Source: Bacteroidota bacterium (lineage in GTDB: Bacteria > Bacteroidota > Bacteroidia > M30B66). Taken from it: a DNA stretch of 60,263 nucleotides. The stretch covers positions 1 to 60,263 of the forward strand of contig JAIXUS010000037.1 in the NCBI GenBank assembly GCA_027483445.1. The letters run 5' to 3'. The position numbers were made by a program, and so were the translations under genes. Below the pieces are notes generated by a model. That model did no database searches. It worked only from the letters and a program-made list of their open reading frames with translations, and was not told where the DNA came from. Positions 1-60,263 of the stretch are shown here, in pieces. Position 1 is the stretch's first letter; every line of letters starts with the position of its first letter.

Positions 1-65
1 ACTCCTTTTTCATACTGAGCCAGCATCGCAATGATCTGTGTCTCGGTGAATTTTGTCTTTCGCAT
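1..65 (-). CDS. IS3-family transposase OrfA, N-terminal fragment
   Basis: Read on the minus strand from an ATG at 65, the first residues are MRKTKFTETQIIAML, which matches the usual start of the helix-turn-helix OrfA of IS3-type transposases (pattern MRKxKFTExQIxxxL). Only about 21 codons are present before the window ends. OrfA binds the IS termini, and the full transposase is normally made by frameshifting into OrfB, which lies outside the window. It was too short to be caught as an ordinary ORF and was found by reading the edge directly. Confidence 0.75.
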   Translation of the reverse strand, partial: MRKTKFTETQIIAMLAQYEKG

Positions 66-118
66 ACGCTTTTCAAAGTTAGCAGTTTAAAACGTAGCTA
101 TTTTGGGGGGAGGCTTCA
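1..118 (-). mobile_element. IS3-type insertion sequence, left (upstream) end, partial
   Basis: The transposase-start end of an IS on the minus strand, cut by the window edge. The outer terminus reads TGAAGCCTCCCC from position 118 inward, followed by TAGCTAC. The same terminal sequence starts at 60147 on the plus strand and forms the opposite terminus, as expected for the two inverted ends of one IS type. Ends beginning with TG and an orfA start inside are typical of the IS3 family. The family is inferred from about 21 residues and the ends only. Confidence 0.75.
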
Positions 119-119
119 A

Positions 120-464
120 ATTAAAGTACAAACAGAAGAAAATTACCAAAAGGGAAGACTGACAAGGTTAAAACAATGGTTTCGTGACCTGACAGAAATG
201 CAAATAGAAACAGGTGACTTAAAATTCAACAAGTATCTGCAAGACAAAACCAAGTATGACATTGATATTTTTAAATCTTATTTCCAACGTATCGACAAGA
301 TAATTGAGAAAGGAAAAATCACGACCGACAGCCAATATTACGACATTACTATAATGATTGATCAGCTTTGTCAAACCGAACCCCTTGAAAATGAAAAAAT
401 AGAAATATTAGATAAACTTTTAAATGATTATGAGCAGCGGAAGGTAAGAAAGCCGACCGCATAA
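120..464 (+). pseudogene. Hypothetical gene truncated at its 5' end by the IS
   Basis: An open frame runs without a stop from the IS terminus at 118 to a TAA at 462-464. The first ATG in frame is at 198 (88 residues), but the frame is open for about 26 further codons upstream, right up to the IS junction. The simplest reading is that the IS cut a longer gene and removed its start. The remaining protein is charged, helical and rich in K, D and I, with no signal peptide or membrane segment. I do not recognise the family. The stretch is visibly AT-rich compared with carB, as expected of accessory DNA. Confidence 0.55.
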
Positions 465-816
465 CAACAGTCATCCACAATTACCAATTGTTTTGCAAAA
501 ATAAACCTCTACACACTCTTGATTTAGCCAGAATTAGAGGGTGCGGGAAATTTGCGCAAAGCCAGGGAAAACAGGGTGCTCAACTTAATCATGAGCTCCC
601 GTTTTGTTGCTTGGGGCTCATACGAAGCTTTACTGTTTACGATGTGTCCTGCCTGAAACGAAGTCGGGCCAGGGATTGGAGCTGGCTGCCGTGCAGCGCG
701 AAAAGCCCGGTTCAGGCCCCCAAAAAAATACGCAAAAGGTTTTCAAAAATTACCAACAACACCGCGCGAGGCTTGCGGCATTCTGCTACTTTTGCGCTCC
801 GGTTAGCCCCGGAAAC
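465..816. other. Intergenic region upstream of carB
   Basis: There is no convincing gene here; open frames at 488-877 and the extension of carB back to 604 have no protein-like features. The stretch 671-717 is a GC-rich block containing GGGATTGGAGC and GAAAAGCCC, similar in style to GC-rich intergenic blocks elsewhere in this window. A candidate promoter for carB lies at its right end. Confidence 0.6.
787..794 (+). promoter_or_regulatory. Bacteroidota -7 promoter element for carB
   Basis: TACTTTTG matches the TAnnTTTG element recognised by the Bacteroidota primary sigma factor. It ends 22 nt before the ATG at 817 and therefore favours that start over the in-frame codon at 604. No clear -33 element was seen. 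Confidence 0.5.
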
Positions 817-3630
817 ATGCCCAAAAACTCCTCCATCCGCTCCGTTCTCATCATTGGCAGCGGTCCCATTATTATAGGCCAGGCCTGCGAATTCGATTAC
901 TCTGGCTCTCAGGCCGCACGCTCGCTGCGCGACGAAGGCATTGAGGTCTCGCTCATCAACAGCAACCCGGCCACAATTATGACCGACAAGGTCTCGGCCG
1001 ACCATGTGTACCTGCTGCCGCTCACCGTGGCCTCGATTGTGAAAATTCTCGAGGAACGGAAAATCGACGCGGTGCTGCCTACCATGGGCGGACAAACAGC
1101 CCTGAACCTCTGCAAAAAGGCCGACGAAATGGGCGTTTGGAAAAAATATGGAGTCCGCATCATAGGCGTGGATATCGACGCCATCGAGAAAACCGAAAAC
1201 CGCGAGGAATTCCGCCAGCTCTGCGTCGACCTCGGTGTGGGCGTACCGCCTTCGCAAGTGGCCAACTCGTTTCTGGAAGGAAAGGAAATTGCTCAACGCA
1301 TTGGCTATCCATTAGTTATACGTCCATCTTACACACTTGGCGGAACCGGTGGGGCCTTCGTGCACCGCAAAGAAGACTTCGACGAACTGCTCAACCGCGG
1401 CCTGCACGCCTCGCCCATTCACGAAGTACTGATCGAGAAGGCCTTGTTCGGCTGGAAAGAATTCGAGCTCGAACTGCTGCGTGATGCGAACGACAATGTA
1501 ATCATCATTTGCTCGATCGAGAACTTCGACCCGATGGGCATCCACACCGGCGACTCGATTACCGTGGCTCCGGCCATGACCCTCAGCGATACCGCATTCC
1601 AACGCATGCGCGACATGGCCATCAAGCTCATGCGCTCTATCGGCAACTTTGCCGGCGGCTGCAATGTGCAGTTTGCCCTCGACCCCGATACCGAAGACAT
1701 TATTGCCATCGAAATTAATCCGCGCGTGAGCCGCTCCTCTGCCCTCGCCTCTAAGGCTACAGGCTACCCGATTGCGAAGATCGCGGCCAAGCTGGCCATC
1801 GGTTACCACCTCGATGAACTTATGAACCCGGTAACCGGAACCACCACCGCGTTTTTCGAACCTACACTCGACTACGTCATCGTTAAAATTCCGCGCTGGA
1901 ACTTCAACAAGTTCAAGAATGCCGACAAAACGCTGGGCTTGCAAATGAAATCAGTAGGCGAAGTGATGGGCATCGGTCGCAGCTTTCAGGAAGCCCTCCA
2001 AAAAGCCTGTCAAAGCTTAGAGGTGAGTCGCAACGGACTTGGCGCCGACGGCAAAGACCTTAGAAACCCCGACGCCGTTGTCGATAGCCTCAAAAACCCA
2101 AGCTGGAACCGCCTATTCCATATCCGCGATGCCTTCGTGCTCGGAATCCCCTTTAAAACCATACAGAAGCTCACCCGCATCGACCCCTGGTTCCTCACCC
2201 AAATCGAAGACCTGGTAAACCTCGAACGCCTTATCGAACGCTACACCATAGACTCGATTCCCCGCGACCTGATGTATGAAGCCAAGCGTAAAGGGTTTGC
2301 CGACCGACAAATTGCGCATTTGCTCCGTTGTTTGGAAAGTGAGGTATTTAAAAAACGACAGGATTTTGGTATCAACCGGGTATATAAACTCGTAGATACC
2401 TGTGCAGCTGAGTTTCCTGCCCAAACGGCCTATTACTACTCCACCTTCGAAGAAGAAAACGAAAGCGAAGTGAGCGACCGTAAGAAAATTGTGGTGCTGG
2501 GCTCCGGGCCAAACCGCATCGGGCAAGGCATTGAGTTCGATTACAGCTGTGTTCACGGAGTTTTGGCGGCCAAGGAATGCGGCTACGAAACCATCATGAT
2601 TAACTGCAATCCTGAAACAGTTTCGACCGACCCCGACATTGCCGATAAGCTCTATTTCGAGCCCGTGTTTTGGGAGCATATCTACGACATTATCCTCCAC
2701 GAAAAGCCTGAAGGTGTGATCGTTCAGCTGGGCGGACAAACAGCCTTGAAGCTGGCGGAGAAGCTCGACCGATACGGCATTAAAATCATAGGCACCTCCT
2801 ACAAAAGCCTCGATTTGGCCGAAGACCGCGGCTCCTTCTCTACTCTGCTGCGCGATTACAACATTCCCTACCCCAAATTCGGAGTTATCGAGCACGCCGA
2901 CCAGGCTTCGGATTTGGCGAAAGAACTTGGGTTCCCCCTGTTGGTAAGGCCAAGTTACGTGCTGGGTGGCCACAACATGAAAATCGTCATCAACGAAGAA
3001 GAACTGGAAGCCCACGTCATCGATTTGCTCAAAGACATTCCGGGCAATAAGGTGCTGCTCGACCATTTTCTCGACAATGCCGTGGAAGCCGAAAGCGACT
3101 CGATTTGCGATGGCGAAAATGTATACATTATCGGCATCATGGAGCACATCGAACCGGCAGGCATTCACTCCGGCGACTCCAACGCCACCCTTCCACCCTT
3201 TAGCCTGAGCGAAAAGGTAATCCGCCAAATCGAAGAGCATACCCGCACTATTGCCCTGGCTATGAATACGGTTGGATTGCTAAACATCCAGTTTGCCGTG
3301 AAAAACGAGGTGGTATATGTAATCGAAGCCAATCCAAGGGCATCGCGCACTGTACCCTTTATTTGCAAGGCCTACGACGAGCCCTATGTAAACTACGCCA
3401 CCAAGGTTATGTTGGGGGCCAACAAGTTGGATGACTTTAAATTTGCGCCTAGAAAACACGGCTTTGCCATTAAAATCCCGGTTTTCTCGTTCGATAAGTT
3501 CCCGGGCGTGAACAAAGAACTGGGCCCTGAAATGAAATCGACCGGCGAAGCCATCCAGTTTATCGAAAACCTGCAGGACGAACTCTTCCTCAAACTTTAC
3601 GAAGAAAGAAATTTGTATTTGAGCCGATAG
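817..3630 (+). CDS. carB: Carbamoyl-phosphate synthase large subunit
   Basis: CarB makes carbamoyl phosphate from bicarbonate, ammonia (from the CarA glutaminase subunit) and two ATP, for pyrimidine and arginine synthesis. The two homologous synthetase halves are visible: each starts with a GSGP loop and an EFDYS segment (VLIIGSGPIIIGQ near the N-terminus; VVLGSGPNRIGQ in the second half), and each carries an ATP-grasp GGQTAL segment. The start at 817 gives 937 residues; the frame extends upstream but without protein-like sequence and across the promoter. E. coli CarB is about 1073 residues. Here the protein stops just after the second synthetase half, so the C-terminal MGS-like allosteric domain is absent, a form I recall from other Flavobacteriia. 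carA is not in the window. Confidence 0.95.
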   Translation: MPKNSSIRSVLIIGSGPIIIGQACEFDYSGSQAARSLRDEGIEVSLINSNPATIMTDKVSADHVYLLPLTVASIVKILEERKIDAVLPTMGGQTALNLCKKADEMGVWKKYGVRIIGVDIDAIEKTENREEFRQLCVDLGVGVPPSQVANSFLEGKEIAQRIGYPLVIRPSYTLGGTGGAFVHRKEDFDELLNRGLHASPIHEVLIEKALFGWKEFELELLRDANDNVIIICSIENFDPMGIHTGDSITVAPAMTLSDTAFQRMRDMAIKLMRSIGNFAGGCNVQFALDPDTEDIIAIEINPRVSRSSALASKATGYPIAKIAAKLAIGYHLDELMNPVTGTTTAFFEPTLDYVIVKIPRWNFNKFKNADKTLGLQMKSVGEVMGIGRSFQEALQKACQSLEVSRNGLGADGKDLRNPDAVVDSLKNPSWNRLFHIRDAFVLGIPFKTIQKLTRIDPWFLTQIEDLVNLERLIERYTIDSIPRDLMYEAKRKGFADRQIAHLLRCLESEVFKKRQDFGINRVYKLVDTCAAEFPAQTAYYYSTFEEENESEVSDRKKIVVLGSGPNRIGQGIEFDYSCVHGVLAAKECGYETIMINCNPETVSTDPDIADKLYFEPVFWEHIYDIILHEKPEGVIVQLGGQTALKLAEKLDRYGIKIIGTSYKSLDLAEDRGSFSTLLRDYNIPYPKFGVIEHADQASDLAKELGFPLLVRPSYVLGGHNMKIVINEEELEAHVIDLLKDIPGNKVLLDHFLDNAVEAESDSICDGENVYIIGIMEHIEPAGIHSGDSNATLPPFSLSEKVIRQIEEHTRTIALAMNTVGLLNIQFAVKNEVVYVIEANPRASRTVPFICKAYDEPYVNYATKVMLGANKLDDFKFAPRKHGFAIKIPVFSFDKFPGVNKELGPEMKSTGEAIQFIENLQDELFLKLYEERNLYLSR

Positions 3631-4040
3631 CGAGGATCGATTGGATTCGGAAAAATGCAAAAGCAGTCGCGAATCGAAAACTCAAAGCTGTATTTTCAGT
3701 GCTGCAAGCCGCGGACAACGAAGCAGATGCTGCGTTTCTGGCGAACGAAAAATTGAGCTGCATGAGTTCAGGGGCGCATCATTTTCGAAAGCCTGACTGA
3801 AATCCCTTGCATTATGCCTCATCCAAACAGAGACTAAAGTGTTATGCTTAAAATTATTGAGTGTTTTGAGTGCGCCTAAGTTGTGTGGATGACTCCCGCC
3901 CTCGCCGATAAATCCTTTTTCAGCCCCATACCCACCAAAACCTCAGGTTCTCGCAGTGCTCCATTTCTTTCGCTTGCCCTAAGACCTCGCCTTACAGCCA
4001 TCAGCCCGGCGCCAAAAAGCAAAACACCAGGCAAACCTGC
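3631..4040. other. Intergenic region between carB and a convergent gene
   Basis: This holds copy A of a dispersed repeat at 3728-3879 and otherwise nothing I recognise. A short stem (AGGCA, loop AACC, TGCCT) lies near 4030 next to the stop of the minus-strand gene and could be a weak terminator. Confidence 0.6.
3728..3879 (+). repeat. Dispersed intergenic repeat, copy A
   Basis: About 150 bp strongly similar by eye, over its whole length, to 13868-14021. Shared blocks include ACGAAAAATTGAGCT, CCTGACT, TCCAAACAG, GACTAAAG, and ATTGAGTGTTTT near the end. Both copies have the same orientation, carry no coding frame, and lie downstream of a plus-strand gene that faces a minus-strand gene. Confidence 0.8.
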
Positions 4041-5423
4041 CTAATTCTCGTCTAAAGCCTTGGCCCATTGGGCGGTAAACACCATTCCATAGCGCTCGTC
4101 GTTTACCCTATCGATTTCGTCGAGGTAAAATACGGGCCGGTTGGCACTATGGTATTGCATTAACTGCCGTGGGCTGAGGAACTCATCGAAGCGGAGCTCT
4201 GCAAAATGGCGCTGAGGCAAGGCCAGCTCGCGCATCTGGTTGGTCCACCAGCCACAGAGCACCACCGCATTGTTGGGCAATGTTTCGCAACGCTCGAGGG
4301 CCGCCTGACAGTAACGAAGTCGGTTTTCACGCCTCGACTGCTCCATGACCAATGGCCCTTGCAGCAAATCAACAAAGAGTGTTTCGTTTCCGGCCCTGAA
4401 GGGAATAGATAACATACTTGGCGTGGCACCGCGCTCCGGGTCGCTGAAATTGAGTCCAAGGTAAACGGGGGCCAGCAGAAAGAGCAGTGGAGCGTAACGG
4501 CTGGCAAAACGGTGCGTACTCACTGCAAAAACCAGGATGATCATGGGCACTACGGGCAGTAAAAAGGCCGATTTGTGCGGATAGACGATAAACCCGAGTC
4601 CAAACACCAGTAAACAGAGCGCTGTGGCCTGGCTAAGTGCAGGTGGAATTGTAGCGTTTCGCCAGGCAATCGGGAAAAGCAGGAGGGCCAGCGTACCCGA
4701 AAAGCCCCACAAGCCAAATGTAGCTTTGTAGGCTGTTTTGGCGATGGATGGATAAGGCAGGGTGTAAAAGTCAAAAAATGCGGAACCGTATCGGAGCAGC
4801 GCGGGCGTGTAACAAAGCACAGCAATCAGAATTGCAGGCAAGCCCAAACGGAGTGCGCGGAAAATCCAGGTTTTGAGATTGCCTTCGTAGAGAAAGGGCA
4901 AGAGTACGAGCCCAAATGCTCCGGCGGGCATGCGGCACCCGGCTGCGAGTCCCAGGCAAACAGCGGCGGGCAAAAGGCGTCGCCGGAGCACTGCCCAAAA
5001 GGCTCCCAGCTGAAAGCAGAGCCCCCAGCTGTAGTCGATGGTGTAGGTGCCCGAAATCCAAACCATTGGCACACAGGCAAAAACGAGGGTCCACAAAAAG
5101 GGGCGGGCCGCTTGGAAGTGCTTGAGCAGGGCGTAGAAAAACCCTGCTGCCGCAGTACTCAACAAGGCCGATAAAAAGTTGCAAAACCAGGGGTTGAGAA
5201 GGCCCTCGGGCAAACAATACAGCACATACTCCTGCACTGGGTGTCCAGGCAGGCGCGAAAAGCTGTATTTCCCTGTTGCCCACATTTCGCGGGCATTGAG
5301 GATGAGCCCCCAGCTATCGTCTTCGCTCCCATAGCCGGGCGAAAGAAACAGCAGGCGGCTTAGCAAGACGATCGCCAGCAGTAGCGGCAGTTCAAAGGCG
5401 GCAGCCGGCCGGAGGAGTTTCAT
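4041..5423 (-). CDS. Polytopic membrane protein, GT-C glycosyltransferase-like
   Basis: 460 residues with about ten hydrophobic segments. Directly after the first membrane segment comes an acidic motif GSEDDSWG. Acidic residues in the first extracytoplasmic loop are the usual catalytic site of GT-C enzymes, which take sugars from polyprenyl-phosphate donors at the membrane (PMT/ArnT-like families). I infer a GT-C-like envelope glycosyltransferase, but no subfamily signature is decisive. It lies 190 bp downstream of the secreted protease gene on the same strand and has its own upstream space containing TACTTTTC, a near match to the -7 element. Confidence 0.5.
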   Translation of the reverse strand: MKLLRPAAAFELPLLLAIVLLSRLLFLSPGYGSEDDSWGLILNAREMWATGKYSFSRLPGHPVQEYVLYCLPEGLLNPWFCNFLSALLSTAAAGFFYALLKHFQAARPFLWTLVFACVPMVWISGTYTIDYSWGLCFQLGAFWAVLRRRLLPAAVCLGLAAGCRMPAGAFGLVLLPFLYEGNLKTWIFRALRLGLPAILIAVLCYTPALLRYGSAFFDFYTLPYPSIAKTAYKATFGLWGFSGTLALLLFPIAWRNATIPPALSQATALCLLVFGLGFIVYPHKSAFLLPVVPMIILVFAVSTHRFASRYAPLLFLLAPVYLGLNFSDPERGATPSMLSIPFRAGNETLFVDLLQGPLVMEQSRRENRLRYCQAALERCETLPNNAVVLCGWWTNQMRELALPQRHFAELRFDEFLSPRQLMQYHSANRPVFYLDEIDRVNDERYGMVFTAQWAKALDEN

Positions 5424-5613
5424 GGCGGCGAAATTATTAATTCGCAGCGGTTATGCCCTCCATTTTTATTGAAACGGAAAAGTACTTGAGGCGCATCTGA
5501 TTTCTTTGTTTAAATCACATGACGCGCTGAAAGACTCTGTTGGTTGCGCTGAAAACAATCAATTGGTTTTACACATACCTAAATTGAGACGACCTATACC
5601 TAACAAATACGCC

Positions 5614-8600
5614 TTAAGGAATAACAATCACGCGCTCAGTTCGCACCGCCTCTGCCGCGAAAAGCTGCACAAAGTACATTCCTGCGCTAAGATTCCAGTT
5701 GAGTTCAGCAGCTCCTTGAAGCATACCGGTTTCTACCAGTTTACCCTCGGCAGTCATCAGGCGATAGCCTTGCCAAAAATTGCCGGCCGCCAGGCGAACA
5801 TGGCCTTTCGATGGATTCGGGAAGAGGCTGAAGCCCTTATTTAAACCTTCGATGATGTTCGACGGATTGAAGTTGTAAGCCAATGATGTAGACGTACAGC
5901 CTTGCGCATTGGTGAAAGTAACTGTGTAATTGCCTTCGGCCGATGGAACAAATTCGGCACTATTGGCACCGACCACAGCCTCACCATTGAGAAACCACTG
6001 AATATTGCCCGCGAATGGAGCTACCTCAAGCGCTCCGTTGCTGTTTTGGGTAATTACCGGACTTGCCGGAACCGGGTTAATCTGCACCGAAACCTGAGCC
6101 GAGGACTCACAACCCGCCTCATTCACACCGGTAACGGTATAAACGGTGCTTGTTGGAGGCGCAACAATAATCGATTCGCCAAAAATGTCGGAAACAGCCA
6201 ATACCGGCGACCACTCATACTCGAGGGCCCCACTTGCGGAAAGTGTCGCCGATTGTCCGGCGCAAATAGCACTGGGACTAGCACTTACCGTTAAATTAGG
6301 AGAGGCAATAACGGTAACAAACCCATTGCGGATTTCGGTGTCGGTTCCAAAAGCATTACCGGCCAAAAGACTTACCGAATAGGTTCCAGGCGTGCTGTAC
6401 ACTATCGTTGGGTTTAGCTGGGTAGAAGTTGCTGGCGTTCCTCCTTCGAATGTCCAGGTGTAGCTATCAGGCAGGTTGCTGCTCAGGTTGGTAAACAGCA
6501 CAGGCGTACCGGCACACACGGGAGTGGTTTGACTCAAGGCAAAGTCGGCTGCCGGAGGCGCTCCATTTACAACACCGGTAATGTTGATGTTATCGATATA
6601 CAGATTGTTGCCGTAATTGTTAAACGACTCAAACTTCACCCGTACGCCCGAAGCTCCGGCAAAGGGTGTGAGGTCGAGTGTAACGCAATCGGAGCCCACC
6701 GTGCCCATGCACCAATCGTTAGAGCTGGCCGGCAAAAAGTCGGTGGTCGAAATGGTCTGTGTGGCAAAGCTCCCCTGACCGCTTTCGCCACCACTGAAAA
6801 CGCGGGAGTAGGTGCTGCCGCAGTCGGTAGATACACTCACAATTAACGAATCGGTTTGGCCGGCTTCGTAACGTCGGTAAGCGTGCTCGAAACTCATCGT
6901 GATAGCTGAGTATCCGCTAAAATTCAAGGTTCTGGAAATAAGGCCATCCCGCTCGCCGGTAGCTGTGTAACTAAAAAAGGGAACGCGGGCCGAGGTATTT
7001 CCCGGTGCAGTACCTTGGGTGTTGATGACCTCCCAGCTCAGGCTATTGTCTGGGTTCTGAACGGTCCATCCGTTGGTTGTAAAGCCCCCCGACTCAAAGT
7101 TTTCCGTAAAGGGCAATGGGGTTCCGATTGGCGATACCACTGTAAAATTCACCGTCCGGCAATTGTTGGCGCCGAATAAATCGGGCTGATTGCCATTCAT
7201 CGTAGAGGTGCAGATGGTTAATGTATGTGCTCCAATGCCTGTGGTGATGGCCGGAAGTGTAATGTTGAGTGAGTTTTGAGGCTGGAGATTGCCGGTCCAC
7301 GTAAAAGCCGGAAGGCTCACGCCATCGAGCGTTGGGAGAAATACCAGCGAGGTGATGGCATTTTGCCCCGTATTTCTAAACGTTACCGCCGGTGTAAGGC
7401 CGGTATTGCAGGTAGATCCGCTGGGCGCGGTGATGGCCTGAAGGGAAGCATCGAAGGTTAACACGCTGGCACTGGCGCATTCGAGAGCCGCCTGGGCATT
7501 GATGCGCCCGGCCCCAAGCTGACCAATATAATTGCTGTTCTGGCCATTGATGTTGGTTGCCGTAATCTGAAGGCATTCCAACACTTCGGCAGGACTCAGA
7601 TTGGGGTTTACCGACAGCATTAAGCCGCAAAGGCCTGCAACAAGCGGCGATGCCATTGAAGTACCACTCTGAACGCCGTACGTGTTGCTGGGCAGCGTGC
7701 TGCGGATGGCACTTCCGGGCGAGGCAATGTCGATCCACGTTCCAAAGTTGCTGAACGACGACTTGGCATCGCTGCTGGCGGTGGAGGCTACTGAAATTAC
7801 GTGATTAAAACCGGCCGGATAAAACACCGTGCTTACATCGTCGTTTCCGGCGGCTGCCACCAAAACCACACCGGCCGTGTTGCCGGCATTCATAATGTTT
7901 TGCCCGGTTTGGCTGCCGCCCGAGCCACCCCACGACATGTTAATCACGTCGGCCCCGTTGTTAATCGCCCAGGTTACCCCTTCGTAGCCATCAGTGATAA
8001 ACTCTACTTCGTTGGTGGCCTTTACAGGAATGATGCTGATTCCAAAACCAATAGAAGCAATGCCGGTTCCATTGTTGGTTTCTGCACCAACGATTCCGGC
8101 CACGTGTGTACCGTGACTAAAGGTATTGTCGGGCGGATTGGGATTATTGTCGTTGTCGCTCACATCGCGCCCGGGAACACAAACATCGTTCAGGTCGGGA
8201 TGCGTTGTTTGTACCGCGTCATCCACAACAGCTACACGAATGGTGCTGCTTCCGGTGGCAATGTCCCACGCGGCCTGAGCATTGATGCGGTGCAGATACC
8301 ATTGACCGGTATTGCTGGTGTTGTTGGCCCCCAAATCGTTGGGCGTTAAACTGGTTTTGTGCAATGGAACCCGCTCGGCATAATCAACCACCGACCATTT
8401 TTCAAGGGTACGTATGAGCTCTTCGGTTTGCTGCGCGTTTTGAAAATAAACCCTGAGGGTTTGCCGCAGCTCGGTTTGACGGGCAAAATAAAAGGAGGCT
8501 CTAACGCGGGTAATGCCATACACCTCGGCCAAACGCTTTAGCTCGGGCAAGGCCTCAAGCTCAACAACGTCGGTATTTTTAGCAATAGGAAGCTGAATGT

Positions 8601-8733
8601 GATTTTTGAATTTCACATATAGCTGACCGTCGAAAAAGTGTGGATGATGTTGCTGCCCTGTAGAAGCTTTGGCAGTAAAAAGAAGTAAAAGTGTCGTGTA
8701 AAGTAAGGTGTGTATCCGTCCCATCCGATCCAA
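5614..8733 (-). CDS. Secreted subtilisin-like S8 serine peptidase with PKD domain and T9SS sorting domain
   Basis: 1039 residues, beginning with a signal peptide (hydrophobic LLYTTLLLLF). The peptidase S8 catalytic triad is complete: Asp171 in VAVVDD, His207 in HGTHVAG and Ser359 in GTSMASP, with the oxyanion Asn297 in AAAGND. Residues 30-120 look like an inhibitor-type propeptide. After the catalytic domain come beta-rich modules: a CARDB-like segment, a jelly-roll-like segment and a PKD domain (YTWTFEGG, then GTYSVSLLA). The end has a type A sorting domain (LFPNPSKG, later SAGMYFVQL) that directs export and surface attachment or release by the type IX secretion system, whose genes are not in this window. 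It is likely an extracellular degradative protease. Confidence 0.93.
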   Translation of the reverse strand: MDRMGRIHTLLYTTLLLLFTAKASTGQQHHPHFFDGQLYVKFKNHIQLPIAKNTDVVELEALPELKRLAEVYGITRVRASFYFARQTELRQTLRVYFQNAQQTEELIRTLEKWSVVDYAERVPLHKTSLTPNDLGANNTSNTGQWYLHRINAQAAWDIATGSSTIRVAVVDDAVQTTHPDLNDVCVPGRDVSDNDNNPNPPDNTFSHGTHVAGIVGAETNNGTGIASIGFGISIIPVKATNEVEFITDGYEGVTWAINNGADVINMSWGGSGGSQTGQNIMNAGNTAGVVLVAAAGNDDVSTVFYPAGFNHVISVASTASSDAKSSFSNFGTWIDIASPGSAIRSTLPSNTYGVQSGTSMASPLVAGLCGLMLSVNPNLSPAEVLECLQITATNINGQNSNYIGQLGAGRINAQAALECASASVLTFDASLQAITAPSGSTCNTGLTPAVTFRNTGQNAITSLVFLPTLDGVSLPAFTWTGNLQPQNSLNITLPAITTGIGAHTLTICTSTMNGNQPDLFGANNCRTVNFTVVSPIGTPLPFTENFESGGFTTNGWTVQNPDNSLSWEVINTQGTAPGNTSARVPFFSYTATGERDGLISRTLNFSGYSAITMSFEHAYRRYEAGQTDSLIVSVSTDCGSTYSRVFSGGESGQGSFATQTISTTDFLPASSNDWCMGTVGSDCVTLDLTPFAGASGVRVKFESFNNYGNNLYIDNINITGVVNGAPPAADFALSQTTPVCAGTPVLFTNLSSNLPDSYTWTFEGGTPATSTQLNPTIVYSTPGTYSVSLLAGNAFGTDTEIRNGFVTVIASPNLTVSASPSAICAGQSATLSASGALEYEWSPVLAVSDIFGESIIVAPPTSTVYTVTGVNEAGCESSAQVSVQINPVPASPVITQNSNGALEVAPFAGNIQWFLNGEAVVGANSAEFVPSAEGNYTVTFTNAQGCTSTSLAYNFNPSNIIEGLNKGFSLFPNPSKGHVRLAAGNFWQGYRLMTAEGKLVETGMLQGAAELNWNLSAGMYFVQLFAAEAVRTERVIVIP

Positions 8734-8743
8734 ATTAGATTTT

Positions 8744-8751
8744 CAAACATA
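8744..8751 (-). promoter_or_regulatory. -7 promoter element of the subtilase gene
   Basis: On the minus strand the sequence reads TATGTTTG, an exact TAnnTTTG match, 10 nt before the ATG at 8733. The expected transcript leader is only a few nucleotides long. Confidence 0.5.
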
Positions 8752-8856
8752 GATAAAGAATGAATTGTGCAGCGAATTGTTTTGAAAAAATCCTTACACC
8801 GAAAAACGCAATGTGTATGACAAAGCGGCAGGCCTTGGCAAACGGTCGGGAATTTG

Positions 8857-8864
8857 TAATTTTG
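8857..8864 (+). promoter_or_regulatory. -7 promoter element of the DUF4834-YfhO-asnB operon
   Basis: TAATTTTG matches TAnnTTTG and ends 16 nt before the ATG at 8881. Confidence 0.5.
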
Positions 8865-8880
8865 ACCCGAAAATTTAGTC

Positions 8881-9123
8881 ATGCGCGTTCTGCTCATCCT
8901 CTTGTTGATTTACGTTTTATTTCGCGTCTTTTTCCGACTTGTGCTCCCACTCATCGGAAGATACATGTTCAACAAGGCTGTGCAGTCGATGCAAGGACAA
9001 GGCTCATACACCCGACCACAAGCTCCACCGCGGCGCGAAGGTGAGGTGCGCATCGAAAATCCCGATGGGAGTCCGCGCCGCAACGACGATTCTGAATTCG
9101 TCGATTACGTAGAGGTGAAGTAA
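8881..9123 (+). CDS. Small membrane protein, DUF4834 family
   Basis: 80 residues. One N-terminal membrane segment (roughly residues 3-27, rich in L, V, I and F) is followed by a basic, proline-rich cytosolic tail (PQAPPRREGEVRIENPDG) and an acidic end (DYVEVK). This layout and the RIENPDG-like stretch match the DUF4834 family, small proteins of unknown function conserved in Bacteroidota. It sits 87 bp upstream of the YfhO-type gene on the same strand, a pairing I recall from related genomes. A supporting role in envelope glycan or lipid modification is inference from the neighbourhood only. Confidence 0.7.
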   Translation: MRVLLILLLIYVLFRVFFRLVLPLIGRYMFNKAVQSMQGQGSYTRPQAPPRREGEVRIENPDGSPRRNDDSEFVDYVEVK

Positions 9124-9210
9124 GCCTTACACCGTTCTTCCTAGCTCATTTATTCGGCACGAGGCCGGGCATCGATAATTGCTATCTTTAGCCCGATTTT
9201 TTAAGACCTC

Positions 9211-11862
9211 ATGCGTAAATTTCCGCTCTCAACGCTACTCCCCCACCTGGCCGCTGTGGCCATTTTCCTATTGCTCATTTTTTCGTATTTCCCTGAGTTG
9301 CTCGACAACAAGAGCCTTCGCATGGACGACATCGAGCAGCACAAAGGCATGTCGAACGAATTGGCCGATTACCGCGAAAAAACAGGCGAAGAGGCCATCT
9401 GGACCAATGCCATGTTTGGCGGAATGCCAGGGTATGTAATCTCAGTGGTTTATCATGGCAACCTGATTGGCTACGTAGGAAGTGCCATTAAACTGGGTTT
9501 GCCACGCCCCGCAGATTCCATGTTTGTACTCATGCTGGGCCTTTACATACTACTGCTCAGCCTCAAAGTGCGCCCCTCGCTCGCAGTGCTTGGCGCCGCA
9601 GCCTATTGCTTCACGAGCTACAACTTGCTCATCATGGAGGCCGGCCACATGTCGAAAGTCGATGCCATCTCCTGGATGCCTTGGGTTTTAGCCGGGGTGT
9701 TAATGGCCCTTAACGGGCGATGGCTTGTCGGAAGCGTATTTACAGCCTTGTTTCTCAGTCTGCAAATCAAATCGTCGCACTTTCAAATCACATATTACCT
9801 CGGTTTCATCATTCTGTTTATCGTAATTGCCTACCTGGTTGAGGCGTTCAGACAGAAAAATCTTCCGTCATTCGGAAAGGCTGTTGGAGCATTGACAATC
9901 GCAGCCATGCTTGCCGTTGCTTCCAATATTTCGTCGCTGTACACCATTTACGATTATGGAAAGGACTCAATTCGCGGGAAATCGGAGCTTACCATTCGCG
10001 AAAAACCCGATGGCGACGGACTCGATAAGGACTATGCGCTCGACTACTCTTACGGCGTTGGAGAAACCTTCTCCTACATGATTCCCAACATTTACGGCGG
10101 GGCCAGCAACCTCGGATTGGGCGACCAAAAAGAAGCCTTGAAAAAAGCCGATGATCAATACCGAGATATCATGGCGCAAATGCCTCAGTATTGGGCAGAA
10201 ACATCAACCACAGGTCCATTTTATGCCGGAGCCATTGTAGTGTTCCTTTGTGTTTTAGGCTTCTTACTGGTGCAAGGGCCGCTTCGTTGGGCCATTTTGG
10301 CTTCGATGTTTTTGGCCATTCTGCTTTCGTGGGGAAAGAATTTTGAGGCTTTCTCAGTTTTCATGCTGGAGAACTTCCCCGGATACAACAAGTTCAGGGC
10401 GGTGAAAATGACCCTGATCATTACCGATTTTCTAATTCCTTTGATGGCAGTATTGGGCCTCAACGAAGTGCTGAAGAAACCAGAAGTATTGAGCGAAAAA
10501 AAGTGGCTTTTACCTTCTGCTTTTGCGGCTACTGGTGGACTTTCGCTGTTGTTTTACCTTTTACCCGATACCTTTTTCAGTTTCGATTACCTCAACCCCG
10601 GAATTCAAGACCAGCTCATGCGCATGTTGGGGCAAAGCGGCTTCGATAAGGCGGCTTCTCAAACCTGGATTGAAGGATTTATCGGAAACATGGAAGAGGT
10701 AAGGATTTCCATCTTCCGCGCCGATGCATTGCGAAGCTTCCTCCTTATCAGTCTTGGCGCTGCCGCGGTTTTCGCCTACCAGCGCTTCCGTTTCAACCCC
10801 ATGATACTCACGGCAATACTTATCATTGCCGTAGTTGGCGACTTGTTCTCGGTGAACAAACGGTATGTGAACAAGAAAGACTTTGTGCCCAACAGCAAGG
10901 CCGAGATTCCTTACGAACCATCGGCTGCCGATGAAGCCATCTACACCCTAGAAACCCAAAAAACACCTGGACTAACCGCCAAAATTGAGGAGTATAAGCG
11001 CGAAGGACTCAACCGTAAAAACCGCAGAAAGAGCGGAAATGCCGCGGCCGATGAAAACAAATACCGTTACCGCGGACTTTTGGCCAACACCAATTACCGC
11101 GTGTTGAATTTGAGCACAAGTACCTTTAACGATGCAGCCACCTCGTTTTTCCACAAATCGGTGGGCGGCTACTCTGCGGTAAAGCTGGAGCGCTATCAGG
11201 AGTTAATTGAGTTTGAAATCTCCGACGAAATGCAGCAAGTGGCAGGGCTGCTGCGTGGAGGCCTCACCGATTCGATGTTCAGAGCCGCCATGGCCAACCT
11301 CGATGTACTGAATATGCTGAATACCCGGTATATCATTTACAACGAACAAGCCGCGCCACTAACCAATCCGGCAGCTTTGGGTAACGCATGGCTGGTGAAG
11401 AGCATCAGGCAGGTGAATAGCGCCGATGAAGAAATTCAGGCCCTGGGTAAAAGCTTCAATCCGGCCGAAGAGGCCATCGTCGACAAACGGTTTAGCGATC
11501 AGGTAACAGCCCAATCTACAGCCAGCGGCGAGGGAGTCATCCGCCTGGAATCGTACGCACCGAACTTGTTGAAATACACGTTTGAGTCGTCGAGCCCACA
11601 AATAGCCGTATTCTCTGAAATCTTCTATGCAAAGGGCTGGAACGCCTACGTAGACGGCAACTTAAGTCCACATTTCCGATGCAACTATGTGCTGCGGGGC
11701 ATGAAACTGCCGGCCGGCAAGCACAGCATCGAATTCCGCTTCGAACCCAAACTGTACAAACAAACCGAAACCATCAGCTACGCCTCTAGCAGTATCATTT
11801 TACTTCTGGTTGCCTTGATGTTGTTCATCAGCTGGAAACAAACACGTAGCGCAGAACAGTAA
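9211..11862 (+). CDS. YfhO-family membrane protein
   Basis: 883 residues with about a dozen membrane segments and two long extracytoplasmic parts, ending with a soluble beta-rich domain and a final membrane segment followed by a short basic tail. This is the layout of the YfhO family (PF09586), GT-C-like membrane proteins implicated in lipid-linked glycosyl transfer in Firmicutes. The acidic stretch RMDDIEQHKGM after the first membrane segment is where the catalytic loop of GT-C enzymes lies. The asnB stop-to-start gap is 3 nt, so the two are co-transcribed. TATCTTTA at 9183-9190 may be a second, weaker promoter element. The substrate is unknown. Confidence 0.8.
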   Translation: MRKFPLSTLLPHLAAVAIFLLLIFSYFPELLDNKSLRMDDIEQHKGMSNELADYREKTGEEAIWTNAMFGGMPGYVISVVYHGNLIGYVGSAIKLGLPRPADSMFVLMLGLYILLLSLKVRPSLAVLGAAAYCFTSYNLLIMEAGHMSKVDAISWMPWVLAGVLMALNGRWLVGSVFTALFLSLQIKSSHFQITYYLGFIILFIVIAYLVEAFRQKNLPSFGKAVGALTIAAMLAVASNISSLYTIYDYGKDSIRGKSELTIREKPDGDGLDKDYALDYSYGVGETFSYMIPNIYGGASNLGLGDQKEALKKADDQYRDIMAQMPQYWAETSTTGPFYAGAIVVFLCVLGFLLVQGPLRWAILASMFLAILLSWGKNFEAFSVFMLENFPGYNKFRAVKMTLIITDFLIPLMAVLGLNEVLKKPEVLSEKKWLLPSAFAATGGLSLLFYLLPDTFFSFDYLNPGIQDQLMRMLGQSGFDKAASQTWIEGFIGNMEEVRISIFRADALRSFLLISLGAAAVFAYQRFRFNPMILTAILIIAVVGDLFSVNKRYVNKKDFVPNSKAEIPYEPSAADEAIYTLETQKTPGLTAKIEEYKREGLNRKNRRKSGNAAADENKYRYRGLLANTNYRVLNLSTSTFNDAATSFFHKSVGGYSAVKLERYQELIEFEISDEMQQVAGLLRGGLTDSMFRAAMANLDVLNMLNTRYIIYNEQAAPLTNPAALGNAWLVKSIRQVNSADEEIQALGKSFNPAEEAIVDKRFSDQVTAQSTASGEGVIRLESYAPNLLKYTFESSSPQIAVFSEIFYAKGWNAYVDGNLSPHFRCNYVLRGMKLPAGKHSIEFRFEPKLYKQTETISYASSSIILLLVALMLFISWKQTRSAEQ

Positions 11863-11865
11863 GGT

Positions 11866-13731
11866 ATGTGCGGCATTGCGGGTTATTTCCAACAAGATTC
11901 ACTGTTCACCGCGGGAGATTTGCGGCAGATGACCGACGTGCAAACGCACCGTGGCCCTGATGCAGGCGGTTATTTTAACGACGAGTTTTGCGGACTGGGT
12001 CATCGCCGCTTGAGCATTCTCGATTTGTCGGAATCGGCCAACCAGCCTTTTTGGTCGGCCGATGGCTCAGCGTGTATCGTTTACAATGGCGAGGTTTACA
12101 ATTACCGCGAAATTGCAGCGGAGTTAGGAATAAAAACGCGTACCACTTCCGACACTGAAGTCATCCTTGAAGCCTACCTCAGACTTGGTGAGCAGTTTGT
12201 GCACAAGCTCAACGGCATGTTCGCCTTTGCTATCTACGAACCGGCGAAAAAAAGACTAGTGCTTTACCGCGACAGGATGGGTATTAAGCCCATTTACACT
12301 TGGCGGGAAGGGCGAAACATCGCTTTCAGTTCGGAGCTCAAAGGCATTTTGGCTTTACGTCCCAAAATAAAGCTAAGCCTTAACCGACACGCTGTTTTAG
12401 ACTATCTGCACTTGGGCTACATTCCCGAGCCACTCAGCATAGCGCGCGAAGTACAAAAATTCCCGGCGGGCTCCTATGCCGTATTTGAAGGCGGAAACAT
12501 GCGTTTGGAGAGCTACTGGCAACCCGAACAGCAGGTGAAAGCGGAGATTCTGCGCGACGAATCCAAAGCCGAAGAAACGCTTCATGAGTTGTTGCGAAGC
12601 TCGGTAGCCTACCGAATGATCAGCGACGTGCCATTTGGAACCTTTCTCTCCGGTGGAATCGACTCCTCGGTGGTAACTTCAATTGCACAGAGCCTCAGCG
12701 AAAAACCGGTAAATACCTTCTCAATCGGATTCAAAGAATCGAAGTTTAACGAGTCGCAATTCGCTGCTCAGGTGGCCAAACACCTCAAAACGCAGCACCA
12801 TGAGTTCATCGTTAGCGAGGAAGATGCCCTTGAATTGGTCGACAAAATGGTGGATGCTTACGATGAGCCTTTTGCCGACTCTTCGGCCATACCAACCATG
12901 CTTGTTTCGCAAATGGCCCGAAAAGAGGTAACAATGACCCTTTCGGGTGATGGCGGCGACGAGCTATTTCTAGGCTATGGATCCTACCAATGGGCTAAAC
13001 GGCTATCGAACCCATGGATGCAATTGCTCCGAAAGCCCCTTGGCTTAGCACTCAGTGTAATGGCAGACAACCGCATGAAACGTGCTGCCGAGCTGTTTCA
13101 CTATCCCAATGCATCCATGAAAATGTCGCACATTTTCTCCCAGGAGGGCTATTATTTCAGCATGGCGGAACGGCGTAAACTGATGACCATACAAGATTCA
13201 GGTACACTTTCTTTCAAGGAGTCGGCGCACCTCAACACCTTGCCAAGGCAGCTGAATGCCATGGAAAAACAGGCCTTATTCGATTTACGGTATTACCTGA
13301 AAGATGATCTACTGGTAAAAGTAGATCGAGCCACCATGCAATTCTCCCTCGAAACAAGGGTTCCCCTACTCGACTACCGGATTGTGGAATTCGCTCTAAA
13401 CCTTGACTCTAGTTTAAAAATTAGACAAGGGCAAGCCAAGTACTTATTGAAGAAAATTCTATTTCAGTACGTGCCGGCCTCCATTTTCGACCGCCCTAAG
13501 TGGGGCTTCAGTATTCCGCTCGAACGCTGGATGAAAGGAGAACTCCAAAGTTTAATGACGAATTATACTTCCAAAGAAATGTGCGAGCGTTTTGGTTTGA
13601 TTGATTACAAGGTTTTACACGAATACATTTCCGCATTTCAGTCAGGAAGAAACTATTACTACAACAGAATCTGGCAAATAGTAATTCTCCATAAATGCCT
13701 CGAAAAAGCAAATCTCGATATGCAGGCTTAA
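11866..13731 (+). CDS. asnB: Asparagine synthase (glutamine-hydrolysing)
   Basis: 621 residues. It starts MCGIAGYF, so Cys2 is the glutaminase nucleophile after removal of Met1. The N-terminal Ntn amidotransferase domain (1 to about 190) has HRGPDAGG and the C-terminal synthetase domain has the PPi loop SGGIDSS at 262-268. The enzyme moves ammonia from glutamine onto an adenylated carboxylate, for AsnB itself aspartate. Enzymes of this length and domain order also occur in polysaccharide clusters, where they amidate uronic acids. Here the gene starts 3 nt after the YfhO-type gene, so either asparagine synthesis or glycan amidation is possible; the sequence does not decide between them. Confidence 0.9.
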   Translation: MCGIAGYFQQDSLFTAGDLRQMTDVQTHRGPDAGGYFNDEFCGLGHRRLSILDLSESANQPFWSADGSACIVYNGEVYNYREIAAELGIKTRTTSDTEVILEAYLRLGEQFVHKLNGMFAFAIYEPAKKRLVLYRDRMGIKPIYTWREGRNIAFSSELKGILALRPKIKLSLNRHAVLDYLHLGYIPEPLSIAREVQKFPAGSYAVFEGGNMRLESYWQPEQQVKAEILRDESKAEETLHELLRSSVAYRMISDVPFGTFLSGGIDSSVVTSIAQSLSEKPVNTFSIGFKESKFNESQFAAQVAKHLKTQHHEFIVSEEDALELVDKMVDAYDEPFADSSAIPTMLVSQMARKEVTMTLSGDGGDELFLGYGSYQWAKRLSNPWMQLLRKPLGLALSVMADNRMKRAAELFHYPNASMKMSHIFSQEGYYFSMAERRKLMTIQDSGTLSFKESAHLNTLPRQLNAMEKQALFDLRYYLKDDLLVKVDRATMQFSLETRVPLLDYRIVEFALNLDSSLKIRQGQAKYLLKKILFQYVPASIFDRPKWGFSIPLERWMKGELQSLMTNYTSKEMCERFGLIDYKVLHEYISAFQSGRNYYYNRIWQIVILHKCLEKANLDMQA

Positions 13732-13867
13732 GCGTGTTTCGGAAGCAACATAAGATTCATTTCTATAATGGAAACTAATCTCTTCTTGAAAAGTTAGACG
13801 TGTTGTGAGCGTAGGCTAAAAGGTGCATTTGTAACCAAACAATGCGGAACACTCACAATAAACCCAA

Positions 13868-14021
13868 TACTGCATTTCCGGCGCACGAAAAATTGAGCTT
13901 CATGAATTCAGGTGTGCAAGAGTTTTAAAATACCTGACTAAAACTCCTGCATTAAGCCTTGTCCAAACAGGGACTAAAGGGTTGGTAATAAAACTATTGA
14001 GTGTTTTTTAGTAAGCCCTAA
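13868..14021 (+). repeat. Dispersed intergenic repeat, copy B
   Basis: This is the partner of 3728-3879, about 10 kb away and in the same orientation. It starts TGCATTTCCGGCGCACG and ends with GAGTGTTTTTTAG and CCCTAA. Its last bases overlap the stop codon of the convergent minus-strand gene. A small stem (GTCC, loop AAACAG, GGAC) lies inside; it is less well kept in copy A. No open frame is shared by the two copies. Confidence 0.8.
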
Positions 14022-15562
14022 TTAAACATGGGAATGTGTAAATTCTGATAAAACGTTTTATTGTAGGCCAAATAGGCTGAACGCCAGCGTCGGGTGGCTT
14101 GTTCGTTCAGATGGTCTAATACCGGACGACGGTCGGTTAAAATAATAGCGTCTTCAATGTCGATGCTGTCGGAATGAATAAATTGTTCCTGCATGTAATT
14201 GGGCAACAATTCGTCGAACGTATCTCTTGAATTGGAGGCCAGATAAATCATATTACTTTTTTCTTCGAGGCTATCGGTTGGGTATAACTCAACATACAAG
14301 CCGAGCGCTCTGATTGTTTTGTATAACGATCGCGTGCCTTTCCCAATTTGTCCTTTATAATAACCATTGGCATTTATGATAACAAGGCCCCCGGGTTTGA
14401 GTATACTTCTTGTTTTGGCAAGGCTCTCAGCGGTAAATACATGGGCGGGCGTTTCTTCACCCCGAAATAAATCAAACAGTATAATGTCGTAGCTCTTGTT
14501 GCATTCATTGATGTATCGGCGAGCATCATCACGAATGACATTCACGGCTGTATCTAAACCGAAATAGGTTTTTGAAACATCAATGATGCGCTGGTCTAGC
14601 TCTACCGCATCTACAAGAAAGCCTTTCTTTACCGCATCTTGAGCCAGTACACCTCCCCCTAAACCCAAAATCAATACGTTCGATTCCTTGGGAAAAGCAC
14701 TAAACACATCCGCGGCAGCATGAAAGTAATCGAAATCATTAAACTTCTCGTTTTGAGGATTGTAGGAGGTCTGAATAATCCTGTTCACAAACAGCGTCCT
14801 TTCTTTCTGTACCAAACCTTCCCGTTCCACAGGAATCTCGGCCACCATCACCTGGCCCAAAATTCCTTCTGCCTGGTACAACACTTCGATACGCTCGTTC
14901 CGAAGTCCGGTTTGCCACTGGTGATACAGCAATCCGGCAATAAATACCGCCCCCAAAATTCCCGGTTTTATCCACCCGTGTCGAAAAATCAAATATGCCG
15001 GAATGATTCCAAGCACAAAACCGGTAATCATCGAAGGCAGAATAAGTCCGAATTCCGGTAAAATGTAAAAGCCAAACAAAAAAGTGAACACAATGCCTCC
15101 CGTAGTAGATACGGTATACACCAAACCGGCACGTCGTCCGGCCGATTCAATGGAGTGATCCAAACTGGCTACCATTAAAGGCGAAACCATGCCCATACCG
15201 GTAACCGGTGGAAGAATAATAATAACCGCTGCAATAATTACCGCTTGACGGAAGGGAAAAACATGGGCGAAATTCAAAACCCACTGCGCAGTAAATGGCA
15301 TCAAAATGAGCAGAATTCCCGATACAATGAGCGTACTGAGCAAAATCTTATCGCGCTTTTCGAATTGCGAAAAAACACCGCCCTGGTAATAACCCAGCGC
15401 CAATGCACCCAAGGTAACGCCCAAAACCGAAGCCCAAACAAATATCGAAGAGCCAAAGGTTGGCGCTAACATACGCGCGCTAATTAACTCTGCAGCCATC
15501 AGCGAGCCCCCTTCCAAAAAAGAAAGGAAAAGTAATATCCTATTTTGTTTCGACCACTTCAT
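14018..15562 (-). CDS. Membrane-bound spermidine synthase-like protein (fused transporter-like domain)
   Basis: 514 residues. The first ~215 hold about seven membrane segments; the rest is a Rossmann-fold methyltransferase-like domain of the spermidine synthase family, with the nucleotide-binding loop LGLGGGVLAQ, the acidic VELDQR, and DDARRYI followed by DIILFDLF. Such fusions are annotated as fused MFS/spermidine synthase. True aminopropyltransferases make polyamines; for membrane-fused members the substrate is generally unproven. It overlaps the upstream minus-strand gene by 23 nt, so the two are probably translationally coupled. Confidence 0.8.
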   Translation of the reverse strand: MKWSKQNRILLFLSFLEGGSLMAAELISARMLAPTFGSSIFVWASVLGVTLGALALGYYQGGVFSQFEKRDKILLSTLIVSGILLILMPFTAQWVLNFAHVFPFRQAVIIAAVIIILPPVTGMGMVSPLMVASLDHSIESAGRRAGLVYTVSTTGGIVFTFLFGFYILPEFGLILPSMITGFVLGIIPAYLIFRHGWIKPGILGAVFIAGLLYHQWQTGLRNERIEVLYQAEGILGQVMVAEIPVEREGLVQKERTLFVNRIIQTSYNPQNEKFNDFDYFHAAADVFSAFPKESNVLILGLGGGVLAQDAVKKGFLVDAVELDQRIIDVSKTYFGLDTAVNVIRDDARRYINECNKSYDIILFDLFRGEETPAHVFTAESLAKTRSILKPGGLVIINANGYYKGQIGKGTRSLYKTIRALGLYVELYPTDSLEEKSNMIYLASNSRDTFDELLPNYMQEQFIHSDSIDIEDAIILTDRRPVLDHLNEQATRRWRSAYLAYNKTFYQNLHIPMFN

Positions 15563-16928
15563 ACGAGGTTGTTTGGCTTTCAGATTCAGACTCTTCGAGG
15601 TTAATGGCTTTGTCCTTGCCCGAATCCATAATATAAATCATTAACAAAAAAAATGGAATTGCCGGAATTTTATACCGAACCAAAGCTCCAAAATTGGCGG
15701 TGGTAATCCCCAGCGCAAAGGCAAAAAAGAGCGTAAATACAAAGCAAAAAATGAGCACCGGATTACTGAAAACCCGTATAAAAAACCCAGGACCAGAGCG
15801 CAACAGCAATCGAATGAACATGAGTAACAAGAACGAATTCTCCAGGGCCGACATGAGCATAACCGGATTGGTAACGTCCCATAAATACGGACGGAACATT
15901 CCGGCCATATAAGCCTCCGGAAACTTTACCAAAAGCCCGGAAACGCTGCCATCGATTTCTCCAATGTCAAAGGAGTTCTGCCCGTAAGCATCTCGGGTTA
16001 AGTCGTTTTTCGTTACTACCGCTTTGTTCAACGCTTTGTCTACCGAACCATAATCGCCAAGCGACTCGCTGAAAGTCGAAAACAACAGTGTGGAAATACC
16101 CAAACCAATCAGTAAAATTACAGGGGCAACCGACAAACGAATAATTGGATTCGAAATCGCACTAATCCGGTTATACAAAACCCAAATTGTAGCTCCGGGT
16201 AAAATGGCCACGAAAATATAAGGCTTAATACTAATAATCAGGTATACAGCAATGGCTAACGAAATGGCATGACTAATCCGGCGCTCAGGTTTTATAAAAA
16301 GATGATAAACCGAAACAGTAACCCAACACAGCGACGAAAATGTAATGGTGTCTTTGAGAATCGCCGAACCCCAAAACATGACCGATGGAATAAACAAAAT
16401 TGAAGTGGCTATTTTACCACTAATGCTCGGAAACAATCGGCAAAACAACATAAACATCCGCCAAATACCAGAATAAGAAACCCAGGCAAAAAGTGCTGTC
16501 GCCGCAAAAAAATTATACCCTGATAACAGAATAAACGGACTCGCGAAACGAACCACGGCAAACGATTGTGCATCACGATAATAATCCGGACAACACAAGC
16601 CCTTTGTATAGTAAACATTGAGATTCTCGATGGTTAAATTTCCGGCCATCACCGAAAAATAAACCTCCGGATCTACAAATAACATTTTCGAAACCAGTCG
16701 CGACGAAACAAAATAACCAATCGTATCGCCACCACCGTAATAGAAAATATAAATCAAACACACCAAAAAACCCGCGAGAATTTTTGCCATCAAGCCCCGC
16801 GTATAATATTTGTACAGCGGATTACTATCCTGGTTCAGATTCTGTACCCTCCGCGCAAAAAAGAAAATAATGGCCACATAAAAGGGCAGCATCACAAAGT
16901 CAATCCCCGAATACAAGGGTTCTTCCAT
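15540..16928 (-). CDS. Polytopic membrane protein of unknown function
   Basis: 462 residues with about ten membrane segments and a soluble, acidic C-terminal tail (ESESESQTTS). A large loop around residues 75-120 contains the CCPDYY stretch. The overall look (many hydrophobic helices, long periplasmic loop, location beside glycosyltransferase genes) recalls O-antigen polymerase-like or GT-C proteins, but I see no diagnostic motif and assign no function. It is the first gene of a two-gene minus-strand operon with the spermidine-synthase-like gene. Confidence 0.6.
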   Translation of the reverse strand: MEEPLYSGIDFVMLPFYVAIIFFFARRVQNLNQDSNPLYKYYTRGLMAKILAGFLVCLIYIFYYGGGDTIGYFVSSRLVSKMLFVDPEVYFSVMAGNLTIENLNVYYTKGLCCPDYYRDAQSFAVVRFASPFILLSGYNFFAATALFAWVSYSGIWRMFMLFCRLFPSISGKIATSILFIPSVMFWGSAILKDTITFSSLCWVTVSVYHLFIKPERRISHAISLAIAVYLIISIKPYIFVAILPGATIWVLYNRISAISNPIIRLSVAPVILLIGLGISTLLFSTFSESLGDYGSVDKALNKAVVTKNDLTRDAYGQNSFDIGEIDGSVSGLLVKFPEAYMAGMFRPYLWDVTNPVMLMSALENSFLLLMFIRLLLRSGPGFFIRVFSNPVLIFCFVFTLFFAFALGITTANFGALVRYKIPAIPFFLLMIYIMDSGKDKAINLEESESESQTTSYEVVETK

Positions 16929-16949
16929 ACAACAATCTCTTTTCTATGC

Positions 16950-16957
16950 TACTTTTG
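16950..16957 (+). promoter_or_regulatory. -7 promoter element for the GT4 gene
   Basis: TACTTTTG matches TAnnTTTG. It lies between divergent genes and points toward the GTG-start glycosyltransferase at 16993. Between them is a 10-codon frame (ATG at 16964) whose TGA overlaps the GTG. Confidence 0.45.
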
Positions 16958-16992
16958 GCACGTATGCAAAGGAAACCAAAATCAGGCAGATT

Positions 16993-18210
16993 GTGAAGGT
17001 TCTTTATCTCTCCTATGATGGAATGACCGACCCGCTCGGGCAGTCGCAGGTTATACCCTATTTGCAGGGACTTGCCGCGGCGAAGCACGAAATCTGGTTA
17101 ATTTCGTTCGAAAAACCCGAGCGCTACACTCAACACAGAGAGCGCATCCACACCCTGCTCAGCCAATCGAACATTCACTGGCACCCTCTGCCCTACACCG
17201 CAAAACCGCCTGTGCTCTCCACTCTGCTCGACCTTTGGAAGATGCAACGCAGCGCAAAACGCCTGATCGAGCAGCACCAAATTCAACTCATCCATTGCCG
17301 TAGCTACATTTCGGCCCTGGTTGGACTGGCCATGAAACGTAAAACGGGAACCCGCTTTCTCTTCGACATGCGCGGTTTCTGGGCCGATGAGCGCATCGAT
17401 GGCAACATCTGGAAACTGAGCAACCCCATTTTTAGAACGATCTACCGCTTTTTTAAACGCAAGGAAAAGGAATTTCTCCTTGAAGCCGATGCCGTTGTCT
17501 CGCTCACCCACAACGCCGCTCACGAAATTCACAGTTGGCCCGGAATGCATCATGTACCCATCACCGTAATTCCGTGTTGCGCCGATCTGGACCATTACCG
17601 CTCCGGCGAAGCGCAGAAACAACGCTGGGTCGAACAACTCAACATTTCACCCAACAATTTCGTGCTCTCCTACCTCGGCTCACTGGGCACCTGGTACATG
17701 CTCCCGGAAATGCTCGATTTTTTCCGTGAACTCCTCAAAATCAAGCCCGAAGCCCTGTTTCTTATCATCACACCCGATAAGCCCGAACACATTCGCAGCC
17801 AGGCCCTTAAAGCAGACATTCCAACCGACTCGCTGCGCATCATTTCAGCCCAACGCAACGATGTGCCTGCCATTGCCGCACTCAGCCATCTTTCCATCTT
17901 TTTCATCAAACCCAGCTACTCCAAAAAAGCCTCCTCGCCAACCAAAATGGGCGAACTCATGGCGGCCGGAATCCCGCTGGTGGTCAATGCCGGCGTTGGC
18001 GATGTTGACCGAATCCTCGCCGATGGCGGAAATGGGCTCGTTATCGAAGAATTTTCTACCCAACACTATCAGAAAGCACTGGAAAAGCTCGATACCGTGC
18101 TTCAGGCCGATCGCAGCCGAAACAGCCAATGCGCAGAACGCTGGTATTCGCTACAGGAAGGGGTAAAACGCTACCGCACAATCTATCAGCAACTTGAGGA
18201 AAAGTCCTAA
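16993..18210 (+). CDS. Glycosyltransferase, GT4 family
   Basis: 405 residues starting at a GTG codon, chosen because the protein begins there with the typical first Rossmann strand MKVLYLSYDG. The C-terminal half has the GT-B donor-site features: KMGELMAAGIPLVVN followed by ADGGNGLVIEEF. GT4 enzymes transfer a sugar from an NDP-sugar with retention of configuration and act on the cytosolic face of the membrane. No signal peptide or membrane segment is present. The stop overlaps that of the convergent rlmH by a few bases. Donor and acceptor cannot be told from sequence. Confidence 0.85.
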   Translation: MKVLYLSYDGMTDPLGQSQVIPYLQGLAAAKHEIWLISFEKPERYTQHRERIHTLLSQSNIHWHPLPYTAKPPVLSTLLDLWKMQRSAKRLIEQHQIQLIHCRSYISALVGLAMKRKTGTRFLFDMRGFWADERIDGNIWKLSNPIFRTIYRFFKRKEKEFLLEADAVVSLTHNAAHEIHSWPGMHHVPITVIPCCADLDHYRSGEAQKQRWVEQLNISPNNFVLSYLGSLGTWYMLPEMLDFFRELLKIKPEALFLIITPDKPEHIRSQALKADIPTDSLRIISAQRNDVPAIAALSHLSIFFIKPSYSKKASSPTKMGELMAAGIPLVVNAGVGDVDRILADGGNGLVIEEFSTQHYQKALEKLDTVLQADRSRNSQCAERWYSLQEGVKRYRTIYQQLEEKS

Positions 18211-18680
18211 GAATGGTGATAAGGGTGGTTGTTTAAAATGGTGAGCGCCCGATACAGCTGTTCCATAAAAATCAGGCGCACAAGCTGATGGCTAAATGTC
18301 ATCTCCGACAATGCCACCTGATGCTGAGCCCGCGCATACACTTCGGCCGAAAATCCAAAAGCCCCGCCAATTACAAAACACAAGCTCCTTCCCGAATGCA
18401 CAAACTGTTTTTCAAGAAAGCGTGCAAAACCTTCAGAATCAAAACGTTTACCGCGCTCGTCCAGCAAAACCAGAATGTCATCCGGCTTTAGCCGCGCCAA
18501 AATTAGCTCGCCCTCCTTCTCTTTCACCTGCTCGCGCCGCAAATGCTGGTTGTCGCGCAACACCGGAATCGTCTCTGTTTCAAAGCCCACAAACGGCCTC
18601 ATGCGCTTCTCATACACGCCAATGCCCTCCTGCAGATAGGCTTCGGTCGTTTTTCCAATCTGAATTAACCGCACTTTCAC
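18207..18680 (-). CDS. rlmH: 23S rRNA (pseudouridine1915-N3) methyltransferase RlmH
   Basis: RlmH is a SPOUT-class enzyme that methylates pseudouridine 1915 in helix 69 of 23S rRNA using SAM. The knotted SAM-binding end is clear: LLDERGKRFDSEGFA, then FVIGGAFGF, and the final MTFSHQLVRLIFMEQLYRA with the conserved closing segment NNHPYHH. Using the GTG at 18680 as start gives 157 residues beginning with KVRLIQIGKT, the usual family length. A longer in-frame extension to 18857 runs through a GC-rich repeat and is not protein-like. Confidence 0.93.
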   Translation of the reverse strand: MKVRLIQIGKTTEAYLQEGIGVYEKRMRPFVGFETETIPVLRDNQHLRREQVKEKEGELILARLKPDDILVLLDERGKRFDSEGFARFLEKQFVHSGRSLCFVIGGAFGFSAEVYARAQHQVALSEMTFSHQLVRLIFMEQLYRALTILNNHPYHHS

Positions 18681-18762
18681 CCTGCAAAGAACGGAAATCA
18701 AGGCATGCATGTCGACCCCTTTTTTTGGGGCGCCTGCCTTACTGGAGCCTCCCTGTAACCGA

Positions 18763-18852
18763 GGCCGTTCGTTCAGGCACCGCGCCATTCGCCTGTAGCC
18801 CCGATTCGCTCCGCTTTCGGGGGCTGCCGGCTGCTGTCGCTGGCGCAAACCC
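18763..18852 (-). repeat. GC-rich dispersed element (pair with 35830-35914)
   Basis: Read on the minus strand it matches 35830-35914: TTTGCGCCA, GCCGGCAGC, AAGCGGAGCG, TACAGGCGAA and TGCCTG occur in the same order. It lies in the non-coding gap between rlmH and the DUF4783 gene. About 85-90 bp are recognisable. The 300-base gap (18681-18980) holds nothing else I can identify apart from the promoter at its end. Confidence 0.7.
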
Positions 18853-18952
18853 TTCAATCACCCCAACATCCATCATCGCATGGCTGCCGGGCATCGATAG
18901 AAATCCTAAAAATTAGCCTGAATTATAGTTCAGTAAATCGAAGCCTTGGCTC

Positions 18953-18960
18953 TATTTTTG
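18953..18960 (+). promoter_or_regulatory. -7 promoter element of the DUF4783-nadC operon
   Basis: TATTTTTG matches TAnnTTTG and lies 20 nt before the ATG at 18981. Confidence 0.5.
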
Positions 18961-18980
18961 CGGGCGGCCTGCGCATCGTC

Positions 18981-19370
18981 ATGAAGTTATTTCTGACCCT
19001 CTTACTGATTCTTCCCTTACAGCTGAGCGCAGCCCCACGCGACATCAGTGCCGACATTGCCGCGTCTATACGCATCGGCAGTGCCCGCGAGCTCGCCCGT
19101 TTCTTCGGCAACTCAATCGATCTTACCGTTACCGGAAAACAAGAAATGTACAGCCGCGCCCAAGCCGAACAGGTGATTCGCGGTTTTTTCGCCAAACATC
19201 CACCGGTTTCATTCGTACTTCGGCACCGATCTCCGCCCACTGCTACAAATCCTTACGGAATCGGAACTTACCTGAGCACACACAAGCAAAAGTTCAGGAT
19301 TTACTTCCTCATCCGAAAAATCGGAAACCAACAATTCATCCAGCAACTGTCCATTGAATACGAAACCTGA
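18981..19370 (+). CDS. Exported DUF4783-family protein
   Basis: 129 residues with a signal peptide (LFLTLLLILPLQLSAA). The mature part resembles a small NTF2-like/cystatin-like fold: a helical start (IAASIRIGSARELARFF), a strand with DLTVTGKQEMYSR, a conserved GFFAKHPP and a final strand LSIEYET. These fit DUF4783, a small Bacteroidota family of unknown function that I recall being found next to nadC, as here. Its stop lies 17 nt beyond the nadC start, so the genes overlap and are very likely co-expressed. Confidence 0.75.
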   Translation: MKLFLTLLLILPLQLSAAPRDISADIAASIRIGSARELARFFGNSIDLTVTGKQEMYSRAQAEQVIRGFFAKHPPVSFVLRHRSPPTATNPYGIGTYLSTHKQKFRIYFLIRKIGNQQFIQQLSIEYET

Positions 19371-20223
19371 AACCCTCGCCGCGGCCAACCATTTGATTGA
19401 ACAACTCATTGCGCTGGCCGTAAAGGAAGACCTTGGCGATGGCGATCACAGTAGCCTGGCCTGTATTCCCGAAAACCAACCAAGCAAGGCTAAACTGCTC
19501 GTAAAGCAAGCCGGCGTTCTCAGCGGTGTTGAAATCGCCAAACGCGTGGCCGCCTACATCGACCCAAACCTCAAGCTGGATGTGAAAATTCACGACGGCC
19601 AGCCCATTCAACCCGGCGATATCGCTTTCTTCATCGAAGGGCCCGCCCGCTCCATACTCGCCGCCGAGCGCCTCATACTCAACATAATGCAGCGCATGAG
19701 CGGCATTGCCACCCAAACCCAAAAGCTGGTCGCGCTTATTCACGGTACACCTGCACAACTGCTCGACACGCGAAAAACAGCCCCAGGCATGCGTATCCTC
19801 GAGAAAATGGCCGTGGTTCATGGCGGCGGACACAACCACCGCATGGGGCTCTACGATATGATTATGCTCAAAGACAATCACATCGACTACGCCGGAGGCA
19901 TCGTTCCAGCCATCCAAAAAACGCACGAATACCTTAAGCTTACAGGCAAATCGCTAAAAATAGAGATCGAAGCCCGAAGCCTGAGCGACGTGGAACAAAT
20001 CGTCAATCACGGCGGCGTACACCGCATCATGCTCGATAACTTTAGTCCTGAAGCCATCCGCGAAGCGCTCCCTCTCATTGGAAAACAGTACGAAACTGAG
20101 GCCTCTGGTGGCATCCGCGAAGACAACCTGCGCGAGTATGCCGAAACCGGCGTACAATTTATTAGCGTGGGGGCTCTCACACATCAGGTTAAAAGCCTCG
20201 ACCTCAGCCTAAAAGCCTGTTGA
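19354..20223 (+). CDS. nadC: Nicotinate-nucleotide pyrophosphorylase (carboxylating)
   Basis: NadC converts quinolinate and PRPP to nicotinate mononucleotide, CO2 and PPi in de novo NAD synthesis. 289 residues, the usual length. Diagnostic segments are EDLGDGDHSS near the N-terminus, LNIMQRMSGIAT, DTRKTAPGMR with the active-site Arg and Lys, GGGHNHRMGLYDMIMLKDNH, and ASGGI in the C-terminal barrel. The start is a TTG at 19354 overlapping the DUF4783 gene; a slightly later start cannot be excluded. nadA and nadB are not in the window. Confidence 0.95.
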   Translation: MNTKPETLAAANHLIEQLIALAVKEDLGDGDHSSLACIPENQPSKAKLLVKQAGVLSGVEIAKRVAAYIDPNLKLDVKIHDGQPIQPGDIAFFIEGPARSILAAERLILNIMQRMSGIATQTQKLVALIHGTPAQLLDTRKTAPGMRILEKMAVVHGGGHNHRMGLYDMIMLKDNHIDYAGGIVPAIQKTHEYLKLTGKSLKIEIEARSLSDVEQIVNHGGVHRIMLDNFSPEAIREALPLIGKQYETEASGGIREDNLREYAETGVQFISVGALTHQVKSLDLSLKAC

Positions 20224-20225
20224 CA

Positions 20226-21161
20226 ATGATGCAGGAATTTTGGCAAAATATCCGTTCGCACGCCCTCTACCGAAAGCTGGAGCAGCTCACATTGCCCGGC
20301 CTGCAAGGCATTCCGGTGTTTACCGTAATTGCCCAATTCCGCAATAGTCTGTCGTCTTCACGCATCACCATGCGCGCCGCAGCCGTGTCGTTCTCCTTCT
20401 TCATGGCGCTTTTCCCAACCGTCATCTTCCTTTTTACACTCACCGCCTACCTGCCCATTCCTCATTTTGATGTGCTGCTTCTCGAAGCGCTCGAAGATGT
20501 GCTGCCCACCTACACCTATTTGGCCATCGAAAGCACCTTGCGCGATATTATTTCGATTCAACGCGGCGGACTGCTCTCGTTTGGTTTCTTGTTGGCCCTG
20601 TTTTACGCCACAAACGGCACTACATCGCTTATTCAGTCGTTTAATGCCCTTTCCTTTGCCGACGAAAACCGCTCCATCTGGAGAGTGCAGCTCCTTTCGC
20701 TCATGCTCACGTTTCTCTTGGTCATTCTCCTCGTTGCAGCCATTGCAGCGGTGTTGGTGGCCACCTTCCTACTCGACTACTTTATCGACCACGGCTGGAT
20801 TAGCGCAGCAGTGAACCGTGGTTTAATCAGTTTTGGCAAATGGGCCGTGGTGTATTTTGTGATTCTGCTCTCCACAGCGATGCTCTACTACTTTGGTCCG
20901 GTTAAGGCCATTCGTCCAAACTTTTTCTCGCCCGGTGCCCTCGTAGTGAGTGTGTTGCTGCTTCTTTTATTGCCGGCCTTTGGCTATTTCGTGAATAACT
21001 TTTCCACCTGGAACACCGTCTACGGCTCGGTGGGCGCGCTCATCGCTGTTTTGGTGCTCATCAATGTAGCCGCCTTGCTCATTTTGGCCGGACATGAGTA
21101 CAATGCCGTAGTAACGCACCTAAAACGTCAACATCGCGAAAACGCATCGAAACAGCGTTGA
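20226..21161 (+). CDS. YihY/BrkB-family inner membrane protein
   Basis: 311 residues from the ATG at 20226, which lies just after the nadC stop. It has six membrane segments in the order typical of the YihY/BrkB family (PF03631): a long first cytosolic part with SSSRITMRAAAVSFSFFMALFP, a middle YATNGTTSLIQSFN, and a C-terminal YGSVGALIAVLVLINVAALLILAGHE. The family was once annotated as ribonuclease BN, wrongly; its function is unresolved, and a transport role has been suggested. Tight spacing makes it the third gene of the DUF4783-nadC operon. Confidence 0.88.
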   Translation: MMQEFWQNIRSHALYRKLEQLTLPGLQGIPVFTVIAQFRNSLSSSRITMRAAAVSFSFFMALFPTVIFLFTLTAYLPIPHFDVLLLEALEDVLPTYTYLAIESTLRDIISIQRGGLLSFGFLLALFYATNGTTSLIQSFNALSFADENRSIWRVQLLSLMLTFLLVILLVAAIAAVLVATFLLDYFIDHGWISAAVNRGLISFGKWAVVYFVILLSTAMLYYFGPVKAIRPNFFSPGALVVSVLLLLLLPAFGYFVNNFSTWNTVYGSVGALIAVLVLINVAALLILAGHEYNAVVTHLKRQHRENASKQR

Positions 21162-21193
21162 TTTTCTGTATTTTCGGCGTCCCTTCATTTGCT

Positions 21194-24100
21194 ATGCGGA
21201 ATTTAATCCTACTATTTTTCCTTTTCCTGCTGCAGCTTTCGGCCACAGCGCAGACATACCAGGGCATTACCGAGCGCGAACAACAGCAGCTCAGCGTGAT
21301 TTATGAAAGCAAGAACAACCCAGAATACTGGAAAAACCGCCTTCCTTTTCCCGGATACTGGCAACAAGATGTGCATTACGAAATCAAAGCCAACATCGAC
21401 GAGGTAAGCGACATTGTTACGGCAACTCAGAAACTCATTTACACCAACAATTCGCCCGACACGCTGAGCTTCGTGTTTTTTCACCTGTACCAAAATGCCT
21501 TTCAGCCCGAATCATACTGCGATATGCTCCACAGGGCCAACGATTATCCGGTTCGGTATGGTCCGTACGAGTCGCAAAAACTAGGTACTGTAGTTTCTAA
21601 CCTAAAGGTGGATGACCTCGAGGTAAAAACCGAGTTGGAAAACACCATTTTAAAAGTGTTTTTACCCAAGCCCCTGCTGCCGGGCAAGCAGGTAAGTATC
21701 ACCTTGGATTTTAAAACATACTTCGATTACCGGGGCAATGTTCGGCGACGCATGAAAGAGTTTGGGGCTTACGGCTACAAGCATTTTGATGGCGTTCACT
21801 GGTACCCGCGTATGGCTGTTTACGACCGGAAATTCGGTTGGAATACCGACCAGCACTTGGGCAAAGAATTTTACGGAAACTTCGGCACGTATGAGGTCGA
21901 ACTCACCTTCGCCGATAACTACGTAGTTGAAGCCACCGGTGCCCTCGCCAATCGCGATGAGGTTCTGCCCGACACCTTGAGGGCGAAACTCGACATCCGC
22001 AATTTTGCCAACAAGCCCTGGGAAGAAAAGCCTTCAGTCATCACACCTTACAACCCTAAAAAAAGAAAAACCTGGAGGTTTAGGGCCATTAACGTGCACG
22101 ACTTTGCCTGGACAGCCGACCCCACCTACCGCTTTGGAGAAGCTTTTTGGAATGGTATCCGCATCGTTTCTGTGGCACAGGAGCCGCACGCGGCAAGATG
22201 GCAAAACGCCGCCGACTACACCGCCAAGATTATCGAAACCTACTCGCGCGACTTCGGCATGTATGTGTACAACAAAATGGTGGTGGCCGACGCCCGCGAT
22301 GGCATGGAATACCCCATGCTCACCCTTGATGGAGGCGCAGACCCGGGCTATCGCGGTTTGTTGGCCCACGAAGTCGGGCACAATTGGTTTTTCGGCATGG
22401 TAGGCAGCAACGAAACCTACCGCGCCTTTATGGACGAAGGCTTTACGCAGTTACTCACTGCCTGGGCACTCGAAAAAATTGATGGCCCTTTTGTGGTCAA
22501 AGGGAAATACGCAAACGCCTACACCGAAAAACACAGCATAAAAGAGGAGCCGCGCTACGCTCGGGCATACTACGGCTACTTACGCGACGCGGTAAAGGGC
22601 GACGAAACGACGCTCAATACCCACTCTGATGATTTTGGTGGCACGCTTCGACATGGCGGCGGCTATGGCCAGGTGTACTACAAAACAGCCACGATGCTTT
22701 ACAATTTGCAATATGTTTTGGGCGATTCACTCTTTAGCGAGGCCATGAAGCACTATTTCAACCAGTGGAAGATGGCCCATCCGTATCCTGAAGATTTCCG
22801 AAACTCAATAATTCAATACACCAAGGCCGACTTAAACTGGTTTTTCGACCAATGGCTCGAAACTTCCAAAACCATCGATTACGGTATTGGTAAGGTGAAG
22901 CACCTTGGCGAAGGAAAGTATCGGATACGCCTCCACCGGGAAGGAGAAATGCAAATGCCCATTGACTTGGCTGTGTACGATGTGAGTGGCAAGCGATATG
23001 ACTTTCATATTCCAAACGGGTGGTTTGAAAAATCAACGCCGGCCACTGTACTTCCCCGATGGATTGGCTGGGGCAAGTTAAACCCGAGCTACACGGCTGA
23101 AATTACGCTACAAGATAAACTGCAAGACGTAGTGATTGATACCACAGCCCGTTTGGCCGACGTGAACATGCTCAACAACCGTTTGAAGGTTCCTCGCACC
23201 ATTAAGCTCGATTCCAGAGTGAGCAACCCCTCCGACTGGAAAAACTATGAGCTCTTTGTTCGGCCCGACCTCTGGTATAACTATTACGATGGAGGAAAGC
23301 TTGGGATTCATCTCAATGGCAATTACATGAAGTCGAAGCACATCTTCCATTTCACGTTTTGGCTCAATACCGGAATTGGCAAGGTGGAACGCAATTTTGA
23401 ATACAAATTCAACGGGTACAATCCTTTCTCGGTAAATGCCGGCTACACAACCTCAACCCATCGCTTTGTGCGGAAAAGCCGATTGGTTTCGCAGGCGCGT
23501 TACCTCGACGGCTTGTTGCTTGGGCGTTTGGGGTGGGAAATGGACAGCCGAAGCGAGCGTTCAACCTTTTACACCTTTGTGAAGTGGATGGAACGCAGCG
23601 ATAGTACCGACCTCAACTATCTCATGGATCGTAGCGGCTGGAATCCGGGGCGCTCAAACGTGACCTGGAATGCAGGCGTTCGTCACCAATACGAATACCG
23701 CCGTGGTGAGGGTCGGCTGCATTTAGGTTTGAAAACAACCGCACCGGGCTCCGACTACGATTACAGCCAGATTTTCCTGGAAGCCATCAACGAAAACTAC
23801 CTGCACAAACTGGTATTCCGCACCCGACTGTTTGCCCAATACGGAAGTGGAAAAGACGTGGCTCCTGAATCGGCGCTTTACCTTGCCGGAGCTAATCCTG
23901 AAGAAATGATGGAGAACAAGTTCGTGCGTTCGGCGGCATTTTTCCCACAAGATTTCAATGGTTTCGGTCAGGATGTGAATCGTTTTCATTTTGGAGGTGG
24001 ACTCAATGTTCGCGGTTATGCCGGGTATTTGGCCCCTGAAACGTTGAATGATGGAACGGTGGTGCTCGGTTATCGCGGGAATACCGGCGTTTCGTTTAAT

Positions 24101-24415
24101 GCCGAGTTGGAGTTCGATGAATATCTGGGCTTTAAATCAAGGCTTTTGCGCCGCTGGTTCGACTTAGACCTCTATTTGTTTGGCGATGCAGGCGTGCTTA
24201 ACAGCAGTTTACCGGGTGAAGCTTTAAGAATGGCCGAAATCAGAGCCAGTGCGGGAACCGGCGCAGCGCTAACAATCAAAAGCTGGGGCCGCTTTGCGGA
24301 GGAAAAACCACTCACCTTACGTTTCGATGTTCCCCTGTTTTTGAACCGAACACCTTTTGTTTCGCCCGATTACCTGCAATTCCGATGGTTAATTGGAGTA
24401 GAACGGGCATTTTAA
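21194..24415 (+). CDS. Exported M1-family metallopeptidase with C-terminal Omp85-like beta-barrel
   Basis: 1073 residues from the ATG at 21194, which starts a clear signal peptide (LILLFFLFLLQLSATAQ). The catalytic part is a gluzincin: HEVGH at 392-396 and a third zinc ligand Glu415 exactly 18 residues later, preceded by GMEYPM in the place of the GAMEN substrate loop of M1 aminopeptidases. The peptidase and its helical part end near residue 600. The last ~400 residues are beta-rich with alternating aromatic and polar strands, contain GGGLNVRGYAGY (the VRGF/Y signature of the Omp85/TpsB barrel loop) near residue 936, and end in a terminal Phe, the usual outer-membrane barrel signal. I infer an outer-membrane-anchored aminopeptidase. 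The preceding gene ends 33 nt upstream. Confidence 0.85.
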   Translation: MRNLILLFFLFLLQLSATAQTYQGITEREQQQLSVIYESKNNPEYWKNRLPFPGYWQQDVHYEIKANIDEVSDIVTATQKLIYTNNSPDTLSFVFFHLYQNAFQPESYCDMLHRANDYPVRYGPYESQKLGTVVSNLKVDDLEVKTELENTILKVFLPKPLLPGKQVSITLDFKTYFDYRGNVRRRMKEFGAYGYKHFDGVHWYPRMAVYDRKFGWNTDQHLGKEFYGNFGTYEVELTFADNYVVEATGALANRDEVLPDTLRAKLDIRNFANKPWEEKPSVITPYNPKKRKTWRFRAINVHDFAWTADPTYRFGEAFWNGIRIVSVAQEPHAARWQNAADYTAKIIETYSRDFGMYVYNKMVVADARDGMEYPMLTLDGGADPGYRGLLAHEVGHNWFFGMVGSNETYRAFMDEGFTQLLTAWALEKIDGPFVVKGKYANAYTEKHSIKEEPRYARAYYGYLRDAVKGDETTLNTHSDDFGGTLRHGGGYGQVYYKTATMLYNLQYVLGDSLFSEAMKHYFNQWKMAHPYPEDFRNSIIQYTKADLNWFFDQWLETSKTIDYGIGKVKHLGEGKYRIRLHREGEMQMPIDLAVYDVSGKRYDFHIPNGWFEKSTPATVLPRWIGWGKLNPSYTAEITLQDKLQDVVIDTTARLADVNMLNNRLKVPRTIKLDSRVSNPSDWKNYELFVRPDLWYNYYDGGKLGIHLNGNYMKSKHIFHFTFWLNTGIGKVERNFEYKFNGYNPFSVNAGYTTSTHRFVRKSRLVSQARYLDGLLLGRLGWEMDSRSERSTFYTFVKWMERSDSTDLNYLMDRSGWNPGRSNVTWNAGVRHQYEYRRGEGRLHLGLKTTAPGSDYDYSQIFLEAINENYLHKLVFRTRLFAQYGSGKDVAPESALYLAGANPEEMMENKFVRSAAFFPQDFNGFGQDVNRFHFGGGLNVRGYAGYLAPETLNDGTVVLGYRGNTGVSFNAELEFDEYLGFKSRLLRRWFDLDLYLFGDAGVLNSSLPGEALRMAEIRASAGTGAALTIKSWGRFAEEKPLTLRFDVPLFLNRTPFVSPDYLQFRWLIGVERAF

Positions 24416-24424
24416 GGCTCAACT

Positions 24425-24443
24425 TGGGATAAAATCCCGTTTT
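24425..24443 (+). terminator. Weak terminator after the M1 peptidase gene
   Basis: GGGAT, loop AAA, ATCCC, followed by GTTTTA. The stem is only 5 bp, so termination is plausible rather than certain. Confidence 0.35.
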
Positions 24444-24511
24444 AGGCCATCGGTTTAAGGCAAAACTTAAGGTTATTTTGCAGCCTCAATTATCAATTAT
24501 AACGAATAACC

Positions 24512-25213
24512 ATGACCGAAGCCATCGTTCCCTTGATTTCACTAATTGCCCTTGAGGTAATTCTGGGTATTGACAACATCATATTTATCTCAATACTTTC
24601 AGATAAACTCCCTGAAAGTCAACGCAATAAGCTCAGGTATTGGGGTATTGGTTTGGCCATGGTGATGCGATTGATTTTACTTGCTGCCATTTCGTGGGTG
24701 TTAAAGCTCGATATGGTACTGTTCAATGTCGCAGAAACCGCCATTACCGGGAAAGGGTTAATCTTACTTTTGGGTGGTCTATTTTTGATTTACAAAAGCA
24801 CCAAGGAAATTTACCACAAAACCGAAAAAGCCGAGGAAAATCCAGATATACCGGCTAAACAAGCTACATTCGGACGGTTACTTTCGGAGGTAATTATTTT
24901 GGATTTGGTGTTTTCAATCGACTCCATTATTACCGCAGTTGGCATGGTTCAGGAACTTTGGGTGATGTATACCGCAGTTATTGTGACTGTTCTGATTATG
25001 TTGATTGCCTCAAAACCAATTAGCGATTTTATAAAGAAGCATCCATCGTTTAAAATTTTGGCGCTTTGCTTTTTGATGATGATTGGCGTATCGCTGATGG
25101 CCGAAGGATTACACCTGGAGATTCCGAAAGGTTATATTTATTTCTCGATGGCCTTCGCGTTTTTAGTCGACATTATCCAAATAAAAACGGTGGGGAAAAG
25201 AGCGGAGAGTTAA
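24512..25213 (+). CDS. TerC-family integral membrane protein
   Basis: 233 residues with seven membrane segments. Two acidic membrane motifs define the family (PF03741): EVILGIDNIIFISIL in the first helix and VFSIDSIITAVGM in the fifth. TerC/Alx proteins are implicated in metal ion handling, chiefly manganese export that protects exported enzymes, and in tellurite resistance. The gene is monocistronic here, with intergenic space on both sides. The start at 24512 is directly followed by family-like sequence. The specific substrate is not shown by the sequence. Confidence 0.92.
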   Translation: MTEAIVPLISLIALEVILGIDNIIFISILSDKLPESQRNKLRYWGIGLAMVMRLILLAAISWVLKLDMVLFNVAETAITGKGLILLLGGLFLIYKSTKEIYHKTEKAEENPDIPAKQATFGRLLSEVIILDLVFSIDSIITAVGMVQELWVMYTAVIVTVLIMLIASKPISDFIKKHPSFKILALCFLMMIGVSLMAEGLHLEIPKGYIYFSMAFAFLVDIIQIKTVGKRAES

Positions 25214-25694
25214 TTACTAAGTCCTTAGTATTTAGTATTTAGTCTTGAGACTGAGTAACTTTGCCTAAAAAAGATTGAACCTTGTTTTTTTGAGTGTGCA
25301 AGGTGCTGCGTTTTTCACACAAAGTTGGAGCTGACGTTTCAACTGTGTCGACGAGTCTTGAGTATTGAGATTTATCGCATGATTAGGCGGTATCGCGTTG
25401 TGTTACATCTTTAGAATTGCGAAATCAGCTGGAAATTACGTTTAACGAGATTAACAGGTGGAAACACAATTTCTGCCGAACAGGATTATTGGTATTGAAA
25501 CTCTTCGCGAGGAAATGTATAAATCGGATGCTCCTCGTAAGGGAAACTCGGGGAAATATTAGTCGTTCAAAAGCCGCTCTCAAACAGTTGAGCCGTTAAG
25601 TGGAAGATATTCAAAGCTGTGGTTTTTAGCATGAATTTTTTATTTTTGGATGGAAAGAGTACCGCAAATTTTATTTAAATAACAATATCCTTTA
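25214..25694. other. Intergenic region after terC
   Basis: 480 bases without a credible gene. The left end holds a 7-bp-period repeat (25220-25254). The remaining sequence has no strong hairpin or promoter match that I can see; a 60-codon frame at 25417-25599 starts with TTG and has no family features. Confidence 0.6.
25220..25254 (+). repeat. Heptamer-period tandem repeat (AGTnnTT type)
   Basis: Five 7-bp units in a row: AGTCCTT, AGTATTT, AGTATTT, AGTCTTG, AGACTGA. The same 7-bp unit type recurs at 38360 and 38649. Confidence 0.75.
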
Positions 25695-26402
25695 ATGATG
25701 GAAAAAGAAGAGAAAGAACACCCACAACTCGACAATTCGCAATATCGACTGAGAAAAACCATCGGAATTTTGGGCATTGCGCTGCCGCTGCTGTTATTGC
25801 TTTATCATGAGGAGTTATTACCCTCCATGAGCCACTATTATTACACCACTGCGGGTGTGTTTTTCATCAGTATTCTATCGGCGTTTGGATTGATTTTACT
25901 GACTTATCAGGGCTACACCCGCGAAGAAGGTGAATTTCTCAGCGATAATGCCATAACAACAATGGCTGCAGTGTGCATCTTTATCACGGTGCTTGTTCCA
26001 ACCAAAGCTGATGGCTACATGTGCCCGGTTCAGTTAATGGAGCCCAACCGCTATTTGTTTGGACATGAAAACCCAATTCATGGAGCCATCCATTTAATCA
26101 GTGCCGGTTTGTTTTTATGCTTACTGGGCTATATGTGCTTCGCTAAATTCACAATGAGTCAAACACCAATTAAAAAGCAGTATTACAAAATCTCTGCGTA
26201 CATCATTTGGGCCTCGGTAGCGGCATTGATTGTCATGTTTAGCATCGAGAAAATTGCCAAAATTGACCTAGATGATTATTGGCCTGCTTATGTTTTTTGG
26301 CTCGAACTGATAGCCGTTTGGACTTTCGGGGTGGCATGGCTGATAAAAGGACGATTCGATAGAGATATTCGAGCCATTGTTGGAAAAAAGAACGCGGAAT
26401 AA
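25695..26402 (+). CDS. Hypothetical six-helix membrane protein
   Basis: 235 residues with a charged N-terminus and six hydrophobic segments. Features include SHYYYTTAGVFFISI after the first helix, YQGYTREEGEFLSDN in the next loop, VPTKADGYMCP, and HGAIHLISAG in the fourth helix. I recognise the general pattern of small Bacteroidota membrane proteins (DUF998-like layout) but cannot name a function. Two ATG codons in tandem at 25695 and 25698 are equally possible starts. Confidence 0.6.
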   Translation: MMEKEEKEHPQLDNSQYRLRKTIGILGIALPLLLLLYHEELLPSMSHYYYTTAGVFFISILSAFGLILLTYQGYTREEGEFLSDNAITTMAAVCIFITVLVPTKADGYMCPVQLMEPNRYLFGHENPIHGAIHLISAGLFLCLLGYMCFAKFTMSQTPIKKQYYKISAYIIWASVAALIVMFSIEKIAKIDLDDYWPAYVFWLELIAVWTFGVAWLIKGRFDRDIRAIVGKKNAE

Positions 26403-26465
26403 ATCGCTGAGCAACGCCTGCACACCGAGGGTTTAGAATAACTCGTGGTTCTCCGATGGTTTTGC

Positions 26466-26524
26466 GCAAGCGGGTGCAGCAAATAGCTCGCAGCTGGGGC
26501 GGCTCGTTTTGCCGCCGCTGCGAG
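26466..26524. repeat. GC-rich palindromic element
   Basis: Contains GCGCAAGCGGGTGCAGC, which recurs exactly near 60040, followed by a strong hairpin at 26487-26524: CTCGCAGC and GGCGGC pair with GCCGCC and GCTGCGAG around a TCGTTTT loop, with a 3-nt bulge. It lies between the ends of two convergent genes. The rest of the 26403-26623 gap is GC-rich and non-coding. Confidence 0.75.
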
Positions 26525-26623
26525 GACTAGCAGCGAAACACGCGGTGCCCGGCGATAAGGCATCAACATCCCGGGAAGCTCAGCGAGGCATGCGCCCCAA
26601 TCAATAAACTCAAAATGCTACGA

Positions 26624-28102
26624 TTAGGCGTTGGGGCTTCGGGCTCCACGCTGAAGCAATGACTTTATCTCGGGCAAAAGTCCTGAAGCCCAGAGAAATA
26701 GCGCATAAAGTAGGCTGAAGGAAATCGAACGAATGGCGATATCGGAGAGGGCTTGCCCGGTGATGGGAATGAATTTCGTAATCCAGTAAGTTGCTGCAAT
26801 GCTTAATGCTATCCAAAGCGTTTTGAGGTCGAAAGGCTGCATACCAAAACGAAGCCATATAAAGCTGAATTTGAACGCATTGTACAACAAACTCGCTAAA
26901 CAGGTAGCCCAGGCTGCACCGGTAAGCCCCCAGACGGGAATGAGCGTGTAGAGTAGAATGAGGTTCACCAAAGCCACGCCTACCAAGGCATACGCGCCGG
27001 CATGAAAACGTTCGGAAGTGAAAATAATGGCAGTGTTTGAGCCCGTCATCAGGTTAAACAGCGCGGCTAGACTGAGAATTTCGAGTACGGGAACACCCTG
27101 GGCATACTCAGAAGGCAGCCAGGAAAAGGCCGACTGTGCATTGAGTGTGACGCCCAAAAAGAGAAAGCCTCCAACGACAAAAAGCACGCGAGCCGACTGA
27201 TAATAAATGGTTTGGATGTTGGCTAAATCGTTTTTCTCCCACGAGTGAGCAATACGGGCATTGGCCACTTTATCGAGCGCATTTACAGGAGCTTCGATGA
27301 ATATCGGGATGTAAGCGGCGATTCCGTAGATGCCCACCAGTTCTAGCGGCAGAAACTGACCGATAACCACGGTATCGAGCAGTTTGATGGCCATTGAAGC
27401 GATGCCTGCCGCAAAAACAAGGCTTCCATAACGAATCATTTCGCGGCGTAAGGTGGGTGTAAAAAGGCTTGCATCGGGCTTGAATCCCGGCTTGCCTCTC
27501 CAAAAAGTGTAGGCCAATACCAATACAAATTGCAGAAAATAGGTGCCGGCAAAGCCCCAGGCCAGCCATTCGACCGGCCAGCCGAAATGCGTGTAGCAAA
27601 GTATTAACGCAACAAAGGCAAGCCTCACAAATACCTCTTGTAAAAAAGAGGGAACGATAGGTTGGAAGAGCGAAAACAGGTAATTGTTTAATACCGCAAT
27701 CCACGCAATGACGGCAGATAGCGGAAATACCAGAAAAAACCAGGTGCTAAAAAGCGGCGATTCGTTGATGTATAAATCCTGAAAAAACGACTTTAGTATG
27801 CCCAGCAAGAGGAGCACAACCAATGTTCCCAGGCTGGTCCACCGCAACAGGATACCCGCAAAACCATGGTGCTTATTCTCTGCATTTCGGAATTTGGGAA
27901 AAAAGCGGGTGGTGATATTCAAAAATCCAAGCGGAATGAATGTGGCCACGAGAAAGGAGAAGGAATAAAGCACCCGCGTTAGTCCAATTTCTTCGGGTGT
28001 TAAAAACAAAGGCTGAACGATGAGCAAACTAACAAATCCGGTGAGTATGCCCAGATAAGTGATTACCGCGCTTTGAAGACCTTGTTTCTGAATTACACCC
28101 AA
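26624..28102 (-). CDS. Polysaccharide flippase-like MOP/MATE membrane protein
   Basis: 492 residues from a TTG start at 28102. This start is chosen because a good -7 element (28118-28125) lies just upstream and the first residues GVIQKQGLQSAVITYLGILTG match the family N-terminus; the ATG at 28180 would lie upstream of that promoter. About 13-14 membrane segments in two related halves fit the Wzx/RfbX-type MOP superfamily, which moves undecaprenyl-linked glycans across the inner membrane. Neighbours on the other strand are an FkbM methyltransferase and a glycosyltransferase, which supports a role in surface glycan export. Confidence 0.82.
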   Translation of the reverse strand: MGVIQKQGLQSAVITYLGILTGFVSLLIVQPLFLTPEEIGLTRVLYSFSFLVATFIPLGFLNITTRFFPKFRNAENKHHGFAGILLRWTSLGTLVVLLLLGILKSFFQDLYINESPLFSTWFFLVFPLSAVIAWIAVLNNYLFSLFQPIVPSFLQEVFVRLAFVALILCYTHFGWPVEWLAWGFAGTYFLQFVLVLAYTFWRGKPGFKPDASLFTPTLRREMIRYGSLVFAAGIASMAIKLLDTVVIGQFLPLELVGIYGIAAYIPIFIEAPVNALDKVANARIAHSWEKNDLANIQTIYYQSARVLFVVGGFLFLGVTLNAQSAFSWLPSEYAQGVPVLEILSLAALFNLMTGSNTAIIFTSERFHAGAYALVGVALVNLILLYTLIPVWGLTGAAWATCLASLLYNAFKFSFIWLRFGMQPFDLKTLWIALSIAATYWITKFIPITGQALSDIAIRSISFSLLYALFLWASGLLPEIKSLLQRGARSPNA

Positions 28103-28117
28103 AATTCTCGCTTTTCG

Positions 28118-28125
28118 CAAATGTA
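28118..28125 (-). promoter_or_regulatory. -7 promoter element of the flippase gene
   Basis: On the minus strand it reads TACATTTG, an exact TAnnTTTG match, 15 nt before the TTG start at 28102. Confidence 0.5.
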
Positions 28126-28150
28126 AAGGAAGTAAATGGATAGGAGCGTG

Positions 28151-28158
28151 TATTTTTG
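28151..28158 (+). promoter_or_regulatory. -7 promoter element of the FkbM gene
   Basis: TATTTTTG matches TAnnTTTG and ends 12 nt before the ATG at 28171. Together with the element at 28118-28125 it forms a compact divergent promoter. Confidence 0.5.
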
Positions 28159-28170
28159 CAAAGCCTAAAC

Positions 28171-29076
28171 ATGAAAACATTACTATACCGCACTATATAT
28201 CAACCGTTTGTAAACAAAGTACTGAGAGCACTGCTGTTTCCATTCCGAAACTTGCTGCCTCAAAAGGCCCTTTTGCCCCCCAGCGGTGTGGTGTCTTTCA
28301 CCATCAAAAAGGGACAAACGGTGAAAATGGCTACAAACCAAACCTCGTTTGTAACCTGGAATATTTTCTGGAAAGGGTACGACTCGTATGAATACGTTCC
28401 TGTATTTGAAAAATTGGGCGAGCGGATTTCAGTTTTCTTTGATGTGGGGGCCAACACCGGATTGTATTCGTTGCTACTTCATGCTGTAAATCCAAAAGCG
28501 AAAAGCTATGCGTTTGAGCCTTCGCCCGGACCTTTTCGGTATTTGAACGAAAACATCAGCATCAACGGCGCGGAACGGTGCATTTTCAGTTTTAGCACTG
28601 CCCTGGCGGGAGAAAGCGGTGAGCTCACCTTTGTTTCGGCCTACTCGCCCAAGTACGCCTACCTTCGCGATGCAACCTTGGGCGGTTCGGGGCATCTTTC
28701 GGGAGCCCGAAGTGATACTTCGGCAGTGAGTTTCAAGGTAAAAACCCAAACCCTTGGCGATTTTGTAAAAGAACACAGGATTGAGCAAATCGACCTGATG
28801 AAGCTCGATACAGAAGAAACAGAACACCTCATTGTAGGCGCAGGCATTGAGGTTATTCGAAAATTCGAGCCGGTAATTGTTTGTGAGGTCTTCTCTCCTG
28901 AAATGGCCAATGCCCTGTTTGGATTGCTCAATCCACTTGGCTACACACCCTATATTGCCGGAAACACTGCTTTACGAAAGGCTGATACTGTAGAGTTTAA
29001 AGGCGGCGATATTCCCAATTGCTTCTTTGTTCCACAGTCGAAGCTGAGCTGGATTGAGGATTTAATTGTATCCTGA
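28171..29076 (+). CDS. FkbM-family methyltransferase
   Basis: 301 residues from the ATG at 28171. The Rossmann SAM-binding loop is FFDVGANTGLYSLL, followed by the acidic AFEPSPGPF and, later, IDLMKLDTEETEHLIVGAG, the signature DLMKxDxEGxE region of the FkbM family (PF05050). These enzymes O-methylate sugars or polyketides, and in glycan clusters they usually cap or decorate surface polysaccharides. The next gene starts 4 nt after its stop, so they form an operon with the GT4 gene. Confidence 0.88.
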   Translation: MKTLLYRTIYQPFVNKVLRALLFPFRNLLPQKALLPPSGVVSFTIKKGQTVKMATNQTSFVTWNIFWKGYDSYEYVPVFEKLGERISVFFDVGANTGLYSLLLHAVNPKAKSYAFEPSPGPFRYLNENISINGAERCIFSFSTALAGESGELTFVSAYSPKYAYLRDATLGGSGHLSGARSDTSAVSFKVKTQTLGDFVKEHRIEQIDLMKLDTEETEHLIVGAGIEVIRKFEPVIVCEVFSPEMANALFGLLNPLGYTPYIAGNTALRKADTVEFKGGDIPNCFFVPQSKLSWIEDLIVS

Positions 29077-29080
29077 ATTC

Positions 29081-30160
29081 ATGACAAAGAGAAAACTCAT
29101 TTATGTTTTTGCCTTCCGGTCGTCGTTTATCAGCAAGGATGAAATACTATTGAAATCGAGTTTTGAGGTAGTTTCACTTTTTTTCAATCCCCTTCCGCGC
29201 TGGAAAACCCCAATTTCGTTAATCGTTCAGCTTTTCCAGTTGATTCGCCATCTGCCGAATTCGCAGGCCGTGGTTTGTCAGTTTGCCGGATTTCACACAG
29301 TGCTGCCGGTATTGATGGGTCGTCTTTTTCGCAAAAAGGTCTACCTGATTTTATTGGGAGCAGAATGCCACAATTACCCGGGAATTCAGCATGGGAATTT
29401 CAGAAAAAAAATTCTAGCTGCGGCTACACGATTGAGTTTCAGATGGGCGCACAAGCTCTTGCCCATCCATCAAAGTCTGGCGAAATTCGAAAACAACTAC
29501 GATCCATCAGAACCCCGGCATCAGGGTTTTTTATCGCTCGTTCCTGAGCTCAAAACACCCTACAAGGTTATTCCGCATGGGTTCGACGATGCGCTGTTTA
29601 ATCCGAAAACCTCAGCCTACCGAAAACCAAAGTCGTTTATTACCGCGGCATCGTCTGTTGCGCCACCGGTTTTTCAACGAAAGGGCATAGACTTGTTTAT
29701 TGAGATGGCCAGACGCTTTCCGGATTGTAGTTTTAGCCTTTTGTGCAAGAATGATTATTTAAATTTAAACGAGCTCCCCAAAAATCTTACGGTTTTAGAA
29801 GCGGTTCCTTACGATAAGCTTGCATCGCTGTTTGCCTCACATCAATTTTATATGCAGGTCTCTATTGCGGAGGGATTGCCCAATGCCCTTTGTGAAGCCA
29901 TGTTGTGTGGATGCGTGCCAATCGGTTCGGACGTTTTTGCAATACCGGAAATTATTGGTGATGCCGGATTTGTTTGTCGGAATAAAAATGCCGAAGCCTT
30001 GGTTTTGACTATTCAAAATGCGCTTGATGCCGATTTCGATAATTTATCGGTGAAGGCCAGAAATAGAATTCAGGAGAAGTTTCCATTAAAAATCAGGACT
30101 GAATTATTGATTGAAACCATCAATCCTCACGCATTTCTTCCCCAAAAGTCAACAAATTAA
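29081..30160 (+). CDS. Glycosyltransferase, GT4 family
   Basis: 359 residues from the ATG at 29081. The C-terminal donor site has the retaining GT4 EX7E motif in EGLPNALCEAMLCGCVPI, then GDAGFVCRNKN. The middle segment GIDLFIEMARRFPD is typical of the second Rossmann domain. It is co-transcribed with the FkbM gene and faces the VOC gene, whose 3' end it overlaps by 41 nt. Donor and acceptor sugars are unknown. Confidence 0.87.
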   Translation: MTKRKLIYVFAFRSSFISKDEILLKSSFEVVSLFFNPLPRWKTPISLIVQLFQLIRHLPNSQAVVCQFAGFHTVLPVLMGRLFRKKVYLILLGAECHNYPGIQHGNFRKKILAAATRLSFRWAHKLLPIHQSLAKFENNYDPSEPRHQGFLSLVPELKTPYKVIPHGFDDALFNPKTSAYRKPKSFITAASSVAPPVFQRKGIDLFIEMARRFPDCSFSLLCKNDYLNLNELPKNLTVLEAVPYDKLASLFASHQFYMQVSIAEGLPNALCEAMLCGCVPIGSDVFAIPEIIGDAGFVCRNKNAEALVLTIQNALDADFDNLSVKARNRIQEKFPLKIRTELLIETINPHAFLPQKSTN

Positions 30161-30485
30161 AATCCGGATCGAGCAACGAAAACTCTCTCTGTCCCCAAGG
30201 TTTTCGCTGCAAAGGTGCGTTCGGATGAATGTCGATTCCAGCCTTTTGAAAGGCCTTATAAAGCGATTCTATTTCTTGAACACGAATATAAACCTGCCCG
30301 TAGTTTTCCTGAGGAACTAAGGTTTGGTGAAGGAAAAAATGAATTTCTACATTTTCACGTTGAAAGAGCAAATAATCACCATAATCGCCAATGAGTGTAA
30401 AGCCGAGTTTCTCTGAATAAAAAGCTTTTGTCGCCTCAGGATTCCGCATGGGAAGCTTTGGATTAATTGCTAAAAAATATTGCAT
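30120..30485 (-). CDS. VOC-family (glyoxalase/bleomycin-resistance-like) protein
   Basis: 121 residues, the size of one pair of beta-alpha-beta-beta-beta modules. The N-terminal half has FYSEKLGFTLIGDYGDYLLF and the metal- or ligand-site region VEIHFFLHQ; the C-terminal half has GQREFSLLDPDFNLLTFGE. Small VOC proteins of this type often bind and sequester drugs such as bleomycin. It begins 8 nt after the end of the glycosyltransferase gene on the same strand, so it is the second gene of that transcript. The substrate is not known. Confidence 0.85.
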   Translation of the reverse strand: MQYFLAINPKLPMRNPEATKAFYSEKLGFTLIGDYGDYLLFQRENVEIHFFLHQTLVPQENYGQVYIRVQEIESLYKAFQKAGIDIHPNAPLQRKPWGQREFSLLDPDFNLLTFGEEMRED

Positions 30486-30493
30486 TATCCAAC

Positions 30494-31816
30494 CTATTTA
30501 TTCGAAATTAAATCCAGCAATTTTGCCATTTTCTCTGTTAAACTAACGCGTGAAAATTGCCGTGCTGCTGGAGAAAATCCCAGTGGTTCATTGCGCTTCC
30601 AGCGTGAATATAATTCTGTTAAGGCTTTTTTCATGCCTTCCACGTCTTCAAAACCACACACCAGGCCTGCACCTCCATCGCGCACTACTGTAGCCGCCTG
30701 GCTATCTGTTGGGCCCACCATTAAAATTGGTCTTGATGCGGCGAGATATTCAAATAATTTACCGGTTAATGTGGCTTTGGGCGAGAAAAAGCCTTGTTCT
30801 GCCTGACCATAATTGTTAATGGAAAGCAATAAAGCGCCGGCCGATTGTTGAACGCGATTGATGGCTTTGTGTGGCAAATAGTCGGTCCAAACTGTGCATT
30901 CAGATAAACCAACCGCCTCAATCGAATTTCGAATAGAAATATCGTTTTTACCCACCAAATGCAGTCTAAAATCCTTGGCAAATGCCGGATCTGACTTTCT
31001 CAATTCTACAATTGCCTGCCACAAATGGGGCTGGTTTCTGCGGTCGTTCAGGCTACCCGTGTGTACCAATTCAAATTGATGTCGGTTGGGTTCCGCAATA
31101 GCCTCAAAATCATCAGGATCGAAGCCATTTGTAATCACATGAATTGGCGTTTTGGTTTTCTCTAAAAATTCCTCGCGCATAAATTCACTCACCACAGTCA
31201 CCACATCGGCCTCATCGAGCACGGCCTTTTCCAATGCGGCGTTGCGACGTTCGGCATAGCCACTCATTTTTAAATCAGCCGCAAAATCGATGTTTGTCCA
31301 CGGATCGCGAAAATCAGCCAGCCATGGAATTCCCGTCGATTTATGCAATGCTCTGGCAATTAAGTGCATACTGTGCGGCGGACCGGTTGACACAAGCACG
31401 TCTACAGGGTTCGATTGTAGCCAATTTTTCAGATAGCGCACTGAGGGTGAAATCCAGAATCGGCGGGCATCTGGAATAAAAATATTTCCGCGAATCCACA
31501 AAGAAAGCGACTGCGCGAAAGTGCGGCGGCCTTTCTCCTGCAAAAAGCCCGAAACCACGCGCTCTTCCTTCTTTTGCCCAATCAACCGCTTGTAAGCCCC
31601 ATAAGGCTCCCAAATAGGCTGTTTAAGCACGGTTAATTCCGCAGGAATATCGGCGGCAAGGCTCTCATCAATAATCGGATATTCTGCATTTTCGGCAGTA
31701 TACACAACTGGTTCCCAGCCAAATCGACGGAGATACTTTACAAATTTAAGCCAGCGTTGCACTCCTGCCCCACCCGATGGCGGCCAGTAATAGGCAATCA
31801 CAAGAACCTTTTTCAC
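30494..31816 (-). CDS. Glycosyltransferase, GT4-like
   Basis: 440 residues. The N-terminus VLVIAYYWPPSGGAGVQRW is the glycine-rich acceptor-side loop common in GT4 enzymes of surface polysaccharide synthesis. The middle carries LADFRDPWTNID and the C-terminal donor site LTGKLFEYLAASRPILMVGP. On the minus strand TATATTCG (31821-31828), a near match to the -7 element, lies 4 nt before the ATG. It is followed in the same operon by the VOC gene. Confidence 0.85.
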   Translation of the reverse strand: MKKVLVIAYYWPPSGGAGVQRWLKFVKYLRRFGWEPVVYTAENAEYPIIDESLAADIPAELTVLKQPIWEPYGAYKRLIGQKKEERVVSGFLQEKGRRTFAQSLSLWIRGNIFIPDARRFWISPSVRYLKNWLQSNPVDVLVSTGPPHSMHLIARALHKSTGIPWLADFRDPWTNIDFAADLKMSGYAERRNAALEKAVLDEADVVTVVSEFMREEFLEKTKTPIHVITNGFDPDDFEAIAEPNRHQFELVHTGSLNDRRNQPHLWQAIVELRKSDPAFAKDFRLHLVGKNDISIRNSIEAVGLSECTVWTDYLPHKAINRVQQSAGALLLSINNYGQAEQGFFSPKATLTGKLFEYLAASRPILMVGPTDSQAATVVRDGGAGLVCGFEDVEGMKKALTELYSRWKRNEPLGFSPAARQFSRVSLTEKMAKLLDLISNK

Positions 31817-32281
31817 AGCACGAATATACAGTTCAGCAGCATTTCGTCGCTTTGCCGACTTGTTTTTTGGGGTCCTTTTCGCGCTATCCGCGGTAGTCGT
31901 GCAATCTGCAACGCTCCGCTTTTGCTGCTTACACGGGCTACCCTGCTCCTATCGCGGGCCCAATCGCGGTAAACCCAAACATTCAGATGTTCTTGAGAAA
32001 ATTCAACAAATATCATTTTTAAACCTCCTAAAACACCATTAGCTATGAACCTGATTTTTCATGAATTGAATTGAAATTCTATACAGAAAAAGCATATTTT
32101 AAAAAACAGTTGTGAAGTTGAGTTCTTCATTCGAAAGCATATTCAATAGGTATGCTTCAGAAATATGAGGCTTTAAATCTATGAATGCCGAAATTCATCC
32201 ACACGAAGTGTACAGTAAAAAAAATAATAATGAATAGAACAATAAAAGGGTTGACCAATTTACGGGTGCGACAGCGCAAAT
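31817..32281. other. Intergenic region with GC-rich element
   Basis: No gene was found. 31868-31965 is a GC-rich block with CGCTATCCGC, GCAATCTGCAACGC and TATCGCGGGCCC, similar in style to other GC-rich blocks in the window. The rest (31980-32280) is AT-rich. It contains a small inverted repeat (AGCATA, TATGCT near 32137-32157) and a second AGCATATT at about 32088, with no other recognisable structure. Confidence 0.6.
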
Positions 32282-32313
32282 AAAAAGCCCACCGGAATTA
32301 ACCAATGGGCTTT
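32282..32313 (-). terminator. Terminator of the CsgG-like gene
   Basis: AAAGCCCA (32284-32291) pairs with TGGGCTTT (32306-32313) around a 14-nt loop, just downstream of the minus-strand stop at 32333. Read on that strand, the stem is followed by T residues. Confidence 0.7.
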
Positions 32314-32332
32314 CAAATAAAAGGTTGAAAAA

Positions 32333-33457
32333 TTACGGCCTGTAGGCGTAACGTTCCTTGGCATTAAACCCAACAGAGAGGCCAAAACGAAGTCCTTTGT
32401 TGTTTGGAATAACATACACATTGAGTGGTATATTTAATTTCCCCGATTTAAAAGTTTTACCGGCGGCAAATACAAATCCGGTTTGGATGGAAGGATCGCC
32501 ACGCGAATCGAGGCGTGAAATCACCTCAACGTTATCGGGTAAAGAATCCACTTGTGTTTTCAAGGTCCAACGTTCTGAGCCCGGCGCATAAAACCCCTTG
32601 GCTTCCTGCACCACTGAAAAGGTGGGTCCGAAGGCGAATTCCCAACCATTCTTGTTGTTTCTCAAGCCATTCATAATTGTAATCGAAGGTATAAACAGGC
32701 CTTGATCAAGTCCGGTCATCATAGGAATGAACTCGAACAGCGCTTGGAAATTCCCTTCATTCAAATATTGCTTCTCGAATTGGTATCCAAACTGGAACAT
32801 CAAGGGCTGTGCTTCATAACCACCTAAGCTGCGCGATTCGGCCAAACGGTTGGCAATCTCACCACTGAAATAGGTAAAGCCCATGCGTGGCCCGTCGGAA
32901 CGGAGGCGGAGCTTGTAGGGATTGTTCGCTGAGCCATCGTAATCGTTGCGTACGGTAAGTTTCTTTTTCTGCTCTTCATCGATAGGCAAGCCGAACATTT
33001 CCTGTAAAGTAATTCGAATCATCATTTTCAGTTCGGTGGGCAGTTTTAAGAACTCAATACTGTGGGTTTTTTCGATGTTTCCGGTTGCAACATCAAGCAA
33101 ACGAAAGGTAATTACGAGGTTATCGCCCACTGTGAGAATGCTCCCGGTAAGCACTTTCTGAACCTGAAGGGCTTTCCCGATTTCGTTCAGACAGATTCGG
33201 GAGAAACAGCCTGCGATTTCGATTTTCTCTTTTTTGGCGAGATAATTCATGTCGTAACGATCGAGCAGCTCATATTGCTGAATTTTCAGCATTTCCATCA
33301 TCACCAGGTCGGGATAACTGTAATTCAAACCATTGGGCATGACTTCGTTGATGTCGATGTCGGCCACTGCGAGCAATGGTTTGTTGGATTGGGCGAATAC
33401 GCTGTTTTGAAAAGTGATCAGCAGAACGAAAATACAGAGTTGAAATAAGGTTTTCAT
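32333..33457 (-). CDS. Exported protein with CsgG/TolB-N-like domain and beta-rich C-terminus
   Basis: 374 residues with a signal peptide (LFQLCIFVLLITFQNSVFAQ). Residues 25-165 resemble the CsgG/FlgO/TolB N-terminal fold: VADIDINEV, QYELLDRYDM, then ALQVQKVLTGSILTVGD and VITFRLLDVATGNI. The C-terminal ~190 residues are rich in beta strands and aromatic residues and could form a small outer-membrane barrel-like domain. Such proteins are periplasmic or outer-membrane components of unknown function. The gene is monocistronic, with its own terminator. Confidence 0.6.
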   Translation of the reverse strand: MKTLFQLCIFVLLITFQNSVFAQSNKPLLAVADIDINEVMPNGLNYSYPDLVMMEMLKIQQYELLDRYDMNYLAKKEKIEIAGCFSRICLNEIGKALQVQKVLTGSILTVGDNLVITFRLLDVATGNIEKTHSIEFLKLPTELKMMIRITLQEMFGLPIDEEQKKKLTVRNDYDGSANNPYKLRLRSDGPRMGFTYFSGEIANRLAESRSLGGYEAQPLMFQFGYQFEKQYLNEGNFQALFEFIPMMTGLDQGLFIPSITIMNGLRNNKNGWEFAFGPTFSVVQEAKGFYAPGSERWTLKTQVDSLPDNVEVISRLDSRGDPSIQTGFVFAAGKTFKSGKLNIPLNVYVIPNNKGLRFGLSVGFNAKERYAYRP

Positions 33458-33671
33458 GGTTTCGTGTTTTGAGTTGTTTTTGATGAGACAAAGGTGAACC
33501 GAACAGCAAGCCTTGAATTACGGATTCCAGTAACCCGTTCTGACATACACCATGAATACTACCAAAAACAGCAAAAAACTGAATATACTCCCATTCATTT
33601 ACGGAATCATCGCTATACACTTTAACTTTTTACGTATTTTTACAAATCAAACGAATGCCCATTACTGATAA

Positions 33672-34679
33672 ATGCCAAAAAACATTTTTCCACAACAGCA
33701 GCGGTTTGTGAATCTGCTCAAAGCCTTGGTTCCAGCACAGGTGAACCTTGCACGCGACCTTTCGGAGCTACTTGAACTCAGCAATGATGGTGTATACAGG
33801 CGTTTGCGCTCCGAAACTGCTTTTACGCTCGACGAAGCGGTGAGCATTTGCCTGCATTACAGCATTCCGCTGGAGGCCCTCAACAACGAGATTCCTGATG
33901 TGGTTACCTTTCAATTCAACCAACTCGACGAATCGCTGGAGCGCTTTCAGGCTTACTTCGTGCAATTGGGCGAACAACTCAAGTGGATTAGTAAGCAAAG
34001 CGATGCACACATATATTATGCAGCCGAAGACATACCCTTGTTTTATCATTTCGGCTTTCCCAAACTCACCGCCTTTAAACTGTTTTATTGGAGAAAATCG
34101 ATCCTGAACATGCCCGACGTGGAGAAAAGCAAATTTTCGGAAGCTTACGTTAGCGACTTTAGTTTGTTCGAATCGCTGTATGATCGCTTTGCGGCGATTC
34201 ACACCACCGAAATCTGGACCGAAGAAACCCTGGTAAGTACCTTACAGCAGTTGAAGTTTTATTGGGATGCCGGATTTTTTGATCGGGCGGATGACGCGCT
34301 GGCAGTGCTCGATGAGCTGCAATCACTGATGCAACGTATTGCACGCCAAGCCGAAATCGGACAAAAGATCAACCTCCAGGGTGCGTCAACCGGCATTCCT
34401 TACACGCTGTATTTATGCGACCTGATGATTGGCAACAATTCCATCTACATCCGCTCCGGTGATGCGGCCAGCACCTTTATTGGATACAATACCTTTAATG
34501 CCATACGCACTCGAAATCAAGCATTTAATGAGCAACACAAGCGGTGGATGGAAAATCTCTGTAGCAAATCGATTCAAATCAGCGGTATGGCGGAGAAGAT
34601 TCGTAATCAATTCTTTAAAAGTCAGTTACGAAAAATTGAACAGGTAAAATCCCACATTGCCAATGAACTTGACTTGTAA
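33672..34679 (+). CDS. Putative regulator with N-terminal helix-turn-helix
   Basis: 335 residues. Positions 8-65 look like a Cro/BetR-type HTH: VNLARDLSELLELSNDGVYRRLRSETAFTLDE, in which the NDGVYRRLR stretch would be the recognition helix and TLDEAVSICLHYSIPL the following helices. The remaining ~270 residues are helical with no enzyme motif and probably sense a signal or dimerise. Similar Bacteroidota proteins are annotated only as HTH-domain proteins. A near -7 element TATTTTTA lies at 33635-33642. Target genes are unknown; the divergent CsgG-like gene is a candidate. Confidence 0.6.
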   Translation: MPKNIFPQQQRFVNLLKALVPAQVNLARDLSELLELSNDGVYRRLRSETAFTLDEAVSICLHYSIPLEALNNEIPDVVTFQFNQLDESLERFQAYFVQLGEQLKWISKQSDAHIYYAAEDIPLFYHFGFPKLTAFKLFYWRKSILNMPDVEKSKFSEAYVSDFSLFESLYDRFAAIHTTEIWTEETLVSTLQQLKFYWDAGFFDRADDALAVLDELQSLMQRIARQAEIGQKINLQGASTGIPYTLYLCDLMIGNNSIYIRSGDAASTFIGYNTFNAIRTRNQAFNEQHKRWMENLCSKSIQISGMAEKIRNQFFKSQLRKIEQVKSHIANELDL

Positions 34680-34694
34680 GGTTTACCCTTTTAT

Positions 34695-34702
34695 TACTTT
34701 TG
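34695..34702 (+). promoter_or_regulatory. -7 promoter element of plsY
   Basis: TACTTTTG matches TAnnTTTG and ends only 4 nt before the ATG at 34707. A start site about 5-7 nt downstream would make the transcript leaderless or nearly so. Confidence 0.5.
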
Positions 34703-34706
34703 TGTT

Positions 34707-35342
34707 ATGATAACCGTAGGCATTGTGCTCTTGTTTTTTTCCTATCTGTTGGGTTCTGTTCCTACAGCGGTGTGGATTGGGCGCCTGTTTTACGGCACAG
34801 ATGTGCGCGAGCACGGAAGCGGCAATGCCGGGGCCACGAATACTTTTCGGGTATTGGGCAAAAGTGCTGGCATTCCTGTACTTATTATCGACTCGTTTAA
34901 AGGATGGCTCGCCGTGATGCTTCCGGTTTGGTTTCTGGGTGGCTTCGACTCGCCTGTTTTATTCGAAAACTTCCGTGTACTCTGTGGAGCATTTGCCGTG
35001 TTAGGACATATTTTCCCGGTATTTGCAGGCTTTAGAGGCGGAAAAGGTGTAGCTACGTTATTGGGTGTAGCCTTTGGCATGTTTCCGATTGCTGCACTTT
35101 GCGGAGTGGGTTTGTTTATGCTGGTTTTGCTACTTACGCATTACGTTTCTTTGGGCTCTATTCTGGCCTCGGTTGGGTATGGGCTCTTCCTGCTGCTGGT
35201 TGAAAAGGTACACCACGATGCCTCGATCATTTTTGCAGTTACCATTCCGGTACTTGTTATTTTAACCCACAAAGCCAACATTCGCCGATTGATCAACGGA
35301 AACGAAAGCCGTACATTCCTCCGCAAAAACAATCGTGCTTAA
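34707..35342 (+). CDS. plsY: Glycerol-3-phosphate acyltransferase PlsY
   Basis: PlsY transfers the acyl group from acyl-phosphate to the sn-1 position of glycerol-3-phosphate, the first step of phospholipid synthesis, in the inner membrane. 211 residues with five membrane segments. The three conserved cytosolic motifs are present: GSVPTAVWIGRLFYGTDVREHGSG ends motif 1, followed by NAGATNTFRVLG, then FPVFAGFRGGKGVATLLG (acyl-phosphate site) and the last-loop region near HKANIRRLINGNE. It is followed 15 nt later by clpS. Confidence 0.95.
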   Translation: MITVGIVLLFFSYLLGSVPTAVWIGRLFYGTDVREHGSGNAGATNTFRVLGKSAGIPVLIIDSFKGWLAVMLPVWFLGGFDSPVLFENFRVLCGAFAVLGHIFPVFAGFRGGKGVATLLGVAFGMFPIAALCGVGLFMLVLLLTHYVSLGSILASVGYGLFLLLVEKVHHDASIIFAVTIPVLVILTHKANIRRLINGNESRTFLRKNNRA

Positions 35343-35357
35343 TTTGCCTTATTGCCT

Positions 35358-35639
35358 ATGATTTCCTCTACACGATACGCTGAAGAACAAGACTTTGACA
35401 CCTTATTGCTCGACGTAGAACAACGTCAACTCGTGGTTTACAACGACGATGTGAACACCTTCGACGATGTGATTCGTTGGTTTATGGAAATTCTCGATCA
35501 TGAGCCGGTTCAAGCGGAACAATGCGCCTTTATTGTGCATTACTCCGGGAAGTGCTCTGTAAAAACCGGAACATGGGAAGAGCTTCAACCTAAGGCTGTT
35601 GCATTGCTCGACCGGGGATTGAGTGCAAAAATCCATTAA
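35358..35639 (+). CDS. clpS: ATP-dependent Clp protease adaptor ClpS
   Basis: 93 residues from the ATG at 35358 (a TTG two codons upstream is an alternative). ClpS binds proteins with destabilising N-terminal residues and hands them to the ClpA/ClpC unfoldase. The core is intact: VVYNDDVNTFDDVIRWF, the pocket-forming Asp-Asp and the EQCAFIVHYSGKCSVKTG stretch with the conserved His. The N-terminal tail is short and acidic. It follows plsY closely and is probably co-transcribed. Confidence 0.92.
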   Translation: MISSTRYAEEQDFDTLLLDVEQRQLVVYNDDVNTFDDVIRWFMEILDHEPVQAEQCAFIVHYSGKCSVKTGTWEELQPKAVALLDRGLSAKIH

Positions 35640-35676
35640 GCACTAAAAAAAAGCTTGGTGCAAATGAGAATTACCC

Positions 35677-35684
35677 TATATTTG
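35677..35684 (+). promoter_or_regulatory. -7 promoter element of tRNA-Arg
   Basis: TATATTTG matches TAnnTTTG, 12 nt before the tRNA 5' end. Confidence 0.6.
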
Positions 35685-35696
35685 CGCCCTCAAAAC

Positions 35697-35770
35697 GGTT
35701 CTGTAGCTTAATTGGATAGAGCATCTGACTACGGATCAGAAGGTTGGGGGTTCGACTCCCTCCAGGACCA
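35697..35770 (+). tRNA. tRNA-Arg (anticodon ACG)
   Basis: The acceptor arm GGTTCTG pairs with CAGGACC (one G-U pair), followed by discriminator A. The anticodon stem TCTGA/TCAGA encloses the loop CTACGGA, giving anticodon ACG. The T-arm GGGGG-TTCGACT-CCCTC is complete. 74 nt; CCA is not encoded. It reads CGN arginine codons after A-to-I editing of the first anticodon base. Confidence 0.97.
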
Positions 35771-35772
35771 CG

Positions 35773-35802
35773 AAAAGCCTCGGTAAATGCCGGGGCTTTT
35801 TT
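35773..35802 (+). terminator. Terminator of tRNA-Arg
   Basis: AAAAGCCTCGG pairs with CCGGGGCTTTT around TAAATG (11 bp, one T-G pair), followed by T residues. Confidence 0.85.
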
Positions 35803-35829
35803 GTGGATGAAAATATCCAGTGCACCCGG

Positions 35830-35914
35830 GGCTTTGCGCCACCGATCGAAGCCGGCAGCGCCCGCAAGCGGAGCGGCGGGCCTACAGGCGAAGAGCGGGA
35901 TGCCTGTTGATGGG
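35830..35914 (+). repeat. GC-rich dispersed element (pair with 18763-18852)
   Basis: It shares TTTGCGCCA, GCCGGCAGC, AAGCGGAGCG, TACAGGCGAA and TGCCTG in order with the minus strand of 18763-18852. It is non-coding. The rest of the gap to the epimerase gene (35915-36141) holds nothing I recognise. Confidence 0.7.
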
Positions 35915-36141
35915 CTCAAAATGAACGGCTGAGCTGAAGAAGGCAGGCGCCCAAATGAAGAAGCCAACAATGTTTCTATAAGGCCTTAAAAAACGCTTGC
36001 TGGGTTTCTTCAAATGAACTGAAGTAAGCGGCGGCATCATGGGCAAAGTATTGAATTACTTTCCAATGCCCGATTTACAAAGGATCTTGATGCCTTTCGT
36101 CAATTCTCAGCAATGGGGTGTTGGTCGTTTATGAGAATACG

Positions 36142-36149
36142 TATTTTTG
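36142..36149 (+). promoter_or_regulatory. -7 promoter element of the epimerase gene
   Basis: TATTTTTG matches TAnnTTTG. It lies downstream of the first in-frame ATG (36118) and 19 nt before the ATG at 36169, so it selects the latter start. Confidence 0.5.
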
Positions 36150-36168
36150 GGGTCTTAAATACAAACTC

Positions 36169-37164
36169 ATGCCCGTTTCTTTAGTTACTGGTGGCGCTGG
36201 CTTTATTGGAGCCCACGTTACCAACGAGTTGGTTGCCAATGGACATACTGTGGTGGTTTTGGATGATTTGAGCGGTGGTTTCCGTGAAAATGTGAATGCA
36301 AAGGCCCTGTTTGTTGAAGGCTCCATTACCGACCATGCCCTGGTCGAGTCATTGTTTAATCAACACAAATTCGACTACGTTTACCATTTGGCAGCCTACG
36401 CAGCCGAAGGACTTAGCCATTTTATAAAACGCTTTAACTACACCAACAACCTCATCGGCAGTGTAAACCTGATTAACGAGTCGGTAAAGCACAAGGTGAA
36501 GTGTTTCGTGTTCACCTCTTCGATTGCAGTGTATGGTAAAGGTCAGCTTCCGATGCGTGAAGACATGCTCCCTGAGCCGGAAGATCCGTATGGTATTTCG
36601 AAGTTGGCGGTTGAGATGGATTTAAGGTGCACCCACGAAATGTTTGGTTTGAACTACGTGATTTTCCGTCCGCACAATGTTTACGGAGAATACCAAAATT
36701 TGGGTGATAAATACCGGAATGTGGTGGGTATTTTCATGAACCAGCTCATGCAAAACAAGCCGTTGACCATTTTTGGGGATGGCAAACAAACACGGGCCTT
36801 CAGTTACATTGGCGATGTGGCGCCTTACATTGCCCGCTGCGTGGATGTTCCTGAAGCTTACAATCAGGTGTTTAACATCGGCGCCGACCAGGATTTCACG
36901 GTAAATGAGCTTGCTCATACGGTGTGTGAGGTTATGGGAATGAGTGGTCAGGTTCGGCACCTTGAAGCGCGCAACGAAGTGATGCATGCTTACGCCGATC
37001 ACTCGAAAGTGCAGCAGGTATTCAAAATTCAAAGTGGTTATACCTTAAAAGAGGGCTTACAGAAAATGGCCAACTGGGCCAAAACCGCCGGTAGCCGCAA
37101 AAGTGGCAAGTTTGAAGGCATCGAAATCACAGAGAAACTTCCACCCGTTTGGTTAGAGGACTAA
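36169..37164 (+). CDS. NAD-dependent sugar-nucleotide epimerase/dehydratase
   Basis: 331 residues from the ATG at 36169. It is an extended short-chain dehydrogenase: the NAD-binding GGAGFIGAHVTNELV at the N-terminus, the catalytic Ser in FTSSIAVYGKG and YxxxK in YGISKLAVE, then RPHNVYGEYQN with the sugar-nucleotide binding region. Closest in pattern are UDP-glucose 4-epimerase-like enzymes, but the substrate is not certain. It is followed 10 nt later by a glycosyltransferase, so the pair probably supplies and uses an activated sugar for a surface glycan. Confidence 0.88.
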   Translation: MPVSLVTGGAGFIGAHVTNELVANGHTVVVLDDLSGGFRENVNAKALFVEGSITDHALVESLFNQHKFDYVYHLAAYAAEGLSHFIKRFNYTNNLIGSVNLINESVKHKVKCFVFTSSIAVYGKGQLPMREDMLPEPEDPYGISKLAVEMDLRCTHEMFGLNYVIFRPHNVYGEYQNLGDKYRNVVGIFMNQLMQNKPLTIFGDGKQTRAFSYIGDVAPYIARCVDVPEAYNQVFNIGADQDFTVNELAHTVCEVMGMSGQVRHLEARNEVMHAYADHSKVQQVFKIQSGYTLKEGLQKMANWAKTAGSRKSGKFEGIEITEKLPPVWLED

Positions 37165-37174
37165 TTGCCCGCTT

Positions 37175-38254
37175 GTGAAGAAAGTTTTAATCCTTACCGC
37201 TCACCGAAAAGACAGAGCACCTAACCAACGTTTCCGTTTCGAACAGTACCTTGATTTCCTCAAGGAAAACGGCTACGACTGTAATGTTTCGTATCTGATT
37301 TCGCCCGAAGACGATAAAGTTTTCTATAAACCCGGGCATTACTTTGCCAAGGCCATGATTGTTTTTCGTTCGGCGTGGAAGAGATTTCGCGACGTTCAAA
37401 ACCGAAACAAGTATGACCTCATTTTTGTATGTAGGGAAGGTTTTTTAACCGGCACTACCTTTTTTGAACGACAGCTGAGTAAAGCCAAGGCTCCGATGAT
37501 TTTCGATTTCGACGACTCCATTTGGAAGCTCGACATTTCGGAAGCCAATAAAAAAATGGGATGGTTAAAAAATCCGGGGAAAACTGCAAAGCTGATCGAA
37601 ATTGCGGATTTGATTTTTGCCGGGAACCAGTATTTAGCCGACTATGCGCGCCAATACAACAAAAACATTGTTATTATTCCCACCACAATCGATACGGTGG
37701 AGTATGCGCAGGTTCCGTTTCGCGACCGAACACCGATTTGCATAGGTTGGAGTGGCTCAATCACCACCATCAAACATTTTGATTTTGCCGTTCCGGTGCT
37801 GGAGAAACTGAAGGAAAAGTATGGAAACCGAATTCGAATCAAGGTAATTGGGGATGGCAATTACCAAAACGAAAAGTTAGAAGTCAAAGGCTTGCCTTGG
37901 ATTAAACAGGATGAACTGAAAGAGCTCTCCGACATCGACATTGGAATTATGCCATTGCCTGATGATGAGTGGTCGAAAGGAAAATGTGGCCTCAAAGGAC
38001 TTCAGTATATGGCCTTGGGAATCGCAACGGTAATGTCGCCTGTGGGCGTAAATACCGAGATCATACAAGATGGAGAAAATGGCATGTTGGCCTCCGAAGT
38101 GGATGAATGGGTTGAAAAGCTCTCTCGCCTAATCGAAGAACCTGAACTTCGGAGAAAATGTGCAGAAAACGGACGAAAAACCGTGGTGGAAAAGTATTCC
38201 GTTCATGCACTAAAAAGCGAGTATCTGAGGCTTTTTAATGAGCTGACAAAGTAG
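37175..38254 (+). CDS. Glycosyltransferase (GT4/GT1-like)
   Basis: 359 residues with a GTG start. The N-terminus VLILTAHRKDRAPNQRFRFEQYL is a typical GT-B acceptor domain start. The middle contains FDFDDSIWKLD and the strand IVIIPTTIDTVEY, and the C-terminal donor region WSKGKCGLKGLQYMALGIATVMSPVG. It is co-transcribed with the epimerase gene 10 nt upstream. Donor and acceptor are unknown. Confidence 0.85.
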   Translation: MKKVLILTAHRKDRAPNQRFRFEQYLDFLKENGYDCNVSYLISPEDDKVFYKPGHYFAKAMIVFRSAWKRFRDVQNRNKYDLIFVCREGFLTGTTFFERQLSKAKAPMIFDFDDSIWKLDISEANKKMGWLKNPGKTAKLIEIADLIFAGNQYLADYARQYNKNIVIIPTTIDTVEYAQVPFRDRTPICIGWSGSITTIKHFDFAVPVLEKLKEKYGNRIRIKVIGDGNYQNEKLEVKGLPWIKQDELKELSDIDIGIMPLPDDEWSKGKCGLKGLQYMALGIATVMSPVGVNTEIIQDGENGMLASEVDEWVEKLSRLIEEPELRRKCAENGRKTVVEKYSVHALKSEYLRLFNELTK

Positions 38255-38359
38255 GCACCTCTCTCTCCTGTCTCTCTCCGCGGGCGAGAGATGATACTTG
38301 TCGGTACAACGGGGTTTAATGGTGGAAGGGAGAGGTCGTCAATGGTGTGAGTTTTTTGT

Positions 38360-38387
38360 AGTCTTAAGTCTTTAGTACTTAGTCTTT
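38360..38387 (+). repeat. Heptamer-period tandem repeat
   Basis: Four 7-bp units: AGTCTTA, AGTCTTT, AGTACTT, AGTCTTT. It is part of array unit 1 and closely matches 38649-38676 and the unit type at 25220. Confidence 0.75.
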
Positions 38388-38648
38388 AGGCGATTTGGGG
38401 GGAAAGTGAAATCGCTCTCACTCTGAATTTACCTCTCTCTTCTGTCTCTCTCCGCGGGAGAGAGATGATACTTCTCGGTCAAACGGAGATTGGGGCTGAA
38501 AGAGAATTTTCGTCGTTGACGTACATCGCTCTCACTCTGAATTTACCTCTCTCTCCTGTCTCTCTCCACGGGAGAGAGATGATACTTTACGGTAAAACGG
38601 GATTTAATGGTGAAAGGGAGATGACATCAATGGCGTGAGTTTTTTTGT

Positions 38649-38676
38649 AGTCTTGAGTCTTTAGTACTTAGTCATT
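38649..38676 (+). repeat. Heptamer-period tandem repeat
   Basis: Four 7-bp units: AGTCTTG, AGTCTTT, AGTACTT, AGTCATT. It is part of array unit 3. Confidence 0.75.
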
Positions 38677-38763
38677 AGGGGATTTGGGGGGAAGTGAAAG
38701 ATTGTTTACTCGAGCTCGTCAACAGGCTGATAAAGTAAGCTGAGCCGTTTGTACACTGCATGA

Positions 38764-39420
38764 TCAGTTGTTCGGAGCTCCTGCGGCGGCCCAATTCTTC
38801 AGCACTGCACGCAGGCATGGGTCGATAGGCTGCGGTGTGGGTGGCATTGGACTAAACCCGTTCGCATGGTCGATTACTCCGGCCAGGGAGCCACTTAGCG
38901 CAATGGCGGCCAGGGAGGCATGTGTGGTTAAGTCGAGGTTTCCGGAGGGGGTGTTGCCGCTGTGGCAGCCAACGCACTGGGCATCAACAATGGGTTTTAC
39001 ATGAAGCTGGTAGGTGCACTGAGTGCTGTCGCAACCAGTGCTGCCACAATTTGTAGTGTTGGGCGCTCCTTCTTTTACCCAGGCTATAATCCGATCGATC
39101 TGCAACTGCGAAAGCGGGGCGTGCCCAGGAGGCGGCATAACCTTGTCGGGATCGTCTTCTAAAATGGCCTCAATCACCTCGCTTTTGCCTGTGTTATAAG
39201 GCACAATGGCATCTTTCGACTGTAAGATTGCCTCATAGCCATCGAGACGTATTCCATCGGCGGCTGTGGCATCATGGCAGCCAGATTTGGCGCAATTGCT
39301 AACAAAAACAGGTAAAATTTCTGAGGTAAAGCAAACCGTTCCCGTTATTGCCGGTGCCGGCTCATGCTTGCAGGAAGACCATCCACAAACCAAACTGCAC
39401 AGAATAAGAATCTTCTTCAT
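38764..39420 (-). CDS. Cytochrome c-like lipoprotein
   Basis: 218 residues. The N-terminus ends in a lipobox (GWSSC), so it is probably a lipoprotein. Two heme-type motifs are seen: NCAKSGCHD (C-x4-CH, a spaced variant) and QCVGCHSG (CxxCH). Each is followed by an MPP segment that could supply an axial Met (KVMPPPGHAPL; SPMPPTPQP). This is the pattern of planctomycete-type or Bacteroidota di-heme-like domain proteins that carry electrons or act as surface-associated domains. Whether the first motif binds heme is uncertain. Confidence 0.75.
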   Translation of the reverse strand: MKKILILCSLVCGWSSCKHEPAPAITGTVCFTSEILPVFVSNCAKSGCHDATAADGIRLDGYEAILQSKDAIVPYNTGKSEVIEAILEDDPDKVMPPPGHAPLSQLQIDRIIAWVKEGAPNTTNCGSTGCDSTQCTYQLHVKPIVDAQCVGCHSGNTPSGNLDLTTHASLAAIALSGSLAGVIDHANGFSPMPPTPQPIDPCLRAVLKNWAAAGAPNN

Positions 39421-39485
39421 AAAGCGCTATGTTGCAATTCTACCGAAAATAACAATAACTTCGTGAAGCAAAAAACAGAATTAAC

Positions 39486-39911
39486 ATGTTCAAAGGACTC
39501 TACAGGTGGATTGGTTTAGTGATGTTAGCCGCAGCAATTTTTGGCGGAATTGTAGCGTATAACATGTGGAATAAGGAACACGCCGACGCATCAGACATGC
39601 CGGCGATTGCTATTTCAGCCGCCGACCTTTACAAAGCCTTTGAGACCGACGAAGCCAAGGCAAACACGATGTATGTTGGTAAGGTTGTGGAAGTTACAGG
39701 CGAAATCAGCGAGGTTAAATCGGATAGCATTACCCAGGTTTTTCTCACCTTTCCGGAAGCGATGATGGGAGGCATTACCATCGGGATTGATGCCCGCTAC
39801 ACGGAAGGTATTTCGTCGCTTAAAGCAGGCGAAACTGCCACATTTAAGGGCTTTTGCAGTGGATATTTAACCGATGTAGTGCTGAAGGATGGCATCCTGA
39901 TACAGCCTTAA
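39486..39911 (+). CDS. Membrane-anchored OB-fold (tRNA_anti-like) protein
   Basis: 141 residues with one N-terminal membrane segment (GLVMLAAAIFGGIVAY) and an extracytoplasmic domain: ISAADLYKAFETDEAKANTMYVGKVVEVTGEISEV, then a strand-rich end with GFCSGYLTDVVLKDG. This is the tRNA_anti-like OB-fold pattern (PF12869), common in Bacteroidota membrane proteins of unknown role. It faces the 7TM-HD gene, with its stop 11 nt from that gene's stop. Confidence 0.75.
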   Translation: MFKGLYRWIGLVMLAAAIFGGIVAYNMWNKEHADASDMPAIAISAADLYKAFETDEAKANTMYVGKVVEVTGEISEVKSDSITQVFLTFPEAMMGGITIGIDARYTEGISSLKAGETATFKGFCSGYLTDVVLKDGILIQP

Positions 39912-39922
39912 ATCTCAAAACC

Positions 39923-42010
39923 TCATTTCGGGTATTCCATCCGAACGTGGTAGATGTTCATCAACATCTTTTTGAAGATTTTCTTGATGGCCGTGATGTC
40001 GCGAAAAGTAATGTCGGCATTCATAAACTGTCCGTCGTCGATTTGGCGGTTGATGACCTCCTCGACCATCTGATCAATCTTTTCTGAGTTTACCTCCTTC
40101 AAACTGCGTGAAGTAGCTTCAACGGCATCGGCCATCATCACAACAGCAGTTTCACGGCTAAACGGAATGGGTCCGGGGTAGCGAAAAGCGGCTTCATCGA
40201 CCTCCGCTTGCGGAAAGCTCTTGATAAACGACCGATAGAAATACTGTACCCGCGTGGTTCCGTGGTGCGTCCGGATGAAGTCGAGCACCTTGTCGGGTAA
40301 CTTATGCCTGCGCCCCAGCTGCACTCCTAACTTTACATGGGAAATAATCAACCGAGCACTCTCATCAAAGGCCAGCTCATCGTGTGGGTTTACAGACGTT
40401 GCTTGGTTTTCAATAAAGTACCGAGCGAGTTCCATTTTTCCGATGTCGTGGTACAATGCACCGGTACGAACCAGCAAGCTGTTTCCACCGATCCGATAAA
40501 TGGCGGCTTCAGCGAGGTTGGCCACCTGAAGCGAATGCTGAAATGTTCCAGGAGCTTTAAGCGCGAGTTCCTTTAACAAGGGATTGTTTGTATCGGAAAG
40601 CTCGAGCAGCGACACATCGGAGGTGAATCCAAATACCTTCTCGAAGAGGTAAATAATTGGGTACGAAAACAGCGTAAGCGAGGCACTACCACTAAGCCAC
40701 ATGAGTTGTTGCAGGCGTATCGACTGAAGGTTGCCTTCTACCATAAGTGTGATTGATGCATAGGTACCCCAATACACAAAGGCCAAAATAGTGATGGTTA
40801 CAAACAGGCGCGACCGTTTTCTCAGGTTTACAATAGAAAAGATGCAGGCCATCCCACCCAAAATCTGAATGAGCAGAAACTCGAACGGATTAGCCACCAA
40901 AAAACCGATGATCATCATGGTGAGCAGATGGGCAAAAAGGGCCAACCGTGTATCGAAAAATGCCCTGATAATGATGGGCAAGACGCAAAATGGAAGCACA
41001 TAAATACTCAAAGCGGGGAAGCGATTCAGCGATGCCGCAACCACCACCATAGCTGCAACCAGCGAGAAAAGGAGTGTGAGCTTGATGGAATCTTCGAAAA
41101 GGTCTTTTCGGAGAAGGATTAAAAAAACAAGCAACATTCCGAGCAATAGGGTAACTAAAACCGTTTGCCCAATGATGAGCCAAAAGCGGGAAACCGATAG
41201 TGTGCCTAGTCGAGCATCGAACTCATCGCGCAGCGAAACCAATATTTGGTACTTCTCGGCGGTAATAAGCTCTCCTTTTGAGATGATTTTCTCGCCGCGT
41301 GCTACCATTCCCCGCGAATCGGAAATATCGGCAACGGCCTGTCGAGAAGCTACTTGCGTGCGTTGATCGTCGAAAAACACGTTGGGTGTGATAAAGCGAT
41401 CAAAAAAGAGGCGAAGCTCTTCATCTTTCCAGGTTTCGGTACCAAAAAGAGTAAGAGCTAAACTATTAAGGACTTCCTCTTTGGTTAGGTAATCGCGGTA
41501 TTCTTTTTCGGTGAACACGTCGTTTCGGCGCTCAATGAGCAGCGCCTGCCGCGCAGAAGTATCGATCAGTTGTTGAATAATTCCCTGGTCGTAGTAGGCA
41601 TTCAACAGGGTGGGCACATCTTTCAAAATTCGCGTTCGCAGGCCCGAGCGAAGCAAGCCTTCCTCCTTCCCAATACGTTCGAGGCGCAGCAGAAACGAAT
41701 CGAGCTCAGCCGGGAGCTGTTCGGTTTTTTCAGCTCCAACCTGATAATCGTAGCGATAGTATTTTCGGCTGTTGCGCTCCACCGAAGCGGCTTCAGCGTC
41801 GAGTTCAGATTTCGACTTCTGAATTGCAAAGTCAAAAGGAGCGAGCAAATCGTTATGTAACCACGTTTTCCCCAAACCAAATTCGTATCGAAACCGACCT
41901 TCTTTGGGCAAAACATAAACAATAAGACCTACGCTAAGGCTGAATATCAATAACTTGACAATCAGGTTATGCTGATTCGACAGGTAATACAACAGGTTGC
42001 GTGCGGGCAT
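39923..42010 (-). CDS. 7TM-HD-type membrane phosphodiesterase (PgpH-like)
   Basis: 695 residues. After a first membrane helix comes a ~240-residue extracytoplasmic domain (7TMR-HDED type), then about seven membrane helices (roughly 275-460) and a cytosolic HD domain (470-690). HD-domain metal ligands are visible: His492 (QHSLQV), His521-Asp522 (ALYHDIGKM), His558 (IISHVK), His582 (RTHHGT), with VMMADAVEATSR near the end. In Firmicutes, PgpH of this architecture degrades the second messenger c-di-AMP; the same activity here is inferred. The small gap to the OB-fold gene's end suggests no other transcript in between. Confidence 0.9.
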   Translation of the reverse strand: MPARNLLYYLSNQHNLIVKLLIFSLSVGLIVYVLPKEGRFRYEFGLGKTWLHNDLLAPFDFAIQKSKSELDAEAASVERNSRKYYRYDYQVGAEKTEQLPAELDSFLLRLERIGKEEGLLRSGLRTRILKDVPTLLNAYYDQGIIQQLIDTSARQALLIERRNDVFTEKEYRDYLTKEEVLNSLALTLFGTETWKDEELRLFFDRFITPNVFFDDQRTQVASRQAVADISDSRGMVARGEKIISKGELITAEKYQILVSLRDEFDARLGTLSVSRFWLIIGQTVLVTLLLGMLLVFLILLRKDLFEDSIKLTLLFSLVAAMVVVAASLNRFPALSIYVLPFCVLPIIIRAFFDTRLALFAHLLTMMIIGFLVANPFEFLLIQILGGMACIFSIVNLRKRSRLFVTITILAFVYWGTYASITLMVEGNLQSIRLQQLMWLSGSASLTLFSYPIIYLFEKVFGFTSDVSLLELSDTNNPLLKELALKAPGTFQHSLQVANLAEAAIYRIGGNSLLVRTGALYHDIGKMELARYFIENQATSVNPHDELAFDESARLIISHVKLGVQLGRRHKLPDKVLDFIRTHHGTTRVQYFYRSFIKSFPQAEVDEAAFRYPGPIPFSRETAVVMMADAVEATSRSLKEVNSEKIDQMVEEVINRQIDDGQFMNADITFRDITAIKKIFKKMLMNIYHVRMEYPK

Positions 42011-42092
42011 GGTACGGCGAAGGTAAAGAATGATTTGCAGCTTCGCTATGGGCTGGCCAATCGTAGCTTAAGTAAGGAAGTGCTGGAAAATG

Positions 42093-42117
42093 AAAAAGCC
42101 CCGCATTGCGAGGCTTT
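42093..42117 (-). terminator. Terminator of tRNA-Val
   Basis: On the minus strand AAAGCCTCGC pairs with GCGGGGCTTT around AAT, followed by TT. It is very similar in sequence to the tRNA-Arg terminator. Confidence 0.85.
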
Positions 42118-42123
42118 CTTGTG

Positions 42124-42198
42124 TGGGAGCAACAGGGTTCGAACCTGTGACCCCCTGCTTGTAAGGCAGGTGCTCTGAACCAGCTGAGCTATGCTCCC
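42124..42198 (-). tRNA. tRNA-Val (anticodon TAC)
   Basis: The acceptor arm GGGAGCA pairs with TGCTCCC, discriminator A. The anticodon stem CCTGC/GCAGG encloses the loop CTTACAA, anticodon TAC. The T-arm ACAGG-TTCGAAC-CTGTT is complete. 75 nt; CCA is not encoded. Confidence 0.97.
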
Positions 42199-42213
42199 GT
42201 GTGATTGGGGTTG

Positions 42214-42221
42214 CAAATATA
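42214..42221 (-). promoter_or_regulatory. -7 promoter element of tRNA-Val
   Basis: On the minus strand TATATTTG, identical to the element before tRNA-Arg, 15 nt before the tRNA 5' end. Confidence 0.6.
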
Positions 42222-42320
42222 GATACATACACAATCGCTCCAAATATGAATTTCACTTTTTTAGAAGAAAATTTCTTGGGCCCTGATTTCCAGCGAAATT
42301 AAATTTGAGTTCACCTTAAA

Positions 42321-43619
42321 TTAACGCGCCAGCTTTCCGGCAAGCCTTTGCAACTCTAACTCGGCTTGTTTTAAGGTGAAGGCTGCTGTGGCCTCAGCCG
42401 AAATGGCCTGATCTAAGCTTAGCTGTGCGTCTTTCAGCTCTAAAATACCGGAGTTCCCCAGCTGAAAACGTTCGTTGGCCAGGCTCAAATTTTCGGAGGT
42501 CGACCTTAAATTAGAAGCTTCTAACTCCAGCAATGCCTTGGCAGTAGTGTAAGCGCGCCATGCCGACCAAAGCTGAGCCCTTGTATTGAGTTGAATTTGT
42601 TGGGTGAACACCTTCTGTTGCTCGAGCAAACGCTGATCGGTGTAAATCTGCTGTTTCAAACGCTTCCCATCATACAGGTTCCAGGTGAGCGCCAAACCCA
42701 TCGATGGCCCTTGTCCGAAGTTAAACAAGGCGAAACCTCCATCACTTTGATTGCGGTTCAAGGTGTAGGCTCCATTGAACATTAAGCCGGGGCTGCGAAG
42801 CGATTTCCGTTCAGAAAGAAGGCTTCGTTGCACACCTTCGCGATTCCGGGAAAACAAAAGTGCCAGGTTTTCACGGTCCGCTTCTTCCTGTAAAGAAGCC
42901 CAACTGAGTTCAAGATTAAAGTCAAACGTTTCCGACACCTCCAAAGCGCTTTCAGGCGAACGTTGCATCAAGCGGTTGAGCTCTGCCTTTTGCTGTTCAA
43001 GGCTGAGGGTTTGTTGGATGACTGCCGACTGCAAACGGTTTCTTCCGATTTCGGTTTGAAGCACCTGTACGCGATCGCCTGAACCTATTGCAAGCCGCTG
43101 TTTCGCCAGGCTTAGCTGCAATTCTGCCGTTTCAAGTGCCGACTTTCTGGCTCTAAGTTCTTGTTGAATCTGTACCGTTCGGTAATAGGCCGACAACACA
43201 TTAAATACCGCCTGTTCAATGGCTTGTCGATAGGCAATTTCGCCACCGGCAGCCTCCTGCTTCAGTCGATTGTAGGTAAAATACACCCTACGCCCTTGAA
43301 AAAGCATCCATGAAACGTTCAATGAAGTATTGAGCACATTCGCATTCACACCATTACGAACCACCTCCAGGCCGTTGGAAAATTCCTGTCGGATATTGCT
43401 GTTTTGATACGTAGCCCCTCCATTCAGGGTAATGGTTGGCAGTTGTCCGGCAACACCACGGGTGGCCGAACTTGAAGTGATATCGCGTGAAATGTCGGCC
43501 AGCTGAATGTCGAAACTGTTCTTAAGCGCCTCAGCAACCGCTTCCTCTGCCCGCATCATTTGCGCCGGTAAAGACAGAGAAAGCAATGAAAGCATTGCAA
43601 CTGCTATCCAATTTTTCAT
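42321..43619 (-). CDS. TolC-family outer membrane efflux protein
   Basis: 432 residues with a signal peptide (VAMLSLLSLSLPAQ). Two similar helical halves fit the outer membrane efflux protein family (PF02321): LETAELQLSLAKQRLAIGSGDRVQVLQTE in the first and SLANERFQLGNSGILELKDAQLSLDQA in the second, the usual long coiled-coil helices of the periplasmic tunnel. It is the outer-membrane channel of the tripartite pump encoded just upstream and overlaps the RND gene by 4 nt, so the two are translationally coupled. Confidence 0.93.
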   Translation of the reverse strand: MKNWIAVAMLSLLSLSLPAQMMRAEEAVAEALKNSFDIQLADISRDITSSSATRGVAGQLPTITLNGGATYQNSNIRQEFSNGLEVVRNGVNANVLNTSLNVSWMLFQGRRVYFTYNRLKQEAAGGEIAYRQAIEQAVFNVLSAYYRTVQIQQELRARKSALETAELQLSLAKQRLAIGSGDRVQVLQTEIGRNRLQSAVIQQTLSLEQQKAELNRLMQRSPESALEVSETFDFNLELSWASLQEEADRENLALLFSRNREGVQRSLLSERKSLRSPGLMFNGAYTLNRNQSDGGFALFNFGQGPSMGLALTWNLYDGKRLKQQIYTDQRLLEQQKVFTQQIQLNTRAQLWSAWRAYTTAKALLELEASNLRSTSENLSLANERFQLGNSGILELKDAQLSLDQAISAEATAAFTLKQAELELQRLAGKLAR

Positions 43620-46600
43620 GACTGTACTTTATTTTTCGTGGAAGAGAGGTAAGTATAAATGGCTGGTATTACGAAAAGGGTGAGAATCAGCGAGAACATT
43701 AAACCGCCAATGATTACGATACCCATTCCCATGCGGCTTTTGGCACCGGCGCCCAAGGCAAGAGCAATCGGAACGGCGCCAAGAGCTGTTGCCAACGAGG
43801 TCATTAAGATAGGCCTCAATCGAGCGACCGCAGCTTCTTTTGCCGCCTCCATCTTGGCTAAACCCTTTTGCTGTAACTGATTGGCAAACTCCACAATTAA
43901 AATCCCGTTTTTGGTCACCAGCCCCACCAACATGATGATTCCGATTTGACTGAAAATGTTGTTGGTTTGATTGAAATACCAAAGGCTGAAAATGGCTCCC
44001 GCCAGAGCCAACGGAACAGTTACCATGATTACTAATGGATCCCGGAAGCTTTCAAATTGCGCGGCGAGAACGAGGTAAATCAGCAACAGCGCTAAAAGGA
44101 AGGCAAAAAGAATGTTGGATGAGCTTTCGGCAAAATCGCGGGAGGCTCCGGTTAAAGAGGTAGAGAAGGTTTCGTCGAGCACTTTGACCGCGGCAGCCCG
44201 CATCACCGCAATGCCCTCACCGATAGTTCTTCCGGGAGCAAGCGCGGCAGAAACGGTGGCACTTTGATATCGGTTGTAGTGGTACAATTGAGGTGGACTG
44301 CTCAACTCCTCAACCCGAACAAACTGTTCGAGCGGTACCATTTCTCCTGAAGCAGTCCGCACCTGAAGCGCCTTTAAATCGGTTGGCTCGTCGCGGTTTG
44401 CCCGGTCGGCCTGACCAATAACCTGATACTGCTTTCCTTGCATGGTAAAGTATGCCAATCGGCCGCCACTGTAGGCCAGTTGCAAAGTTTGCGCGATGTC
44501 TTGAACCGAAACACCAAGTTCGGCAGCCAAATCGCGGTTTATCGTGATTCCCAGTTCCGGTTTGTTGAACTTTAAATTCACATCAACACCTTGAAGCACC
44601 TGCGAAGCATTCACCTCTTCTAAAAAGCGGGGTAACACTTCTTTGAGCTTATCGAAGTTCGGAGCCTGAATTACGAATTGTACAGGCAAACCACCGAATC
44701 CACCGGCCGAGATGGTTTGCTGCTGAATCACAAATGCACGTCCCTGCGGGAAGGCACCAACCTTTTTCTGAAGGTATTCGGCAATTTCCTGTTGGCTTCG
44801 TGTGCGTTCTTCCGGACTGGCTAACATTAGGCGGATGAATCCGGTGTTAACGGCACCAGAACCTGCAAATCCGGGAGCACTAACGGTGAGCAAAACCCGC
44901 TTTTCGGGTACCGAATCCTCTACCAGCGCGGCAATTCTTTGCAGAAAATCGTCGGTATACTCAAACGAAGCCCCTTCTGGCGCGGTAATTTGAAAACGCA
45001 TCCAGCTCCGATCGTCGAGTGGAGCCAATTCGGAAGGAATCTTTGGAAAAATGAAGGCTCCCAAAACGATGGTGAGCAAAACGATAATCACTGCACGGTA
45101 GCGTTTGCGCATAAAGCGCTCAAGTAAGCGCCTGTACCCCATTTCCATGTTTCGGAAAAACGGCTCTGTTAGGGTGTAAAAACGACTGTGTCCTTCGCTG
45201 CGCCCGGTAAGCCTCGCATTGAGCATGGGTGTTAAGCTTAGCGAAACGAAGGCGGAGATGGCTACTGCGCCGGCCAGCACCACACCAAACTCCCTAAAAA
45301 GCCTTCCAACAAAGCCTTCCAGAAAGATAACGGGCATAAACACAGCTATCAGGGTAACCGAAGTGGAAATTACCGCGAAGAAAATTTCGTTGCTGCCGGT
45401 AATGGCGGCCTGCATCGGACTCATGCCCTCTTCCCGCTTGCGGAAGATGTTCTCCGTTACTACAATACCGTCATCTACAACAAGACCTGTAGCCAAAACA
45501 ATGGCCAAAAGGGTAAGCACATTGATGGAGTAATCCATCAGATACATGATAAAAAAGGCACCAATCAGCGACACGGGAATGTCGATAAGCGGCCGAAATG
45601 CAATCGTCCAACTCCTAAAAAACAAGTAAATAATGAGCACCACCAATACAATAGCAATGATCAGGGTTTCGGCCACCTCCTCTACGCTTTGGCGGATAAA
45701 CTTGGTGTTGTCGAGCGCAATATCGAGGCTAAAATCTTCGGGAAGATCCTTTTTGATTTCTTCAAGGCGCTTGTAAAATTCGTTGGCAATGTCGAGGTAA
45801 TTGGCGCCGGGCTGAGGAATGAGCGCAATGGCCACCATCGGCACGCCACTTTGCCGCAGGAGTGTTTCCTCATTTTCGGGACCAAGCCGGGCCTCGCCAA
45901 TGTCTTCGAGTCGCAGTAGGGCGGCGCCGTTCCGGCGGATGACCAAACGGTTGAAATCGGCTTCGGTTTTCAATCTTCCGGTGGTTCGAACGCTTAGCTC
46001 GGTATTGTCGCCGGCCAGTTTACCTCCGGGAAGCTCTACATTCTCCAGCAAGAGAGCCTGTCGTACGTCCTGAAGTGTAACGTTTTTTTCAGCCATCCTT
46101 TGCGGGTCGAGCCAAATGCGCATGGCAAAGCGTTTCTGCCCCCAGATTTGAAGCGAACTCACGCCTGGAATGGTTTGAATACGCTCTCCCAGAACATTTT
46201 CGGCATAATCGCTCACCTCCATTTGGTTGCGGGTATTGCTCTGCACCGTCATCGAAATGATGGCATCAGAATTCGCATCCGACTTGGTTACCGTTGGCAA
46301 TCCATCAATGTCTTGTGGGAGGCTTCTTACTGCCTGCGATACCTTGTCGCGAACGTCGTTGGCCGCAGCTTCGAGGTTTGTGCCGAGATTAAACTCAACC
46401 GTAATCACCGAGCTTCCGAGGTTCGATGCCGAAGAGATGCTTCGAATTCCTTCAATTCCATTGATGGCTTTTTCGAGCGGCTCAGTAATCTGGCTTTCAA
46501 TAACATCGGGATTTGCCCCAGTGTAAGAGGTGCGCACTGTAATAATGGGCGGGTCGATAGAAGGAAATTCCCTCACGCCCAGGAAGGTGTATCCAATGGC

Positions 46601-46678
46601 CCCAAATAGAACAATCAATAGGTTCATCACGATGGCCAGCACCGGGCGCTGTATGCTGATGGTGGATAAACTGGCCAT
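43616..46678 (-). CDS. RND efflux transporter, AcrB/MexB-like
   Basis: 1020 residues, the usual size of HAE-family RND pumps: 12 membrane helices in two repeats with two large periplasmic loops. The proton-relay residues are present: the Asp pair in TM4 (GLVVDDGIVVTENI) and the Lys in TM10 (LVTKNGILIVEFANQ). The N-terminus SLSTISIQRPVLAIVMNLLIVLFG is typical. It extrudes drugs, dyes or lipids from the periplasm and inner membrane using the proton gradient. The substrate cannot be told from sequence. The gene starts 1 nt after the adaptor gene ends. Confidence 0.96.
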   Translation of the reverse strand: MASLSTISIQRPVLAIVMNLLIVLFGAIGYTFLGVREFPSIDPPIITVRTSYTGANPDVIESQITEPLEKAINGIEGIRSISSASNLGSSVITVEFNLGTNLEAAANDVRDKVSQAVRSLPQDIDGLPTVTKSDANSDAIISMTVQSNTRNQMEVSDYAENVLGERIQTIPGVSSLQIWGQKRFAMRIWLDPQRMAEKNVTLQDVRQALLLENVELPGGKLAGDNTELSVRTTGRLKTEADFNRLVIRRNGAALLRLEDIGEARLGPENEETLLRQSGVPMVAIALIPQPGANYLDIANEFYKRLEEIKKDLPEDFSLDIALDNTKFIRQSVEEVAETLIIAIVLVVLIIYLFFRSWTIAFRPLIDIPVSLIGAFFIMYLMDYSINVLTLLAIVLATGLVVDDGIVVTENIFRKREEGMSPMQAAITGSNEIFFAVISTSVTLIAVFMPVIFLEGFVGRLFREFGVVLAGAVAISAFVSLSLTPMLNARLTGRSEGHSRFYTLTEPFFRNMEMGYRRLLERFMRKRYRAVIIVLLTIVLGAFIFPKIPSELAPLDDRSWMRFQITAPEGASFEYTDDFLQRIAALVEDSVPEKRVLLTVSAPGFAGSGAVNTGFIRLMLASPEERTRSQQEIAEYLQKKVGAFPQGRAFVIQQQTISAGGFGGLPVQFVIQAPNFDKLKEVLPRFLEEVNASQVLQGVDVNLKFNKPELGITINRDLAAELGVSVQDIAQTLQLAYSGGRLAYFTMQGKQYQVIGQADRANRDEPTDLKALQVRTASGEMVPLEQFVRVEELSSPPQLYHYNRYQSATVSAALAPGRTIGEGIAVMRAAAVKVLDETFSTSLTGASRDFAESSSNILFAFLLALLLIYLVLAAQFESFRDPLVIMVTVPLALAGAIFSLWYFNQTNNIFSQIGIIMLVGLVTKNGILIVEFANQLQQKGLAKMEAAKEAAVARLRPILMTSLATALGAVPIALALGAGAKSRMGMGIVIIGGLMFSLILTLFVIPAIYTYLSSTKNKVQS

Positions 46679-46679
46679 G

Positions 46680-47741
46680 TTAAGATTTTGGTTTTGGGGT
46701 TGGTATCACTTTTACTTCGCCGCCTTTTCGCAGCGAAAGTAGCCCGGTGGTTACTACACTGTCGCCGGGCTGCAGGCCTTGCGTAACCTCAACCATGGTA
46801 GCGGTTCGGTAATCGGTCGAAACCTGCACTTCGTCGGCTTTACCATTGCGCACCACATATACTTTTTGCCCTTTTAACACGGGCACGATACACTGTGTGG
46901 GAATCATCAGTGCATCGGAGCGGGAACTAAGCGGAATGCTTACTTCAACGGCCTTTCCCGGAAGTAATGAAGCCTTTGGCGCGCTAACGGTGGCCTGGTA
47001 GGCAATCATTCGGGAACCCTCAGAGGCCTGAGCCTCACGGGCATACACTTGGGCCAGATAAAGGGTGGTATCGCCGGTTTGGCGGAATTTCAACTGGGTA
47101 CCCTCAGCAATGCGTTCGGCGTAGCGCGAGGCAATAGAAAAGGCAAGCTTTAGTCCCTGATCTTCTACCAAAGTGGCAATTCGCGTCCCCGGGCCCACCC
47201 AGGCTCCTTCGCTTACAGCCCTGATTCCGATGGTTCCATCAAAGGGCGCTCTAATTTCGGTCTTCCTGATTTGCGCCATCAAAAGTTCCTCATCGGCATG
47301 AAGCGTGGCCAGCGTATTCTCGGCAATTTCAAGTTCCTCCGCCGAAACGCCCTTCACGGCGGCCAGCTGCCTTAAGCGCTCGGTACGAGAAGATTGTAAT
47401 GCTTCCTGTAACTGAATTCGTTTGAGCTGAGCCTGGAGGTCGGCATCGTTCAGTTTCACCAGCAATTGTCCTTTCTTTACGCGCTTTCCTTCACCAAAGG
47501 CTATGCTCACGATGCGCCCCGAGGCTTCCGGCATGAGGTCGACTCTTTCGCTGGCCAGCAATACACCCGGACTTTGGATAATTCGGTTAAGAGGCTCAGG
47601 CCTAACCACATATACTTGTACCGGGGTAGGACCCTTAGACTTTGGTCCGGCTTTAGAAGCGCCGGCTTTACCCGGAAAAAAAATCAGCTTAGCCCCAATA
47701 AGCAGGGCTAAAACAGCTACACCAATCAACCATTTTTTCAT
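46680..47741 (-). CDS. RND efflux periplasmic adaptor (HlyD/AcrA-like)
   Basis: 353 residues with one N-terminal membrane anchor (KWLIGVAVLALLIGAKLIFF). It has the lipoyl half-motif MPEASGRIVSIAFGEGKRVKKGQLLVKLNDADLQAQL, an alpha-hairpin from about residue 105 to 145, then the second lipoyl half EIRAPFDGTIG, a beta-barrel domain and a membrane-proximal domain. It joins the RND pump to the TolC channel. It begins 12 nt after the MarR gene. Confidence 0.93.
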   Translation of the reverse strand: MKKWLIGVAVLALLIGAKLIFFPGKAGASKAGPKSKGPTPVQVYVVRPEPLNRIIQSPGVLLASERVDLMPEASGRIVSIAFGEGKRVKKGQLLVKLNDADLQAQLKRIQLQEALQSSRTERLRQLAAVKGVSAEELEIAENTLATLHADEELLMAQIRKTEIRAPFDGTIGIRAVSEGAWVGPGTRIATLVEDQGLKLAFSIASRYAERIAEGTQLKFRQTGDTTLYLAQVYAREAQASEGSRMIAYQATVSAPKASLLPGKAVEVSIPLSSRSDALMIPTQCIVPVLKGQKVYVVRNGKADEVQVSTDYRTATMVEVTQGLQPGDSVVTTGLLSLRKGGEVKVIPTPKPKS

Positions 47742-47753
47742 GTGGACAAATAC

Positions 47754-48215
47754 TTAAATGGGTTTGTATTCATTGAATTCCTGAAGCAGGTTTGCCTGAA
47801 TTTTTTCCAAGCTCTGCGCGAATTGTAGTTCTTCGTTTTCGGAAAGGCCCTGCATCATTTGGCGGGTAACAGAGTCGACCGCTTCGCAGATGAACGGGAG
47901 CTGAGCCTTGCCAATTTCGGTGAGCACAACTTGATGCGAACGCCTGTCGTGCGGATGGGCCTGACGATTAATGAAGCCTTCAGCGAAGAGTTCATCCAGC
48001 ACACGAACCATGGTGGCCTTGTCGATTCCAAGATTCTCAACCAATTCCTGCTGGCTGAGGGCTTCGGGCTTCCGTGAAAGGTACACCAACACAGCGTGGT
48101 TGCGCCCAACCGACGGCTTACTGATCCGCTGCTTTACAGCGTTTTGATAGAGCTTAACAATCATGGCCATTCTTCTACCCAAGGGGAGTTCAGGACAAAC
48201 AGCAGTGTTTTTCAC
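47754..48215 (-). CDS. MarR-family transcriptional regulator
   Basis: 153 residues, winged helix-turn-helix. The DNA-binding part is LSQQELVENLGIDKATMVRVLDELFAEGFINRQAHPHDRRSHQVVLTE, where ATMVRVLDELF is the recognition helix and DRRSHQV the wing. MarR proteins act as dimers and usually repress neighbouring efflux genes until a small aromatic ligand binds. It is the first gene of the operon with the adaptor, pump and channel. A small palindrome upstream (48248-48259) is a candidate operator. Confidence 0.93.
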   Translation of the reverse strand: MKNTAVCPELPLGRRMAMIVKLYQNAVKQRISKPSVGRNHAVLVYLSRKPEALSQQELVENLGIDKATMVRVLDELFAEGFINRQAHPHDRRSHQVVLTEIGKAQLPFICEAVDSVTRQMMQGLSENEELQFAQSLEKIQANLLQEFNEYKPI

Positions 48216-48247
48216 TTTATTGTTCGGTTTGAAATCGTTCGCAAAGT

Positions 48248-48259
48248 AAACTAAAGTTT
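48248..48259. promoter_or_regulatory. Candidate MarR operator palindrome
   Basis: AAACT, spacer AA, AGTTT: a perfect 5-bp-arm inverted repeat between the MarR start and mqnA. On the minus strand it sits immediately before TACTTTG, a near match to the -7 element of the marR operon, so a bound dimer would block that promoter. It is short, so chance is possible. Confidence 0.4.
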
Positions 48260-48285
48260 CAACATCAATTATTAAAAAAAGCCCT

Positions 48286-48293
48286 TATTTTTG
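48286..48293 (+). promoter_or_regulatory. -7 promoter element of mqnA
   Basis: TATTTTTG matches TAnnTTTG. The ATG at 48298 is only 5 nt further, so the transcript would be leaderless or nearly so. Confidence 0.5.
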
Positions 48294-48297
48294 CCGC

Positions 48298-49047
48298 ATG
48301 GTTCGCGTAGCCCTTGTGTCTTACTTGAATACAACGCCATTTATGTATGGCCTTAGGGAGCGTGGGTTGCTGCAATCGCCTGATTTCCGGTTCGACGCCT
48401 ATTACCCTTCTGCCTGTGCCGCAGCGCTCTTAGAAGGCCGCGCCGATGTTGGCCTGGTGCCTGTGGCTGTTTTACCGCAACTGGAAGGGTTTCGGATTGT
48501 TGGAGAAACCTGCATAGGCGCGGTGGGAGCTGTTCGATCTGTCTTGTTGGTAAGCAAAAGTCCTCTGAAAGACATCAGACGGATAGCGCTGGATTACCAG
48601 TCGCGCACATCGGTACAATTGTGTCGCCTGCTCTGCAGGGATTACTGGAAGATTGAGCCGGAATTTTACCCGGCCCATGAGAACTACCTGGATGATGTAG
48701 AGGGCGAAACAGCGGCAGTGGTGATTGGCGACAGAGCATTTGATGCCTTACAGCGTTTCGAATATACCTACGATTTATCGCTTGAATGGGAGCTACACAC
48801 GGGCTTACCATTTGTTTTCGCCGTATGGGTCGCTGCCGAATCGGTGAGTAATCAATCACTGGAAGAATTCCTAGTGGCCCTTCAATGGGGCGTTGATCGG
48901 GCCGAAACAGCGGCATTGGAAATTCATACGCATTACCCGGCTCATTACGACTTAAAAACCTACCTGAGCACGAATATTTCTTACACGCTCGATGCCGACA
49001 AACGGAAAGGACTGGAAACATTTTTACAGCGAATCAGTACCCTTTGA
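48298..49047 (+). CDS. mqnA: Chorismate dehydratase MqnA (futalosine menaquinone pathway)
   Basis: MqnA dehydrates chorismate to 3-enolpyruvyl-benzoate, the first step of the futalosine route to menaquinone. 249 residues, periplasmic-binding-protein-like fold but without a signal peptide, as usual for MqnA. Family segments are VSYLNTTPFMYGL at the start, ADVGLVPVAVLP, IALDYQSRTSVQLCRLL and VVIGDRAF, and later WELHTGLPFVFAVW. It is divergent from the marR operon. The other mqn genes are not in the window. Confidence 0.92.
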   Translation: MVRVALVSYLNTTPFMYGLRERGLLQSPDFRFDAYYPSACAAALLEGRADVGLVPVAVLPQLEGFRIVGETCIGAVGAVRSVLLVSKSPLKDIRRIALDYQSRTSVQLCRLLCRDYWKIEPEFYPAHENYLDDVEGETAAVVIGDRAFDALQRFEYTYDLSLEWELHTGLPFVFAVWVAAESVSNQSLEEFLVALQWGVDRAETAALEIHTHYPAHYDLKTYLSTNISYTLDADKRKGLETFLQRISTL

Positions 49048-49103
49048 CGGGAGTTTGATACGTTTTCCCTACTTTTAATTCGACCAAAGGCATTCAAATC
49101 CGC

Positions 49104-50741
49104 ATGAAGAATTATTTGATGTATGCGCTGCTGTTGTGCACTGCTTTATCTACGGCTACAAAAGCCGAGGTGTTCGACAACGGTACCAGCAAGGTGCAAC
49201 TCATCAGGGTGAAAAACCTGATTATGGGTGGCGATTATTACACTGCAATGAAGGTAATCCGCGATTTAGAGAAGTCGGACAGCACAACTGCCGAGCTCTA
49301 TTTTATGTCGGGAGAATGCCATTTCCAGTTGAAAAACTACGAGGAAGCCATTGATCGTCTGAACCGGTCAATTCGCCTCAATCCAAACGAAGACCCTGAA
49401 AAGTACTTTCTGCTCGGCCAAACCCTGCAAGCCACTGGAAGTTTAGAGGAATCTATCAAGAATTATCAAATCTTCCTGGAGAAGAACCCCAAGAAAGAGG
49501 ATAGTTCCGAAGAAGCCGCCGCATTTATACTTCAGTGTAAAAATGCCATCCAAATGATGAAAAACCCGGTAAACGTTAGTATTTTCAATGTAAGCGATAA
49601 AATCAATTCTGAATATCCCGAATACAATCCATCCGTTTCTGCCGATGGGAAAAAACTCATTTTCACCAGTCGTCGCCCCGAAAGCACAGGCAAATTACAA
49701 GATCCCGACGATGGCAAATTTTACGAAGATATTTACATCGCTTTGAAGGATTCTTTGTCGGGAAAATGGGGCGATCCTGAACCCGTTCCGGGAAGGCTAA
49801 ACACGGAGACTCACGATGCGAATATGAACATTTCGCCCGATGGCAATCAGATTTATGTGTATCGAAATCTAGGATACCGGGGAAGTGGAGAAATCTTAGT
49901 TTCTAAGCTAAGCCGTACCGGAAAATGGGGCGAAGCCAAACCGCTCGAAGGCGATGTAAACACCTCTTATTTCGAAAGCTCGGCTTGCGTAAGTCCCGAC
50001 GGGAAAACCCTTTATTTCGTTTCTGAACGCCCCAAAGGAGGGTTTGGTATGGGCGACATATATATGTGTAAGCGAGAAGGCAAGAATAGCTGGGGAAAAG
50101 CGGTTAACCTCGGGCCCGTAATTAACGACGAATACGACCAGATTGGCGTGTTTGTGCACCCCGATGGAAAAACGTTGTATTACGCATCTAACAGTCCCAA
50201 AGCCCTTGGTGGATACGACATTTTCAAAACAACACTCGATAATGGCAAATGGTCAGAACCCGAAAATTTGGGCTACCCTATCAATACCTTGGGTGATGAG
50301 CGATTTTTCAGTATGAGTACAGATGGCCGTACAGCTTGGTTTAGCTCCAACCGTGAAGGAGGAAGCGGCGATTTGGATATTTGGGAAATTGACTTTAGTG
50401 CCTTGAAAAAGCAAGCCGACGAAAACGCGGCTCAGAGCGCAGTAGTTGTACCGAAAGGCCCTCCCATTTCTATTTTTTCAGGCAAAGTGATCGATTCTAA
50501 CGCAGGAGAAATAATTGAGACAGAAATGCTTGTTATTGATCGAGATAGCGGTAAACAAACACCGATTTCTTCTGATGAAAACGGACAGTATTTCATCACC
50601 CTTGAAGGAAACAGGAATTATCAGGTGAAAGTGAGCAATCCGGCGTATAAAACTTATGAATTTGATTTTTTCCTGAAGGCTCAGGATAGCGGCACGTTTA
50701 CCCTCGAAAAACTCATCGTTCTCGATAAATTACCGAAGTAA
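49104..50741 (+). CDS. Exported TPR-PD40 repeat protein
   Basis: 545 residues with a signal peptide (YALLLCTALSTATKA). Residues 30-150 form TPR-like helices (AELYFMSGECHFQLKNYEEAIDRLNRSIRLNPNEDP). Residues 165-430 contain several PD40/WD40-like beta-propeller units (PSVSADGKKLIFTSRRPE; CVSPDGKTLYFVSERPKGG; VHPDGKTLYYASNSP). The end is a carboxypeptidase-regulatory-like beta sandwich. The architecture resembles the N-terminal part of the T9SS-associated PorE protein but lacks an OmpA-like peptidoglycan-binding end. TACTTTTA at 49070-49077 may be its promoter element. Confidence 0.75.
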   Translation: MKNYLMYALLLCTALSTATKAEVFDNGTSKVQLIRVKNLIMGGDYYTAMKVIRDLEKSDSTTAELYFMSGECHFQLKNYEEAIDRLNRSIRLNPNEDPEKYFLLGQTLQATGSLEESIKNYQIFLEKNPKKEDSSEEAAAFILQCKNAIQMMKNPVNVSIFNVSDKINSEYPEYNPSVSADGKKLIFTSRRPESTGKLQDPDDGKFYEDIYIALKDSLSGKWGDPEPVPGRLNTETHDANMNISPDGNQIYVYRNLGYRGSGEILVSKLSRTGKWGEAKPLEGDVNTSYFESSACVSPDGKTLYFVSERPKGGFGMGDIYMCKREGKNSWGKAVNLGPVINDEYDQIGVFVHPDGKTLYYASNSPKALGGYDIFKTTLDNGKWSEPENLGYPINTLGDERFFSMSTDGRTAWFSSNREGGSGDLDIWEIDFSALKKQADENAAQSAVVVPKGPPISIFSGKVIDSNAGEIIETEMLVIDRDSGKQTPISSDENGQYFITLEGNRNYQVKVSNPAYKTYEFDFFLKAQDSGTFTLEKLIVLDKLPK

Positions 50742-50887
50742 ATGCCCTGTTTTTCGCGGTAATTTCTGCTGTGTCCCAATAAATCCAAAATAAGGTTTTG
50801 TTTCAAAAACGAGCGGTCGCGAGCTTGCTCAGGAGGTTTTGAATTAATCGCTGAATTACGGCCAATCGTTGTGTGTTTTGGGTTTGT

Positions 50888-52975
50888 TTAGGGAACCAAC
50901 ACCATTTCGTGAATTGCATCGCCATACTGCAAGGCATGCACTACATCCATCCCTGAAACCACCTTGCCAAAGGCTGTGTATCGACCATTCAAATGAGGCG
51001 TAGCTGTGTGCGTTATAAACCATTGGCACGACTCTGTATCGGGACCTGCGCTGGCCATACCAAGCACGCCTTCGTCGAAATTGCGGGCCGAAAATTCACT
51101 ACGAATTGTTTCAGGCGTACTGCCAAAGCCATCCCCGCGAGGGCAACCGTCTTGAATAACAAAGCCGGGAACGACTCTGTGTAACCTTTTTTGATGATAA
51201 AACCCTGTTTGGACCAGGTTTACAAACCAGGCCACTGTAGCCGGGGCCTCTTCAATCCACAATTCTACGCGGATACTTCCTTTAACTGTGCGAATTTCCA
51301 CCTGTTGATTTCGGGGAATGCGCTCCAACAGTTCCCAACGTATGGGGTTGTTCCATTCCGCCTTGACAGAACTGGGCTCCTTGAGATTTTTATAGTGCGA
51401 GATGGTCTTCAACAATTCGCCATAGGCCTCAATATCTCTGGGCAAAACCAATTTATTGAGGGATTTCTCCATAAACCCAATATCAGGAAAGTTAACCACC
51501 TGTTTGTTATCATAGGCTTGGAGAATGTTACTTTCTCGTAAGAACGACGCGGCCAGGCTCACCATGCTCACATCGGCAGTTTCGATAGCATACCGAAAAA
51601 TCGACTGATAATGATCGGCTAAACTTTGGCTTGAAATGCCCTTCCACCAAGCACTGTAGGTATCAAACCGCGGCGACCGTCGTATGGCAAGCAAGGCCTC
51701 AAAAGCGAATTCGCGGAGAAGAATGCTGGGTGTAGTAAATAATTCCTCTTCCAAAAATCCGATTGATTCTACATCATTGCCCAAGGCCTTGAGCACTGCA
51801 CCTTTTAGATATTCATCGTTCGTTTTTCGGAACTCTGCAATCAGCTGAGTACGATACCCTGATTTTATCGATGGATTGGAATGATTGGCGAGTAATAATC
51901 CCGCGATGCGGACTTTTAAAAACAGATCCGCTTCACGCTGAAAAGCCATTTCGAGACTTCTCAGATAATTAAGCAGATTAAATTCAGAAAGCCGCTCCAG
52001 CGCACGGTTACGCACATGTTGGTTATTGTCGGAAAGCGCATTTAATAGCAGAGGAATTGCAGAGGAGTCGGGCAATGACAGGCAAGCCAGCCGAATGCGA
52101 TAATCGGCATTTCCAGAACGGTTGTAGGTATCTGTTAACAGCTGAATACCGGCACTTCCCGCCTGAGCAATCAAAGGTAAAAGGCTCAACTGATTGGCAA
52201 GATTTGTAGACTGCTGATATAGATTCTGCAACACGCTCAAAGAGTCGGGAGTGATGGCTTTACCCCTGAGCAGAGCTTGTGCTGCCCAGAAAGAGAGCCT
52301 ATCGTCATTGCGCAACGTCTTCCAACAGGCATCCATCAAAGGTTTGGATAAGCTTCGTCGACTCCGTGCGAGATAAAACAAACCTTCTACCATGGCCTCT
52401 TCATTCTTGGAATCAGCCGCCAGCCGAAGAAAGAATGCTTCATTGCGACACTTTCCGGCTGCAATGGCTAAGGCCAGGAGCTCATCGTCTTGCGGCAGCT
52501 TCTTGATGCCGGACTGAAGGGCTTCCATGCCAAGTACCGAGGCATTCTGCCCCATGGCAAAGAGCAGGTGTGTTCGAACTTCGGCGTTTGGCTCGCGAAT
52601 GTAAGCCGCCATCAACCGCGGAAACAGCGTTGAATCAACGAACGAGGCAAAGCCTTTCGCGGCTCGAATTCGCTTGTCGCTATCATCGTCTTGTAAATAC
52701 AAAATCAATGAAGAGGAATCGCGCCGATCGGTGCTTTCAAGAATGTCCTGATAACGACCATCTGAAAACGAATTCGGAGCTGAACAGGAAGAAATAAGCA
52801 GAATGGAACCAACAATACATTGTGGAAAATTCAACAACTTAACAATTCGTTTATTTGAAAATGCAGTAAACACTGAGAAAATCAAAAAGAGTATGGTTTT
52901 GATTGTGAAAAAATAATCAATTCTGTAATTCACCCTTAATAGAATGCTGAAAAGGGATTTACCTGAATTTAACAT
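50888..52975 (-). CDS. HEAT-repeat protein with C-terminal cyclophilin-type peptidyl-prolyl isomerase domain
   Basis: 695 residues. A long helical part (about 80-530) made of HEAT-like repeats (SDKRIRAAKGFASF; NNQHVRNRALERL; SILLREFAFEALLAI) is followed by a cyclophilin domain (about 555-695): TVKGSIRVELWIEEAPATV, RLHRVVPGFVIQDG with the catalytic-site Arg, and NGRYTAFGKVVSGMDVV. It probably assists folding of exported proteins. A lipobox (LLISSC) implies a lipoprotein. From the ATG at 52975 that Cys is residue 64, too far for a signal peptide; a TTG at 52837 would place it at residue 18, so the true start may be there. TAAATTTC at 52984-52991, a near -7 match, instead fits the ATG. Confidence 0.8.
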   Translation of the reverse strand: MLNSGKSLFSILLRVNYRIDYFFTIKTILFLIFSVFTAFSNKRIVKLLNFPQCIVGSILLISSCSAPNSFSDGRYQDILESTDRRDSSSLILYLQDDDSDKRIRAAKGFASFVDSTLFPRLMAAYIREPNAEVRTHLLFAMGQNASVLGMEALQSGIKKLPQDDELLALAIAAGKCRNEAFFLRLAADSKNEEAMVEGLFYLARSRRSLSKPLMDACWKTLRNDDRLSFWAAQALLRGKAITPDSLSVLQNLYQQSTNLANQLSLLPLIAQAGSAGIQLLTDTYNRSGNADYRIRLACLSLPDSSAIPLLLNALSDNNQHVRNRALERLSEFNLLNYLRSLEMAFQREADLFLKVRIAGLLLANHSNPSIKSGYRTQLIAEFRKTNDEYLKGAVLKALGNDVESIGFLEEELFTTPSILLREFAFEALLAIRRSPRFDTYSAWWKGISSQSLADHYQSIFRYAIETADVSMVSLAASFLRESNILQAYDNKQVVNFPDIGFMEKSLNKLVLPRDIEAYGELLKTISHYKNLKEPSSVKAEWNNPIRWELLERIPRNQQVEIRTVKGSIRVELWIEEAPATVAWFVNLVQTGFYHQKRLHRVVPGFVIQDGCPRGDGFGSTPETIRSEFSARNFDEGVLGMASAGPDTESCQWFITHTATPHLNGRYTAFGKVVSGMDVVHALQYGDAIHEMVLVP

Positions 52976-53006
52976 CGAGGCTGGAAATTTATAAAAAATT
53001 AAATGA

Positions 53007-53861
53007 ATGGAGGCTTATACAATTCCTTTACGCAGCCCTGATGTTGTTGTGATTTCGGATGTACACCTTGGCACTTATGGTTGTCATGCCCGCGAATTGG
53101 TCAGATACCTCAAATCAATTCGGCCACGTATTCTCATATTAAATGGCGACATTATCGATGGATGGCAATTTTCGAAGCGGTATTGGCCTGCTGCACATCA
53201 TCAGGTGGTGATGGAAGTGATGCGCCTGATGACCGATGGTACCGTAGTTTATTATTTGTCTGGAAACCACGACGAAATGCTGCGAAAATTCTCAGAAGTG
53301 CATTTGGGCAATTTTCACCTGGCCGATAAGCTCATTTTAGAAATAGACGGAAAAAAAGCCTGGATTTTCCATGGTGATGTATTTGATTTATCGGTAAATA
53401 CTTCCAAATGGTTGGCGAAATTGGCCGGAAAAAGTTACGACTATCTTATATTGTTAAACCGCGCTGTGAATTGGATGCTGGTAAAAATGGGACGTGAAAA
53501 AGTATCGGTCTCCAAAAAAATAAAGGCCGGAGTTAAAAAGGCCGTAAAATACATCAGCGACTTTGAAGAAATAGCCGCAAAACATGCGGTAGAACAGGGT
53601 TATGACTATGTAGTGTGCGGACATATCCATCAACCGGCCAATCGAATTGTGGAGGTGGATGGCCAATCGGTACACTATTTAAATAGCGGCGATTGGGTGG
53701 AAAACCTAACCGCTTTGGAATATTCCAATGGAGTATGGAAAGTATTTGAATACAAAAACATGCAGAAATCGGGCGATGCACCACTGCCCAAACGCGTTCT
53801 TTATCCGACACAAACGGAATTAAGTCATGTATTTGCCGTATTAAATACCGGAACAAAATAA
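53007..53861 (+). CDS. LpxH-like UDP-2,3-diacylglucosamine diphosphatase-family metallophosphoesterase
   Basis: 284 residues. All calcineurin-like phosphoesterase blocks are present: SDVHLG (Asp18, His20), LNGDIIDGW (Asp48), SGNHDE (Asn87, His88), HGDVFD and GHIHQP, with the metal-bridging His-x-His. LpxH splits UDP-diacylglucosamine to lipid X and UMP in lipid A synthesis. This longer, LpxH2-like form also occurs outside lipid A pathways, so its exact substrate is uncertain. A cytosolic, two-gene operon with a MurG-like glycosyltransferase that begins 2 nt later suggests they act on one lipid or glycan. It is divergent from the HEAT-cyclophilin gene, only 31 nt away. Confidence 0.82.
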   Translation: MEAYTIPLRSPDVVVISDVHLGTYGCHARELVRYLKSIRPRILILNGDIIDGWQFSKRYWPAAHHQVVMEVMRLMTDGTVVYYLSGNHDEMLRKFSEVHLGNFHLADKLILEIDGKKAWIFHGDVFDLSVNTSKWLAKLAGKSYDYLILLNRAVNWMLVKMGREKVSVSKKIKAGVKKAVKYISDFEEIAAKHAVEQGYDYVVCGHIHQPANRIVEVDGQSVHYLNSGDWVENLTALEYSNGVWKVFEYKNMQKSGDAPLPKRVLYPTQTELSHVFAVLNTGTK

Positions 53862-53863
53862 CC

Positions 53864-54877
53864 ATGAAAGTACTTTATGCCATACAAGGAACTGGCAACG
53901 GACACATAAGCCGCGCCTGTGAGATTGTGCCGATTCTCCAGAAAATGGCCGATATTGATGTATTTATCAGTGGTTCTAATTCCAATTTAAAATTGCCTTT
54001 TCCGGTTAAATACGAGAGTCGGGGCTTGAGTTTTAAATATGGGAAAAAGGGAAACATCGATGTTAGCGGCACTTTGGGAGAGGTTCGATTTTCTGGTTTG
54101 GTGAAAGAAATACTCGCACTTCCGGTTCAGCAATACGATTTAATCATCAACGACTTTGAGCTAATCTCTGCCTGGGCGGGCTGGTGGAGAAATGTACCTT
54201 GCATTTCGCTTTCGCATCAGGCGGCCTTGTGGAGTAAACATGTACCCAAGCCCGAAAAGAAATCGGTATTTTCAGAATATGTACTCAGGAAATATGCGCC
54301 TTGCAACTATGCTGCAGCTTTTCATTTCGACAATTACGACGACTACATCTACACACCGGTTATCCGCAAGGAAATAAGAAATATCATCCCCACAAACGGC
54401 CATCACATCACAGTATATTTACCGGCAGTGTCTGATGCTTTACTGGTGCAGGTTTTATCGGCGCTTCCGAAGCAAAAATGGGAAGTTTTCTCTACCAAGG
54501 CGCTAAGGTCATCCGCCCCTGCGGCCAATATTCGCCTCATACCTGCCAACCACAAGGAATTTCAGCAGAGCCTATCAAGCTCAGCCGGTTTGCTCTGCGG
54601 CGCAGGCTTCGAATCGCCGGCCGAAGCCTTGTTTCTTGGCAAAAAGCTCTTTGTGGTTCCCATTCGCGGTCAATACGAACAATTATGCAATGCAGCAGCG
54701 CTGTCGCAAATGGGTGTGAGTACTGCTCAAAAATTCGATTTAAGCACGGTTTCCGCGTTGCGGGGATGGCTCGACGAGGGGCGTTCAATTCACATGGCTT
54801 ACCCCGATCTTACGGAAGGTATTTTAGAACAGGTGCTTTTTTGCACCGATCATTATTTAGCTCCGCAGTGGACCTAA
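53864..54877 (+). CDS. MurG-like glycosyltransferase (GT-B, GT28-type)
   Basis: 337 residues. The N-terminus VLYAIQGTGNGHISRACEIV is the glycine-rich acceptor loop with GxGH seen in MurG/MGDG-synthase-type enzymes. The C-terminal donor region has LLCGAGFESPAEALFLGKKLFVVP, as in GT28. A membrane-associated, inverting transfer to a lipid acceptor is expected. It is coupled to the LpxH-like gene by a 2-nt gap and faces hemB, whose stop is immediately adjacent. The acceptor is unknown. Confidence 0.82.
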   Translation: MKVLYAIQGTGNGHISRACEIVPILQKMADIDVFISGSNSNLKLPFPVKYESRGLSFKYGKKGNIDVSGTLGEVRFSGLVKEILALPVQQYDLIINDFELISAWAGWWRNVPCISLSHQAALWSKHVPKPEKKSVFSEYVLRKYAPCNYAAAFHFDNYDDYIYTPVIRKEIRNIIPTNGHHITVYLPAVSDALLVQVLSALPKQKWEVFSTKALRSSAPAANIRLIPANHKEFQQSLSSSAGLLCGAGFESPAEALFLGKKLFVVPIRGQYEQLCNAAALSQMGVSTAQKFDLSTVSALRGWLDEGRSIHMAYPDLTEGILEQVLFCTDHYLAPQWT

Positions 54878-55855
54878 TCAGGCTTTGTGTGAGAAAAAGT
54901 CCTTCGCGAAATAACTGATGATGATATCGGCTCCGGCTCTTTTAATGGAGGTTAGGATTTCCTCCACGGCCCTCTTTTCATCGAGCCAGCCTCGCGCCGC
55001 AGCCGCTTTTACCATGGCATATTCGCCACTCACGTTGTAGGCTACAATGGGCAACACAGAGTGCTGCTTTAAATCGGAAATGATGTCGAGGTAGGCCAGG
55101 GCGGGTTTCACCATCAGGAAATCGGCCGCTTCTTCCTCATCCAATTGCGCTTCCAGCATGGCCTCGCGTCGGTTGGCCGGGTGCATTTGATAGCTTAGCT
55201 TGTTCCCATGCTTGGGTGCAGAATCAAGGGCATCGCGGAAGGGCCCATAAAAGCAGGAGGCATACTTTGCCGTGTAACTCATGATGCCAACCTGGGTAAA
55301 ACCGGCTTCATCTAAGGCTTTTCGCAGATAGCCAACACGGCCATCCATCATGTCGCTCGGGCCGAGAATGTCGGCACCGGCTTGTGCCTGAGCCACCGCC
55401 ATTTTACCTAGAACCGACAAGGTTTGGTCGTTTAAAATCTGTCCGTTTTCATAAATACCGTCGTGCCCGTCGGAGCTGTATGGATCCATGGCCACATCGG
55501 TAATTACTGTGCACTGCGGAAACTGCGCTTTGAAAGCGGCAATGGCTTTTAAATAGCTGCACTCGGGATGATAGCTCCAAGTGGCGTATTTGTCTTTCTT
55601 TCCCTCGGGAATTGCCGGAAATAAAATGAAGGCCGTTAGTCCTAACTCCAAACAGATTGCGGCTTCCTTCAGAGCTTCGTCGAGCGAAAATCTAAACACA
55701 CCCGGCATAGAGCTGATTTCTTCGCGAATCGCTTCACCCTCAACCAGAAAAAAGGGAACAATAAACTGCGAAGGATGAAGGCGTGTTTCCTGCACCATCG
55801 CGCGAATCGATTCAGTTCGGCGGTTACGGCGCGGGCGGCGGGTGTTGATTTCCAT
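54878..55855 (-). CDS. hemB: Porphobilinogen synthase (delta-aminolevulinic acid dehydratase)
   Basis: HemB condenses two 5-aminolevulinate molecules to porphobilinogen for heme synthesis. 325 residues. The two active-site lysines are Lys197 (SYTAKYASCFYGP) and Lys250 (FLMVKPALAYLD). The metal-site segment reads TDVAMDPYSSDGHDG at 119-133: the three cysteines of zinc-dependent enzymes are replaced by Ala, Asp and Asp, so this is the magnesium-type form. SYQMHPANRREA and AYNVSGEYAM are also typical. TAAATTTA at 55860-55867 is a possible -7 element, 4 nt before the ATG. Confidence 0.95.
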   Translation of the reverse strand: MEINTRRPRRNRRTESIRAMVQETRLHPSQFIVPFFLVEGEAIREEISSMPGVFRFSLDEALKEAAICLELGLTAFILFPAIPEGKKDKYATWSYHPECSYLKAIAAFKAQFPQCTVITDVAMDPYSSDGHDGIYENGQILNDQTLSVLGKMAVAQAQAGADILGPSDMMDGRVGYLRKALDEAGFTQVGIMSYTAKYASCFYGPFRDALDSAPKHGNKLSYQMHPANRREAMLEAQLDEEEAADFLMVKPALAYLDIISDLKQHSVLPIVAYNVSGEYAMVKAAAARGWLDEKRAVEEILTSIKRAGADIIISYFAKDFFSHKA

Positions 55856-56100
55856 GCGGTAAATTTAGAAAATACATCAGCTCCATCTGACCGCCCATAC
55901 GCAGATGCAGAAATAAGTCGAATGCCTCAGTTTTAAGAACTGAAAAACAAATGGATACACAATAATGCTCAACTGTTAAATACTTTGATTAAAAACCGCT
56001 GTGGAAGTTGCCTCCTTATGTTATACATTAGCCTTCTCAGTACAACTAAAAAGTATTGAAAACCGGATTTACCCTTCATTAATGCTTAATCGAATTAACT

Positions 56101-56670
56101 ATGTTGGATTTTTTTGATGGCCTTGACCCTGTATTAAAAACATTTTGGTACGTTGCCATTCCTTCGAGCCTTATATTTATCGTACAAGCCATTATGACCT
56201 TCGTAGGGTCAGATGCCTCCGATGGAATTGAGGCCGATTTCGACAGCAATCTTGATGGCGCCGACGCTCCGTTTCAGTTGTTCTCCTTCAGAAATTTAAT
56301 TCACTTTTTATTGGGATTTAGCTGGACAGGTATTTCATTTTACACCACCATTTCAAGCAAGGTAATTTTGTTCGTTTTGTCTGTTTTGGTGGGCGCGGGC
56401 TTTGTTTCCTTGTTTTTTGTAATCATCAGGCAACTCAGAAAACTGGCACAAAACAATAGCTTTAACATTCAGCATACGTTAAATAAAACGGCCGACGTGT
56501 ATTTGAGTATTCCCGAACATAAAAATGGCAAAGGAAAAGTGATGATTAGCGTTAATGGCTCTTATCACGAACTGGAAGCCATGACTGAAGGAGAAAAAAT
56601 CCCGACCGGTAAAACCGTAAAAATTGTGCGGATAGAAAACAACAGCATTTTAATTGTCGAATCCATTTAA
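56101..56670 (+). CDS. NfeD-like membrane protein, flotillin partner
   Basis: 189 residues with three or four membrane segments (WYVAIPSSLIFIVQAIMTFVG; LIHFLLGFSWTGI; VILFVLSVLVGAGFVSLFFVIIRQL), then a soluble beta-barrel domain (KTADVYLSIPEHKNGKGKVMISVNG, TVKIVRIENNSILIVESI). This is the NfeD-like OB-fold pattern. Genes of this type usually precede a flotillin, as here (12 nt gap), and the OB-fold is thought to work with the SPFH oligomer in membrane organisation or quality control. Confidence 0.82.
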   Translation: MLDFFDGLDPVLKTFWYVAIPSSLIFIVQAIMTFVGSDASDGIEADFDSNLDGADAPFQLFSFRNLIHFLLGFSWTGISFYTTISSKVILFVLSVLVGAGFVSLFFVIIRQLRKLAQNNSFNIQHTLNKTADVYLSIPEHKNGKGKVMISVNGSYHELEAMTEGEKIPTGKTVKIVRIENNSILIVESI

Positions 56671-56682
56671 CCCCAATACCCC

Positions 56683-58221
56683 ATGTCGCCATTTGTACTC
56701 ATCATTGTTTTAGCCGTAGTTGTATTTGCCACCATATCGGCATTGGTTTCTCGTTATAAACGATGTCCTTCCGATAAAATACTCGTAGTGTATGGTCGTA
56801 CGGGAGGCAGCTCAGCCAAGTGTATTCATGGAGGTGGGTCATTCATTTGGCCTGTAATACAAGATTTTGCGTATTTAGATTTGAAGCCCCTCTCGATAGA
56901 GGCCAACCTCACCAATGCCTTGAGCAGGCAGAATATCCGGGTTGATGTGCCCTGTCGGTTTACCATTGCCATCTCAACCGAATCAGACAGCATGAACACC
57001 GCGGCCGAACGCCTCCTGGGGCTTTCTGCCGAACAGATTCAGGAGTTAGCCAAAGACATCCTCTTTGGGCAGCTTCGTTTGGTGATTGCCACCATGACCA
57101 TTGAGGAAATTAACTCTGACCGCGATAAGTTTCTCGACAATATTTCGAAGAATGTCGACAGCGAATTGAAAAAAATTGGTTTGAAGTTGATTAACGTGAA
57201 TGTGACGGATATCAAAGACGAGTCGGGGTATATTGAAGCATTGGGTAAGGAGGCGGCGGCTAAAGCCATCAATGAAGCGAAAATTAGCGTTGCTGAACAA
57301 GAAAAAATTGGGGAAACCGGTAAGGCTATTGCTGATCGGGAGCGCGACACGCAGATTGCAGAGACTCACCGCGACCGGGATGTAAAAATTGCCATTACCC
57401 AGAAGGACAAAGAAATTAGCATTGCAACAGCCGTAAAGGATGAAACCATTGGTAAGGCTGAGGCGGAGAAAGACACAAGAATTAAGACCTCGGAGGCTAA
57501 TGCGATGGCCATACAAGGCGAGAACGAGGCCAAAATTGCCATTGCCCAGTCGGAAGCCAACCGGCGCGAAAAAGAAGCGGAGGCCTTGCGTATAGCCCTC
57601 GCCTCAGAAAAGGTGCAACAAGCCAGGGCTTTGGAAGAATCGTATCTGGCGGAGCAGAAGGCCGAACTTGCGCGTTCTGAAAGGGAACGCTCTACCCAAA
57701 TTGCCAATATTGTAGTGCCCGCCGAAATATCGAAGCAGAAGGCGATTATTGAAGCCCAGGCCTTGGCCGAAACCATTCGGGAAAATGCCAAGGGCGAGGC
57801 CGATGCCATTTATGCGAAGATGGAAGCCGAAGCGAAAGGCTTGTTTGAGATCCTCACCAAGCAAGCCGAAGGGTATAAAGAAGTGGTGAAGGCCGCCGGT
57901 GGTGATCCGAACAAGGCCTTCCAACTGCTGCTGATTGAGAAGCTGCCTGATTTGGTAAGAACGCAGGTTGAAGCCGTTAAGAACATCAAGATTGATAAGA
58001 TTACGGTTTGGGATTCCGGCAACGGAAACGCTGAAAATGGCCAATCGTCGACCGCCAATTTCGTGTCGGGCATGATGAAAACCGTGCCTCCTTTAAACGA
58101 CTTGTTTAACATGGCCGGCTTGAATTTACCCACTTACCTGAAAGGACCGGAAACGGAGGCCAAAACCGAAACCAAGGCATCAGACAAGCCCTCGGAAGAA
58201 GGCTCAGAACAGAAAGGTTAA
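56683..58221 (+). CDS. Flotillin-family SPFH protein
   Basis: 512 residues. One N-terminal membrane helix (FVLIIVLAVVVFATISALV) is followed by the SPFH/band 7 domain (about 30-190; DKILVVYGRTGG, RFTIAIST, IGLKLINVNVTDIKDE). Then comes a long charged coiled coil (190-390) in which Ala recurs exactly every 11 residues (204, 215, 226, 237, 248, 259). The end has an ADAIYAKMEAEAKGLFEIL segment and an acidic tail. Flotillins form membrane-attached ring or cage oligomers that organise membrane microdomains. It is co-transcribed with the NfeD-like gene. Confidence 0.93.
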   Translation: MSPFVLIIVLAVVVFATISALVSRYKRCPSDKILVVYGRTGGSSAKCIHGGGSFIWPVIQDFAYLDLKPLSIEANLTNALSRQNIRVDVPCRFTIAISTESDSMNTAAERLLGLSAEQIQELAKDILFGQLRLVIATMTIEEINSDRDKFLDNISKNVDSELKKIGLKLINVNVTDIKDESGYIEALGKEAAAKAINEAKISVAEQEKIGETGKAIADRERDTQIAETHRDRDVKIAITQKDKEISIATAVKDETIGKAEAEKDTRIKTSEANAMAIQGENEAKIAIAQSEANRREKEAEALRIALASEKVQQARALEESYLAEQKAELARSERERSTQIANIVVPAEISKQKAIIEAQALAETIRENAKGEADAIYAKMEAEAKGLFEILTKQAEGYKEVVKAAGGDPNKAFQLLLIEKLPDLVRTQVEAVKNIKIDKITVWDSGNGNAENGQSSTANFVSGMMKTVPPLNDLFNMAGLNLPTYLKGPETEAKTETKASDKPSEEGSEQKG

Positions 58222-58463
58222 AGGGAGCCTCGGTAAAACCGTGCTAGGCATTGCGCTATGGGCCTTTGAAAGGTAAATGCGGTTGTTGTGCATAGAGTGA
58301 ATGCGGTGGCGTGGGTTGAAAGGAATTGAAAATTGCTGAAAGGGAATTGGAAGGCGGATACTGACTAGTTATTTGCGATTCTAGAAAACAGTCCGAGGCG
58401 ATAAGCCAAAGAAATTTTCAGAACTATGTTTCACTTTAGGGTAACTTTTGTAACTTTTGCCTT

Positions 58464-58816
58464 GTGAACAGAAATCAGAAACACCGAAAGGCAACTTTTT
58501 ATAAAAACTACTTTCAAGACTTCTTTTCCAAACAAAACAAGAAAGTAAAAGCAAAAATTGTTTGGATTGGACTTTAGAATTGATTGAAGACTTGCAAAGA
58601 GTTCCTGAAACGTATCTGAAACACATAGAAAACACGGACGGACTTTATGAAATCAGAGTTCAACAAGCCAGTGACATCTTTAGAATTTTCTGTTTTTTTG
58701 ATCAGGAAAAATTAGTTGTCTTGACAAATGGTTTTCAAAAGAAAACGCAAAAGACACCTAAGAAGGAGATTGAATTGGCTATCAAAATAAAGGAAGAATA
58801 TGAAAACGAAAAATAA
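58464..58816 (+). pseudogene. higB: higB toxin gene, frameshifted by a 5-bp tandem duplication
   Basis: Phage Gp49-like/HigB-type RNase toxin of the RelE superfamily. Frame 1 from the GTG at 58464 reads KATFYKNYFQDFFSKQ and ends soon after KAKIVW. Frame 2 continues WTLELIEDLQRVPETY, IFRIFCFFDQEKLVVLTNGF and KKTQKTPKKEIELAI. The join lies at a perfect TTGGATTGGA tandem at 58562-58571; removing one copy restores a continuous KIVWTLELIEDL, as in intact relatives. The toxin is therefore probably inactive, unless the duplication is a sequencing error. The antitoxin gene overlaps its end by 17 nt. The DNA is AT-rich compared with its left neighbours. Confidence 0.75.
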
Positions 58817-59105
58817 AAACTTGACTACTCTTGAAGAGTTTAAAGAGAAGAACTACGGCAAACGTGGGACAAAAGAGCGTGACGAACTTGAAGCGGGCTA
58901 TGAAGCATTTAAAATCGGTGCTTTGATTCACGATACTCGCATTGAATTGGGAATGACACAAGAAGAACTTGCAGAAAAAGTAGGAACAACTAAATCCTAT
59001 ATTTCAAAAATTGAAAACAACATAAAGGAAGCCCGTATTTCAACACTTCAAAAAATAATTGAACTAGGTTTTGGCGGACGACTTGAATTGAACATAAAAA
59101 TCTAA
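58800..59105 (+). CDS. higA: HigA-type antitoxin, XRE helix-turn-helix
   Basis: 101 residues. The C-terminal half is a Cro/XRE HTH: LGMTQEELAEKVGTTKSYISKIENNIKEARISTLQKI. The N-terminal part (LEEFKEKNYGKRGTKERDELEAGY) is typical of HigA-like antitoxins paired with Gp49-like toxins and would bind the toxin. It normally neutralises HigB and represses the operon. Here it is intact although the toxin gene is broken. Order toxin-then-antitoxin with overlap is the usual HigBA layout. Confidence 0.88.
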   Translation: MKTKNKNLTTLEEFKEKNYGKRGTKERDELEAGYEAFKIGALIHDTRIELGMTQEELAEKVGTTKSYISKIENNIKEARISTLQKIIELGFGGRLELNIKI

Positions 59106-59140
59106 CGAAAACCATTACCGAGGAAAGAAAAACAGCATAT

Positions 59141-59266
59141 AACAGCGCATAATTGCCTGTTGGTTTTTGGAGAAAATTTGAGCACGCGGTTCTTTGGAAA
59201 TTTCGTGGTGAGCTGATATCTTTCGGTCACCAATCCCAACCAGCGTTTGTGCGCGAACCGTTAGCG
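59141..59266. repeat. Structured inverted repeat after higA (cassette-boundary-like)
   Basis: Two imperfect 26-bp arms, 59145-59170 (GCGCATAATTG, CCTGTTGG, TTTTTGG) and 59230-59254 (CCAATCCCAACC, GCGTTTGTGCGC), are flanked outside by AACAGC and GTTAGC. Between them is a ~60-base AT-rich loop. The layout (AAC, imperfect arms, GTTAGC) resembles integron attC sites, though the core boxes do not match the consensus exactly. No gene is present. Confidence 0.5.
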
Positions 59267-59306
59267 GTTATTTCAAGACGATCTGTAAATTGATAGAATA
59301 CGCTAA

Positions 59307-59798
59307 ATGAACAGAACTAAAAACATATTGACAACGATAATTTTTGGAGTTTTAATTCAACTTCTTACTTCTTGTAGCGACAATCCCAAAACAACCATTA
59401 AGCAAAATGACAAAAATACTATGACAAAAAAATCAAACCCTGTTGTTTATTTTGAAATCCCGGTTAACGACATTGACAGAGCAATTAAATTTTATACGGC
59501 TGTGTTTCACTTTGACTTCGACAAAGAAAATATTGACAACAATGAAATGGCGTTGTTTCCCTTTGTGGACGAAAATTCAGGAATTTCAGGTGCATTAGCA
59601 AAAGGAGAAATCTACAAACCGACAAAAGATGGAGTTGTGATTTACTTCAAGACAGAAAATATTGATGAAACGATTAAATTAGCTGCCTCAAATGGTGGAC
59701 AAATTTTATATCCCAAAACAGACAATGGAATTGGACTTGTTGCCGAATTTGAAGACACAGAAGGAAACAGAATTGCATTATATCAAACTAAACAATGA
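59307..59798 (+). CDS. VOC-family lipoprotein
   Basis: 163 residues with a lipoprotein signal (IIFGVLIQLLTSC, Cys23), then a low-complexity linker and a VOC (glyoxalase-like) domain: VVYFEIPVNDIDRAIKFYTAVFHFDFD, GVVIYFKTENIDETIKLA, LVAEFEDTEGNRIALYQ. An internal Met near residue 39 (MTKKSNPV) is where cytosolic relatives begin, so translation from there is conceivable. The substrate is unknown. The gene is AT-rich and stands alone between two structured repeats. Confidence 0.82.
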   Translation: MNRTKNILTTIIFGVLIQLLTSCSDNPKTTIKQNDKNTMTKKSNPVVYFEIPVNDIDRAIKFYTAVFHFDFDKENIDNNEMALFPFVDENSGISGALAKGEIYKPTKDGVVIYFKTENIDETIKLAASNGGQILYPKTDNGIGLVAEFEDTEGNRIALYQTKQ

Positions 59799-60146
59799 CA
59801 ATAAAATAACAACCGCTAACCACAAATTTGAGCCATTTGGGCATTTGTGGATATTCCAGGTTAATCGTTTTTAATTTTTAAAGCCTTATATCAGTCCGTT
59901 TTTCGGTTCTAATTGTCCAAGCAGCCAATAATCTCCACACGTTTGCGCATGGCTTGTATGCGTAGTTTCCCCCCAACCAATCCCGTTCCAGCAACGCTCT
60001 GCCTTACATGAACGCGCACTTGGCTTAACAACGGGAAAAGCGCAAGCGGGTGCAGCGGATACCCCGGAAAAACAGAGTGAGTGTGAGGGCGAATGCGTGA
60101 AGCGTAAGTGTGGGTGCGAGCGTGCGAGGGCGACTCTGTTTTGAGG
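59799..60146. other. Accessory intergenic region next to the right IS end
   Basis: No gene. It holds a hairpin at 59823-59855, a GC-rich block at 60036-60067 sharing GCGCAAGCGGGTGCAGC with 26464, and a repetitive GTG/GAG-rich stretch framed by inverted arms AAAACAGAGT (60069-60078) and ACTCTGTTTT (60133-60142). Confidence 0.65.
59823..59855. repeat. Hairpin after the VOC lipoprotein gene
   Basis: CCACAAAT pairs perfectly with ATTTGTGG, and inside it GCC with GGC, leaving a TTGA bulge and an ATTT loop. It is preceded by CGCTAAC and followed by GGTTAATC. It could be a terminator or the folded core of a cassette-boundary site. Confidence 0.55.
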
Positions 60147-60263
60147 TGAAGCCTCCCCTTAATTAGCTACAATCAAAAATATAAAGTTTTGTTGATTGTG
60201 TCCTGTTGAAATGTGGGAAACTCCTGGCAGCCTCGTGGGTGAGGGTGGAGTTTTCCATATTTC
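60147..60263 (-). mobile_element. IS3-type insertion sequence, opposite (downstream) end, partial
   Basis: It begins TGAAGCCTCCCC, then TAGCTAC, matching the terminus at 118 in inverted orientation. The rest of the visible 117 bases (including GTTGATTGTGTCC and TTTCCATATTTC) has no convincing coding frame and fits the non-coding tail between a transposase stop and the IS end. Given the end type and orientation, the transposase would lie on the minus strand beyond the window. Confidence 0.65.

Follow-up and report, generated by a model that had tools for sequence, protein, structure and literature searches.

An M1 metallopeptidase joined to a predicted Omp85-type outer-membrane barrel in Bacteroidota

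The gene described here comes from a Bacteroidota bacterium (assembly GCA_027483445.1, contig JAIXUS010000037.1) and lies in a window of 60,263 nucleotides, the window being the whole stretch of DNA that was analysed. It encodes an N-terminal M1 metallopeptidase followed by a C-terminal region that is predicted to fold as an Omp85-type beta-barrel (Table 1), a kind of barrel that serves in outer-membrane assembly or in export across this membrane. A first-pass annotation, made from the DNA letters, had the open reading frame and its main features right, namely the gene boundaries, the hydrophobic N-terminus, HEVGH at 392-396, Glu415 and the terminal Phe1073; the VRGY motif that it placed near residue 936 is also present, but occupies residues 939-942. 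These are not chance features of an open reading frame, because H392, E393, H396, E415, Y495, R940, F996 and D998 are identical in 73 of 73 relatives. The first 20 residues form a probable signal peptide, and inspection of this hydrophobic N-terminus shows that the lipobox cysteine is absent, by which the fusion is judged from its sequence to be a non-lipoprotein. A lipoprotein identity was ruled out on this ground, and a T9SS cargo identity was ruled out as well, the C-terminus being that of the barrel.

Table 1. Features of the fusion gene and its predicted product, in window coordinates.
Feature	Residues	Position	Strand	Basis
Whole gene, M1 peptidase-Omp85 barrel fusion	1-1073 (1073 aa)	21194..24415	+	ATG at 21194, stop ends at 24415 (stop codon included)
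Putative Sec signal peptide, MRNLILLFFLFLLQLSATAQ	1-20	21194..21253	+	sequence; similar N-terminus in aligned relatives
M1 peptidase, domains I-III	~53-660	21350..23173	+	Pfam PF01433; VIA-align to tricorn factor F3 and ERAP1
GMEYP, counterpart of M1 GxMEN motif	370-374	22301..22315	+	invariant in 73/73, partly circular: loci fetched with DGMEYPM
HEVGH zinc site	392-396	22367..22381	+	H392, E393, H396 invariant in 73/73
Third zinc ligand, Glu415	415	22436..22438	+	invariant in 73/73
Tyr495, candidate catalytic Tyr of M1	495	22676..22678	+	invariant in 73/73; role by motif position
Predicted Omp85-type 16-strand beta-barrel	685-1073	23246..24412	+	DSSP of model; Foldseek and VIA-align to BamA, Sam50, TamA, FhaC
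Long loop between strands 11 and 12, L6 position	889-964	23858..24085	+	predicted model; conservation 67%
VRGY, inside GGGLNVRGYAGY	939-942	24008..24019	+	R940 invariant in 73/73
FGDAG in strand 13, FxDxG position of Omp85	996-1000	24179..24193	+	F996, D998, G1000 invariant in 73/73
Last barrel strand, QFRWLIGVERAF, terminal Phe		24377..24412	+	R1064 in 73/73, F1073 in 72/73

Upstream of the fusion gene stand genes for a DUF4783 protein, quinolinate phosphoribosyltransferase (nadC) and a BrkB/YihY-family protein, an order that recurs at about a quarter of the loci of 80 relatives. A gene for a TPR-type protein follows directly downstream at 18 of these 80 loci, at a median distance of 91 bp (the one of the 18 that was scanned is L055:9252-10079), and it is absent in the window. 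The neighbours differ among the 80 loci and no fixed gene partner pointing to a pathway was found there, for which reason the reading of function from gene neighbours was dropped. Elsewhere in the window, positions 5614-8733 encode a subtilisin-like serine protease with a T9SS type A sorting domain (TIGR04183), and positions 49104-50741 encode an OmpA-like protein that resembles the PorE/CHU_0125 families with E 1e-53, below the cut-offs of those families.

Pfam returns one match over the whole protein, to Peptidase_M1 (PF01433, residues 389-554, E 1.2e-12), and VIA-align of the whole predicted model finds tricorn factor F3 (1z1w) with Z 28.6, the two-domain M1 enzyme of Deinococcus radiodurans (6a8z) with Z 26.5, and ERAP1 with Z 27.6, residues 59-671 of the latter being laid onto model residues 58-680. 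By these M1 structure matches, domains I-III are present in the predicted model and the C-terminal helical domain IV is absent. In the MEROPS definition of the family the zinc site is HExxH-(18)-E in a thermolysin-like domain, found here as HEVGH with E415, and the fold comprises domains I and II with domain III optional, which is what the predicted model contains. GMEYP takes the place of the exopeptidase motif GxMEN, and it and the invariant Y495 are assigned their roles by position; residues G370-M375 are invariant in 73 of 73 relatives, a figure that is circular in part, since the relatives were retrieved with the pattern DGMEYPM. The zinc site appears intact, so the M1 domain should be an active peptidase, and by family an aminopeptidase. 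The same genome encodes a separate M1 protein of 1031 residues (L111:1983-5075, G000:C30), also with HEVGH, which forms its own clade in the M1 tree (support 100/100). Its C-terminal region looks beta-rich, has no VRGY, contains a conserved SGxxGxQDYLYD stretch and at its start resembles strands 1-2 of the fusion barrel (P 0.0015), and this protein may be another M1-barrel fusion.

The C-terminal region was modelled with AlphaFold2 using 54 relatives, both within the whole protein (pLDDT 85.8, pTM 0.80) and as residues 646-1073 alone (pLDDT 84.5, pTM 0.81). The predicted barrel has 16 strands, of which the final one is short (4 residues by DSSP). In VIA-align, where model residues 29-428 correspond to residues 674-1073 of the window protein, it matches Sam50 (Z 20.5), BamA, TamA and FhaC with Z 18-20.5, and all of the best 50 PDB entries are Omp85 proteins; Foldseek gives E values of about 1e-9 to BamA and 6e-9 to TamA. 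The first-pass annotation had set a soluble beta-sandwich or helical domain against a 16-strand barrel, and AlphaFold2, Foldseek and VIA-align uphold the barrel, the predicted models excluding both a soluble beta-sandwich and the helical domain IV as the C-terminus. In Omp85 proteins, the arginine of the loop-6 VRGF/Y motif pairs with the aspartate of the strand-13 FxDxG motif. The predicted model has the 16-strand fold, with VRGF/Y placed in the loop that joins strands 11 and 12, and with FxDxG as part of strand 13, whose sequence includes YLFGDAG; the BamA of F. johnsoniae carries LRGY (PMC12611786). Among the 73 full-length relatives, loop 6 (67%) is more conserved than the barrel strands (58-61%), and the M1 domains stand at 72-75%. 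There is no POTRA domain, only ~25 residues separating M1 domain III from strand 1 in the predicted model. Most Omp85 proteins, though not all, have at least one POTRA domain, and subfamilies without any are recognised (PMC4104836). On the predicted structure, the motif positions and the conservation, which strongly support the original proposal that an M1 peptidase is joined to an Omp85-like barrel and thereby held at the outer membrane, this architecture is real.

The first-pass annotation had also pointed to other Bacteroidota as the place to look for the same domain pair, and it is found there: of the 40 nearest genomes searched, about 31 have a homologue that spans most of both domains, and the fusion is present in most of the nearest families. 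Across the class, a profile of the barrel matches 203 of 395 sampled genomes and 87 of 197 genera, the other half being without a match; genomes with the barrel nearly always have a single match, and most of the listed matches lie in an open frame of ~1050-1130 residues. Plasmid records gave no match. In the wider phylum the profile matches 56 of 296 genomes, many of them in one family (f51), where the barrel is a standalone protein of ~400 residues. These standalone barrels align to the fusion barrels with an hhalign E value of 1e-43, and several have an evident signal peptide with the first barrel strand almost directly after it. In f51 and close families (L186, L187, L188, L189, L190, L191 and L193) the standalone gene most often sits between a NUDIX-like gene and ackA, with a lipoprotein-like protein encoded two genes on (adjoining the barrel in L189), and one such protein, L186:2391-4121, matches the caspase domain PF00656.

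Other relatives have kept the barrel without a working peptidase. In two fusions of family f2 (L113:1619-4657 and L230), the M1 part is without GMEYP, HExxH and the Glu region, and the barrel motifs are intact: the peptidase-dead fusion of genome G560 keeps GGGLNLRGYSGYL and YLFYDAG, that of G010 keeps AGGLNLRGYSGWQ and YAFYDAG, and the latch motif GGLNLRGYSG is intact in both. Another genome (G012) has lost the M1 part and kept the barrel, in a 606-residue version (L112:4103-5920) with a short unrelated N-terminal region. In a tree of the M1 part, the fusions of the window type and the dead forms make up one clade (support 100/100), and M1 proteins of ~620 residues that have no barrel nest among proteins of other classes with a long C-terminal part. 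This nesting suggests that the ~620-residue proteins arose by barrel loss, on a midpoint-rooted tree in which not all of the C-terminal parts are shown to be barrels.

The tie to Omp85 proteins is less direct in sequence than in fold. Searches of Pfam, NCBIfam, PHROGs and PDB sequences gave no match of the barrel to Omp85 or to another barrel family, a Pfam scan gave no PF01103 match in the barrel region of 54 members, and a PF01103 search of the genome itself matched three other genes, the fusion gene not being among them. Compared with Bacteroidota BamA, the profile of the fusion barrels alone is not significant (P 0.26, with 30 of 60 block-permuted controls equally good), and we therefore do not claim direct sequence homology between the two. 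The profile of the standalone barrels reaches P 0.0009 and a merged profile of fusion and standalone barrels P 0.0017, none of 60 controls reaching the score in either case, and the merged alignment places LRGY over LRGY and FGDAG over FLEAG in register. The profile evidence for a sequence kinship with BamA, which would be weak and run through intermediates, is moderate, and the fold evidence is stronger. This weakness of the direct tie is what speaks for a non-Omp85 barrel of 16 strands that converged on LRGY by chance, an explanation to which we give hardly any credence, given that the closest structural matches are without exception Omp85 proteins, that R940 and D998 are both invariant at the positions expected in loop 11-12 and strand 13, and that the merged profile outscores every permuted control. 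Because the predicted barrel has 16 strands and the last one ends at the C-terminus, its N-terminus would be periplasmic, and because the odd loops sum to 154 residues and the even turns to 45, the odd loops would be outside, which again puts the N-terminus in the periplasm; a peptidase extending from there would be periplasmic unless exported through its own barrel. Such export (type Vd, as first proposed for PlpD), with the M1 domain processing surface proteins or feeding on peptides at the cell surface, answers to the second option of the first-pass annotation, the processing of surface proteins, and it suits a phylum that is rich in T9SS cargo and surface lipoproteins. We consider it quite improbable, as a folded M1 unit of ~600 residues could get out only by unfolding and threading through a pore of 16 strands. 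The prototype PlpD, long seen as an example of self-export, itself keeps its enzyme domain in the periplasm (PMC11116518), and this, together with the 16-strand topology, makes the processing of surface proteins a disfavoured role. The even number of strands, the length of the odd loops and the example of PlpD make a peptidase on the periplasmic side probable.

The reading that we prefer is of an outer-membrane enzyme with a PlpD-like build and a different enzyme. Sec would export the protein, and the C-terminal part would form a 16-strand Omp85-type barrel within the outer membrane, with the long loop 6 and its VRGY packing in the lumen against the FxDxG of strand 13, and with M1 domains I-III hanging on the periplasmic side in the place of POTRA domains. 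The presumably active zinc peptidase would act on peptides or unfolded polypeptides near the inner face of the outer membrane, perhaps in trimming or clearance at the barrel site (quality control or peptide recycling), and the barrel may keep its own function in assembly or as a conduit or gate, both the substrate and the barrel function being guesses. The architecture together with a periplasmic and active peptidase is likely as a whole, though outer-membrane location, periplasmic side and activity are all inferred; the specific role of trimming or clearance beside a barrel function of its own is more tentative and somewhat on the doubtful side. The barrel is probably more than an anchor, since its motifs persist in relatives whose peptidase is dead or missing and since standalone barrels exist, and these versions make it questionable to see the barrel as a mere holder, as the first-pass annotation had done. 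A degenerate Omp85 fold that only holds a periplasmic peptidase, with no part in transport or assembly, is the simplest reading of the fusion and fits the missing POTRA domain, the missing Pfam Omp85 match and barrel strands whose conservation falls short of that of the M1 domains, but it is rather unlikely in view of barrels that stand without any enzyme, latch motifs that are intact in peptidase-dead and peptidase-less versions, and a loop 6 whose conservation exceeds that of the neighbouring strands. In a coupled conduit, oligopeptides or unfolded polypeptides would cross the outer membrane through the barrel and be trimmed by the M1 domain at its periplasmic side. Such a conduit would explain a peptidase fused directly at the periplasmic mouth of the barrel, and the conserved pair of loop 6 and strand 13 is luminal in Omp85 proteins; we hold it to be unlikely, since nothing points to an open pore and no transporter partner lies nearby, and the peptidase-dead forms would need another peptidase. 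Peptide trimming for import, which the first-pass annotation had offered, is possible. A bolder version of the preferred reading, which we put forward as speculation and on balance rather doubt, is that this POTRA-less Omp85 barrel is still active in polypeptide translocation or insertion and that a zinc peptidase has been recruited where POTRA domains would stand. A single polypeptide would then couple passage or assembly at the outer membrane to proteolytic trimming; if true, the standalone and peptidase-dead relatives would be the same machine without the cutter. With an active, a dead and a missing peptidase on the same barrel, there is a natural comparison by which the function of a POTRA-less Omp85 protein becomes directly testable.

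To our knowledge very few enzyme-Omp85 fusions are known, and PlpD is the only well-tested one. PlpD, the patatin-like Omp85 protein of P. aeruginosa, resembles the M1 fusion in having an N-terminal enzyme and an Omp85 barrel in one polypeptide, and the periplasmic side of the enzyme is shown for PlpD and inferred for the M1 fusion; PlpD has a lipase and a POTRA domain and is a dimer, whereas the M1 fusion has a metallopeptidase and no POTRA, and Pfam finds only Peptidase_M1 in it and no patatin-like lipase domain. Another enzyme domain joined to Omp85 barrels is PF00149, the metallophosphoesterase of current Pfam naming. Heinz and Lithgow (2014, PMC4104836) distinguish ten Omp85 subfamilies, among them fusions to patatin, PF00149 and WD40 domains as well as one group that has no POTRA domain, and no M1 fusion is named in the parts of their survey covered here. 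The 'Metallo' subfamily of that text (PF00149) likewise combines a metalloenzyme with an Omp85 barrel, but its enzyme has a different fold from the M1 zinc peptidase, and the noNterm-Omp85 subfamily, as described there, has a POTRA-less barrel in a layout that the standalone ~400-residue relatives share, whereas in the fusion a 660-residue peptidase precedes the barrel, and these barrels are missed by Pfam PF01103. A search of open-access papers turned up no account of an M1-Omp85 protein, and the elastase FP0506 of F. psychrophilum was rejected as a described counterpart, being a lipid-anchored gluzincin of 296 residues. The fusion is common, occurring in about half of the genomes that were sampled in the class, is usually single-copy, and has a barrel that is invisible to Pfam, and enzyme-Omp85 fusions suggest that the Omp85 scaffold serves beyond assembly and secretion. 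With BamA, TamA/TamL, Sam50 and FhaC, the fusion shares the predicted 16-strand barrel, the VRGF/Y of loop 6 and its strand-13 partner, but those proteins have POTRA domains and the fusion has none, and the direct sequence similarity is very weak. With the M1 aminopeptidases ERAP1, IRAP, LTA4H and tricorn F3 and the two-domain 6a8z it shares domains I-III or I-II and the zinc site, and in place of domain IV it has the predicted membrane barrel. The parts of the M1-Omp85 protein are thus known and their combination is apparently undescribed, and the fusion may represent an eleventh architecture of the Omp85 superfamily.
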